The notes under the pieces: generated by a model
Told to the model about the DNA's origin: nothing
The model's input: the letters and a program-made list of their open reading frames with translations, nothing else
The model's database searches: none
Assembly: GCA_029006795.1 (NCBI GenBank)
Contig: JAQXGQ010000060.1
Location: 1-43,957 of the forward strand
Length of the DNA: 43,957 bases
Reading direction: 5' to 3'
Source: Clostridiales bacterium
GTDB taxonomy: Bacteria > Bacillota > Clostridia > Lachnospirales > Lachnospiraceae
Shown here: positions 1 to 43,957 of the stretch, piece by piece
Position numbering within the stretch: the stretch's first letter is position 1
How the letters are laid out: each line of letters starts with the position of its first letter
Made by a program: the position numbers and the translations under genes

Positions 1-8
1 ATAATCTT

Positions 9-38
9 TGTTGCATACCTGTTGCATATGTGTTGCAT
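9..38. repeat. Three direct copies of TGTTGCAT, 11-bp period
   Basis: TGTTGCAT occurs at 9-16, 20-27 and 31-38, exactly 11 bp apart, so the copies lie on one face of the helix. Three CAAC motifs in the opposite sense follow at 52, 64 and 74. The 129 bp downstream of rpsI hold no gene and no clear terminator. Repeats of this kind are typical of arm-type sites for a tyrosine recombinase or sites for a cooperative DNA-binding protein; the function is inferred only. Confidence 0.45.
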
Positions 39-129
39 TTGATGTAAATTCCAACACATCTGACAACGTTCCACAACTTCTGTAACCCTTGTAAAATGGG
101 CTTTTCTTGAATCTCGCGTTTCCGAAAGA

Positions 130-522
130 TTATCTCTTTGAGAACTGTGGTGCACGACGTGCAGCTTTGAGACCATATTTCTTACGCTCTTTCATACGAG
201 GATCACGTGTTAAGAATCCTGCTTTTTTCAGAGTTGGTCTGTAATCTGCATCTACATTTAATAATGCACGAGCGATACCATGACGGATAGCGCCTGCCTG
301 TCCTGTATATCCACCACCACGAACATTTACTAAAACGTCAAATTTATCAGCTGTCTCGGTAGCTACTAATGGCTGACGTACAACAACCTTTAAGGTCTCT
401 AATCCGAAATATTCGTCCATATCTCTTTTATTAATAGTAACTTTACCTGTACCCGGTACTAAATATACTCTGGCAACAGATGATTTTCTTCTTCCTGTTC
501 CGTAATACTTTGTATTAGCCAC
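130..522 (-). CDS. rpsI: 30S ribosomal protein S9
   Basis: Protein of the small ribosomal subunit whose C-terminal tail reaches the P-site tRNA. The 130 residues match the family's usual length. They start with the typical [14 protein letters not shown] stretch, carry the [19 protein letters not shown] block in the middle, and end in the basic tail with the invariant QFSKR. The start is GTG, chosen because AGGAGG (531-536) stands 8 nt before it. The gene follows rplM with 16 bp between them, the universal rplM-rpsI pair, so it is read from the rplM promoter near 1116-1144. No convincing Rho-independent terminator is visible between the stop codon and the window edge. Confidence 0.98.
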
Positions 523-538
523 TGTCTTTCCCTCCTAA

Positions 539-967
539 TTAAAATGTTAAAGCTTCAGGTTTCTGAGCTGCATGTTTGTGATCCGGTCCTGCGTATACGA
601 ATAATTTTGTATACATCTCTCTTCCTAAAGGTCCTTTTGGAAGCATTCCCTTAACAGCGTGCTCGATAACTCTTTCTGGATGTTTTGCTAACATTTCTTT
701 TAATGTGGTCTCTTTCATTCCACCTACATAATCGGAGTGATTGTAGTAAATTTTCTGGTCTAATTTCTTACCAGTAACTTTGATTTTCTCTGCATTAACA
801 ACGATTACATAATCACCTGTATCGATGTGTGGTGTAAAGATTGCTTTATTCTTTCCTCTTAATACTTTAGCAACTTCAGATGCTAAACGTCCTAATGTCA
901 TACCTTCAGCGTCAACTACATACCATTTTCTTTCAATGGTAGCTGGGCTAGCCATAAAAGTTTTCAT
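539..967 (-). CDS. rplM: 50S ribosomal protein L13
   Basis: Early-assembly protein of the large ribosomal subunit. The 142 residues are the normal length and contain the family landmarks: [18 protein letters not shown] near the N-terminus, [12 protein letters not shown] in the middle, and [21 protein letters not shown] towards the end. The ATG at 965-967 has AGGAGGAA 6 nt upstream. It heads the rplM-rpsI operon and is preceded by a leader of about 140 nt containing stem-loops, which suggests autoregulation by L13 as known in Firmicutes. Confidence 0.98.
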
Positions 968-1109
968 TGAATCTTCCTCCTAGAAATAATGTTACAAAAC
1001 GCTTTGCCATGTGAATGTCCAGGACACATGCTGCCACGTTTTCTTAATTGTTTATAGTTTAAATGTCGCTCCGGGGCTTTTGGATTGACATTAATTCACT
1101 ATCACAGAC
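968..1109 (-). ncRNA. rplM 5' leader, possible L13 autoregulatory leader
   Basis: Between the predicted transcription start (about 1109) and the rplM ATG lies about 140 nt of non-coding leader. On the minus strand it can form CATGTG...CACATG (6 bp around TCCTGGACATT) inside an outer AACG...CGTT pairing (about 998-1040), and a 5' stem TAATGTC...GACATTTA. Firmicute rplM genes are known to carry an L13-binding leader. I see the structure but could not run the covariance model, so the family assignment is an inference. Confidence 0.4.
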
Positions 1110-1115
1110 TTAGAT

Positions 1116-1144
1116 ATTATATTACACGACGCCTTGCGTGTCAA
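1116..1144 (-). promoter_or_regulatory. Consensus sigma-A promoter of rplM-rpsI
   Basis: On the minus strand TTGACA (1139-1144) is followed after exactly 17 bp by TATAAT (1116-1121), a perfect match to the housekeeping consensus in both hexamers and spacing. Transcription would start near 1109 and run through the leader into rplM and rpsI. Confidence 0.9.
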
Positions 1145-1219
1145 TATTTTTTTATCTCAGTTTTGTATGTTTTGTATGTTTTGCAAAGTTTTCCACTTTT
1201 TTTCAAACATCCACCTTGC

Positions 1220-1984
1220 TTATCCACAGTATTCCCCGATACAAACTTCATCTAAATACTCAATTCCTATCATGGTAAGCCCATGTGCCGGTGCTGTGGG
1301 GCCTGCAGCGCTGCGGTCACATGCAGCTAAAATCTTTGGAATCTGCTCTGGAGAAAGCTCACCGCCTCCCACTTTTACTAAAGTTCCCGCAATAATCCTC
1401 ACCATATTATATAAAAAACCATTTCCTTCCACCCGGATAGTAATGATATCTCCATCCTTTTTCACCTCACAGGAATAAATGGTGCGGACTGTAGTCTTTA
1501 CCTGCGCACCCACAGCACAAAAACTCTTAAAATCATGCTCCCCTTCTAAATAAGAAGCCGCTTTCTGCATTTTCTCCACATCCAGCGGATGGTGATAAAA
1601 ATAGGTATCAAACCTTCTTGTAGGCATTCGAAACGTCCTGTTTAAAATCCGGTATTCATAAGTCTTTCTGCTGTTCTGACACCGCGGATGCCAGTCCGCC
1701 GGAACCTCGCAGGAATTTTGTACTACAATATCCTCCGGCAGTCTTTGATTTAAGGCAAAGGATATTTTATCCGCCGGCATTCTGGTATTCGTGTCAAAAA
1801 TCGCTACATTTCCCAGCGAATGCACTCCCGAATCCGTCCTGCTGGCTCCTGTCACCACGATTTCTTCCCCTAACAGCTCTGTCAGCTTTTTATTTAAAAC
1901 TTCCTCAATGGTAATTCCGTTAGGCTGTACCTGCCAGCCTTTATAATTTGTCCCATCATAGGCAACAATCAATCTCACCCGCAT
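1220..1984 (-). CDS. truA: tRNA pseudouridine(38-40) synthase TruA
   Basis: Converts U38-U40 in the anticodon stem-loop of many tRNAs to pseudouridine; cytoplasmic. The 254 residues fit the family. The catalytic loop GASRTDSGVH carries the nucleophilic aspartate (D51), the N-terminal IVAYDGTNYKGWQ motif is intact, and a C-terminal GNGFLYNMVRIIAGTLV block matches the second half-domain. GAGGAAAAG precedes the ATG. It follows ecfT in the same direction with a strong hairpin in the 84-bp gap, so it may be partly uncoupled from the transporter genes. No terminator is evident between truA and the rplM promoter. Confidence 0.96.
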   Translation of the reverse strand: MRVRLIVAYDGTNYKGWQVQPNGITIEEVLNKKLTELLGEEIVVTGASRTDSGVHSLGNVAIFDTNTRMPADKISFALNQRLPEDIVVQNSCEVPADWHPRCQNSRKTYEYRILNRTFRMPTRRFDTYFYHHPLDVEKMQKAASYLEGEHDFKSFCAVGAQVKTTVRTIYSCEVKKDGDIITIRVEGNGFLYNMVRIIAGTLVKVGGGELSPEQIPKILAACDRSAAGPTAPAHGLTMIGIEYLDEVCIGEYCG

Positions 1985-2020
1985 ACTTTTTCCTCACAAT
2001 ATTTCCCTGTCTATAAAATT

Positions 2021-2060
2021 AGAAGTTCTTAGGTGTGATATTTCACATCTTAGAACTTCT
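2021..2060 (-). terminator. Long hairpin between ecfT and truA
   Basis: An 18-bp stem with one mismatch and one wobble (arms 2021-2038 and 2043-2060, 4-nt loop) lies just after the ecfT stop. Read on the minus strand it is followed by AATTTTATAG, a weak U-tract, so it could be a partial terminator or an mRNA-stabilising or processing hairpin that sets the truA level. Confidence 0.5.
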
Positions 2061-2068
2061 CTTTATAC

Positions 2069-2881
2069 TTACATAGGAAACGGTAAAAACGTTCTGCACA
2101 AAAGCACAACTGCAAAATATCCAATCACAATCAGATAGGCAATCCTATCTCTTCCCTCATAATGCAGAGGCTTCATCTTTGTCCTTCCGCTTCCGCCGTT
2201 ATAACATCTTGCCTCCATTGCCATTGCAAGGTCATCTGCCCTTCGAAATGCAGAGACGAACAGCGGTACTAATAACGGTATCATATTTTTTATCCTCTGC
2301 ATCAGATTTCCACTCTCAAAATCTGCACCACGTGCCATCTGTGCCTTCATAATCTTATCTGTTTCTTCTATTAATATAGGGATAAAGCGCAATGCAATGG
2401 ACATCATCATAGCAATGGCATGCACCGGAACTCCAATTTTCGATAAAGGCATCAATGCCTTTTCCAAGCCATCCGTCAACTGGTTCGGCGTAGTAGTTAG
2501 CGTCATAATGGATGTTCCTAAAATCAAATAAACCAGACGAATGGTCATTAGAATTGCATTTTGAGCTCCTTCCGCCGTAATATTAAAAATCCAGAAAGAA
2601 GCAATTGGTTCTCCTGGTGTCAGAAACAAATTAAATACTGCTGTAATGAGCATCAAAACCATAATTGCTTTTAATCCCTTCACCATAAACTTAAAGGGAA
2701 CTTTTGACACCTTGATAATTGCAAACAAAAATACGGTTGTCACCAACAATGCTGCAATCCCCCTAAAGCAAAACAGGGACACAATATAAAGCATAGTCGC
2801 AAACAGCTTTACTCGCGGGTCTAATTTATGAATCACAGAATCGGCCGGATAATACTGACCTAATGTAATATCTCTTAACAT
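2069..2881 (-). CDS. ecfT: ECF transporter transmembrane subunit EcfT
   Basis: Membrane scaffold that joins interchangeable vitamin or metal-binding S-components to the EcfA ATPases. The 270 residues contain about five to six hydrophobic segments. Two coupling motifs for the ATPases are seen, QMARGADFESG near residue 180 and AMEARCYNGG near 215. Cys instead of Gly in the second is a variant I know from Clostridia. The ATG has GGAGG upstream. It is the third gene of the ecfA1-ecfA2-ecfT module and precedes truA, the standard Firmicute order. No S-component is present in the window, so the substrate cannot be read from here. Confidence 0.95.
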   Translation of the reverse strand: MLRDITLGQYYPADSVIHKLDPRVKLFATMLYIVSLFCFRGIAALLVTTVFLFAIIKVSKVPFKFMVKGLKAIMVLMLITAVFNLFLTPGEPIASFWIFNITAEGAQNAILMTIRLVYLILGTSIMTLTTTPNQLTDGLEKALMPLSKIGVPVHAIAMMMSIALRFIPILIEETDKIMKAQMARGADFESGNLMQRIKNMIPLLVPLFVSAFRRADDLAMAMEARCYNGGSGRTKMKPLHYEGRDRIAYLIVIGYFAVVLLCRTFLPFPM

Positions 2882-2930
2882 GTTTTTCCTCCGTATCAGG
2901 ATAACTTAAAAACATCCCGGGCATTTTTTC

Positions 2931-3812
2931 TCACTTAAGATGAATGTCTGTCTTTTTCGAATCAATTCCCGTCAATGCCTCTAACAGACTTGCCCTCGCT
3001 TCTGCGATGGTGGTGGCATCCGTATCTACCTGAAGTCCAGAAGCTTTTAATTCATTCATCAGGTATGTCACCTGGGGAGCCGCAAGTCCTACCGCCTCTA
3101 ACTCTTTGTAATGTCGGAACACTTCCTTTGGAGTACCGTCATACATCACGCTTCCCTGATTCATCACGATAATCCGCTGCACATACTTTGCCACGTCCTC
3201 CATACTATGCGAAACCAAAATTACCGTAATCCCACGCTCTCTGTGCATTCTCGCCACTAAATCAAGAATTTCATCCCTGCCCGCCGGGTCAAGTCCCGCC
3301 GTAGGTTCATCTAAAATCAAAACTTCCGGTTTCATAGCAAGAACACCTGCAATAGCAACACGCCGTTTCTGTCCACCCGACAAATCAAACGGAGACTGAT
3401 AATAAAGTTCCTCCGGCATTCCCACGCTCCGCAAAGCCTCAAATGCACGAAGTCCCGCTTCCTCCTTTGTCAATCCCTGGTTCTTTGGTCCAAAACAGAC
3501 ATCATCAAAAATCGTGGTCTCAAAAAGCTGATGTTCCGGATACTGAAACACCAGTCCCACTCGGTTTCTTAATTCCCTCAGGTCAAAATCATCGTCATAG
3601 ATGTCTTTCCCGTGAAAATATATGGAACCGGAAGTTGCCTTCATCAGCCCGTTTAAATGCTGAATCAATGTGGACTTGCCAGAGCCGGTATGACCGATAA
3701 TGCCGATGAACTGCCCGTCTTCTATTTTTAAATTGATATCCTTTAATGCCTGTATCTCGTAGGCAGTATTAGGGCTGTAAATATGATTTACTTTGTCTAA
3801 AATGATTGACAT
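2931..3812 (-). CDS. ecfA2: ECF transporter ATPase EcfA2
   Basis: ATP-binding subunit of the shared ECF module. It has Walker A GHTGSGKSTL, a Q-loop in VFQYPEHQLF, the ABC signature LSGGQKRRVAIAG, Walker B VLILDEPTAGLDP and a switch His in VSHSMEDV. I set the start at the ATG at 3810-3812 (293 residues), which has AAAGGTG 9 nt upstream. An in-frame GTG at 3854 would add 14 residues but has no ribosome-binding site and is unlikely. It lies 49 bp upstream of ecfT and 73 bp after ecfA1. Confidence 0.94.
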   Translation of the reverse strand: MSIILDKVNHIYSPNTAYEIQALKDINLKIEDGQFIGIIGHTGSGKSTLIQHLNGLMKATSGSIYFHGKDIYDDDFDLRELRNRVGLVFQYPEHQLFETTIFDDVCFGPKNQGLTKEEAGLRAFEALRSVGMPEELYYQSPFDLSGGQKRRVAIAGVLAMKPEVLILDEPTAGLDPAGRDEILDLVARMHRERGITVILVSHSMEDVAKYVQRIIVMNQGSVMYDGTPKEVFRHYKELEAVGLAAPQVTYLMNELKASGLQVDTDATTIAEARASLLEALTGIDSKKTDIHLK

Positions 3813-3885
3813 GTGGTGGCGCACCTTTCTGTGTAGTTTTTGGAGTAGGGACACTTGGAATTTCCAAACTGTTTACTGGCAAGAG

Positions 3886-4761
3886 TTACTGACCATTCTC
3901 TGTCTCAACTTGGGCAATTCGCAAAATATGCTGCACCAATTCTTCCCTCGTCAGCACCCCGACCGGAATATCTAAACCGGATTGACGGAGCAAATCTGCT
4001 AAAATTGTTACCTGCGGAACATCCAAGCGGTATTCTTTTAATTTTCCCACCTGAGAAAATATTTCACGGGGAGTTCCCTGCATCACTACTTTTCCCTCAT
4101 CCATGACAATCACTCTGTCTGCGTCTACTACCTCTTCCATGTAATGGGTAATAAGAATGACTGTCACGCCTTTTTTCTGGTTCAGTTCATGTGCGGTTCT
4201 TATGACTTCTTTTCTTCCGTTAGGGTCAAGCATCGCTGTCGGTTCATCAAAAACGATACATTTAGGCTCCATCGCCACTACACCGGCAATAGCAACTCGC
4301 TGTTTCTGACCGCCGGAGAGCTTATTAGGGGAATGGCTGCGGTATTTTAACATTCCTACCGATTTCAAACTTTCTTCTACCCTCTGCCAGATTTCTTCCG
4401 TGGGGACTCCAATATTTTCAGGTCCAAATCCCACATCCTCTTCTACTACACTTGCAATAATCTGGTTGTCCGGATTCTGAAATACCATACCCGCCGTCTG
4501 ACGTACCGGAAGAACATTCTGTTCTTCTGTCACATCCATGCCGTCCACCCAGAGACTTCCCTCTGTGGGCATCAGCAGTGCATTGATATGTTTGGCAAGA
4601 GTGGATTTTCCCGAGCCGTTGTGACCTAAGATAGCAATAAACTGTCCCGGCTCCACGTTTAAATCCACATGGTCAAGAGCCGTCTGGATAGACTCCACAT
4701 TTCCCTCTTCGTCCCGTCTGATATATTCATGTACTAATTGCTTCGCTTTGATAATTCCCAT
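3886..4761 (-). CDS. ecfA1: ECF transporter ATPase EcfA1
   Basis: Second ATPase of the heterodimeric ECF motor. It shows Walker [12 protein letters not shown]-loop VFQNPDNQI, signature [13 protein letters not shown], Walker [14 protein letters not shown] and the H-loop ITHYMEEV. The ATG at 4759-4761 is preceded by AGGAG at a 10-nt spacing and gives 291 residues. A longer reading from a TTG at 4866 would overlap trmL, has no ribosome-binding site and is rejected. The 92-bp gap to trmL contains a perfect 12-bp inverted repeat. Confidence 0.94.
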
Positions 4762-4792
4762 GTAAGATATTCTCCTGCTATATTTTGTGACC

Positions 4793-4820
4793 TGCAAGTT
4801 TATACTAATATAAACTTGCA
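4793..4820. repeat. Perfect 12-bp inverted repeat upstream of ecfA1
   Basis: TGCAAGTTTATA and its exact complement TATAAACTTGCA are separated by CTAA, about 30 nt before the ecfA1 ATG. Neither side has a U-tract, so it does not look like a terminator. It may be a protein operator or a 5' hairpin of the ecf message. A smaller palindrome, CCATAT...ATATGG, follows at 4834-4848. Confidence 0.6.
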
Positions 4821-4853
4821 CACGAAACAGCTTCCATATATGATATGGTTGCT

Positions 4854-5357
4854 TTATGATTCCCAACGTAACCGGTGCAGTTCTCCCTGCAGTTTCATAT
4901 GGTCAAAATGATTCTGCCGCAATGCCTCATAAAGCACGATTGCCACGGAATTAGACAAATTAAGCGAACGAGTCTCCCCAATCATGGGAATCCGCACGCA
5001 GGTATCCGGGTTCTCCTTTAAAATTTCCTCTGGAATACCTGCACTCTCTTTTCCAAACATGATGAAACAGTCTGGCTCATAGGAAACCTCTGTATAGACA
5101 TGTCTGCCCTTTGTGGTTGCCATATAAATCTTTGCTCCCGGGTTCTTTTCGCAGAAATCCTCCCAGTTGACATAGGTTGTTACATCTAAATCTTTCCAAT
5201 AGTCCATTCCTGCACGCTTGATAGACTTTTCATCTAACCGGAAGCCCAACGGTTCAATCAGATGAAGCTTCGTTCCGGTTGCCACACAGGTTCTTCCGAT
5301 ATTTCCCGTATTCGCCGGAATTTCCGGCTCATATAATACAATATTTAGTTCAGCCAT
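4854..5357 (-). CDS. trmL: tRNA (cytidine/uridine(34)-2'-O)-methyltransferase TrmL
   Basis: SPOUT-family enzyme that 2'-O-methylates the wobble nucleotide of tRNA-Leu isoacceptors using SAM. Family motifs are in order: NTGNIGRTC (about residue 17), [10 protein letters not shown] (about 110) and [19 protein letters not shown] near the C-terminus, which builds the trefoil-knot SAM site. The start is either ATG 5357 (167 residues) or the TTG two codons upstream at 5363. The only Shine-Dalgarno candidate (AGGAG, 5391-5395) lies upstream of a GC-rich hairpin (5371-5391), which is unusual. In many Bacilli rplQ stands before the ecf genes; here trmL does. Confidence 0.93.
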
Positions 5358-5370
5358 TTTCAAGACAAAA

Positions 5371-5391
5371 GCCGCCGCAAAACACGGCGGC
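5371..5391 (-). terminator. Rho-independent terminator after the aminotransferase gene
   Basis: GCCGCCG and CGGCGGC pair around a 7-nt loop just after the aminotransferase stop at 5406. On the minus strand the stem is followed by TTTTGTCTT and preceded by an A/G-rich stretch. It ends 13 nt before the trmL ATG and its foot overlaps the only AGGAG available for trmL. Confidence 0.75.
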
Positions 5392-5405
5392 TCCTTTCTC
5401 CTATC

Positions 5406-6575
5406 TCATTTATTTTTTCGTAATTCGTTAATAAAGGCTTCCATACGATCCATGGCCTTCTTTAAATTGTCTAAAGAATACGCATAGGAAATTCGTATAA
5501 ATCCCTCTCCGCAATCTCCAAATGCCGTTCCCGGAACTACTGCAAGTTTCTGTGCATTTAATAATTCCGTCGCAAATTCTTCAGAGGTCATACCAAATTC
5601 TTTAATACATGGGAACGCATAAAATGCACCAAAAGGCTCAAAGCAGGATAATCCCATTTCTTTAAACCTATGTAACAGATAACGGCGTCTGCCGTCATAC
5701 TCTTCCCGCATTGCTTTCACATCATCATCACCGTTTCGCATTGCTTCTACCGCAGCGTACTGACTGGTAGACGGGGCACACATAATCGCATACTGATGAA
5801 TTTTTAGCATCTGTTTGATAATTACTGCCGGCCCACAGGCATAGCCGAGTCTCCATCCGGTCATGGCATGAGACTTCGAAAAACCGTTAATTACGATGGT
5901 TCTTTCTCTCATTCCCGGTAAAGATGCAATACTCACATGATTTTCTAAATAAGTAAGCTCAGAATAAATCTCATCACTTAAAACGAAAATATCATGCTTC
6001 TTCACTATCTCTGCTATTTTCTCTAAATCTTGTTTTTCCATAACCGCACCGGTAGGATTGTTAGGAAACGGTAATACCAAAAGTTTTGTCTTTGGTGTAA
6101 TCGCCGCCTCAAGTTCCTCTGCAGTAAGACGGAACTCATTTTCTGCCTTCAATTCAATGACAACCGGAGTGCCGTTTGCTAACACTGCACAGGGTAAATA
6201 GGAAACATAACTCGGCTGCGGAATCAGCACCTCATCCCCCGGGTCTAACATGGCACGCATGGCAATATCAATCGCCTCGCTGCCTCCTACCGTTACCATG
6301 ATTTCCGAATCTATATCATAGGAAATACCATAGCGTCTGGTAAGAAATTTATCAATTTCAACTTTTAGCTCTTTCAAACCTGCATTGGAAGTATAGTGGG
6401 TTTTTCCTTTTTCTAATGAATAAATACCCTCGTCACGAATATGCCACGGCGTATCAAAATCCGGCTCGCCGACTCCTAAAGAGATAGCATCCTCCATCTC
6501 GCCTACAATATCAAAAAATTTACGGATACCCGATGGCTGAATGTTGACGATGGTCTTGTTTAACGGATTTCTCAT
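5406..6575 (-). CDS. Class I/II PLP-dependent aminotransferase
   Basis: Fold-type I aminotransferase. Residues ISLGVGEPDFDTP match the N-terminal family signature, PFPNNPTGAV holds the conserved Asn-Pro, DEIYSELTY the Asp and Tyr contacting PLP, and NGFSKSHAMTGWRLGY the Schiff-base lysine. The 389 residues match subgroup I-gamma / PatA-like enzymes that act on amino acids such as aspartate, aromatic amino acids or diaminopimelate derivatives; the substrate cannot be told. The start ATG overlaps the stop of the Lrp gene (ATGA), so translation is coupled and the regulator probably controls or senses the same amino acid. Confidence 0.9.
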   Translation of the reverse strand: MRNPLNKTIVNIQPSGIRKFFDIVGEMEDAISLGVGEPDFDTPWHIRDEGIYSLEKGKTHYTSNAGLKELKVEIDKFLTRRYGISYDIDSEIMVTVGGSEAIDIAMRAMLDPGDEVLIPQPSYVSYLPCAVLANGTPVVIELKAENEFRLTAEELEAAITPKTKLLVLPFPNNPTGAVMEKQDLEKIAEIVKKHDIFVLSDEIYSELTYLENHVSIASLPGMRERTIVINGFSKSHAMTGWRLGYACGPAVIIKQMLKIHQYAIMCAPSTSQYAAVEAMRNGDDDVKAMREEYDGRRRYLLHRFKEMGLSCFEPFGAFYAFPCIKEFGMTSEEFATELLNAQKLAVVPGTAFGDCGEGFIRISYAYSLDNLKKAMDRMEAFINELRKNK

Positions 6576-7054
6576 GGTATCATCTGTATCCTTTCATCTT
6601 TTGGCTGTTCTGCAATTACGGTTCCGTGATCTTTATATTTCTTCAAAATGAAGTTTGTCTTTGTGCTAAGGACAGAATCAAGCGGGGAAAGTTTGTCAGA
6701 AACAAACTGGGAAACCTCCCGCAATGTCTTTCCTTCTATCGTTACCATAAAATCAAATCCACCGGAAATCAAATAAACAGAATTTACCTCCGGATAATTA
6801 TAAATACGCTCTGCCACCTTATCAAATCCCATGCCACGCTGTGGTGTCACACGCACTTCAATCAATGCCGTTACCTTCTCGATTCCTGCCTTGTCCCAGT
6901 CAATCAACGTATGATAACCACAAATGATATGTTCTTCTTCCATCTTTTCAAGCTCATTTATAACGGCAGTTTCATCCACTCCGAGGACAATCGCTAACTC
7001 CTTTAAATCAATTCGGCTGTTCTTCTCTATAAATGTTAATATTTTCTCACGCAT
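6572..7054 (-). CDS. Lrp/AsnC family transcriptional regulator
   Basis: Amino-acid-responsive DNA-binding protein. Residues 1-60 form an AsnC-type winged helix-turn-helix (REKILTFIEKNSRIDLKELA, then GVDETAVINELEKMEEEHII). Residues 70-150 form the RAM ligand-binding domain, with the GGFDFMVTIEG segment typical of the family. I prefer the ATG at 7052-7054 (160 residues), 12 nt after GGAGG. The ATG four codons upstream has the GGAGG abutting it, and the one at 7102 lacks a site and overlaps the previous gene. Its stop overlaps the aminotransferase start. Confidence 0.9.
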   Translation of the reverse strand: MREKILTFIEKNSRIDLKELAIVLGVDETAVINELEKMEEEHIICGYHTLIDWDKAGIEKVTALIEVRVTPQRGMGFDKVAERIYNYPEVNSVYLISGGFDFMVTIEGKTLREVSQFVSDKLSPLDSVLSTKTNFILKKYKDHGTVIAEQPKDERIQMIP

Positions 7055-7076
7055 AAAAAATTTCATCCTCCATTCT

Positions 7077-8063
7077 TTATTCAAACACCTCATATAATTC
7101 ATCTGTCTTCGGTGGCTCTAAGAATCTTCGCTCGTCCTCATTAATAAGAACTCTGTCATTTCCCTCTGTTGCCTTCCCTATAATCGTAGCAGAGATGCCC
7201 GCTTTCTCTAATTCACGCACTAAAGCATTTCCATCCGTTGCCGCCATCAGCATACAGCCGCTAGATATCAGCTTATAAGGATTGATGCCAAAAAATTCAC
7301 AGACCTCCACCGTTTCCTGACGAATTGGGATCTTTTTCAGGTCGATTTCAAGTCCGACGCCAGATGCTTCTGCCATTTCCCAGAGTGCACCAAAGATACC
7401 GCCCTCCGTAACATCGTGCATTGCACTAACGCCAGACCGAACGGCGACTGCGGCCTCCGAAAGAACAGAAATATACTCATCAAACCTTTTTGCCTTTTCC
7501 ACAAAAGGTGCAGAGAATCTTGTCAAAAGTTCTTCTTCCTTTTCTTTCGCAAGAATTGCTGTCCCTTCAATCCCTATCCACTTTGTGACAAGAATATCCA
7601 TGCCGCATCTTGCTCCCGCAGTGGAAATCAGTTTTCCGTCTTTTACTTTTCCCACACCGCAGACCGTCACTACCGGCTGTTTCACCACCGCTGTCACCTC
7701 GGTATGACCTCCCATAATCTGAATGCCCACCTTTGCACAGGCTTCCTCTACCTGGCTCATAATCCGTTTTAACGCAATTTCCCGCATTTTGGGTGGCAGT
7801 AATATAGTAAGAAGAACTCCTATCGGTTCCGCGCCGGAACTTGCCAAGTCATTAGCAGTAATCTGAATGGCAAGGGTTCCGATATCCTGCGCCGTGCCTG
7901 TAATCGGATCTGTGGAAAGCACAAGCGTCTCATCCGGTGCTAACTTCACCGCAGCGCAGTCTTCCCCCACGTCAGCACCTAACACCACTTCCGGTCGTTT
8001 CGTATGAATTTGTTTTAATACGGAGCGCTTTAGTACATTCTCCGGAACCTTTCCAATCTTCAT
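7077..8063 (-). CDS. AIR synthase-related (PurM/HypE-like) protein
   Basis: ATP-binding protein of the PurM superfamily (PurM, HypE, ThiL, SelD). It shows the N-terminal GADVGEDCAAVKL ATP-binding segment, ITANDLASSGAEPIGVL and GGHTEVT, then the C-terminal half from about residue 160 with MHDVTEGGIFGALWEMAEASGVG. It lacks the C-terminal Cys motif that HypE uses for carbamoyl dehydration, and there are no hydrogenase genes nearby, so it is not assigned to HypE or ThiL. Length 328 is standard. It lies 22 bp upstream of the chosen Lrp start and is probably co-transcribed. The substrate is unknown. Confidence 0.85.
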   Translation of the reverse strand: MKIGKVPENVLKRSVLKQIHTKRPEVVLGADVGEDCAAVKLAPDETLVLSTDPITGTAQDIGTLAIQITANDLASSGAEPIGVLLTILLPPKMREIALKRIMSQVEEACAKVGIQIMGGHTEVTAVVKQPVVTVCGVGKVKDGKLISTAGARCGMDILVTKWIGIEGTAILAKEKEEELLTRFSAPFVEKAKRFDEYISVLSEAAVAVRSGVSAMHDVTEGGIFGALWEMAEASGVGLEIDLKKIPIRQETVEVCEFFGINPYKLISSGCMLMAATDGNALVRELEKAGISATIIGKATEGNDRVLINEDERRFLEPPKTDELYEVFE

Positions 8064-8107
8064 TCCTGTTCTCCATGCTGTAATGATTTATACTTTCCTA
8101 CGAAGCA

Positions 8108-8130
8108 AGGCTGTCTCAATGAGGCAGCCT
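8108..8130 (-). terminator. Hairpin after the VanW gene
   Basis: AGGCTG...CAGCCT with an inner CTC/GAG pairing forms a 10-bp stem with one mismatch, 16 nt after the VanW stop codon. The downstream U-tract is poor on the minus strand (TTGCTTC), so termination efficiency is uncertain. Confidence 0.5.
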
Positions 8131-8146
8131 TTGATTCTAATATAAA

Positions 8147-9685
8147 TTATTGCCCTTCTGAAATGCCGGTATCTACCTGACCATCTCCAATGATTGCCTG
8201 CTCCTCCGCAGATGGTGTCGGTTCCGCCGGTTGCTGCACGGCACTTGCCGCTGCCGTATAAGGTGCTACCGCTGCATAAATAGTAGCCTCATCTCCGGTA
8301 GCAAGAGCTGCGCCAATCGCTGCTGAAGCATTCGGATCAGCGGAAGCTGTTCCTACATTAACAATCTTCGGTGATGCCTTGTAGGTACTCTTGTTATAAA
8401 TCTCACGGCTTTCTTCCACGCCGTCCACTGTCACAATTTTCCAAAGCTGTGCCACATATCCCGTATGTTTCTCCTGGGAAACACCGATGTATCCCACCGG
8501 ATCTCCGGTTCCCACAAACTGTGTTCCCGGATCCTGCTGTGAAACAACCTCACTCTCATAAGTAACCTTGCGATTTGCCGGTCTTGTTTCCTGTCCGAAA
8601 ATATTGAAAAAGACATTCTTGCCCTGAGTATATCCTTCAATAAAAATCGGTGTATCCTGATTATTGACAAATTTTAAGTCTTTATAGTCCCCTGCAATAG
8701 CAGCGTCCATAGAAGGTTTTACATAAGTGACAATCATAGAGTGGTTTGAACGCTCCGTAATCTCTAACTCTGCTAAAATTGCTGCATTATACAAAGTAGT
8801 AGATACCTGACATACCCCGCCACCATAGGACTGTACCGTCTGCCCATTTTCATAGGCGCCTGCAAGTTCATAGCCATTTGAAGCGTCTAACGGTCCGATT
8901 GTCTCATACACAGAAAACTCTTCTCCCGGATATAATACGGTTCCATTAATTTTGCTAGCTGCATTAGAGATGTTATCACAACGGTTCTGGGTAGAACTGT
9001 TGTAATTTGTACTGTAACTTCCCAGTAAATCTTTTATTTTGGAAAGTTCTTCCTTTGTTCCTTTCGGCTCTACAATTTCTGCAGTCAACTCTATGCTTCC
9101 ATCGGTACCGTTCCACTCACCGCTGATATAGTTTTCAATGTCTTCAACGGATTTTTCGATGTTTACCTCAATCCCCTGTGCTCCTTCCACAATCTGAAAT
9201 TCGCCATTTTCACGGGTCAATGTGCTGTCTACTGCTTCCTGATCCAACTGATCTGCCTTTTCTTCCAATAATGTGGCTATCACGTCCTCATCTACATCTA
9301 AAACCATATCAATGACAACATTGCCATTTTCCAAATCCTTTTTATCTTTATAACGCTTAATCAGATTACCGCTTCTGCAGACATCCATCGCTTTCTGTAT
9401 CACATTCATATCAGTAAAGGAGGTGCCAAGTTCCGCTGCCGTCACCTCGACACTTTTCTCGCCTGCCGTCAGAGTAAGCACTGCATCACCGACGCTTTTC
9501 ACATAAGAACTCACTGCATCTGCTGCTTCCTTCTCCGTCATTCCTCCGACAGAAATATTACCAATGTATACGCCTTCTGCAATACGGTCTTCCCCCGCAG
9601 CCCGAAGACCTGCCGGTGCTAGCAAAACCAGACCTGCTGTCAGCATAATGCCAAGAAAGACAATTATTTTATTTGATTTTTTCAT
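8147..9685 (-). CDS. Secreted VanW-family protein with a G5-like domain
   Basis: Exported, probably cell-wall-associated protein. Residues 1-30 form a signal sequence (KK, then a hydrophobic stretch ending near GLRAAG). Residues of about 35-200 resemble the putative peptidoglycan-binding region (PG_binding_4). The VanW domain (about 220-350) holds FSVYETIGPLDASNGYELAG and YGGGVCQVSTTLYNAAI, and a G5-like domain follows (WKIVTVDGVEESRE, STYKASPKIVNVGT). The last 60 residues are Ala/Pro/Glu-rich. VanW's own role is not established despite its name from vancomycin-resistance clusters. The promoter at 9730-9757 is overlapped at its start site by a perfect inverted repeat, so it is probably regulated. 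Confidence 0.9.
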   Translation of the reverse strand: MKKSNKIIVFLGIMLTAGLVLLAPAGLRAAGEDRIAEGVYIGNISVGGMTEKEAADAVSSYVKSVGDAVLTLTAGEKSVEVTAAELGTSFTDMNVIQKAMDVCRSGNLIKRYKDKKDLENGNVVIDMVLDVDEDVIATLLEEKADQLDQEAVDSTLTRENGEFQIVEGAQGIEVNIEKSVEDIENYISGEWNGTDGSIELTAEIVEPKGTKEELSKIKDLLGSYSTNYNSSTQNRCDNISNAASKINGTVLYPGEEFSVYETIGPLDASNGYELAGAYENGQTVQSYGGGVCQVSTTLYNAAILAELEITERSNHSMIVTYVKPSMDAAIAGDYKDLKFVNNQDTPIFIEGYTQGKNVFFNIFGQETRPANRKVTYESEVVSQQDPGTQFVGTGDPVGYIGVSQEKHTGYVAQLWKIVTVDGVEESREIYNKSTYKASPKIVNVGTASADPNASAAIGAALATGDEATIYAAVAPYTAAASAVQQPAEPTPSAEEQAIIGDGQVDTGISEGQ

Positions 9686-9710
9686 ATTTTCCCTCTTAAT
9701 CTTTCATTCG

Positions 9711-9730
9711 TGAACAAATCTTTTTGTTCA
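9711..9730. promoter_or_regulatory. Perfect inverted repeat at the VanW gene start site
   Basis: TGAACAAA, TCTT, TTTGTTCA: 8-bp arms with a 4-bp spacer, directly downstream of the predicted -10 box (9730-9735). The position fits a repressor operator covering the transcription start, or a hairpin at the 5' end of the mRNA. Confidence 0.55.
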
Positions 9731-9757
9731 TTTTATCACAATTGTTCTCTTTTTCAA
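9730..9757 (-). promoter_or_regulatory. Promoter of the VanW gene
   Basis: Minus strand TTGAAA (9752-9757), 16 bp, then TAAAAT (9730-9735) preceded by an extended TG. About 45 nt of leader leads to the AGAGGG ribosome-binding site of the VanW gene. Confidence 0.6.
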
Positions 9758-9807
9758 GGTGCATTACCACGAATATATTTGACTACGTTCCCAAATTTTA
9801 GTATATT

Positions 9808-9912
9808 TTACATGAATGCAGCAAGAATTGTTGTCAGAACCATAGCAGCAATTAATACGATGACAACAGCTGCCAACACCTTTTTATTTTTCTTTTTTCC
9901 AAAATTGTACAT
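9808..9912 (-). CDS. 34-residue single-pass membrane peptide
   Basis: An ATG at 9910-9912 with GAGGTG upstream opens a 34-codon frame reading MYNFGKKKNKK, then a hydrophobic segment VLAAVVIVLIAAMVLTTILA, ending AFM. The layout is a short basic cytoplasmic N-terminus and one membrane span. This resembles Prli42, the small Firmicute membrane peptide that anchors the stressosome, but I see only the general architecture. It is divergent from the plus-strand gene starting at 9962, with 49 bp between them, and lies upstream of the VanW gene. The good ribosome-binding site and membrane-type composition argue that it is real. Confidence 0.6.
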   Translation of the reverse strand: MYNFGKKKNKKVLAAVVIVLIAAMVLTTILAAFM

Positions 9913-9961
9913 TTGACTCACCTCGTTTTTGTTTGATTATAACATAGAAAGGATGCTATCT

Positions 9962-10564
9962 ATGAGATTTTTAGGTCTGTTTATTATTATTTGTTCCATA
10001 TTGTCTTTACTCAGAAAAAAACATACAAAACGTCAAAACAATATCTCTGATAAATTCTGGGAAAAGGAGCGTATAGCGAACCAGACCCGCCGTCAGGATA
10101 TCCGCGACCTCCCCTATATTACCATACCTTTAGAAAAATTTCCAATAGGCATCTTGGAAAATGATACAATAAAAGAATGTGAAAATATCCTGAGCGAGCT
10201 TTCCGAAAAACGAATTTTAAATCTGGGTACCCAGACCAATACAGATTTGAAGCTCGCCTACGGTTCTGCCAACTTAAGCTCGCTCACAGAATATGAACAG
10301 AATTTCACAACCCTGTGCCAGACTTTAGTGACCTACGCTTCCGCACTTCTCTCCGAAGAGCAGCCATCCTCTGCCCAGACTGTTTTGGAGTACGGCATTA
10401 GCATCGGTTCTGATGTCAGCCAGAACTTTCTTCTTCTGGCAGATATTTACAAATCGCAGGGCGCTGTCGGAAAAATTGAGGAGCTGATTGCCACTGCCGA
10501 ACAGCTCGATTCTCTGATGAAACATTCTATCTTAGAGAAATTAAATCAGAAATTGGAAGAATAG
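9962..10564 (+). CDS. Membrane-anchored protein of unknown function, helical repeats
   Basis: Not recognised as a named family. The 200 residues start with a hydrophobic anchor (MRFLGLFIIICSILSLL) followed by a very basic stretch (RKKHTKRQ), so the bulk should face the cytoplasm. The rest is helical, and the last 100 residues (CQTLVTYASALLSEEQPS, then TVLEYGISIGSD, then LLLADIYKSQGAVGKIEELI) look like two TPR-type helix pairs. The start ATG at 9962 is 8 nt after AAAGGA; an in-frame ATG at 9953 abuts that site. It is one of three plus-strand genes in the window and ends 4 bp from the convergent exonuclease gene. Confidence 0.7.
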   Translation: MRFLGLFIIICSILSLLRKKHTKRQNNISDKFWEKERIANQTRRQDIRDLPYITIPLEKFPIGILENDTIKECENILSELSEKRILNLGTQTNTDLKLAYGSANLSSLTEYEQNFTTLCQTLVTYASALLSEEQPSSAQTVLEYGISIGSDVSQNFLLLADIYKSQGAVGKIEELIATAEQLDSLMKHSILEKLNQKLEE

Positions 10565-10568
10565 TCAT

Positions 10569-11285
10569 CTACGCTTTGGGTATTCTCCCATACTTTGCGA
10601 TCAGCTGATCCGTAAGACGTGATGCCTCGCTCTTTGTAATTCCTTCTAAGCTGCGTGGCAGCTCTATGTTATGATAAACTGCAAATTCCTGTAAATGCCG
10701 GATTTGCCGCGGTGTTGCCGGAGATTGCTTCTTTGCCGCATACTGTAAAGGTTTTGGTTCAAAACTTTCCTCGTTTTCTTCTCCATACACTTTTTTCAGC
10801 GCCTCAAAAATCTGTGCTGTCTCGATGGCATCATCTAATGCCCGATGGGCATTGCTCCGCTCGATTCCAAAGTATCTGCACAAATTTTCCAAATTCTTTT
10901 TTTCCTCTTCCGGTAAAAATTTCCTTGCCAGCTTTAAGGTATCCACCGCTTTCCGCTCGAAGGAAAATTTGTGGTTGACCGCCCACTGCTTTAAAAAGCT
11001 GTAATCAAAGATAATATTCTGTCCCACCAGTATTTCATCACCCACAAAGGCAAAAAACTCTTCCATCACGTTTTCCGGCTCTTCTCCCATTTCCGCCATC
11101 TCATCCGTAATTCCGGTAAGATTCACAATTTCCTCCGGCAGTTTTTCCGGTTGCTTTATTATCGCAGAAAAAGTATCTTCTACCACCCCGTTTCTCACCC
11201 GCACGGCGCCTACTTCTAATATCTTATCCGTTTTCGCCTTAAGCCCTGTCATCTCTAAATCTATTACTACATAGTCCTCTATCAA
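10569..11285 (-). CDS. DEDDh 3'-5' exonuclease (DnaQ/PolC epsilon-like)
   Basis: Nucleic-acid 3'-5' exonuclease of the DnaQ-like superfamily. ExoI is VIDLEMTGL (residue 7), ExoII is GQNIIFDYSFL (about 92) and ExoIIIe is NAHRALDDA (about 141), giving all five metal-binding and catalytic residues (DEDDh). Residues 187-238 (TPRQIRHLQEFA, GITKSEASRLTDQLIAKYG) form an extra small helical domain resembling DUF3072. It starts with TTG; the site upstream (GGAAAG) is weak. It lies 21 bp downstream of the radical SAM gene, so the pair is probably one operon. The role (repair, RNA trimming or proofreading) is not determined. Confidence 0.85.
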   Translation of the reverse strand: MIEDYVVIDLEMTGLKAKTDKILEVGAVRVRNGVVEDTFSAIIKQPEKLPEEIVNLTGITDEMAEMGEEPENVMEEFFAFVGDEILVGQNIIFDYSFLKQWAVNHKFSFERKAVDTLKLARKFLPEEEKKNLENLCRYFGIERSNAHRALDDAIETAQIFEALKKVYGEENEESFEPKPLQYAAKKQSPATPRQIRHLQEFAVYHNIELPRSLEGITKSEASRLTDQLIAKYGRIPKA

Positions 11286-11306
11286 TTTATTGTCCCACTT
11301 TCCGAT

Positions 11307-13064
11307 TTATTCCAGATTCGAATCATTTTCCTCCGGCACAACCCACTGTACCTTTGCCTGATAATCTAACGGGTCTCTGTCACTATAATCAAAGAGCGCA
11401 TACACCTGTGTTTTTTGCCTATCTGGAAGTTTCTTTAATGTTCGCTTCTCCTTTCCCGGAAAACGATAGAAAAATTGTTCTATATGAGACTGTTTCCCAT
11501 TTTTACAGTAAGTCCTGGTAACATTTTTCCATCCGCTGACATCCGGTGCCCATGACGGTCTGCTTTTGCAGTTTTCCCGATAATACAGATCAAAAATCAG
11601 GCTCTCCTGAATCATTGGAAGCACTTTTTCCTTAAATTCTTCTTTCGAATACCAACCACCGTCTTGCTGTAATACAGGTATTTCTTCTATAAATTCCAAC
11701 AAAATTTCCGACCGCCGCAGTCTCGAATGGCTCATGGAAAAATATCCCTTTTTCTCGTAGAAATCCCCCATTTTCTGAAACATGGCAAAGGCACTAGGAA
11801 ACAGCACATCAAGCAGTTTCATCGTCACTTCGAACTGACCGCTGTTATAATAAACCTCCAGCATCTCCTCCACCCGTTTGATACGAATCACCTCATCAAA
11901 ATCCAGCCAGCTGTTTTTTAAAACTTCGTAAGGAGGTTTGCTGCGATAACAAATACCATATTCCTTTGCATGCGCATACATATAAGAACCTTTCAGTACC
12001 TTTAAGAAACCAAGCTGCAGTTGGTTCGGCTTTAAAGCATATATCTCGTCAAAGGATTTTGCAAACGTATCGTAATCCTCGTAGGGTAATCCTGCAATCA
12101 AATCCAGATGTTCATGGATATTCCCTGCTTTTTGAATTTTTTGCACTACCTCCTTTAACCGTTCCAGTTTCATGGTACGGTGAATTTCCGTAATGGTCGC
12201 TTCATTGGTAGACTGTACACCTATCTCTAGCTGTATCAGTCCCGGACGCATGGTCCCGATAAGTTCTAGTTCCTCCTCTGTCAGCAAATCCGCCGATATT
12301 TCAAAATGAAAATTCGTGATACCGTTATCATGTGCTTTCAGATAACGCCAGATTTCCATTGCATGCGTATGGTTACAGTTAAAAGTTCTGTCCACAAATT
12401 TTACCTGCGGCACCTCCTTATCAATAAAAAATTGTAGCTCTTTTTTTACAAGTTCTGTATCACGGAACCGTAGTTTTTTATCCACAGAGGACAAACAATA
12501 GCTGCAGGAAAACGGACAGCCGCGACTGGACTCATAATAGATAATCCTGTTCTTGAAATCCTCTATCTTATCATAGCAAAACGGAATGGTACTCATATCA
12601 AGAGGCTCCTCTCCCATAAGAACCATCTGTTTCTCCTGCCTTAAGTTTTTAGCCGGTCTGTTCTCTGCATAGTGTTGGCACAACCGACAGAAAATTTTCT
12701 CTCCCTCTCCCACCATAACTCCGGTTACCTCCGGATGCTTACTCAAAAAATCATCTACCTCATAAGAAACTTCGGGGCCTCCTACCCAGATAGGTACTTC
12801 AGGACACAATTTATGAAACTCCTCCATCAGTTCTTCCACATACGTCATATTCCAGATATAACAGGAAAAACAAAGAACATCCGGCTTTTCTTTATAGATT
12901 CCCTCCAGAATATAAGAAACGGAATGATTAATGGTGTATTCCCCAAGTGCAATTTCACAGTCCTCCGGCAGCATGGCGTATTTTTCTGCATAAGCCCGCA
13001 GGCTGTAAACGGCAAGATTAGAATGAATGTATTTGGCATTAATGGCTGTCAGTAATATTTTCAT
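11307..13064 (-). CDS. B12-binding domain radical SAM protein (DUF4080 type)
   Basis: Residues 1-130 form a cobalamin-binding-like Rossmann domain (MKILLTAINAKYIHSNLAVY...). Residues of about 170-400 form the radical SAM barrel, whose 4Fe-4S cluster motif CPFSCSYC (CxxxCxxC) lies in SSRGCPFSCSYCLSS. The C-terminal about 180 residues match the DUF4080 extension seen with this class, ending YALFDYSDRDPLDYQAKVQW. Members lacking the strict B12 residues occur; the reaction (methylation, methylthiolation or rearrangement) is not known. It starts at an ATG with only a weak GTAGAG site. Length 585 is typical. Confidence 0.88.
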   Translation of the reverse strand: MKILLTAINAKYIHSNLAVYSLRAYAEKYAMLPEDCEIALGEYTINHSVSYILEGIYKEKPDVLCFSCYIWNMTYVEELMEEFHKLCPEVPIWVGGPEVSYEVDDFLSKHPEVTGVMVGEGEKIFCRLCQHYAENRPAKNLRQEKQMVLMGEEPLDMSTIPFCYDKIEDFKNRIIYYESSRGCPFSCSYCLSSVDKKLRFRDTELVKKELQFFIDKEVPQVKFVDRTFNCNHTHAMEIWRYLKAHDNGITNFHFEISADLLTEEELELIGTMRPGLIQLEIGVQSTNEATITEIHRTMKLERLKEVVQKIQKAGNIHEHLDLIAGLPYEDYDTFAKSFDEIYALKPNQLQLGFLKVLKGSYMYAHAKEYGICYRSKPPYEVLKNSWLDFDEVIRIKRVEEMLEVYYNSGQFEVTMKLLDVLFPSAFAMFQKMGDFYEKKGYFSMSHSRLRRSEILLEFIEEIPVLQQDGGWYSKEEFKEKVLPMIQESLIFDLYYRENCKSRPSWAPDVSGWKNVTRTYCKNGKQSHIEQFFYRFPGKEKRTLKKLPDRQKTQVYALFDYSDRDPLDYQAKVQWVVPEENDSNLE

Positions 13065-13144
13065 AAGAATACTCTACTTTCTAATATTATATCCACAAAT
13101 TATACTCTCCCCCCAGACGTCTTTCAACCTCAGAAAACCCAAAA

Positions 13145-13180
13145 TGCCAGAAGCAGATTTCCTCAAAGCCGCTTCTGGCA
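13145..13180 (-). terminator. Terminator after the MntP-like gene
   Basis: TGCCAGAAGC pairs perfectly with GCTTCTGGCA across a 16-nt loop. On the minus strand it is followed by TTTTGGGTTTTC. It sits 31 bp after the MntP-like stop codon. Confidence 0.7.
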
Positions 13181-13211
13181 CTTCTCTATTCTAATTTATA
13201 CATCCCCGTAT

Positions 13212-13790
13212 TCAGACCATAATATGTCTTACAATCACATCAACACCAGCAATCCACAAAAGCACCGCTCCACAGACATAGGCTTTCGTCTTATGAACAA
13301 ACCCAAAATGATAGCCTGTGTAAACTCCGGCAGCAACCACGATGACTGTCAACAGCACAATCATTATCAGCATAATGCTTAAATTTGTTCCTAAAAATCC
13401 AAATGCAATTCCTGTTAACAGCGTATAGATACTCGTCATTGCCGTCATTCGCAAAAATTCATGCAGCCCGATGCGTTCTTCCCGATGTTCATAGATGCGC
13501 TCATTGCGAATTGCTTTGGCAATCAGCCGCACTCCCAATACGAAGAAAATAACTGCTGCCATAATCAATCCCACAAACCGCTCATCATGTGCCGTTTCAT
13601 TTTGATAAAGGAGTTTTGCTAAATAGCTTCCCACAAACAATGCCGCCATCTGCCATACCGCTGCAAGAACACAAACCAGGCTAAGCTGTTTTTTATCTAC
13701 TTTTGCCACCAATGCCCCCTGGCACTCCATAGCTCCGAATATATCCAATGAGATACCCGCTATAATGAGCAGATTTTCTATTGCGTTCAT
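13212..13790 (-). CDS. MntP-like membrane protein, putative manganese efflux
   Basis: Integral membrane protein of 192 residues with six predicted spans. Spans one and four have the look of the MntP (pfam Mntp) fold: LLIIAGISLDIFGAMECQGAL with a membrane aspartate, later YTGYHFGFVHKTKAYVCGAVLLWIAGVDVI. MntP proteins export Mn2+ and are often under riboswitch or MntR control, but I see no yybP-ykoY element in the 71-bp upstream region. An excellent AGGAGG precedes the ATG. A TATAAT box lies at 13822-13827. The family link is moderate and the substrate is inferred. Confidence 0.65.
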   Translation of the reverse strand: MNAIENLLIIAGISLDIFGAMECQGALVAKVDKKQLSLVCVLAAVWQMAALFVGSYLAKLLYQNETAHDERFVGLIMAAVIFFVLGVRLIAKAIRNERIYEHREERIGLHEFLRMTAMTSIYTLLTGIAFGFLGTNLSIMLIMIVLLTVIVVAAGVYTGYHFGFVHKTKAYVCGAVLLWIAGVDVIVRHIMV

Positions 13791-13821
13791 TGTTATCCTC
13801 CTTTATCACTTTCTCTTTCTT

Positions 13822-13827
13822 ATTATA
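13822..13827 (-). promoter_or_regulatory. -10 box of the MntP-like gene
   Basis: A perfect TATAAT on the minus strand, 32 nt before the ATG. The -35 region 17 bp upstream (ATGGAA) is poor, so this is a partial call. Confidence 0.4.
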
Positions 13828-13861
13828 CTCTCTATAATTATTTTTCCATAGTACCTATAGA

Positions 13862-16597
13862 TTAATCTTCATTTTTTATTGCATCCGTCTTTATAATGAA
13901 TTTTACACTTCCGTCTACACCTTCTGCAATATCCGTAAAGCTCTGATAATCTGCACCTGCGTCTAAGACTGCCTGTATACGGTCTAACAACGGCTGTATA
14001 TCTCCATTATAGGAATTGATAATTTCTTCAATACCCTCTTCATTGAATTCCACAATTCCGTCTGCAAGCTCATGTGCACCATCCTTCAACTGGTCTATTC
14101 CATCTACGATGGCATCTGTACCGTCCTTTAAATCAGAAGCTCCCTCATTCAATTTATCATTGTTAGAAGCTAACTCTTTTCCACCGTTATTTAACTGTGC
14201 AATTCCTGAGATCAGCGTAGGTACAGAATCTGCAAGGCTCTGCGTTCCCTCTGCTAAGGCTTTGCTTCCGGTAACTAAACTGTAACCGCTCTCTGTTTTT
14301 TGTTCAATATTTCCGGCAATATTTTTCTTTGTCTGTTCTGCCGCAGATACTGCTGCTGTTCCTGCCGCACCCTTTGCACCCTCATAAGCTGCTGTTTCAG
14401 CCGCTGCTTTCGCTCCCGATACTGCTGCCGTTCCTGCTGCTGCTTTTGCTCCTGATACTGCTGCCGTTCCTGCTGCTGCTTTTGCTCCTGACACTGCTGC
14501 TGTTCCCGCTGCTGCTTTTGCTCCTGACACTGCTGCCGTTCCTGCTGCTGCTTTTGCTCCCGATACCGCTGCCGTTCCTGCTGCTGCTTTCGCTCCTGTT
14601 ACTGCTGCCGTTCCTGCTGCTGCTTTTGCCCCTGACACTGCTGCCGTTCCTGCTGCTGCTTTTGCTCCCGATACCGCTGCTGTTCCTGCTACACTCTCTG
14701 CAGAAAGTTTTGCCGTATCGGCAACTCCTGCTGCAAGCTGGTCTACTGCACCTACCATAGCAGATGCAAAATACTCTGCTACCATTTGTGCTTGTTCTTG
14801 AGTTAGCCCCCTACTTTGCAAATCTTGTGCCACACCACTTAACTGACCATTTAAAGCATTTGTAATCTGTGTCTCTGCACCTGCCTTTATAGCATCATAC
14901 TGCCCTGCTGCAAATGCTGCATCTACTGCCTGTACTGCCTGATTCTTGATTGCCTCTGCCTGTGCATCTACTGTAGCTTCTGCCTGCGCCTGAATCGCCG
15001 CTGCCTGGCTGTCTACTGCTGCCTCTGCCTGACTCTGAATCGCTGCTGCCTGACTGTCTACGGTTGCTTCTGCCTGTGTCTTAATTGCTTCTGCCTGTGC
15101 ATCTACTGTACTCTCTGCCTGTGCTTTCACAGTCTCTGCCTGCGCATCTACCGTACTTTCTGCCTGGACTTTGATTGCTTCTGCTTGCGCATCTACTGCA
15201 GACTGCGCCTGACTTTGAATGGTTTCTGCCTGCGCATCTACTGCACTTTCTGCCTGGCTCTGAATATCTGCCGCCTGTTTTTCCACACTTGTTCTTGCAG
15301 ATTTTTTGATACTGCTTTCCTGTTTTTCAACAGAGCTCGTCACCTGTTTCTGTAAGCTGCTCTTTTCCTGTTCTGTAAATTCTGTGTTCAAAGCCTTATC
15401 TAAGGTAGCTACTCCACCGGCAATGGTTGCTGCACTATTATTTAATGTTGTTGCCCCATCAGAAAGTGTGGAGGTCTTATCAGCAAGTTCAGAAATGCCT
15501 GCTGTTAATTTTGAAGCTCCATCTGTATAATCTTTGATTCCTTTTTTCAAAGTAGAAACACCATCGGAAAATTCCCCCATGCTGGATCTAAGCGTATCCA
15601 CACCTTCCGCTAACTGGGAAGAACCATCCTCTAGCTGTTCTGTAGCATCCGTCAGAGTATCTAACAAATCATCCACATCTGATAAATCATTTTCTCCATC
15701 AGTATTGATAAAGTTCGTCGCATTTGCCACTACTGTCATGGTCATGCCAAGCTCAAAATTCTCTACATCTGCAGTAACCTCAAAATACTCTGGAATACTT
15801 ACATCCCCGTCAAAATCTTTCTCTGTCACATCTAAGCTTTCTTTTAGTCCCGGGAGCGTATATCCAATAACAAGATTATTGTTTCCGTCTGCAATAACCT
15901 TTCCGTTTTTCACTTTAACATCTGTAAAACTATCGTCTAAAATCATGCCACCGATAGCCACAAAAGGCACATAGACCTCTGTTTTCTCTCCGTCTATGAT
16001 TGTCTCGACTTTCTCGTTATTGGTGTATTCCACACGAATGGTCACTTCACCGGACTGTCCGGCAAGTTTCTCCGGTGTAATTTCTTTTCCATCTAAAAAA
16101 TATGTGATATTCTGGGACACAGGCAGTTTTTCTGTGGATGTTCCCTGATAAAAGATATCATTTCCATCTGCCTTCCAGGTAACCTTATTGCCCTCCTGTG
16201 TAAAGGTCTCATCGCCTTTGACATTCTCGATATCCTTTAACGTAGAAGCATCTTCTAGCGTATCTTTATCCTCCGAATTAACCAGATGATCCGATACGAT
16301 GATATTTTTCTCTTTTCCGGTGCTGTCTGCAATGACATAGACGGTTTCTTCTTTTCCGATTTCTTTTTCTTCAATGGAAATATTCTTCGTCAGTTTGTCT
16401 GCTAATTTCTCTCCATCCTCTTTTTCATCCGTTTCTTCTGTCTCTTCCACTGTCTCTGTGCTCTTTCCTGCACTGTTTTTTGCTGCCACACTTGATGCAG
16501 ATACCCCTGTTCCAAGCAGTGTTACTACTAACACTCCTGCAATAATTCGAATAGCATATTTATTTTTAAATCTATTTTTTAATTCCGGTAACTTCAT
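13862..16597 (-). CDS. Secreted coiled-coil protein with XXXLXXG heptads and two tandem-repeat arrays
   Basis: A 911-residue exported protein paired with the MMPL exporter. Residues 1-40 form a signal peptide or anchor. Residues 45-290 form an acidic, mostly beta region. Residues 300-400 and 760-860 have X-X-X-Leu-X-X-Gly heptads (LADGIDQLKDGAHELADG). This heptad type is shared with YhgE/Pip proteins (TIGR03057). Between them lie about eight 15-residue repeats (consensus ESAVDAQAEAIQSQA, about residues 420-560) and about nine 12-residue repeats (AAVSGAKAAAGT, about 633-752). The C-terminus is soluble, with no second membrane cluster, unlike full YhgE. It probably forms a long extracytoplasmic rod or tether working with the exporter; this is inference. 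The start ATG has AGGAGG. Confidence 0.8.
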   Translation of the reverse strand: MKLPELKNRFKNKYAIRIIAGVLVVTLLGTGVSASSVAAKNSAGKSTETVEETEETDEKEDGEKLADKLTKNISIEEKEIGKEETVYVIADSTGKEKNIIVSDHLVNSEDKDTLEDASTLKDIENVKGDETFTQEGNKVTWKADGNDIFYQGTSTEKLPVSQNITYFLDGKEITPEKLAGQSGEVTIRVEYTNNEKVETIIDGEKTEVYVPFVAIGGMILDDSFTDVKVKNGKVIADGNNNLVIGYTLPGLKESLDVTEKDFDGDVSIPEYFEVTADVENFELGMTMTVVANATNFINTDGENDLSDVDDLLDTLTDATEQLEDGSSQLAEGVDTLRSSMGEFSDGVSTLKKGIKDYTDGASKLTAGISELADKTSTLSDGATTLNNSAATIAGGVATLDKALNTEFTEQEKSSLQKQVTSSVEKQESSIKKSARTSVEKQAADIQSQAESAVDAQAETIQSQAQSAVDAQAEAIKVQAESTVDAQAETVKAQAESTVDAQAEAIKTQAEATVDSQAAAIQSQAEAAVDSQAAAIQAQAEATVDAQAEAIKNQAVQAVDAAFAAGQYDAIKAGAETQITNALNGQLSGVAQDLQSRGLTQEQAQMVAEYFASAMVGAVDQLAAGVADTAKLSAESVAGTAAVSGAKAAAGTAAVSGAKAAAGTAAVTGAKAAAGTAAVSGAKAAAGTAAVSGAKAAAGTAAVSGAKAAAGTAAVSGAKAAAGTAAVSGAKAAAETAAYEGAKGAAGTAAVSAAEQTKKNIAGNIEQKTESGYSLVTGSKALAEGTQSLADSVPTLISGIAQLNNGGKELASNNDKLNEGASDLKDGTDAIVDGIDQLKDGAHELADGIVEFNEEGIEEIINSYNGDIQPLLDRIQAVLDAGADYQSFTDIAEGVDGSVKFIIKTDAIKNED
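14340..14700 (-). repeat. 36-bp coding tandem repeat, about 9 copies
   Basis: Near-identical 36-bp units encode AAVSGAKAAAGT. The units differ mostly at third codon positions, with a Thr variant and two end copies that diverge (YEGAKGAAGT). High DNA identity suggests recent expansion and a site prone to copy-number change. Confidence 0.85.
14920..15345 (-). repeat. 45-bp coding tandem repeat, about 8 copies
   Basis: Units of 45 bp encode a 15-residue helix repeat, VDAQAEAIQSQAES and variants. The units are more diverged than the neighbouring 36-bp array, so the array is probably older. The 15-residue period fits a near-heptad (7.5) coiled coil. Confidence 0.8.
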
Positions 16598-16634
16598 ATT
16601 TCAATCCTCCTGTTTTCACTCAAAAATAAAACAT

Positions 16635-18752
16635 TTACTGCATTATTACATTATTTTCTGTCGTGTCAACTGTCTTGCTTTTCTTACTGCGAAATCCGAT
16701 GCTGGTCATGCAAATCAGTTTGTCGAATACCATAAACATTGCCGGCAGGATAAACGCAACCACTAAAAGGCTGACTACTGCACCTCTTGCAAGCAGCATA
16801 CACAGGGAGCTTATCATATCGATACTTGAATACATACCGACACCGAAAGTTGCTGCAAAGAAGCTCAGTGCACTTACGAATACAGACTGCAGGGAACTGT
16901 TTAGCGCAAAGATAATCGAATCCCGTTTGCTCTCTCCCTTACTCCTTGCTCTTTTATATTTATTTGTCATCAAAATTGCATAATCAACCGTTGCTCCTAA
17001 CTGAATGGTTCCTATTACGATAGAAGCAATAAACGGAAGAACCGTTCCCGTATAATGTGGAATACCCATATTAATAAAGATTGCAAACTCAATTACCGAT
17101 ACCAAAATAACCGGAAGGGAAATTGATTTTAAAACAATGGCGATAATAATGAATATCAAAATAATGGACACTGCATTGACGGTCTTGAAATCCTTATCTG
17201 TAATTGTAATCAAATCTTCCGTACAAGGTGCCTCACCAATTAGCATAGCTGTCTTATCATAATGTTTGATGATTTCCCGAATAGAATCACACTGCTCATT
17301 TACCTCGTCAGTTCCTGTCTTATATTCAGACATTACATAAATCATCTGATATTTTCCATTATCCAGCATTCCTTTGATATCATCCGGGATCATTTCCTTA
17401 GGTATTGTCGGCCCTAGCACAGAATCAAGACCCATAGCAAGTTTTACGCCTTTGACATCTGCAATTTCATTTTCCATATTTCGCGCATCTTTTGAACTTA
17501 AGTCACTGCTTGCTAAAACGATGTGGGTTGCTCCCATGTCAAAATCATTTTCCATTGCATTGCCGGCTTTTACGCTCTCAAGATTTCCCGGAAGTGTTCC
17601 CATAAGATCATAGTACACTTCATTATGGCTCTGTCCATAATAAGCCGGGCCTAAAATTACAAGAAAAAGTACAAGAAATACCCAGAAATACTTGGTAACA
17701 AAATTTCCTGTTCTTCCCAAATCCGGTATCAATGCTCTGTGTCTGGTTTTTTCAATCCATTTATCACAGACAAGAATCATGGACGGCAGAATTGTAACAC
17801 AACCAATTACTCCGAATACAACCCCCTTCGCCATGACAACGCCAAGATCCATACCCAGCGTAAAGGTCATAAAACACATTGCTAAGAAACCGGCGATAGT
17901 TGTGATGGAACTTCCCACCACTGAAGTCAGAGTCTGCGAAATTGCATGCGCCATAGCACGCTTCTTATCTCCCGGATAACGCTCCTGATTTTCCTGATAG
18001 CTATGCCATAAGAAAATAGAATAATCCATCGTAACCGCTAACTGCAATACCGCTGCTAATGCCTGGGTAACGAAAGAAATCTCACCTGAGACAAAATTCG
18101 TACCGAGGTTATAAACAATTGCCATACCGATACTTAACAGGAAAATAACCGGTATCAGGAAAGAATCCATTGTAAGTGCCAGTACCAGTGCAGACAATCC
18201 CGCTGCAATTGCAACATACATAAGAACCTCACTGTTACAGATTTTCTTGATATCTGTAACCACCGCTGACATACCGCTAAGCAGACATTGTTCATCCGTC
18301 AGTTCCCGGATTTCTTCAATGGCATCTAGCGTCTCATCTGCTGACATAGAAGTATCAAAGGTAATTATCATCAACTGACTTCCCGTGTCTGCGTTTTTCA
18401 GTGCATCCTGCAAATCCTGAGGCATAACATCCATCGGAACGGAGATATCTGCAATTGCACCATACCAGAGAACCTCCTTCACATGCTCTACCTCTTTGAG
18501 TTTCTCTTCTAGCTGAACAACCTCTTTTTCCTCCATGCCGTCTATCACGGCAACGGAAAAGGCTCCTGTTTCAAACTCATCCAGCAGAATTTCCTGCCCC
18601 TTCATAGTCTCAATATCCCCGGGCAGATACGATAGAATATCGTAGTTAATCCTCGTATTCATGTAGCAGATTCCCGTTGGAATCAAAAGCAAAAAACTTA
18701 GGATCAGGATTGGTATCCGATATTTCACTACCCATTTTCCAAACTTAATCAT
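16635..18752 (-). CDS. MMPL/RND-family exporter
   Basis: A 705-residue membrane transporter of the RND superfamily, MMPL branch. It is built as two homologous halves: one span, an extracytoplasmic domain, then five spans, repeated. Conserved membrane motifs include VTMDYSIFLWHSYQE in the first half and QLGATVDYAILMTNKYKRA in the second, where the Asp-Tyr pair lies in the proton relay helix. Substrates of this group are lipids, glycolipids or hydrophobic compounds; nothing here fixes the substrate. It is 37 bp upstream of the gene for the secreted coiled-coil protein, and downstream of a TetR gene and a 26-bp palindrome, so regulated export is likely. Confidence 0.92.
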   Translation of the reverse strand: MIKFGKWVVKYRIPILILSFLLLIPTGICYMNTRINYDILSYLPGDIETMKGQEILLDEFETGAFSVAVIDGMEEKEVVQLEEKLKEVEHVKEVLWYGAIADISVPMDVMPQDLQDALKNADTGSQLMIITFDTSMSADETLDAIEEIRELTDEQCLLSGMSAVVTDIKKICNSEVLMYVAIAAGLSALVLALTMDSFLIPVIFLLSIGMAIVYNLGTNFVSGEISFVTQALAAVLQLAVTMDYSIFLWHSYQENQERYPGDKKRAMAHAISQTLTSVVGSSITTIAGFLAMCFMTFTLGMDLGVVMAKGVVFGVIGCVTILPSMILVCDKWIEKTRHRALIPDLGRTGNFVTKYFWVFLVLFLVILGPAYYGQSHNEVYYDLMGTLPGNLESVKAGNAMENDFDMGATHIVLASSDLSSKDARNMENEIADVKGVKLAMGLDSVLGPTIPKEMIPDDIKGMLDNGKYQMIYVMSEYKTGTDEVNEQCDSIREIIKHYDKTAMLIGEAPCTEDLITITDKDFKTVNAVSIILIFIIIAIVLKSISLPVILVSVIEFAIFINMGIPHYTGTVLPFIASIVIGTIQLGATVDYAILMTNKYKRARSKGESKRDSIIFALNSSLQSVFVSALSFFAATFGVGMYSSIDMISSLCMLLARGAVVSLLVVAFILPAMFMVFDKLICMTSIGFRSKKSKTVDTTENNVIMQ

Positions 18753-18810
18753 CTTTTTTCATCTCTTTCCTTTATTTTTTATTTTCGTTCGGATTTTACT
18801 ATAAAAAAAA

Positions 18811-18836
18811 AGATCGAATATGAACATATTCAATCT
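18811..18836. promoter_or_regulatory. 26-bp palindrome between tetR and the MMPL gene
   Basis: AGATCGAATATG, AA, CATATTCAATCT: 12-bp arms with one mismatch, the inner GAATATG/CATATTC perfect. On the minus strand it is followed by nine T residues and then TATAGT, so it could be the tetR terminator. It also lies over the expected -35 region of the MMPL promoter, as a TetR operator would. A second AT-rich imperfect palindrome lies at about 18887-18909. Confidence 0.6.
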
Positions 18837-18913
18837 TTTTGTTCTGTATCTGCATAATATACACATTCCAGAAATTGTATATTTAAAAAAACATATTTTT
18901 AAAAATGTATCAC

Positions 18914-19480
18914 TCATACTCCACTCAAAATATCCTCCATAGAGCGTTTGATGATATAGTCATAAATCTCCGCTAACTCCCGTCCCGATATTGTCATGCC
19001 GCTTTGTATCCAGGTAATTACCACATAACACATGGACTGGGCATAATACTGGGCAATTCGCTCCGGTGTCAGCCACACATACTTCTGCAGCTTTGCTGCC
19101 TTTGAATGCTCTATCACTTTAAGCAACACCTTTTCCACGCAGGACCTTGCAATACTTTCAAAGGAATTCTGCCCCTCTAAGCGGCTTGCCCTGGTATAAA
19201 ACTCCTTTTCCCTTTCAATATTGCTAAATAGCAACACCAAACCTTCGTTAATCATGCCATTTTTTATCAATGGCTCAATCGGCTCTAGCAACTGGGTATC
19301 TATAATCCACTCCAACAATTCATACTTGTCCTGAAAATGATTATAGAATGTCGGTCTTATCACACCGGCTTTATCCGTAATTTCTTTAATTGTAATCTTC
19401 TCAATTGGCTGTTTTGCTGCAAGTTCCTTAAAACTTTCCGCCAAAAGTGTATCAATCGCACTCTTCCCCTGTCCAGTCAT
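18914..19480 (-). CDS. TetR-family transcriptional regulator
   Basis: A 188-residue repressor-type protein. The N-terminal helix-turn-helix (residues about 10-60) is typical: KITIKEITDKAGVIRPTFYNHFQDKYELLEWI. The C-terminal part (from 80) matches the TetR_C_8-like all-helical ligand and dimer domain common in Firmicutes, including VITWIQSGM near the end. GAGGG precedes the ATG. It lies immediately upstream of the MMPL exporter in the same direction, with a 26-bp palindrome between them, so control of that exporter is the obvious inference. Confidence 0.9.
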   Translation of the reverse strand: MTGQGKSAIDTLLAESFKELAAKQPIEKITIKEITDKAGVIRPTFYNHFQDKYELLEWIIDTQLLEPIEPLIKNGMINEGLVLLFSNIEREKEFYTRASRLEGQNSFESIARSCVEKVLLKVIEHSKAAKLQKYVWLTPERIAQYYAQSMCYVVITWIQSGMTISGRELAEIYDYIIKRSMEDILSGV

Positions 19481-19506
19481 AATTCCCTCATATCAACATA
19501 CTAAAG

Positions 19507-20559
19507 TCACATTAATGTTCTGCCAATGGTAATATTTCTTCCTGCCGGGTCATCCCTCAGATTTAGCATCTCTCCGGTTTCCACGACCTTTACAAGCGGG
19601 CGAAGCGCAAAATCGTGAAAGTTTTTTGCCACAACCGCATGCTGTCCATTAGAAAGTTCTACCTCGCATCCGATAGGATAAACAGCTATCTTTCGTATAA
19701 ATATATCCACAATTGCCGGGTCAAACTCTGCACTAGCCATTGCCATCAGATACTCGATTGCATCCGACGGAGCTATCTGCTCTCTCTGCGGGCATTTCGA
19801 CACCATAGAATCATAGCAGTCTGCCAACTTGATAATCCGGGCAAAAAGCGGTATTTCTTCCCCTGTACTGCCCATCGGATACCCCTCCCCATTAAACCAT
19901 TCATGGTGCATCAGCACCCCGGTATGGACACGGGAAGGAAAATTATAAGCGCTTCTCAAAAACTCACATCCCAACTTCGGATGCTTTTTCCAAAGTTCAC
20001 GCGCCTCACCATCTAAAGGCCAACTTCCATTTATAACCTCTTTGTCTAAAAATTTCTTACCTATGTCATGGAGCATGGCAGCGGTAGTCAGTTCAAACAG
20101 CTGTTCCCTGTCTAAACCGTATCTTGCCCCCACCATAACAGAAAGCGCCCCCACATTTACAGAATGATAATAGATATAGTCATCATAATCCCGGATATCC
20201 ATCATGTTACACATGATATCGCCATTATTCAAAATGTCGTCCACTACATTCTCGACAGTCATCCGAAGCTTGACTTCACTAACAGGCAAATCCCTTTCAT
20301 CCACATCAAAGTCAAACAAATCGTGTATTAAATTTAATGTCTGACATCTTACCTGCGGGCTTAAAATCTCTTGTATCTCGATGCCACGTGTAAACTCATC
20401 ATCTATGTAAATACCGGGAAACCCTAAAAATTCCAGATTGGAAATATATTCCGCGCTTAAAAGCAAATGTCTTGCTAACAAAAGACGCCCTGAGCCATCA
20501 TAAATATCCTGCCCTAAAGCCATTCCCGGTACTAATTTACTTGTTGGCATATAACGCAT
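19507..20559 (-). CDS. HD-GYP domain c-di-GMP phosphodiesterase
   Basis: Cytoplasmic hydrolase expected to degrade cyclic di-GMP. The N-terminal about 100 residues (SKLVPGMALGQDIYD) are the small domain often found before HD-GYP in Firmicutes. The catalytic domain has the metal-binding HD in AAMLHDIGKKFLDKE and the signature HHEWFNGEGYPMG, so the GYP motif is intact. A short beta-rich C-terminal extension (VELSNGQHAVVAKNFHDFALRPLVKVVET) follows. The ATG has AAAGGG. It is 26 bp upstream of tetR and may be co-transcribed with it. No GGDEF cyclase is in the window. Confidence 0.9.
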   Translation of the reverse strand: MRYMPTSKLVPGMALGQDIYDGSGRLLLARHLLLSAEYISNLEFLGFPGIYIDDEFTRGIEIQEILSPQVRCQTLNLIHDLFDFDVDERDLPVSEVKLRMTVENVVDDILNNGDIMCNMMDIRDYDDYIYYHSVNVGALSVMVGARYGLDREQLFELTTAAMLHDIGKKFLDKEVINGSWPLDGEARELWKKHPKLGCEFLRSAYNFPSRVHTGVLMHHEWFNGEGYPMGSTGEEIPLFARIIKLADCYDSMVSKCPQREQIAPSDAIEYLMAMASAEFDPAIVDIFIRKIAVYPIGCEVELSNGQHAVVAKNFHDFALRPLVKVVETGEMLNLRDDPAGRNITIGRTLM

Positions 20560-20594
20560 GTATTTTCCCTTTCAAAATAAAACATTGGTTATAT

Positions 20595-20621
20595 TTTATA
20601 ACAATTATTCTGCAAATTCAA
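20595..20621 (-). promoter_or_regulatory. Possible promoter of the HD-GYP gene
   Basis: On the minus strand an extended -10, TGTTATAAA, overlaps a small palindrome GTTATA-AAA-TATAAC (20588-20602). A TTGAAT 15 bp upstream lies inside the 3' end of the preceding gene. Spacing is short, so confidence is low. Confidence 0.35.
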
Positions 20622-20835
20622 CCGTCACAAAGTACCCTTTTGGAGTCTCCTTAACATCCACCACCGTTCCTTCGGATGACTTAATACGTTCACTGACCGC
20701 ATAATTTGCAGACATGGCATATGCTTTTCCTAACGTATAATAATAGGAGTTTGGAAGTTTTCCCTCTGTGACCGGCAGCACATCACCCACCTGCAACAGT
20801 CCTGTGCGTTCCATTTTAAACTCTTCTCTTCTCAT
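20605..20835 (-). CDS. Small conserved-looking protein of unknown function
   Basis: 76 residues from the ATG at 20833-20835, which has GAGGG 5 nt upstream. An ATG ten codons further up lacks a site. I do not recognise the family. It is soluble: an N-terminal basic/acidic segment (MRREEFKMERTGLL), then QVGDVLPVTEGKLPNS, YYYTLGKAYAMS and a C-terminal beta pair GTVVDVKETPKGYFVTVEF. The size and strand pattern would suit a small binding or adaptor protein. It lies between the membrane protein at 20887-21483 and the HD-GYP gene, all in one direction, possibly one operon. Confidence 0.6.
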   Translation of the reverse strand: MRREEFKMERTGLLQVGDVLPVTEGKLPNSYYYTLGKAYAMSANYAVSERIKSSEGTVVDVKETPKGYFVTVEFAE

Positions 20836-20886
20836 GTTTCCCTCACTTTTCCCCAAATCCCCCATTTTGTGCCTTTGCTTTTGTTT

Positions 20887-21483
20887 TTATTCTTCCGTGT
20901 CGTTATCTACTTCTTTATATTCCACGTCCAAAGCCTCTGCCTCCTGCCGTGCTGCCTTTTCCATCCGCACTGCCTTCGTTACCACCCACAGGTCTGAGAC
21001 TCCATCATAAATCAATGCAATTCCAACAACCTGTATTGCCAGCTTCACCACACCGATGGCATTGACAATACAGATAACACCAAATATCAGACTAATAAAT
21101 GCAATAATCAGCATAGACCACCATTTCTCGTAACCGTTTCTCTTCGTCTCAATAGCGAGCTTAATATCCTGAATCGCGTGAATAGCAAGAATTGCTCCAA
21201 TTACAATGGGAATAATCCCTTCCACACGCTCCGGTTTGATAAAAACCCAAAAGCCCACCAGCATTACGACAAGTCCCAGTATTCCGGAAAATGCCTGTAC
21301 TGCCCGGTTCATAAAGTAAGACACCAGATTAACAATACCCATGATAATCAATCCTGCCGCTAATACCTTACAGAAAACATCAATGGTTTCCTTCGGCCAG
21401 ATTAACAGTACCACACCAATTGCCACACAGACCACGGCACTTAAAATCATACTTGCCTTTACCCTCTGAAAAAATTCTTTCAT
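20887..21483 (-). CDS. DUF308/HdeD-like membrane protein
   Basis: 198 residues with six hydrophobic segments arranged as three similar helix pairs, the DUF308 (HdeD family) layout: SMILSAVVCVAIGVVLLI, then AAGLIIMGIVNLVSYF, then ILGLVVMLVGFWVFI and so on. The tail is charged and cytoplasmic (RMEKAARQEAEAL...). HdeD is linked to acid stress in enterics, but the Firmicute members have no assigned role. The start is the ATG at 21481-21483 with AGGTGG. The longer reading to 21609 lacks a site. Confidence 0.8.
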   Translation of the reverse strand: MKEFFQRVKASMILSAVVCVAIGVVLLIWPKETIDVFCKVLAAGLIIMGIVNLVSYFMNRAVQAFSGILGLVVMLVGFWVFIKPERVEGIIPIVIGAILAIHAIQDIKLAIETKRNGYEKWWSMLIIAFISLIFGVICIVNAIGVVKLAIQVVGIALIYDGVSDLWVVTKAVRMEKAARQEAEALDVEYKEVDNDTEE

Positions 21484-21675
21484 ACTCCACCTCTTCCTTC
21501 GCATCTGTTTACAGTCTATTTCATTTCTGACCACAAAATACTCATTTTCTTCTCTGTCATTTATTTCAATTCTAATATTTCTCCTAAGCAGTGTCAACCC
21601 GACTGCCACAAAACTCTGCCCCTAAAAGCTATTCGGCAAAACAGCCATAAAAAAAGACAAAAACACTATAAGATG

Positions 21676-21684
21676 TGTTACAAT
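21676..21684 (+). promoter_or_regulatory. Extended -10 promoter of ebsC
   Basis: TGTTACAAT is an extended -10 element about 50 nt before the ebsC ATG. The -35 region is poor (AAGACA at 19 bp), which an extended -10 can compensate. Confidence 0.4.
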
Positions 21685-21733
21685 ACAATTATTAATTATT
21701 AAAAAAATTGTTTCAAATATGAAAGGAAACGTC

Positions 21734-22216
21734 ATGGGAAAAGAAACAAAGACAAATGCCATGCGCATTTTAGACAGAAATAAAATTTCTTACGAAATTA
21801 TCCAGTATGAATGTGATGAATTTATTGACGGGCTGCACACTGCCGAGAAAACCGGAGCACCGGTAGAACAGTCCTTTAAAACCTTAGTAATGCAGGGAAA
21901 AAGCAAACAATACTATGTGTTTGTGGTTCCCATCGCCGAAGAAGTAGATTTAAAGGCAGCAGCAAAGACTGTCTCTGAAAAATCCGTAGAAATGATTCAC
22001 GTAAAGGATATCACTGCCATCACCGGATATGTCCGAGGAGGCTGTTCTCCTTTAGGCATGAAAAAGCAATTTCCAACTGTCATCCACGAAACAGCTGCAT
22101 CCTTTGACAAAATCTATATCAGTGGCGGGCGCATCGGCACCACAATTGTGGTAAATCCAGATGATTTGTTAAAGGTAGTGCGAGGGCAGTATGCTGATAT
22201 CATTTTTCACTCATAG
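21734..22216 (+). CDS. YbaK/EbsC-type Cys-tRNA(Pro) deacylase
   Basis: Trans-editing enzyme that hydrolyses Cys-tRNA(Pro) made by prolyl-tRNA synthetase. It is a 160-residue single-domain protein with the family motifs: TAEKTGAPVEQSFKTLVMQG, YYVFVVPIAEEVDLKAAAK with the conserved lysine region, and GYVRGGCSPLGMKKQFPTVI containing the GxxSPxG motif of the active site. The ATG at 21734 has AAAGGA 6 nt upstream; an earlier ATG at 21719 lacks one. It is plus-strand, divergent from the DUF308 gene, and its 3' side runs into the nested inverted-repeat cluster. Confidence 0.9.
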   Translation: MGKETKTNAMRILDRNKISYEIIQYECDEFIDGLHTAEKTGAPVEQSFKTLVMQGKSKQYYVFVVPIAEEVDLKAAAKTVSEKSVEMIHVKDITAITGYVRGGCSPLGMKKQFPTVIHETAASFDKIYISGGRIGTTIVVNPDDLLKVVRGQYADIIFHS

Positions 22217-22440
22217 GAACAAAGTGGGCAAGCCCACTAAGGCTCCCCTTCCCCTCAATCGTTAAGGGGCTTGTTCACTTTGCGCGCCGGTTGTGGTATG
22301 CGTAGCATATCTTTCCTCTCCACAACCGTGCGCATCCTGCACGGAGTGCTTTCTGTAATAGGAAATCCAGAGGAATTTCCTATTACAGAAAAAGTGCACC
22401 GGATGGTTTTCAATCCTCCTGATGCACTCTTTTTCTTATT
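22217..22440. repeat. Cluster of nested inverted repeats between ebsC and the SseB-like gene
   Basis: At least five stems lie in about 220 bp. AGTGGGC/GCCCACT is at 22223-22238. CCCCTT/AAGGGG is at 22245-22269. CGGTTGTGG/CCACAACCG is at 22288-22328, with outer GCGC pairs and an inner TATGC/GCATA. A perfect 17-bp stem is at 22350-22391. AGTGCA/TGCACT at 22393-22428 is followed by TTTTTC and is probably the ebsC terminator. CATCC/GGATG at 22333-22405 encloses the 17-bp hairpin. No good coding frame is seen. It resembles a non-autonomous intergenic element or MITE; copies elsewhere would be needed to prove that. Confidence 0.7.
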
Positions 22441-22447
22441 TCCTATT

Positions 22448-22467
22448 CAAGCTAACATGTTAGCTTG
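22448..22467. repeat. Perfect 20-bp palindrome at the SseB-like stop codon
   Basis: CAAGCTAACATGTTAGCTTG is its own reverse complement and includes the TAA stop of the minus-strand gene. It adds to the inverted-repeat cluster to its left. Confidence 0.75.
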
Positions 22468-23362
22468 TCAATCCTTCTGCTTCGCCTCTTGCCAAATCCA
22501 TAATTTTCTGAAGTTCGGCTCCCTCTACCGGAGCTTCGCCGTGGTCTATGTGTTTGCCATCTTCATCGAACTCCCCTAACATACGGGTATTCTTTTCTTT
22601 TCCCATCTCTATTGTATAATAACCGGCCTTCTTGGTCTGAGGATTAAAGGTCATATAGATACGATAACATAATGGAGGCACTAACCCTTTTTCTGGTAAA
22701 TCCACACGAATTAATGTTAAATCCTCTGCAATGTCTAGTGCCATAACGGAATAATCCGCTTCTGAAAACGGATAAAGTTTCGATTCTTTATATGTTTCCG
22801 CAAAAATCTGATTGATAAAAGCTTCCTTCTCATCACAAACCTTTGTGACAAATTCTTCTTTTTCCGCAAACAATCGTTTTGGAAGAACACCAAACTCCAC
22901 CTGTTTTTTCACAAATACCTGGAACTGTTCCGGTGTCATCTTTACCTGTTTCACCTGCGCTGCTTTCTGATCTGCCTCATGGAGTTTCTGAACCAATTCT
23001 TTCTTTAATACAAGGTTGTCCGAGAACGGATTAATTACCATACCGCTAAGATTCAACTCAGGTTTTACCACAATGTTATTACATGCCGGAAAAGGCATTC
23101 TTAACATTGCCTGGCTTTTAGGTTCCTCCGGTATCTGCTCTTTCGAAGTATATACTACCAAAAACTGCTCTTCATTGCTGTTTTTCAGCAAACAAGGAAT
23201 TGGCTGATCCGGGGCCTTTAACATAGCCGGAACGAGCAACATCGTAGGACGCAGTAAATTTAATACCGCTGTCAATCCCTCTCTTGTCTTCTCTGCTGCA
23301 TAATCCTTAATTGCCTGTTCTAATCTATCGTTGGTAATTTCCATTGTTGTTTTTTCTTCCAT
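22460..23362 (-). CDS. SseB-domain protein of unknown role
   Basis: A 300-residue soluble protein. Residues of about 10-125 match the SseB N-terminal domain (VLNLLRPTMLLVPAML, LLKNSNEEQFLVVYTSKEQI, VKPELNLSGMVINPFSDN). From about 150 a second region (EQFQVFVKKQVEFGVLPKRL, EAFINQIFAETYKESKLYPF) resembles the SseB C-terminal domain with a beta-rich end. SseB was named from enterobacterial rhodanese-enhancer studies, and the function in gut Firmicutes is unknown. The ATG lies 13 nt after AAAGGA. The promoter at 23471-23499 is plausible. A good part of the last 10 codons overlaps a perfect palindrome. Confidence 0.7.
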   Translation of the reverse strand: MEEKTTMEITNDRLEQAIKDYAAEKTREGLTAVLNLLRPTMLLVPAMLKAPDQPIPCLLKNSNEEQFLVVYTSKEQIPEEPKSQAMLRMPFPACNNIVVKPELNLSGMVINPFSDNLVLKKELVQKLHEADQKAAQVKQVKMTPEQFQVFVKKQVEFGVLPKRLFAEKEEFVTKVCDEKEAFINQIFAETYKESKLYPFSEADYSVMALDIAEDLTLIRVDLPEKGLVPPLCYRIYMTFNPQTKKAGYYTIEMGKEKNTRMLGEFDEDGKHIDHGEAPVEGAELQKIMDLARGEAEGLTS

Positions 23363-23470
23363 AATACTAATGATATCCTTTCATTTTTCCTTTTATGAGC
23401 AAGGTATTCGCTGTCATTTACAATAGCTGGTAAAACTCTGCTGTTCGCTCATTCGCAAGCACTTACCCAC

Positions 23471-23499
23471 ATTGTATCACAACATAGAGGAAAAATGAA
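23471..23499 (-). promoter_or_regulatory. Promoter of the SseB-like gene
   Basis: Minus-strand extended -10 TGATACAAT (hexamer 23471-23476), with a weak TTCATT -35 at 23494-23499 and 17-bp spacing. Confidence 0.45.
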
Positions 23500-23506
23500 G
23501 ATTTTT

Positions 23507-25288
23507 CTACTCAATCGTAAATGCAGCTATCTCTTCGTTCAGGCGTTTTGCTGTATTATCACATTTATCAACCTCATCAGAAACCTCCTCTGTACGGTTT
23601 CTGACATCCATTGCCTTGTTTGCAATATTAGTAGTTCCCTGTGCACCTTCATTTGTTGCACTGGCAATTCCCTCCATTGCATCAAGCACACCATCAATGG
23701 ATGCTAACAACTCCTCTGATGTAGCGCTGAAATCACTAATCAGCGAATCAATTTCTTCGGCATCTTTATTATATGCCTCTGCTACCTCACCAAACATATC
23801 GTAGCTTGCCACCACATCTGTTGCCACAAACTCCAAAAGCCGTTCTGCATCCTTTGATAAATTTTCCACTGCGGCAGTTACTTCTTCTGTTACTTTCTGA
23901 ATCTTTGATACCGTCTGTTTTGACTGGTCTGCTAAACCTCCAATCTCCGTTGCCACTACTGCAAATCCCTTTCCTGCCTCACCGGCACGAGCTGCTTCAA
24001 TAGAGGCATTCAGTGCCAGAAGATTCGTCTGGTTCGTAATCTCCATAATCGCAGAAGAAAGTACTTCTATCTCTTTTACAATCTTTGCTTCCTCTAAAGT
24101 TTTCTCTAAGCTCTCCTGTAATTCATTATGTATTGCTCTGGCATGTGCTCTCTGTTCTTTTGTATCAGTCTGCGCCTTTGCTGCACGCTCATGGATATTG
24201 GCTGCCTGCTCTGCTCCGTCCTGAGAGCGATATGCAATATTTTTGGCTGCTGACTCAATCTCATGAGACATATTCTTAATTGTCTCAGAAGATGCTGCCG
24301 TTTCTTCCATACCGGCCGCAAGCTGCTGAGTCGTTGCAGATACATCTTCCACATTGCCGCCCAGCGCATATACATTTTCTTTTACCCTTTCAACAATTCC
24401 GTTTATTTCCGTTCCCTGTTTCTTCACCTCTCGTATCAGTTCACTGACCTGTTTCTTCATATTTCCAAGTCCTTCTCCTAATACGCCAAAGTCATCTCTT
24501 CTGTTACAGAGTATTTCAGGCAAAGGCTTGGTAAAATCCCCTTTTGCAATGCAACCGATATATCCCAACGCTTCCTTAAACGCTTTACTTAAGCTATTTC
24601 CAATATATATGCACAATCCCACCGCAATTAAGACAATTACAATTTCCACTGCAAGAATTACATATATCGTAGTATCAATACTCTTGCTGATAATTGCCGT
24701 TTGTTCTGCCACGGTGGTATCTATATAATCAATATAGTTACCGGTTCCGACTACCCATCCAAAAGGTTCAAAGGATTTACTATAAGAACGTTTCGGTGAC
24801 GGTTCGGTTTCTCCTTCTTTTGGAAATACATAATCCGCGAAGCCTCCTTCCGGCTCCATTCCGACCCTGATAATTTCCTTTACCATCTGGTATCCTGACG
24901 CATCCTTTGTCTCCATACGGTTTGTTCCCTCAGTCGCGCTTCCAAGGAGTACCACATTTGTTCCGTCATAAGTATCCGCCCAGAAATAGCCACTTTCTCC
25001 ATAACGAAGATCCCGCAATAAATCTGCCCCGACTTTCTGCGCCTCCTCCATGGTATACTCACCTGTCTCGCATTTTGCATAAACAGCATTCAACATGGAT
25101 ATTGCATTATCCACCTGCTCCTGAATACTCTGGTCGTAATCTTTTCTGATACTCTCACCTAATGCCACTACTACCTTTTTCTCAAGTCCTTCTAACTTCA
25201 ATATAATAATTCCACCCAATGTCATCAGACCAAGCAATGTAACCATTGCCATCAGCATCATCTTGACTTTCACGCTGATATTTTTCAT
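23507..25288 (-). CDS. Methyl-accepting chemotaxis protein, Cache sensor
   Basis: Transmembrane chemoreceptor of 593 residues. A first span lies at about 8-30. An extracytoplasmic single Cache domain (about 35-190) has [20 protein letters not shown] and [15 protein letters not shown], the latter typical of sCache_2. A second span is at about 205-228, a HAMP domain follows to about 280, and a signalling hairpin has the conserved tip [22 protein letters not shown]. No C-terminal methylation-enzyme tether pentapeptide is seen. The ATG has AGGAG. It is divergent from glpK, 224 bp apart. sCache_2 receptors often sense small organic acids, but the ligand is not readable here. Confidence 0.94.
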
Positions 25289-25324
25289 TTCCCCACTCCT
25301 TTTGCGTTAATTTATAATACAGAT

Positions 25325-25353
25325 ATTATCTCATCTTTCGCTATTTTTGTCTA
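25325..25353 (-). promoter_or_regulatory. Promoter of the Cache chemoreceptor gene
   Basis: Minus strand TAGACA (25348-25353), 17 bp, GATAAT (25325-25330), leaving a leader of about 30 nt. I do not see a sigma-28-type motif. Confidence 0.5.
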
Positions 25354-25416
25354 TATTTTTAATTTTTTTATTTATTTCAAATTACTTTTGGTTATTTTTG
25401 CACATATATCGAAATA

Positions 25417-25454
25417 CTTCAAGACTTTTTTTCTTCTTCAAGTTAAACTATAAT
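25417..25454 (+). promoter_or_regulatory. glpK promoter region with CTTCAAG direct repeats
   Basis: A perfect TATAAT at 25449-25454 lies 58 nt before the glpK ATG. The -35 region is only T-rich. Two CTTCAAG copies at 25417-25423 and 25436-25442, 19 bp apart, flank it, suggesting a regulator binding site. Confidence 0.4.
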
Positions 25455-25497
25455 TACAAGCATACAGGAAAAGCAAATTGCTGACTACAAAACTTAG

Positions 25498-27009
<1,512 letters not shown>

Positions 27010-27014
27010 TTTTT

Positions 27015-27046
27015 AAAAGGCAGCCACCTTCCTGTGGCTGCCTTTT
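27015..27046. terminator. Bidirectional terminator between glpK and the hybrid kinase
   Basis: A perfect 13-bp stem, AAAAGGCAGCCAC / GTGGCTGCCTTTT, with loop CTTCCT. A-tract and T-tract on both sides let it work for glpK on the plus strand and for the kinase gene on the minus strand. Confidence 0.92.
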
Positions 27047-27057
27047 CACACAATTTT

Positions 27058-28377
27058 TTAGATTGCTTGATGTAAGTGTTCACATAACACCTGATATAAT
27101 CTTTTTGGTTCAATCGGCTTTGCAATATGAGCATTCATTCCCGCTTCTTTACAAATGTGTATATCCTCCACAGTGTTATTAGCAGTCATTGCTATCATCG
27201 GTATTGTCCGGGAATCCATTCTATGAGTCTGGCGCATCTGACGAGCAGCATCCAGACTATCCATCTCCGGTATACAAATATCCATGAGAACCACATCAAA
27301 ATGGAACTCTTCCTTTTCACAGAACAATTCCAATGCCTCTTTTCCACTCTCTACACAGACCACATCCATATTGACATTTTCTAAAATACGTCTGGTAATC
27401 TCCACATCCATAGGGTGTTTCTCGGCTAACAGTACTCTTTTTTCCCTAAGCATCTTCCGGATATCCTGCATTTCCAGCTGTTCGCTTTCCTTTTCCGGCT
27501 GAATGGATGCAATATCTACATCCAGATGAACCTTTACCTCGGTTCCCTCCCCTAACTCACTCTTTATGGAAATGGTACCCTTCATTAAATCTACAATATT
27601 GCGGGTAATGGCAAGTCCTAATCCGGCACCGTTGCGTTTTTCTGCCCTATAACCGGTCTCCTGTGTAAAGGGTTCAAAAAGTATCTTCTGAAACTCCTGA
27701 CTCATGCCAATACCGTTATCTTTTACCACATAGTCTGCCGAAAAGACATCATTATGGGTTGCATAATTGCAAATACGGAAAGTAACTATACCACCTTCCG
27801 GCGTAAACTTCACCGCATTTGCCAGCAGGTTAAAAAAAATCTGCTGAAAACGCATGGGATCTACCATCATATTGATGTTTATCTCCTCCCTCGTCATCTC
27901 AAACCGGATATTCTTTCTTCGGCATGCCGGTTCCATCAAAAGCCTCACTCCCTCTGCAAAATCCAAAAACGCATAAGGTCTGGGATGCAGATGGAATTTT
28001 CCCATCTCAATTTTTGACATATCTAATAAATCATTCAAAAGCTCCATCAAAAACTCGCTGGCGCTTTGTATTCTGCCTAAGCATTCTTTCATTTTCTCAG
28101 GGTCATCCGTCTCTTCCATGCCAAGAGCGGTAGTCCCAACAATGACATTCATAGGCGTCTTGATATCGTAGCTGACCTTCGATAAAAACTCCGTCTTTGC
28201 ATCCGCTAACCCCTGCTTTGCCATATCCCGTTCCCTATTTGCCCTGTGAACCAGAAATACAGCCGTCACGACCACCACACACAAGACGAGAAACATCAAA
28301 ATCACCCATACCGTACTTTCCAAACTTCTTCCTCCCCAGTAAAGCATCCTTACCGCTATTTTACCATATACTTTCAT
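27058..28377 (-). CDS. Hybrid histidine kinase lacking the phospho-accepting His
   Basis: 439 residues: a membrane span (about 22-44), a HisKA-like helix, an HATPase domain with N-box NLLANAVKF, DNGIGM and GAGLGLAI intact, then a receiver domain with phospho-Asp D366 (VVLMDICIPEM). The H-box reads VSYDIKTPMN where the family has SHDIRTPMN: Tyr70 (codon TAC, 28168-28170) replaces the phosphorylated histidine. The receiver's acidic pair is Glu-Lys (LAEKHPM) and not Asp-Asp. It therefore looks unable to autophosphorylate in the usual way. The start is uncertain: ATG 28377 has no ribosome-binding site, while TTG 28323 has GGAGG at 7 nt. Confidence 0.85.
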   Translation of the reverse strand: MKVYGKIAVRMLYWGGRSLESTVWVILMFLVLCVVVVTAVFLVHRANRERDMAKQGLADAKTEFLSKVSYDIKTPMNVIVGTTALGMEETDDPEKMKECLGRIQSASEFLMELLNDLLDMSKIEMGKFHLHPRPYAFLDFAEGVRLLMEPACRRKNIRFEMTREEININMMVDPMRFQQIFFNLLANAVKFTPEGGIVTFRICNYATHNDVFSADYVVKDNGIGMSQEFQKILFEPFTQETGYRAEKRNGAGLGLAITRNIVDLMKGTISIKSELGEGTEVKVHLDVDIASIQPEKESEQLEMQDIRKMLREKRVLLAEKHPMDVEITRRILENVNMDVVCVESGKEALELFCEKEEFHFDVVLMDICIPEMDSLDAARQMRQTHRMDSRTIPMIAMTANNTVEDIHICKEAGMNAHIAKPIEPKRLYQVLCEHLHQAI

Positions 28378-28452
28378 CTATTTGAAGTAAGAAGTTCGCC
28401 TAAAATTTCCGATAAAATGTAACAGGAATACCCCATTTATTCAGATTATCAC

Positions 28453-28485
28453 AAATATCCCTAAGTAGCTTACCCAGGGATATTT
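28453..28485 (-). terminator. Hairpin after the transglutaminase gene
   Basis: AAATATCCCT and AGGGATATTT form a 10-bp stem with an inner GTA/TAC pairing, 20 bp after the transglutaminase-like stop. The U-tract on the minus strand is weak and better on the plus strand. It probably ends the MoxR-DUF58-transglutaminase transcript. Confidence 0.5.
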
Positions 28486-28504
28486 TTCTCGTCCGTCTCT
28501 TTTA

Positions 28505-30805
28505 TCACTGATAACGTAACAGCCGCAGACACATAAGAAAATACTTTCTTTTTCTTTGTTCCTTAATCTGCTGCATTAAAATATGTCGTTCTTCTTTCAC
28601 AATTTCAATGTCATTTCCTGTTGTCTCTCTATCTCCATAAAGTATCTCTTCATAACAAAGCAGAAAACCATAATCACACTCTGGCAAACCGGAAGATATC
28701 TGTCTGATACGTTTTCGAAATTCCTGCATCGTCTCCGCCTCATCTCTCACCAACCCATATTGAGACAGCACCCACATATTTTTTCGAAACTCCACTAAAA
28801 ACTGCTCACTCATTTCCATGTGCCTGTAACGATATCGCCCCAAAAGATAATCTATCAGACAAATCAAAAGAATGATAACCGCTATTCCTACAATACCCAC
28901 ACGAAAAATCTGTTTCTGTCCCTCTGTTATCACAGCTTTTTTCTCTGTCACTTCGGCAATTTCCGACTTCTCTTCCTCCTCTTCCTCTGCTGCCATAAGA
29001 GGCGCATGACCTAGTACTTCTTCTGCCTGACCTTTTATCTTCCAGGGTGTATAACGAACCTCCTCATATCCCGGTGTAGGCTCAAAAGGGATCCATCCCA
29101 CTTCGTCTATATACACCTCCGGCCATGCGTGTGCCATATTAGAATATACCGTCATTTTTCTCTCTTTATTTGTCGGAACGCAAAATCCCTCCACATATCT
29201 TGCAGGGATTCCCTCTGCCCTTGCCAACAGCACAAAAGCGGTCGCAAAATAACTGCAATATCCCTGTTTACTCTCCAGCAAGAAGTATTCCAGATAGGAA
29301 TTTTCATCCTGTATCTCCTCCGGCAGCTTACCCGGTGTTCTGGTATAAGTATAAGAGGATAATTCCGCTTCAATGGCACGCAGTTTTTCCAAATCCGTCT
29401 CTGCTCCTGCCGTTATTTCCTCCAGATAATTTTCTACCCTTTCGGACAATATCGGTTTTTCTCCATAATATTCGTAAATATAAGCTCTATGTTCTTCTAA
29501 ATCCTCTATCGTCGCAAGGGATTCTCCCTTCGGCGAATAACGTTTCATCAGTGCTTTCCATGTTTCTTCCTCCGGCTCTTTCTCTGCTTCAAGCATTTCA
29601 TAAAATGCCGGATGATCGACATTTATCTGATGATAGAAGGTCTTATATTCCGTCCCGTAGCCTTTCTGCTCTCCAAATAGAAGATTTGTTCCATCATAGA
29701 CAGGTTCACAGTCTATCGTCTGCCATGTCTTTAACGGAGTAAACACATACCCTGTATCCAGATAATCATACCGTAACGTAAGCTCCGTTTGTGAAACATA
29801 GTCGGCTGTTTTTTCCCCGTCAAAGCGCTCCACAGCATACAGCGTTTCCATCGCATCTAAGAAACGGTCTTTCGTGTCTCCCACTGCCACCTGTTCCCAT
29901 CCCTGCCCGTCAAAGGTATCATAAATTTTTCCAATAAGGTAAATATTAGTGACAAGTCCTCCTTTGCCCTTTATCTCCAGCAAAGCCCGCTTATCCTCAA
30001 TAAATCCTGCTCCTAACTTTCCGTCCTCTGAAAATCCGCTGACAGCCAGACCAAAATCCTCTTTTCCGTTTCTTGTCGCATTACGGAAATGGGTAATTGC
30101 TGCCTCTTTCACATTATGATATGCTGTCTTGACAAATGCCCAGTCATAAGGTTTTTCTGACACCGGCATCACACAACAAAGCAGAAAATAAAGGATACAA
30201 AAGGGCAGCAGCCATATCATATAATGTCTGTCATCATGTTCTCTGACCTTTTTCCATTTTTCCTGTGTTGCCTCCACATAAATCATCAGTACATACCAAA
30301 GGCAGAATGCCACCCCGAGATGACTTACCGTGACTTTTCTTATGAGACAGATAATCAATGCTGCAAACACTGCCACGGCTGACAGCTTTTTTAACACAGC
30401 AAAATGCTCTGCTATCCGCCAGAACAAATAGCAGCCCAAAGCAAGCAACAGAGCCTGAATGCAGCCATACCCTGTTACCCACTCTTCCTTCCATCCGGCT
30501 TTTTCTCCTGCCCAGTCCAGATAGTTCAGACAAAATTCATTCAACAGAGTTTTATCTGCCACCAGAAAGCAAAGCAACAGACAACCCAACAGAGAAACGA
30601 TACAGAATACTTTTGCCCTGCCCCTCGCACCATCAATTCCCACCAGAATCATTCCGCAGGCAAATGCAGCTAAAACATGCCAGACAGATAACTCTGCAAT
30701 TCCTAATAATTTTCCTGCTCCAAACAGCCCAACGCAAATAAGAAGCAGCACATAAAATAGTCGATACCATACCTGATAGGGGGGATTCTTTTCACTCTTT
30801 TTCAA
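28505..30805 (-). CDS. Transglutaminase-like membrane protein (TgpA type)
   Basis: 766 residues. Six hydrophobic segments in the first 215 residues anchor it. An extracytoplasmic region ends in a transglutaminase-like fold with catalytic Cys517 (QGYCSYFATAFVLLAR), His559 (NMAHAWPEVY) and an acidic residue in WIPFEPTPGY. One more span (about 645) precedes a cytoplasmic DUF4129-type tail (MQEFRKRIRQI). The start is TTG with GGAGG at 7 nt, and it overlaps the DUF58 stop by 4 bp, so translation is coupled. It belongs to the conserved MoxR-DUF58-transglutaminase operon; the substrate is unknown, possibly cell-wall or surface proteins. Confidence 0.9.
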   Translation of the reverse strand: MKKSEKNPPYQVWYRLFYVLLLICVGLFGAGKLLGIAELSVWHVLAAFACGMILVGIDGARGRAKVFCIVSLLGCLLLCFLVADKTLLNEFCLNYLDWAGEKAGWKEEWVTGYGCIQALLLALGCYLFWRIAEHFAVLKKLSAVAVFAALIICLIRKVTVSHLGVAFCLWYVLMIYVEATQEKWKKVREHDDRHYMIWLLPFCILYFLLCCVMPVSEKPYDWAFVKTAYHNVKEAAITHFRNATRNGKEDFGLAVSGFSEDGKLGAGFIEDKRALLEIKGKGGLVTNIYLIGKIYDTFDGQGWEQVAVGDTKDRFLDAMETLYAVERFDGEKTADYVSQTELTLRYDYLDTGYVFTPLKTWQTIDCEPVYDGTNLLFGEQKGYGTEYKTFYHQINVDHPAFYEMLEAEKEPEEETWKALMKRYSPKGESLATIEDLEEHRAYIYEYYGEKPILSERVENYLEEITAGAETDLEKLRAIEAELSSYTYTRTPGKLPEEIQDENSYLEYFLLESKQGYCSYFATAFVLLARAEGIPARYVEGFCVPTNKERKMTVYSNMAHAWPEVYIDEVGWIPFEPTPGYEEVRYTPWKIKGQAEEVLGHAPLMAAEEEEEEKSEIAEVTEKKAVITEGQKQIFRVGIVGIAVIILLICLIDYLLGRYRYRHMEMSEQFLVEFRKNMWVLSQYGLVRDEAETMQEFRKRIRQISSGLPECDYGFLLCYEEILYGDRETTGNDIEIVKEERHILMQQIKEQRKRKYFLMCLRLLRYQ

Positions 30806-31968
30806 ATCAATCCCTCCAGTTCTGCCTCTATTGGCACTACAACAATGCGCCTTCTCTCACTGCTCTGACGCAACAGGCTCTCCGCATCTTTTTCCGTAAC
30901 AAAATAGAGTACCACCATGACTCCCTGTGCTGCTAATGCTTCTGTCTGTTCTAACATTTTGTCATCAATTTCATGTACCACACCAATTACAATCTTTGTA
31001 TCAGCAATAATCCCCTGTGCTGCTAATGTTTCCATTAATTCAAGAGAATTGTTGTCTTTATCGAAAAGAACCTTTGCCATCTGCTGATAAAGTGCCCCAA
31101 AATGTTCAATCCCCTGCACATGACTTTCCCTGATGTCATTCTGCTGCCAGTACATCGAATAGGGCATCTGGTGTTCTGCAAAAAACATCCCTAATGCTAA
31201 TACTACCTCTAACATCTGATTTTCCAGAGGCAGATATTTGTATGGTTCCTCACTCTCCCGTCTGGTGTCTAAGAAAATGGTAATTCCCCGTTTTTCCTCA
31301 CCGATACGGTTTCTTGTTTTCAATTTTTGTTCCCGTGCCGTTGCCTTCCAGTGAATCTGCTTTATGGCATCTCCCGGTATGTAATCCCTTACTGTCACAT
31401 CCGGCTGACTCTCGGAAAACCACGCATCTCTCTGAACTAACGAAACAACCTCGGGAATGCTGTTTACATTACCGATAGGGCGTACTCTTGGAAGTACAAT
31501 TGCCTTTATAGTACTCGGCAATTTATATTTCAACCGGAAAATCCGAAAAAAATCTGTTATTGTAACTTCCTTCACCCCTACCTCATACTCTCCCCGATAG
31601 CGACAGACAAGGTTTGTCTCAAACGTGTAACGTTCTCCCGGCAGCAATTCAAACTCCATGTCATCCGGTATCTGCTCCACATAAGACAGTTCCGGGAACA
31701 ACCGGACACTTACACTGGCAAATGCACAGTGATCCCCATTCTGCAAAACGAAAAAATAGGGCATCTCCTGTCCACACAACACCTCCCTGCATCCAACTTC
31801 CTGATAAATATGAAAACGTTCGTGCACCACAAGAAGGTACATCAGAGAAACCACCGGTATCAGCGATATTCCAAAGAAAAAGCCATAACTTACCGCCCCA
31901 CCATAGAAACTGATTGCTAACAGGGAAAGAAGCCACAACAGAAAAAGAACCATTTTGCGTCTTTTCAT
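30802..31968 (-). CDS. DUF58 domain protein
   Basis: 388 residues. Two N-terminal membrane spans (about 7-48), a beta-sandwich region, then the DUF58 core RDYIPGDAIKQIHWKATARE (about residue 195) followed by a von Willebrand-A-like fold (GITIFLDTRRESEE). DUF58 proteins partner MoxR ATPases. ATG with AAGGGGG, 10 bp after the moxR-like stop. The 3' end overlaps the transglutaminase start (TTGA). Confidence 0.9.
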   Translation of the reverse strand: MKRRKMVLFLLWLLSLLAISFYGGAVSYGFFFGISLIPVVSLMYLLVVHERFHIYQEVGCREVLCGQEMPYFFVLQNGDHCAFASVSVRLFPELSYVEQIPDDMEFELLPGERYTFETNLVCRYRGEYEVGVKEVTITDFFRIFRLKYKLPSTIKAIVLPRVRPIGNVNSIPEVVSLVQRDAWFSESQPDVTVRDYIPGDAIKQIHWKATAREQKLKTRNRIGEEKRGITIFLDTRRESEEPYKYLPLENQMLEVVLALGMFFAEHQMPYSMYWQQNDIRESHVQGIEHFGALYQQMAKVLFDKDNNSLELMETLAAQGIIADTKIVIGVVHEIDDKMLEQTEALAAQGVMVVLYFVTEKDAESLLRQSSERRRIVVVPIEAELEGLI

Positions 31969-31978
31969 GTCTTCCCCC

Positions 31979-32899
31979 TTATACCACCGGTATCTTTGTC
32001 TTTGCTATAAGACTTCTTAATATTTTTGAAGTGTCATCTTTCCGAAGCTTTGCCTCCGAGGTCAGCACAAGTCTATGAAGCAGAACCGAATCCGCAATCT
32101 CCTTTACATCATCCGGTTTTACATAATCTCTTCCTTCTATGTATGCCCGTGCCTGAGATGCCCTAAGCAGAGCGAGCATTGCTCTTGGACTTGCGCCGAG
32201 GACAAAACGTTCTTCCTCTCTGGTGGCAGTTATTAAATCCTCTATATATCCTAATACCATATCATTGATACCGATAGCACAAACCGCCTGTTTCATCTCT
32301 AGGACATCCTCTGCCCTGCACACCTTTTCAATAGTATCCGGCGTCTTTTTATCAAGAAACTGCAATGCCATCCTTATTTCCTGGTCTCTTTCGGGATAAC
32401 CAATCGAAAGGCGCATCATAAATCTGTCCATCTGCGCCTCCGGCAACGGATAAGTTCCTAAAAATTCCACCGGGTTTTGTGTAGCAATAACCATAAACGG
32501 CTGAGGCAGCAGATATTTTTCTCCATCTACTGTCACCTGTCCCTCTGCCATTGCCTCAAGCAGACTTGCCTGCGTCTTTGGCGAAGTACGGTTAATTTCG
32601 TCCGCTAACAGAATCTGGTGCATTGCCACACCGTCCCGATGTTCAAATTCACCTGATTTCATATTGTAGACAGACATTCCCACAATATCTCCCGGCAATG
32701 TATCCGGTGTAAACTGGATTCTTCCGAAGCTGCAGGACATACTTCCCGCAAGCGCACTCGCCAATGTGGTTTTTCCTACCCCCGGAACATCCTCTAGCAG
32801 TACATGACCCCCGGCTAACATACAGATAAGAACCTTTCGCACTACCTCTTCTTTTCCAACAAAAACCTTATTGATTGCATTTTCAATTTTGTGTATCAA
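31979..32899 (-). CDS. MoxR-family AAA+ ATPase
   Basis: 306-residue chaperone-type ATPase that is thought to remodel or assemble its partner proteins. Walker A is VPGVGKTTLA (residue 38), Walker B is ILLADEINRTSPKTQASLLE, sensor 1 is VIATQNPVEFLGTYPLPEAQ, and ASPRAMLALLRASQA matches sensor 2. The start is TTG, preceded by GAAGAAGG. It is the first gene of the three-gene operon. Small palindromes GACAGATAACTGTC (32926-32939) and CGATATAAAATATCG (32982-32996) lie in the 118-bp upstream region. Confidence 0.93.
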   Translation of the reverse strand: MIHKIENAINKVFVGKEEVVRKVLICMLAGGHVLLEDVPGVGKTTLASALAGSMSCSFGRIQFTPDTLPGDIVGMSVYNMKSGEFEHRDGVAMHQILLADEINRTSPKTQASLLEAMAEGQVTVDGEKYLLPQPFMVIATQNPVEFLGTYPLPEAQMDRFMMRLSIGYPERDQEIRMALQFLDKKTPDTIEKVCRAEDVLEMKQAVCAIGINDMVLGYIEDLITATREEERFVLGASPRAMLALLRASQARAYIEGRDYVKPDDVKEIADSVLLHRLVLTSEAKLRKDDTSKILRSLIAKTKIPVV

Positions 32900-33017
32900 A
32901 TCCTTCTTCCCCTGTTTTTATATTTGACAGATAACTGTCCCCTCTCTAAATTACCAACCTTGCCAATATAAACAATATTTCCGATATAAAATATCGATAC
33001 TTATGTAAAGTTGCATA

Positions 33018-35027
33018 CTATCTTAAGATAAACGAATCTGCCATCTGTTTTAGGCTCTGTGCACATTCATTTAATTGCTGGCTGATTGCAGTATTTTCTT
33101 CTGCACTTGCGGCATTATTCTCCGCACTTCCGGCAACCTCTCTTAATTCCTCATTAACATCTTCAATTGCCTTTTGCTGATTCTTTACAAACTCCACAAT
33201 TTCATCCATATGCTGTTTTGACTGAACAGAGTCGTTCATTCCCTCCTGAATCGTTGCGGAAGTAGCCGTAACCAATTCTTTTCCGGCAGAAACAGCCGAT
33301 TGTGATGCCGCAATGAGCTTATCTATGTTCTCACTTGCCTGTGCGCTCGATGCAGCAAGTGAACTGATTTCATCTGCAACTACTGCAAACCCTTTTCCGG
33401 CTTCTCCTGCCCGGGCAGCTTCAATCGAAGCATTTAAGGAAAGCAGATTCGTCTGGGCAGCAATGTCCTTAATTGTTCCAACAAAGCCCGCAATCTCACC
33501 ATAACATTGGTCAATGCTATCCATCGCACTTACAAGTTCCATCATCTCACGATTGCCTGCTTCTAAATGTTCCTTTGTAGTCTCTGCATTGTCACGGACA
33601 AATACTGCACGCTCCGTAATCTGCTTTGTCTGCTCCGTCAACCGTGCCATATCGTCTGATACATTAGCAACCGCTTCATTCTCCATCGAAGCACTTTGTG
33701 CTACATTTTCCGTTGTCCTTCCCAGTTTATCTGCAAAATCTAAAACACTCTCCGCTTCCCTACTAATCTGTTTAAAGGATTCGTTTAGATTATTTACAAT
33801 GCTTTCTAATGCATCTTTTATCTGCACATAGCTTCCTTTAAAATCTCCATCAATCGTAACCGTCAAGTTTTTATCCGAAATCGCTGTAACCGTATTAGAA
33901 ATACTGTCAATATAAAATCTAAGGCTCGCAATCGTTTCATTTATGGAATCTGTCAGGTTTTCAATTTCCGTAGAATTTTTCTCTTCATCAAATATTACCG
34001 ATAAATCACCCTGTGCCACCTGCGTCATTTTGCTACTGATAGACTCTAACGGTCGGAATAAAACACTGATTTTTCCATAAACATCTTTTCTTGTAATTGA
34101 AGTTGTCACAAAGTAAATTGTCATGTTCAAAACAATAATCAGGGCAAAGAAAAGCATAAGTGCATACAATGGCTTCACAGAAATTACTTTCCATCCTGTT
34201 ACCTCGGAAGTGTTCCCTATTCCAAATTTTAAACCGCCTTTATAATCCAAAAAGAGCCTTGTAGTCATATTGGCTTTCACAAGGGACTGATACCTTCCGG
34301 AATTTACCTCCTGCACAGTAGGCGTGTTATCCACATTCAGCGAATATTTCTCATTCGGGTGTACAAGGATTGTTCCATCTGCAGTAGTCCAAAAAACATA
34401 ACTGTTTGCCGTATAGCTTTCCTCAATAAGCGACACCAGATTATCCATATACATATCCATGCCGACCACGCCTGTCATTTTCCCATCGCGGTAAGTTGCC
34501 TTAGACAAGGTGATACAGATGCCACCTGTCTGTAAATCCACATATGGATCTGAAATATATACTTTCTCCGGGTCCGCCTGTGCCCCCTTGTACCATTCAC
34601 GTTCCGTTACAATAAAATCCTCCGGTGGCTGCCACCCACCGCTCATAATGGTAATATTTTCGTCATAGCAGCTGTAAACCGCCGAAATCTGGTCATCCAT
34701 CGCCACCATGGAATCCACATAACTTAAAACAGCCTCATTATCATTAAGAGTTCCGCTGCTGATGCCGGATGCGATTGCCTCTAGCATACTCACCTTACTC
34801 TGCATAGCGCGGTCAATTTCCTCCGTATATTCACTCACCGAACTGCGGTTGTCTTTCAAAGTATACATAATTGCAAAAACTCCGCCAATCAGTATCGATT
34901 CCAAACATACAATTATCATTGCTCGGCGCAGTATCTTACCGAATGTATTCCCTATCCTGCTGCTTAACCCCTTTTGGGTTTCCTTCTTGGTCTCCTCTTT
35001 ATCCATCTTATTTTGTATCTTACTCAT
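33018..35027 (-). CDS. Methyl-accepting chemotaxis protein, dCache sensor
   Basis: 669-residue transmembrane chemoreceptor, last gene of the signalling operon. One span is at about 33-55 and another at about 285-310. The extracytoplasmic dCache_1 domain has [20 protein letters not shown] and [17 protein letters not shown], which follow the R-x-W-Y...Y-x-D pattern I know from amine- and amino-acid-binding dCache domains. HAMP follows, then the signalling hairpin ([20 protein letters not shown]). The start is ATG 35027 with GGAGG; a GTG at 35048 overlaps the previous stop. Immediately upstream is a solute-binding lipoprotein that may present ligand to this receptor. Confidence 0.92.
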
Positions 35028-35047
35028 AGATATTTTCCTCCAAAACA

Positions 35048-35866
35048 CTAATCTAACAAAGCACTCTCAATTCCATATTGCGCTGCTAAAGAACTTACCG
35101 TCCCCTCTTCATAAGCGTTCTTTAGGAATTCATTTGCTTTCTCCGTCAAATCGGAGTCCTTGCGAAAGCCTATGCAGATTTTTTCGTCATTTAGGGAAAT
35201 GTCAAATCCCAAATCGTCAAACTCATGCCCATCATCCGTGTTATATGCTGCCATAATGATATCTATAACAGCCGCATCTGCTTCTTTTGCCTGGACACTT
35301 TGCAGCGCTTCCATCTGGGTAGGATAAGCCGTATAACGATATTTCAGCTCTTTCAAAAGAGTCTCGCCTGTGGAGCCAGATTCCACTGCAAACAACAGAT
35401 GCTGACACGCTTCAACCGTATTATACTGTTCCAACTCGCCGTCTCGCAGTACAGCCACCTGAGCATTTGATAAATACGGATTGGAACAGGAAATTGTTTC
35501 TTGCAGCTCCTCTGTCATTGTCATTCCGTTCCAGATGCAGTCGATGTTTCCCTGTTCAAGAAGTTCTGTTTTCTTATCCCAGTCAATCTCTTTTAATTCC
35601 AATGCCACACCAATGCTTTCTGCAAAATCTTTCGCCAAGTCGGCATCAAAGCCTGTCCAATCCTCTTCGGAACGATAATCCATCGGTGCAAAATCTGTAA
35701 TACCGACCACAAGGGTTCCTTTGGATTGTACATATTCCAAATCCGACTGTCCCTGTTCTATCCCAGAGCCCATACCGGTATTGTTCTGTGCACATCCCGT
35801 TAGCATCGTTAGTGTCATTGTCGCCGCTGCAAGAAGCATACTTATTTTCTTATATGACCTTTTCAT
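35048..35866 (-). CDS. Solute-binding lipoprotein (SBP family 3), no permease nearby
   Basis: 272 residues from the ATG at 35866, with a GTGGGG site 9 nt upstream. A lipoprotein signal ends in the lipobox LTGC (about residue 25). The rest is a type II periplasmic binding protein of the polar amino-acid group ([59 protein letters not shown]). The dedicated permease and ATPase that usually flank such genes are absent; instead it lies between a hybrid kinase and a chemoreceptor. A signalling role (ligand presentation) is more likely than transport. The ligand is probably an amino acid or related compound. Confidence 0.88.
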
Positions 35867-35890
35867 TTGATTACCCCACATTCTATTGAT

Positions 35891-38560
35891 TTAACTATTC
35901 CGCATAAATATCAGACCAAAGGCGCCCGGTCCACAGTTCGTTGCAATTGCCGATGATGCCTTCTGATAAATAACACGCTCAAAAACCACCTTTTTCTTTA
36001 CCTGTTTTTCAATTTCCCTCAACTCTTCATCTGTCAGTCCTGAATAAGTAATAAATAAGATTTTTTTGTCTATTTCATGTTGGTGGCGTAATGTGGATGC
36101 GATATACTTTTTCCACACATATCCCCTCTTTCCTACCCGAACTGCCCCTACTTTCATACTGCTGTTTTTTAGAACAATCACCGGATGAATCATGAACGCC
36201 TGACATAATGTGTTTACTTTTGATGAAATTCTTCCAGAACGTGCCAGATATTCTGTGCTAGTTACAACAAAGCTAGTTTTCACCTGTTTTTTTCTTTGTT
36301 CCATTTCCTTTATAATGGCATCTGCAGGCATTCCATTTGCAGCATACTCGGCTGCGCACAAAACGGTAAGTCCCATCCCACTCGACATTTGTCCAGAATC
36401 AATCACACTTACATTATCAAATGTTTTCGACGCCTCTAAGGCATTTTCATAAGCCTTACTGGTATTTTTAGCAATCACGATATGAATAATATATTGCGCT
36501 TTTGTCAGCTGTTCTGCAAAATACTCCTCATAATCTTCCACCGCAGGTGGTTGTGAATGTGCATGATTCTGCTTCTCTTCCAGGTAAGAAAGTATTCCGT
36601 CTGTCTCTGTCTCCACACCATCCATAAACTCACCATCTTCTGTCACTACCCGGTACGGAATTACTGCAATCTGATGCTTCTCCACAAGATTTTTGGGCAA
36701 ATCACTGGTGCTATCTGTAGAAATCATAACTGGTATCTTTTTTCTATGAGTAAAAACAGCTTTTTCAACCATATCGGCAGAATCTGCTGCGCTTGTCAGA
36801 TTTACAAGCTGCTTTGGAAGATGTCTCAAAAGTTCTGTCTCTAGTTGTATACCGCTGACCGGCTTCAAAAGATACCCGTCAAATCCTTCTCTCCGATAGA
36901 GTGCCTGATTCTCTCCACCTGCATTTGCCGTAAGAATTACAACCGGAGTTTCCTGATTCAATCCCCCCGGCTGCTTACGGATGGCATGCAGACATTCAAT
37001 ACCATCCATGACCGGCATAAGATGATCCATAAAAATAACATCATATCGATTCTGAAGTGTTTTTTTCAAGCATTCCTTACCGCTACTAACGGTATCAACA
37101 TTCACCTTCGTATCCCGCAGAAGTTTCTCGGCAACCATCAGGTTCGTCTCATTGTCGTCAACAATCAGGACATACGCCTTTGGTGCTTCAAAGCTCTGTT
37201 TATAATGCTCTCTTGTATTCAATTGATGGCGCGCTTCAAGGTTAAGCTCACCAATCTCTGCTTCACTGATAATCTCCTGCTGTAAAGTAACCACGAAAGT
37301 TGACCCTTTCGTGTAGACACTGTTCACCGCAATTTCACCGCCCATAAGATCCACCAATTGTTTTACGATGGAAAGTCCTAATCCGGTTCCTTCAATATAG
37401 CGGTTCTTCTCCTCATCGATTCTCTTAAAAGCACTGAATAAATATGGAATATTTTCTTTTTTGATTCCCATACCTGTGTCCGTTACAGAGTAGGTTACTT
37501 GTGCATGGCCTTTTTCAAACCTCTTGCACTGAATCGATAACGTAATGGAGCCTTCCTGCGTATATTTTACTGCATTGTTCAGCAGATTAATCAAAATCTG
37601 CTTAATCCGCACCTCATCTCCAAATAATTGAGAGGGTAGCGCCTGATCCACATCAACATGAAATTCCAACCCTTTTTCCTTAGCCCTTATCCAAATCATA
37701 TTGACAATGTCAGACAACATAGCCCCGGCATCATAGGCAACCGGTACAATATCCATCTTTCCGGATTCTATCTTTGACATGTCTAAAATATCATTGATGA
37801 GGGTGAGAAGCATCTTGCTTGCCCCCTGAATGTTTTTGGCATCTACTGCCACCTCATCTGATACATCTTCCCTCAGAATCATCTCATTCAGACCGATAAT
37901 GGTATTGATGGGTGTTCTGATTTCATGGCTCATACTGGAAAAGAAGCGGCTTTGCATCTGATTCATCTCTTCGATTTCTTTTTTCTGTTTCTGCGCAAGT
38001 TCATTCTCTGAACGATAGATTGCATTCTGGAACAGAATCATACCGCAAGTCATTATTGTCACAATACTTAAGGTGGCAAAAGAGTCAACATAGGCCACTT
38101 GAATCGTATGTGAAATTGTTAGTTCCGGATAAAAATATGCAATATAATAGCAGACTGCACACAGGAAAAAACTACTTATTATCAATACATATTTTATTTT
38201 TTTCTCTACCACAAGGCAGACAAAAACCACTCCAAACATAAACCAGATTGGCGCACCACCATAAATTGCTCCACCTGTCAGAAAATTATACGGCAATACA
38301 AAGAAAATAATAAGTGATGCTATAAGGACAGCTCCTAACTGTATTTTGTGGTAACGAATGGTAAAATATGTAATCCCAGAAACAACTACAAGAGCAAGTG
38401 TCATTGCAATTAAATTAACTGTATTCTCTCCTGCCACAACTCCGGATACAATCCCTGCAGCCAAACCAATTAGTGCAAACATAACAAGCAGCCTGTACAT
38501 TCGCTCCTGACGACTCCGATTGCAATCGCCAATAGCCTGAAGCAGTTTCTTTAGATTCAT
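35891..38560 (-). CDS. Membrane hybrid histidine kinase-receiver-DegV fusion
   Basis: 889 residues. Six or seven spans lie at residues 20-180. A HisKA domain has His212 (SMSHEIRTPIN), followed by HATPase (NLLNNAVKYT, DTGMGI, GTGLGLSI), then a receiver (460-580) with Asp512 (IFMDHLMPVMDG). After a short linker, residues 610-885 form a complete DegV domain: STDSTSDLP, HSQPPAVEDYEEYF, STEYLARSGRISS and TNCGPGAFGLIF. DegV (FakB) proteins bind a fatty acid in a deep pocket. Here the usual TSQP is HSQP, and the His before GPG is Asn, so the binding or kinase-partner role may differ. The ATG (TGATG) is coupled to the previous stop. Confidence 0.93.
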   Translation of the reverse strand: MNLKKLLQAIGDCNRSRQERMYRLLVMFALIGLAAGIVSGVVAGENTVNLIAMTLALVVVSGITYFTIRYHKIQLGAVLIASLIIFFVLPYNFLTGGAIYGGAPIWFMFGVVFVCLVVEKKIKYVLIISSFFLCAVCYYIAYFYPELTISHTIQVAYVDSFATLSIVTIMTCGMILFQNAIYRSENELAQKQKKEIEEMNQMQSRFFSSMSHEIRTPINTIIGLNEMILREDVSDEVAVDAKNIQGASKMLLTLINDILDMSKIESGKMDIVPVAYDAGAMLSDIVNMIWIRAKEKGLEFHVDVDQALPSQLFGDEVRIKQILINLLNNAVKYTQEGSITLSIQCKRFEKGHAQVTYSVTDTGMGIKKENIPYLFSAFKRIDEEKNRYIEGTGLGLSIVKQLVDLMGGEIAVNSVYTKGSTFVVTLQQEIISEAEIGELNLEARHQLNTREHYKQSFEAPKAYVLIVDDNETNLMVAEKLLRDTKVNVDTVSSGKECLKKTLQNRYDVIFMDHLMPVMDGIECLHAIRKQPGGLNQETPVVILTANAGGENQALYRREGFDGYLLKPVSGIQLETELLRHLPKQLVNLTSAADSADMVEKAVFTHRKKIPVMISTDSTSDLPKNLVEKHQIAVIPYRVVTEDGEFMDGVETETDGILSYLEEKQNHAHSQPPAVEDYEEYFAEQLTKAQYIIHIVIAKNTSKAYENALEASKTFDNVSVIDSGQMSSGMGLTVLCAAEYAANGMPADAIIKEMEQRKKQVKTSFVVTSTEYLARSGRISSKVNTLCQAFMIHPVIVLKNSSMKVGAVRVGKRGYVWKKYIASTLRHQHEIDKKILFITYSGLTDEELREIEKQVKKKVVFERVIYQKASSAIATNCGPGAFGLIFMRNS

Positions 38561-41352
38561 CACGCCACACCACCTTTCATGTTGCCAATCAGGTTCTCCA
38601 CCTTCTCAGAAGCTGCACCAAGTTCAAAATCTTCTATATCCTGTCGCACCTCATAAAGGAGTTTCTCAATAGACATCCCCTGATAGATAGCCCCGCTCAT
38701 TTCTGAAATCAGGGTTTCTGCCTTATCTGCCTCAAATGTATTCAGACTCTCTTTTAACTTTTCTAACCATTGTATCAGCTCATCCCCTGATACTTCCACA
38801 CTCTCTTCCTTTAGAGCCTGCTTAGAAGCATTTTCATCCGCAGTAACCACGTCCAAGATACATTGCACCACCTCATCATACGCAGTAAGAAGTTCCTTAT
38901 GATGCTCTCTGATATAGTCTGCATCCTGATTTTTTGCCGCTTCCTCTGCCTCTCTTGCCATTTCTGAGAGTGCATCCGCACCCACCATTTTTGCAGAACT
39001 CTTCAGTGCATGAACCAGAATACGGTAATTCTCAAAATCCTCTGTTTGAAAGAAATCATCGATTTCTGCCGCTTTTCGCTCAGCATCCTTCGCAAATTTT
39101 GTCACCAGTTCCACATAAAACTCTCTGTCCCCGCGACAGTATTGCATTCCTGAACGTGTATGAATTCCGGCACTTTCAAGCCGTTCTATTTCATTTTCCT
39201 CCGAAGAACTTTCCGTGCCTTTCCCATCTGTCACTCCATCTTTGGAAACGGATTGTTTCTCCTTGTCCACAGTCTTTAAATTTTTTTTATCTTTTTCATC
39301 CACAAACAAAATGGATGATTTCGGAAGCATTTTTCTTAAGATACGCTCCATCTCTAAAGTTTCAATCGGCTTAGAAACAAACTCATCAAATCCTTCTTTC
39401 AGGAACATTTCCCTTGCGCCGCTGACAGCATTCGCCGTAAACGCAATAATTGTAAATACTTTATTCTGATCTGATTGAACTTTGCGCAGCAATTTTAATG
39501 TTTCCACTCCGTCCATTTCCGGCATCATGTGATCAAGAAAAATCAAATCAAATTCTTCCTCTTTGCAAAGTTCAATCGCTCGCCTGCCGCTATCTGCCGT
39601 TTTCACTACCATCTGATAGTCCCCTAAAATTCCCTGTGCAACCATCAGATTCATAGGTTCGTCATCCACAACAAGTACCCTGACACCCGGACAGAGCATA
39701 TATTTTTCCTCAAATACATCCTCATCTCCCGAGGTACTAGCATTCAATAGATTAATAATCGGTAAACAGAAAAAGGGCTTTCTAAGAAGTTTTACCTTGC
39801 TTTCCCGCGACAGGGCAAAACTGTTATCTGCCACCACAATAACTTCCATAGTCTGAGCTAACTCTTCTAGACGGGATTTATTCTCCTCATATTCTTCTTT
39901 TCCAATGAACAGATGTGTCAGCTGGTACATCGAAATCAGCCTCTCAAATTCGTCCATATTAGAAACCCCATGTAACGGAATATCAAACCTCTGAACCAGG
40001 TGGGAAATCATCTCATTATAATAGTCTCTTACCTCCGGGACCTCATATTTTTCCGACATCAAGAAACTTGCCAGACACAAATTTTTCCGATCATTTACCG
40101 CCATACCGGGAGTTTCGTCTGATACCTTCTGTGGAATGCTGGCAGATATAGTTGTACCGATTCCTGCAGTGCTTTCTATCTGAATAAATCCTTTCATTGC
40201 ATTAACCATTCCATATACGATTGGAAGCCCTAACCCCAGACCTCCGGCTCTTCGGTTTCTTCCCCCATTGGACTGATAAAACTGCTCTGTAATTCTTCCC
40301 AGTTCTTCTGTGGCAATTCCGACTCCGGTATCACTTACCCTGATACACAGATTGATGCCATAAGGCTTGGTCAAAGCAAAAACTCTGACATAAACTCCCC
40401 CTTTATGTGTGAACTTAAGTGCATTATCAATCAGATGTTTTAATATCTTCTTGATTTTCCTCCCATCCCCAAGAAGGACAGAAGGCATTCCGGCATCAAT
40501 ATCGAAAACAAGTTCCGGCATATTCTCTCTCTCTGACAGCCGGTTCTCAACGATAATATCATTCACAATGGATGAAATCATGTAGGTATCTTCGCTGACT
40601 TTAACCTTTCCGGTATCTATCTCCGTATAATCAAGGATATCCTCAATCTGGTTGAACAATCTGTATCCAGCCATCTGTATAGAAAAGATATTCTTCCTTT
40701 TGTCGGCATCCTCTTCGTTTTTAAGCATAACTGCCGTGATGCCCGTAACCGCATTGATGGGTGTTCGAAGTTCATGGGAGACGTTTGTCAAAAAATCTTC
40801 TGCCCTGCGGTTTGTCTCTTCCAATTCAGCAATTCTGTTCTCTGTGTTTATTCTCTCTTTCCTGTGCCCCTGCATCACAGCCTTTATTAAATTTCCAGCC
40901 ATATAGACAAGTGTCAGGTGAAGAAGAATTCTCGTAATCGAAAGTGGTGTAAGCTCTACAGCGCCGCCAAGCACAAACACAAAATCATAGCACATTGTAA
41001 GGAAATATGTGGCTACACAAAGTCTGATGATGCTATAAACCTCTGTAACCGAATATAAGATAATGATTACAATCATCACAGGCGCCAGGTCATAGATGCT
41101 TGTCTCATGGATTCCATAAAAGAAAAATGCCAGCATCGTCAAGACAAAATACAACCAAAGGCTAGTTGAATCAGGGAGTTTCCCTGTAATATAAATCACC
41201 CAGCTTGCTACTAGACCTAAGATGAGTAATACAACAGCCCCCGTTTCCCATCCGAGAAGAAAGGACTCCCCTGTCAATATGATTGTAGCAATTGTATAGA
41301 CGAGCAATATCATAAGATGTGTTGCCCGCTGCTTCTCCTGTTCGTCCTTCAT
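38560..41352 (-). CDS. Membrane hybrid histidine kinase with degenerate receiver, receiver and HPt
   Basis: 930 residues. Six spans in the first 160. HisKA has His193 (NVSHELRTPIN), then HATPase (HLIDNALKFT, DTGVGI, GLGLGLPI). Residues 420-535 look like a degenerate receiver without the phospho-Asp. A true receiver (555-675) has D607 (IFLDHMMPEMDG) and the lysine in VSKPI. The HPt domain has His781 (HALKSSAKMVGA). The last about 100 residues are a helical bundle, LIQWLEKLKESLN... to GGVA. The protein can carry out a complete phosphorelay. ATG with GGTGGG site; 7 bp after the REC-HD-GYP gene. It is coupled to the DegV-fusion kinase. Confidence 0.93.
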   Translation of the reverse strand: MKDEQEKQRATHLMILLVYTIATIILTGESFLLGWETGAVVLLILGLVASWVIYITGKLPDSTSLWLYFVLTMLAFFFYGIHETSIYDLAPVMIVIIILYSVTEVYSIIRLCVATYFLTMCYDFVFVLGGAVELTPLSITRILLHLTLVYMAGNLIKAVMQGHRKERINTENRIAELEETNRRAEDFLTNVSHELRTPINAVTGITAVMLKNEEDADKRKNIFSIQMAGYRLFNQIEDILDYTEIDTGKVKVSEDTYMISSIVNDIIVENRLSERENMPELVFDIDAGMPSVLLGDGRKIKKILKHLIDNALKFTHKGGVYVRVFALTKPYGINLCIRVSDTGVGIATEELGRITEQFYQSNGGRNRRAGGLGLGLPIVYGMVNAMKGFIQIESTAGIGTTISASIPQKVSDETPGMAVNDRKNLCLASFLMSEKYEVPEVRDYYNEMISHLVQRFDIPLHGVSNMDEFERLISMYQLTHLFIGKEEYEENKSRLEELAQTMEVIVVADNSFALSRESKVKLLRKPFFCLPIINLLNASTSGDEDVFEEKYMLCPGVRVLVVDDEPMNLMVAQGILGDYQMVVKTADSGRRAIELCKEEEFDLIFLDHMMPEMDGVETLKLLRKVQSDQNKVFTIIAFTANAVSGAREMFLKEGFDEFVSKPIETLEMERILRKMLPKSSILFVDEKDKKNLKTVDKEKQSVSKDGVTDGKGTESSSEENEIERLESAGIHTRSGMQYCRGDREFYVELVTKFAKDAERKAAEIDDFFQTEDFENYRILVHALKSSAKMVGADALSEMAREAEEAAKNQDADYIREHHKELLTAYDEVVQCILDVVTADENASKQALKEESVEVSGDELIQWLEKLKESLNTFEADKAETLISEMSGAIYQGMSIEKLLYEVRQDIEDFELGAASEKVENLIGNMKGGVA

Positions 41353-41359
41353 ATCCCAC

Positions 41360-42397
41360 CTACTTTTCTCTCATCTGATAATCCGTATCTTCATCAATGA
41401 TGTTCAACATAATTTCTACCAATTCAGGATCAAACTGTGTTCCTTTTCCTTTTTCCACTTCGGTACGAACCTGTGACTGCGGAAGCACATCACGATAACT
41501 TCTTCTGGAACTCATTGCATCATAAGCATCTGCAACTGCAATAATCCTCGCTTCTTTCGGAATTTCTTCAGCAGAAATACCATCGGGATATCCCTTGCCG
41601 TCATAGCGCTCATGGTGCCATCTGGCACCGGTAATCAGCTTTGGAAACTCTGTAATATTTTTCAGAATTTTTGCTCCTATCACCGGATGATTTTGTATGA
41701 TCGCATACTCCTCATCCGTCAATTTCGCCGGCTTGTTTATAATCGCATCAGGGACGCCTATTTTTCCAACATCATGGAGAAGCCCCATCATATAAATATC
41801 ATTCTGCATTTCTTCGGAAAAACCTGCCCGCCTGGCAATCTCTTTAGAATAATCCGCCACCCTGGTAGAATGACCATTAGTATAGGTATCCTTTGCATCA
41901 ATGGCACCGGACAGAGCCTTTACAATCTGCATGGATATCCTCTCCATCTTCTCATGCTGTGCCGTCACTTCCTGTGTCTTTTTTTCCACTTCACAGGATA
42001 AGTCCGTCTGAAGACGTATCAAATCAATTGTATGTCTTACACGAAGTAAAAGCACCTCCGGTACAAACGGTTTCTTAAGGAAATCCATTGCTCCGGCTTC
42101 AAGTCCTCTTGTCTCTGTATCACTGTCATCATCTGCTGTCAGAAAAATAACCGGAATGTCCGATGTTTCCTTATTTCCCCGGATAGCGGCAATCGTTTCA
42201 AACCCATCCATCCCCGGCATGTGAATATCAAGTAGTATAAGATCCGGTCTGTTCTCTTTCAAAAATTCAATTGCATCCTCTCCCGATTTCAGACAACTCA
42301 CCCGCATTTTTTCACTGCATAATATCCGGCTTGCCATTTTAAGATTTGATGTATCATCGTCAACCACTAAAATCCAGTCACTCTGATGTTCTTTCAT
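41360..42397 (-). CDS. Response regulator with HD-GYP output
   Basis: 345 residues. Receiver domain (1-125) with Asp pair VVDDD, phospho-Asp in LILLDIHMPGMDG and lysine in FLKKPF. A coiled linker (SCEVEKKTQEVTAQHEKMER) leads to an HD-GYP domain with LLHDVGKIGVPD and HHERYDGKGYPDG intact. Output should be c-di-GMP hydrolysis under phosphorylation control. First gene of the five-gene operon, with AAGGAG at 9 nt and the promoter at 42474-42503 upstream. The HPt-bearing kinase directly downstream is the likely phosphodonor. Confidence 0.95.
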   Translation of the reverse strand: MKEHQSDWILVVDDDTSNLKMASRILCSEKMRVSCLKSGEDAIEFLKENRPDLILLDIHMPGMDGFETIAAIRGNKETSDIPVIFLTADDDSDTETRGLEAGAMDFLKKPFVPEVLLLRVRHTIDLIRLQTDLSCEVEKKTQEVTAQHEKMERISMQIVKALSGAIDAKDTYTNGHSTRVADYSKEIARRAGFSEEMQNDIYMMGLLHDVGKIGVPDAIINKPAKLTDEEYAIIQNHPVIGAKILKNITEFPKLITGARWHHERYDGKGYPDGISAEEIPKEARIIAVADAYDAMSSRRSYRDVLPQSQVRTEVEKGKGTQFDPELVEIMLNIIDEDTDYQMREK

Positions 42398-42473
42398 CCA
42401 CTTTCACTCCTTAAAGTGTTATGTTTCCTGCATATTTGTTGTTTAATTGTCACAATAATATATAATTATAAAT

Positions 42474-42503
42474 ATTATACACAATTTCTTCCCCTGAAAT
42501 CAA
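42474..42503 (-). promoter_or_regulatory. Promoter of the five-gene signalling operon
   Basis: Minus strand TTGATT (42498-42503), 18 bp, TATAAT (42474-42479), about 70 nt of AT-rich leader before the REC-HD-GYP ATG. The 160-bp gap holds nothing else I can name. Confidence 0.6.
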
Positions 42504-42557
42504 CATATTTCCATATATTATAACTTATTTGAAAGAATCTATAAAGATATTTTTTCT

Positions 42558-42914
42558 TTACTTTCGTACCAAATGGCCAACATGATGCTCATCATAAACC
42601 AATTCAAACTGCTTATCATTTTTAACCGGACAATCCTCTTCCGTAAAGGCACATTTCCCTGTTGAATACATCTGCCCATACTGTTCCATGTTATACCGCG
42701 CAGGAACATACGTAGGATCTAATGCATAAGCAGCACGAAAATGTTTCATGGCAAGGATATGGTTGGATTCCTTCTCCATTAAAATCCTCATCAAATTATG
42801 TGGAATTGCACCATGAGGATTTTCTGCCATAGCTGTTTCTATTTCTTTCTGACATTGTTCAAATTTTCTTTGTATCATCAATTGTCTACACCTTTCTTCC
42901 AATGTATGACTCAT
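42558..42914 (-). CDS. Small TPR-like protein
   Basis: 118 residues, soluble and helical. Two TPR-type helix pairs (RCRQLMIQRKFEQCQKEIET; AMKHFRAAYALDPTYVPARY) suggest a protein-binding adaptor. A 40-residue tail with two cysteines (KCAFTEEDCPVKNDKQFELV) ends HHVGHLVRK. I do not recognise the family. The ATG has AGGAGG 8 nt upstream, and a TATAAT box lies at 42942-42947. Three repeats, TGTGAGAAT-like, lie upstream, so it is probably regulated by a dimeric activator. Confidence 0.75.
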   Translation of the reverse strand: MSHTLEERCRQLMIQRKFEQCQKEIETAMAENPHGAIPHNLMRILMEKESNHILAMKHFRAAYALDPTYVPARYNMEQYGQMYSTGKCAFTEEDCPVKNDKQFELVYDEHHVGHLVRK

Positions 42915-42941
42915 TTTGCATTCCTCCTTTGCTTTACCTGT

Positions 42942-43009
42942 ATTATAATTTGTTCCTTGTCAGAATAGTGTGGGAATTGCCTTCTGTCTTGTGAGAATTC
43001 TGTGAGAAT
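42942..43009 (-). promoter_or_regulatory. Promoter with three direct repeats upstream of the TPR-like gene
   Basis: TATAAT on the minus strand at 42942-42947 has a poor -35. TGTGGGAAT at 42969-42977 and TGTGAGAAT at 42990-42998 and 43001-43009 are spaced 21 and 11 bp apart, whole helical turns. This layout is typical of OmpR-type response-regulator sites. Confidence 0.5.
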
Positions 43010-43037
43010 GGTAACCATGTGTAAAAATGATATAAAA

Positions 43038-43082
43038 AAAGCAGATAACCTTAAAACATATTAGCTTAAGGTTATCTGCTTT
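43038..43082 (-). terminator. Second terminator downstream of ptsI
   Basis: A perfect 17-bp stem (arms 43038-43054 and 43066-43082, 11-nt loop). On the minus strand it is followed by TTTTTTTATATC. It lies about 130 bp after the ptsI stop, behind another hairpin. Confidence 0.85.
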
Positions 43083-43107
43083 AGACTGTAGACAAAGCCA
43101 AAATTAA

Positions 43108-43151
43108 AATACAGAGATGTATATTCACGAAAGAATATACATCTCTGTATT
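43108..43151 (-). terminator. First hairpin/terminator downstream of ptsI
   Basis: A 19-bp perfect stem (arms 43108-43126 and 43133-43151) with loop ACGAAA. On the minus strand it is followed by TTTAATTTTGG, a reasonable U-tract. It stands about 60 bp after the ptsI stop. Confidence 0.75.
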
Positions 43152-43210
43152 AATTTTACACTCACTTCCAGAATAGCCTGACATATATCTTTGGTTTTGC
43201 TATCTCCATC

Positions 43211-43957
43211 TTACTCTGTTTCACGAATTTTCTTCCTCAGAGGGAGAATGCACCCCGGAGATACACTCAGTTCATCTATTCCCATTTGAATGAATGTTTC
43301 TGTAAGCCCTAAGTCAGCGCCTAATTCACCACAAATCCCGGCCCAAATTCCCGCTGCATGCGCGTTATCGATCACCATTTGGATGAATTTTAATATTGCC
43401 GGATGATGTGCATCATAGAAAGAATCCAGTTTCGCATTCTGACGATCAATCGCAAGCGTATATTGTGTTAAATCATTTGTTCCGATACTGAAGAAATCCA
43501 CTTCGCGAGCAAGCTCTCCGCTTAAAAGTGCCGCTGCAGGTGTTTCAATCATAATTCCTTCCTCAACCTCTCCTATTTTGAAACCTTCCTGAAGAAGTTC
43601 TTCGCGAATTTCTTTAGAAATCTCTTTGATTTTCTTTACTTCCTCTACAGAAATGATCATTGGATACATAATTGCAAGATTTCCGTAGGCGCTTGCCCTA
43701 AATAGCGCACGAAGCTGCGTCTTAAAAATCTCCGGTCTTGTCAGACAAATACGAATTGCACGATATCCGAGTGCAGGATTCTCTTCTTTATCAAGATTAA
43801 AATAATCTACCTGCTTGTCTGCTCCGATGTCCAATGTTCGAATGATGACCTTTCGTCCACCCATCGTCTCAACGACACGCTTATATGCCTGGAATTGTTC
43901 CTCTTCTGTTGGATAATGATCGGATTCCAGATATAAAAATTCACTTCTGAATAATCC
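43211..43957 (-). CDS. ptsI: Phosphoenolpyruvate-protein phosphotransferase (Enzyme I), 3' part
   Basis: Cut by the window edge: 248 codons in frame to base 43957, and the start lies outside. This is the C-terminal PEP-binding barrel of Enzyme I, which autophosphorylates from PEP and passes the phosphate to HPr to drive PTS sugar uptake. Seen: GLFRSEFLYLE at the edge, RTLDIGADKQ, LGYRAIRICL (Arg332 region in E. coli numbering), METPAA-type IMIETPAAAL, GTNDLTQYTLAIDRQN and the catalytic Cys in GICGELGAD. The C-terminus is the usual one (PLRKKIRE). Two hairpins follow the stop codon. Confidence 0.95.
   Translation of the reverse strand, partial: GLFRSEFLYLESDHYPTEEEQFQAYKRVVETMGGRKVIIRTLDIGADKQVDYFNLDKEENPALGYRAIRICLTRPEIFKTQLRALFRASAYGNLAIMYPMIISVEEVKKIKEISKEIREELLQEGFKIGEVEEGIMIETPAAALLSGELAREVDFFSIGTNDLTQYTLAIDRQNAKLDSFYDAHHPAILKFIQMVIDNAHAAGIWAGICGELGADLGLTETFIQMGIDELSVSPGCILPLRKKIRETE

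Follow-up and report, generated by a model that had tools for sequence, protein, structure and literature searches.

A DegV domain fused to a membrane hybrid histidine kinase recurs beside a partner kinase in gut Lachnospiraceae and Treponema-type bacteria

DegV proteins are widespread and many of them have no assigned role. In the window, by which we mean the whole 43,957-nucleotide stretch of DNA analysed here, one gene encodes a histidine kinase (HK) and a receiver (REC) that run on into a DegV domain, which raises the questions whether this joint is real and what DegV would do at the end of a kinase. Within the literature searched (titles and abstract openings among the papers listed, with most subscription papers outside the coverage), we found no description of a DegV-histidine kinase; in one paper among them, in the accessible part of its text, DegV is discussed because it lies next to hemolysin III genes. 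The gene and its domains are as follows.

35891..38563, minus strand: HK-REC-DegV fusion gene, 890 aa, a single unbroken frame with a GTG start
37994..38512, minus strand: six long N-terminal helices, residues 18-190, putatively membrane-spanning in the AlphaFold model
37760..37954, minus strand: HisKA, residues 204-268, with phospho-acceptor His213 (Pfam)
37277..37621, minus strand: HATPase_c, residues 315-429 (Pfam), with N- and G-box residues in the alignments
36836..37171, minus strand: receiver (Response_reg), residues 465-576, with phospho-acceptor Asp513 (Pfam)
36740..36793, minus strand: flexible linker, residues 591-608 (pLDDT below 50 in the full-length model)
35903..36727, minus strand: DegV domain, residues 613-887 (Pfam, 163.2 bits against a cut-off of 27)

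An earlier note on this DNA had described a kinase, a receiver and a complete DegV domain in one frame, and both the frame and the Pfam matches bear this out. Its residue numbers start from an in-frame ATG at 38560, which gives 889 aa, so that the His212 and Asp512 it called intact are His213 and Asp513 here; both are kept in all aligned fusions of two alignments (43/43 and 62/62). The first covers 43 of the 47 genes from one fusion collection. The second comprises the window and 61 rows of a larger alignment, in which the window stood with the 70 of 80 scan fusion rows whose DegV part starts at or after residue 590 (L164 left out). Receiver residues D469, D470, D513 and K567 are invariant among the aligned fusions. 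With HisKA, HATPase_c, a receiver and all catalytic residues there, the protein has the make-up of a hybrid histidine kinase, and it shares the HisKA-HATPase-REC order and catalytic residues with hybrid kinases that use an HPt relay (BarA, TorS, ArcB, EvgS, RcsC/RcsD type); among the 25 models listed, no histidine-kinase model is matched above its cut-off. The C-terminal part belongs to the DegV family (PF02645, TIGR00762), as it exceeds the curated cut-off and has a DegV fold. The NCBIfam domain model TIGR00762 matches this part of the fusion, and databases probably hold such fusions under a DegV-type name. No Pfam family matched residues 18-190, and the last of the six modelled helices continues into HisKA. 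In the full-length model (pTM 0.44), no contact between the kinase and DegV is defined.

Could the joint be an assembly error or a frameshift product, as the earlier note had considered? From a contig scan we kept the best 80 of 538 relatives, and in 78 of these 80 loci DegV lies in frame with a histidine kinase and/or a receiver, the remaining two holding a DegV piece alone. Beyond the scan we found 46 further fusion genes. One (C172:10611-13268, 44% identical) belongs to the genome of the window itself, and this genome also encodes four free DegV genes besides its two fusions. The 128 fusion genes gathered (80 from the 78 scan loci, 47 and L094) were reduced to 122 non-identical ones by dropping six that were identical over their last 500 residues; the 122 still include close relatives, and counts over them are not independent. 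The domain-architecture search that the earlier note had proposed thus recovers HK-REC-DegV in 122 non-identical genes, among them one from the isolate record Schaedlerella arabinosiphila DSM 106076. Because the same joint recurs across these loci, we rejected an artefact, to which we give practically no chance, and conclude that the fusion is real. In L041 and L164 the end of the fusion frame enters undetermined residues and a proline run, which is probably an assembly-gap artefact.

We then looked at how far the fusion has spread. In 200 genomes of the window's family, matches reached the end of the DegV part in at least 34, own genome included, a lower bound since four candidates were scored per genome. 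A DegV-family search of 31 genomes gave, among the matches listed, DegV in frames of at least 850 aa in at least eight genomes (at least 13 genes). In a class sample of 391 genomes, nine matched at E 1e-82 or better, six from the window's family and three from another (f179) with frames of 908-917 aa, and in a phylum sample of 398 genomes all frames above 700 aa among the matches listed came from the window's family. The titles of the scan records mostly name metagenome-assembled genomes of Lachnospiraceae and other Clostridia; isolate records titled Anaerotruncus colihominis JM4-15 and, as above, S. arabinosiphila DSM 106076 also occur, and two records are titled Treponema (L136 and L172). 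The fusion is thus found in many Lachnospiraceae of the gut and in some Treponema-type bacteria, usually beside the same partner kinase gene.

Is DegV more than a passenger of the kinase? After thinning, 84 of the 122 fusions were kept for a quick tree with 56 free DegV proteins. First, the fused DegV domains lie on one side of a branch with an SH-aLRT of 100 and a length of 0.89. Second, the free proteins closest to them are DegV proteins of some 290 aa that mostly stand alone (L082-L101, many with KTAA and SHCGP motifs); they score about 200-270 bits with a fused-DegV profile, and a supported branch puts them on the same side as the fusions. Third, the median dN/dS of DegV is 0.087 over 26 close pairs (maximum 0.187), compared with 0.034 for the kinase (25 pairs), 0.056 for the receiver (26) and 0.126 for the membrane part (24), with synonymous sites near saturation in several pairs; such low values show that DegV is under purifying selection and no passenger. 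In one relative (L227:5376-8393, 1006 aa) the same HK-REC-DegV core follows another, longer N-terminus, where dCache_1 matches below the threshold (20.6 bits against 45); this suggests that DegV belongs with the HK-REC core and not with the sensor end. A DegV-less HK-REC protein (L211:6642-8435, 598 aa) has the same membrane part, kinase and receiver, with 48% identity over 4-596, but ends before DegV, and no HK-REC-HPt partner was labelled in the 15 kb analysed there. Its gene is directly followed by one of 467 aa with a sub-threshold HTH match only.

By comparing the DegV site with that of FakB1, we asked which functional residues remain. According to the accessible parts of the two sources, the FakB1 network for the fatty-acid carboxylate consists of Thr62, Ser95, Ser171 and His270 (PMC8892158), while catalysis with FakA requires Arg173, and Arg205 serves to dock the protein to FakA and the membrane (PMC8892158, PMC9136124). 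The window has Ser670, Ala698, Ser776, Arg778, Val810 and Asn876 at the places of Thr62, Ser95, Ser171, Arg173, Arg205 and His270; three of these are located as follows.

36554..36556, minus strand: Ser670, at the place of FakB1 Thr62 (alignments with free DegV)
36134..36136, minus strand: Val810, at the place of FakB1 Arg205 (residue table)
35936..35938, minus strand: Asn876, at the place of FakB1 His270 (residue table)

The fatty-acid-binding FakB/DegV proteins (4x9x, 5uto, 2dt8, 1pzx) therefore differ from the fusion not only by the attached kinase but also by having His270, Ser95 and Arg205 where it has Asn, Ala and Val. Two residues of the carboxylate network are compatible (Ser670 and Ser776) and two are changed (Ala698 and Asn876), so that a carboxylate may not bind here. 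In a table of 84 fusions against 56 free DegV proteins (19 nearest and 37 other), the place of Thr62 is S in 66 and T in eight fusions, compared with T in 52/56 free proteins. The place of Ser95 is A in 49 fusions, S in 21, T in nine and G in five; as 12 of the 19 nearest free proteins have G there too, the loss of Ser95 is partly an older change. The place of His270 is N in 78/84 fusions versus H in 54/56 free proteins, that of Arg205 is I, F, M, V or L in at least 65/84 versus R in 55/56, and that of Arg173 is R in 57/84 versus 56/56. Unlike the fusions, the nearest free subgroup has H, R and R at the places of His270, Arg173 and Arg205 in 19/19 members. Gly777 is kept in 74/84 fusions.

The earlier note had read the TSQP motif as HSQP and the His before GPG as Asn. 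The second replacement is Asn876, whereas the first was off by one in register: a HMMER alignment had suggested His669 as the Thr62 equivalent, but we rejected this candidate since later alignments with free DegV place Ser670 there. In the profile alignment with the free relative L084, which is gapless in this region, Ser670 stands opposite Thr, and a hydroxyl is thus kept. On these residues, acyl-phosphate chemistry with FakA is unlikely, and a remodelled polar site is kept.

If DegV were a FakB tethered in cis that still passes fatty acid to FakA for phosphorylation, one would look to the catalytic Arg173, present here as Arg778, and to a Dak2 protein, which the window's own genome does encode (572-aa frame). 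Against this reading, His270 and Arg205 are replaced in most fusions, with Arg173 kept in only part of them, and four genomes with the fusion, all of the Treponema type, gave no Dak2 match. The L172 cassette lies on a 343-kb contig and has a G+C content like that of its flanks (0.46-0.50). Among the 39 genomes around and including that of L172, 15 have any DegV, and in three of these (G966, G986 and G989) the HK-REC-DegV fusion is the sole DegV, as it is in the genome of L136 (G967). Over these 40 genomes, we found a Dak2 match in 0/4 with the fusion, 10/12 with other DegV and 0/24 without DegV. Two genomes with DegV but no kinase fusion (G979 and G1003) likewise lack a Dak2 match. In six of the ten Dak2-positive genomes DegV and Dak2 share one frame (by Pfam for five of the six), and a smaller control on G1004, G998 and G978 is trivial in two of three cases, where DegV and Dak2 form one chain. 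All four Treponema-type fusions keep the S670...N876-C-G signature. As these genomes are related and come with no completeness figures, the absence of Dak2 supports independence from FakA but does not prove it. Taking the replaced docking and carboxylate residues together with these four genomes, we disfavour the tethered FakB and consider it very improbable; the suggestion of the earlier note, binding without acyl-phosphate chemistry, is supported by both observations.

The neighbours of the fusion gene are also informative; the earlier note mentions neither the overlapping HK-REC-HPt partner and the REC-HD-GYP regulator nor the second copy in this genome and the HPt that either protein of a pair can carry.

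38560..41352, minus strand: partner hybrid kinase HK-REC-HPt, 930 aa (Pfam), with a 4-base overlap with the fusion gene counted from its GTG
38869..39111, minus strand: HPt of the partner, residues 748-828 (Pfam PF01627)
41360..42397, minus strand: response regulator REC-HD-GYP (RpfG-like), 345 aa (Pfam), upstream of the partner
35048..35881, minus strand: family-3 solute-binding protein, 277 aa, directly downstream of the fusion
33018..35048, minus strand: PDC-HAMP-MCP signalling protein, 676 aa, downstream, of uncertain cassette membership

The order that recurs is a response regulator, often a c-di-GMP enzyme, then the HK-REC-HPt kinase and then the fusion gene. A same-strand upstream ORF of more than 300 aa lies within 150 bases of 108 of the 122 fusions, and 103 of the 108 carry a kinase motif; nine of the 14 fusions that have no such adjacent ORF are near a contig end. 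The gene before the partner (n = 108) encodes REC and HD-GYP in 48 cases, REC alone in 16, REC and GGDEF in four, REC, GGDEF and HD-GYP in four and HD-GYP alone in two. In 24 it has none of these domains, several of these genes being MCP-like or unrelated, and in ten no gene is in range. Roughly two thirds of the cassettes thus have a receiver protein upstream, and many of these receiver proteins also contain HD-GYP and/or GGDEF. On the downstream side, 31/122 fusions are followed by a family-3 solute-binding protein. At L037 (for which Pfam was run), L069, L071, L072, L074-L077 and L079, a subgroup that includes the second fusion copy of the window's genome, an MCP-like gene of 422-458 aa takes the place of the receiver protein before the partner.

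The partner has the HK-REC-HPt order of relay kinases of the BarA/TorS/ArcB/EvgS/RcsC/RcsD type, and it supplies the window with an HPt encoded beside the kinase, as in a multistep phosphorelay. What sets the pair apart from those systems is that two hybrid kinases share one HPt, carried by either protein, and that one of them ends in DegV. Searching with a profile HMM derived from these very HPts, we found the HPt on the partner only in 97 of the 108 adjacent pairs, on the fusion only in seven, on both in none and on neither in four. That is, 104/108 pairs have exactly one HPt and none has it on both proteins (a text pattern had left 12 pairs with a kinase partner HPt-less). The four exceptions are L123, L129, L156 (broken) and L169, and at L123 and L129 a single HK-REC-HPt gene is followed by a tandem of two HK-REC-DegV genes. 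Two relatives found later, L227 and L228, have the HPt on the partner. The HPt-bearing fusions are longer (1117-1152 aa), with DegV directly before the HPt, and their partners shorter (676-695 aa) and HPt-less; Pfam confirms the HPt in both fusions tested. All seven fall on one side of a branch with a support of 76, so that we do not claim independent moves of the HPt, and perhaps a single event gave rise to them. The rule of one HPt per pair is the strongest sign that both kinases work together.

Such a pair could also be held together by DegV itself. The EDD fold would then be a ligand-free docking or dimerisation module with a decayed lipid site, a scaffold that pairs the kinase with its HK-REC-HPt partner or sets the HPt beside the receivers. 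The kinase motif in the upstream neighbour and the position of DegV immediately before the HPt in seven fusions fit this idea, as do the changes in two carboxylate-network residues and the docking arginine. Conservation speaks for remodelling instead of decay, with Ser or Thr at position 670 in 74/84 fusions, Gly777 equally frequent and a new, near-fixed Asn876. We therefore regard the scaffold as unlikely, if a serious alternative.

Alternatively, DegV could be the output, with phosphorylation of the receiver governing capture, storage or release of fatty acids by a phospho-regulated lipid carrier. DegV after a receiver is indeed the classical order of a response regulator and its output, and the free DegV protein FakB4, in the accessible part of its report, alters lipid amounts with no exogenous fatty acid entering membrane phospholipids (PMC10138225). 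However, seven fusions continue beyond DegV with an HPt, which makes onward transfer of the phosphate probable; Arg205, the residue for FakA and membrane docking in FakB1, is lost, and a tether to one membrane protein would suit a sensor better than a bulk carrier. An output role is thus improbable in our view.

We tentatively favour, at slightly less than an even chance, a DegV domain that senses an acyl lipid or similar ligand independently of FakA and modulates a phosphorelay of two kinases and one HPt. The C-terminal DegV would be the ligand-sensing module of the membrane hybrid kinase, and its ligand most likely a fatty acid or other acyl lipid drawn from the adjacent membrane. After autophosphorylation, His213 would phosphorylate Asp513; from there the pair's only HPt would take up the phosphate and hand it to the response regulator, and c-di-GMP turnover would change. 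Occupancy of the tethered DegV could shift either the kinase/phosphatase balance or the REC-to-HPt step. Through such a phosphate relay the cell may monitor a molecule resembling a lipid. Several observations run counter to the sensor reading: the carboxylate network is changed at Ala698 and Asn876, the model defines no DegV-kinase contact, the HPt-bearing fusions perhaps go back to one event, the neighbours vary, as the genes of other kinds beside the partner (24/108) and the cassettes with none in range (10/108) show, and the Arg173 equivalent is present in the window, yet in only 57/84 fusions.

It is possible, although the balance leans somewhat against it, that fused DegV domains form a novel class of cytoplasmic lipid sensors at the membrane, also present in Treponema-type bacteria, in which FakB-type binding without acyl-phosphate synthesis reads free acyl lipids and controls c-di-GMP via the two-kinase, one-HPt relay. 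The EDD-fold regulators DhaQ and DhaR-DhaK sense dihydroxyacetone and act on transcription factors; they are not known to be fused to histidine kinases. A DegV lineage welded to a phosphorelay, conserved, under selection and found without FakA, offers a direct way to test DegV as a sensor, and the shared, movable HPt makes both kinases one testable unit. If lipid is read, membrane or dietary fatty acids would be tied to c-di-GMP in common gut bacteria.

Two further observations stand apart. First, in six Treponema-type loci (L219, L220, L221, L224, L225 and L226) Dak2, a FakA-like middle domain and DegV form one chain of 594-1108 aa, in which FakA and FakB are joined in one polypeptide; a literature search for a Dak2-DegV fusion returned no matching paper. 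Second, downstream of the signalling genes, window positions 28505-32899 hold an ordinary-looking set of a MoxR ATPase, a DUF58 protein and a transglutaminase.
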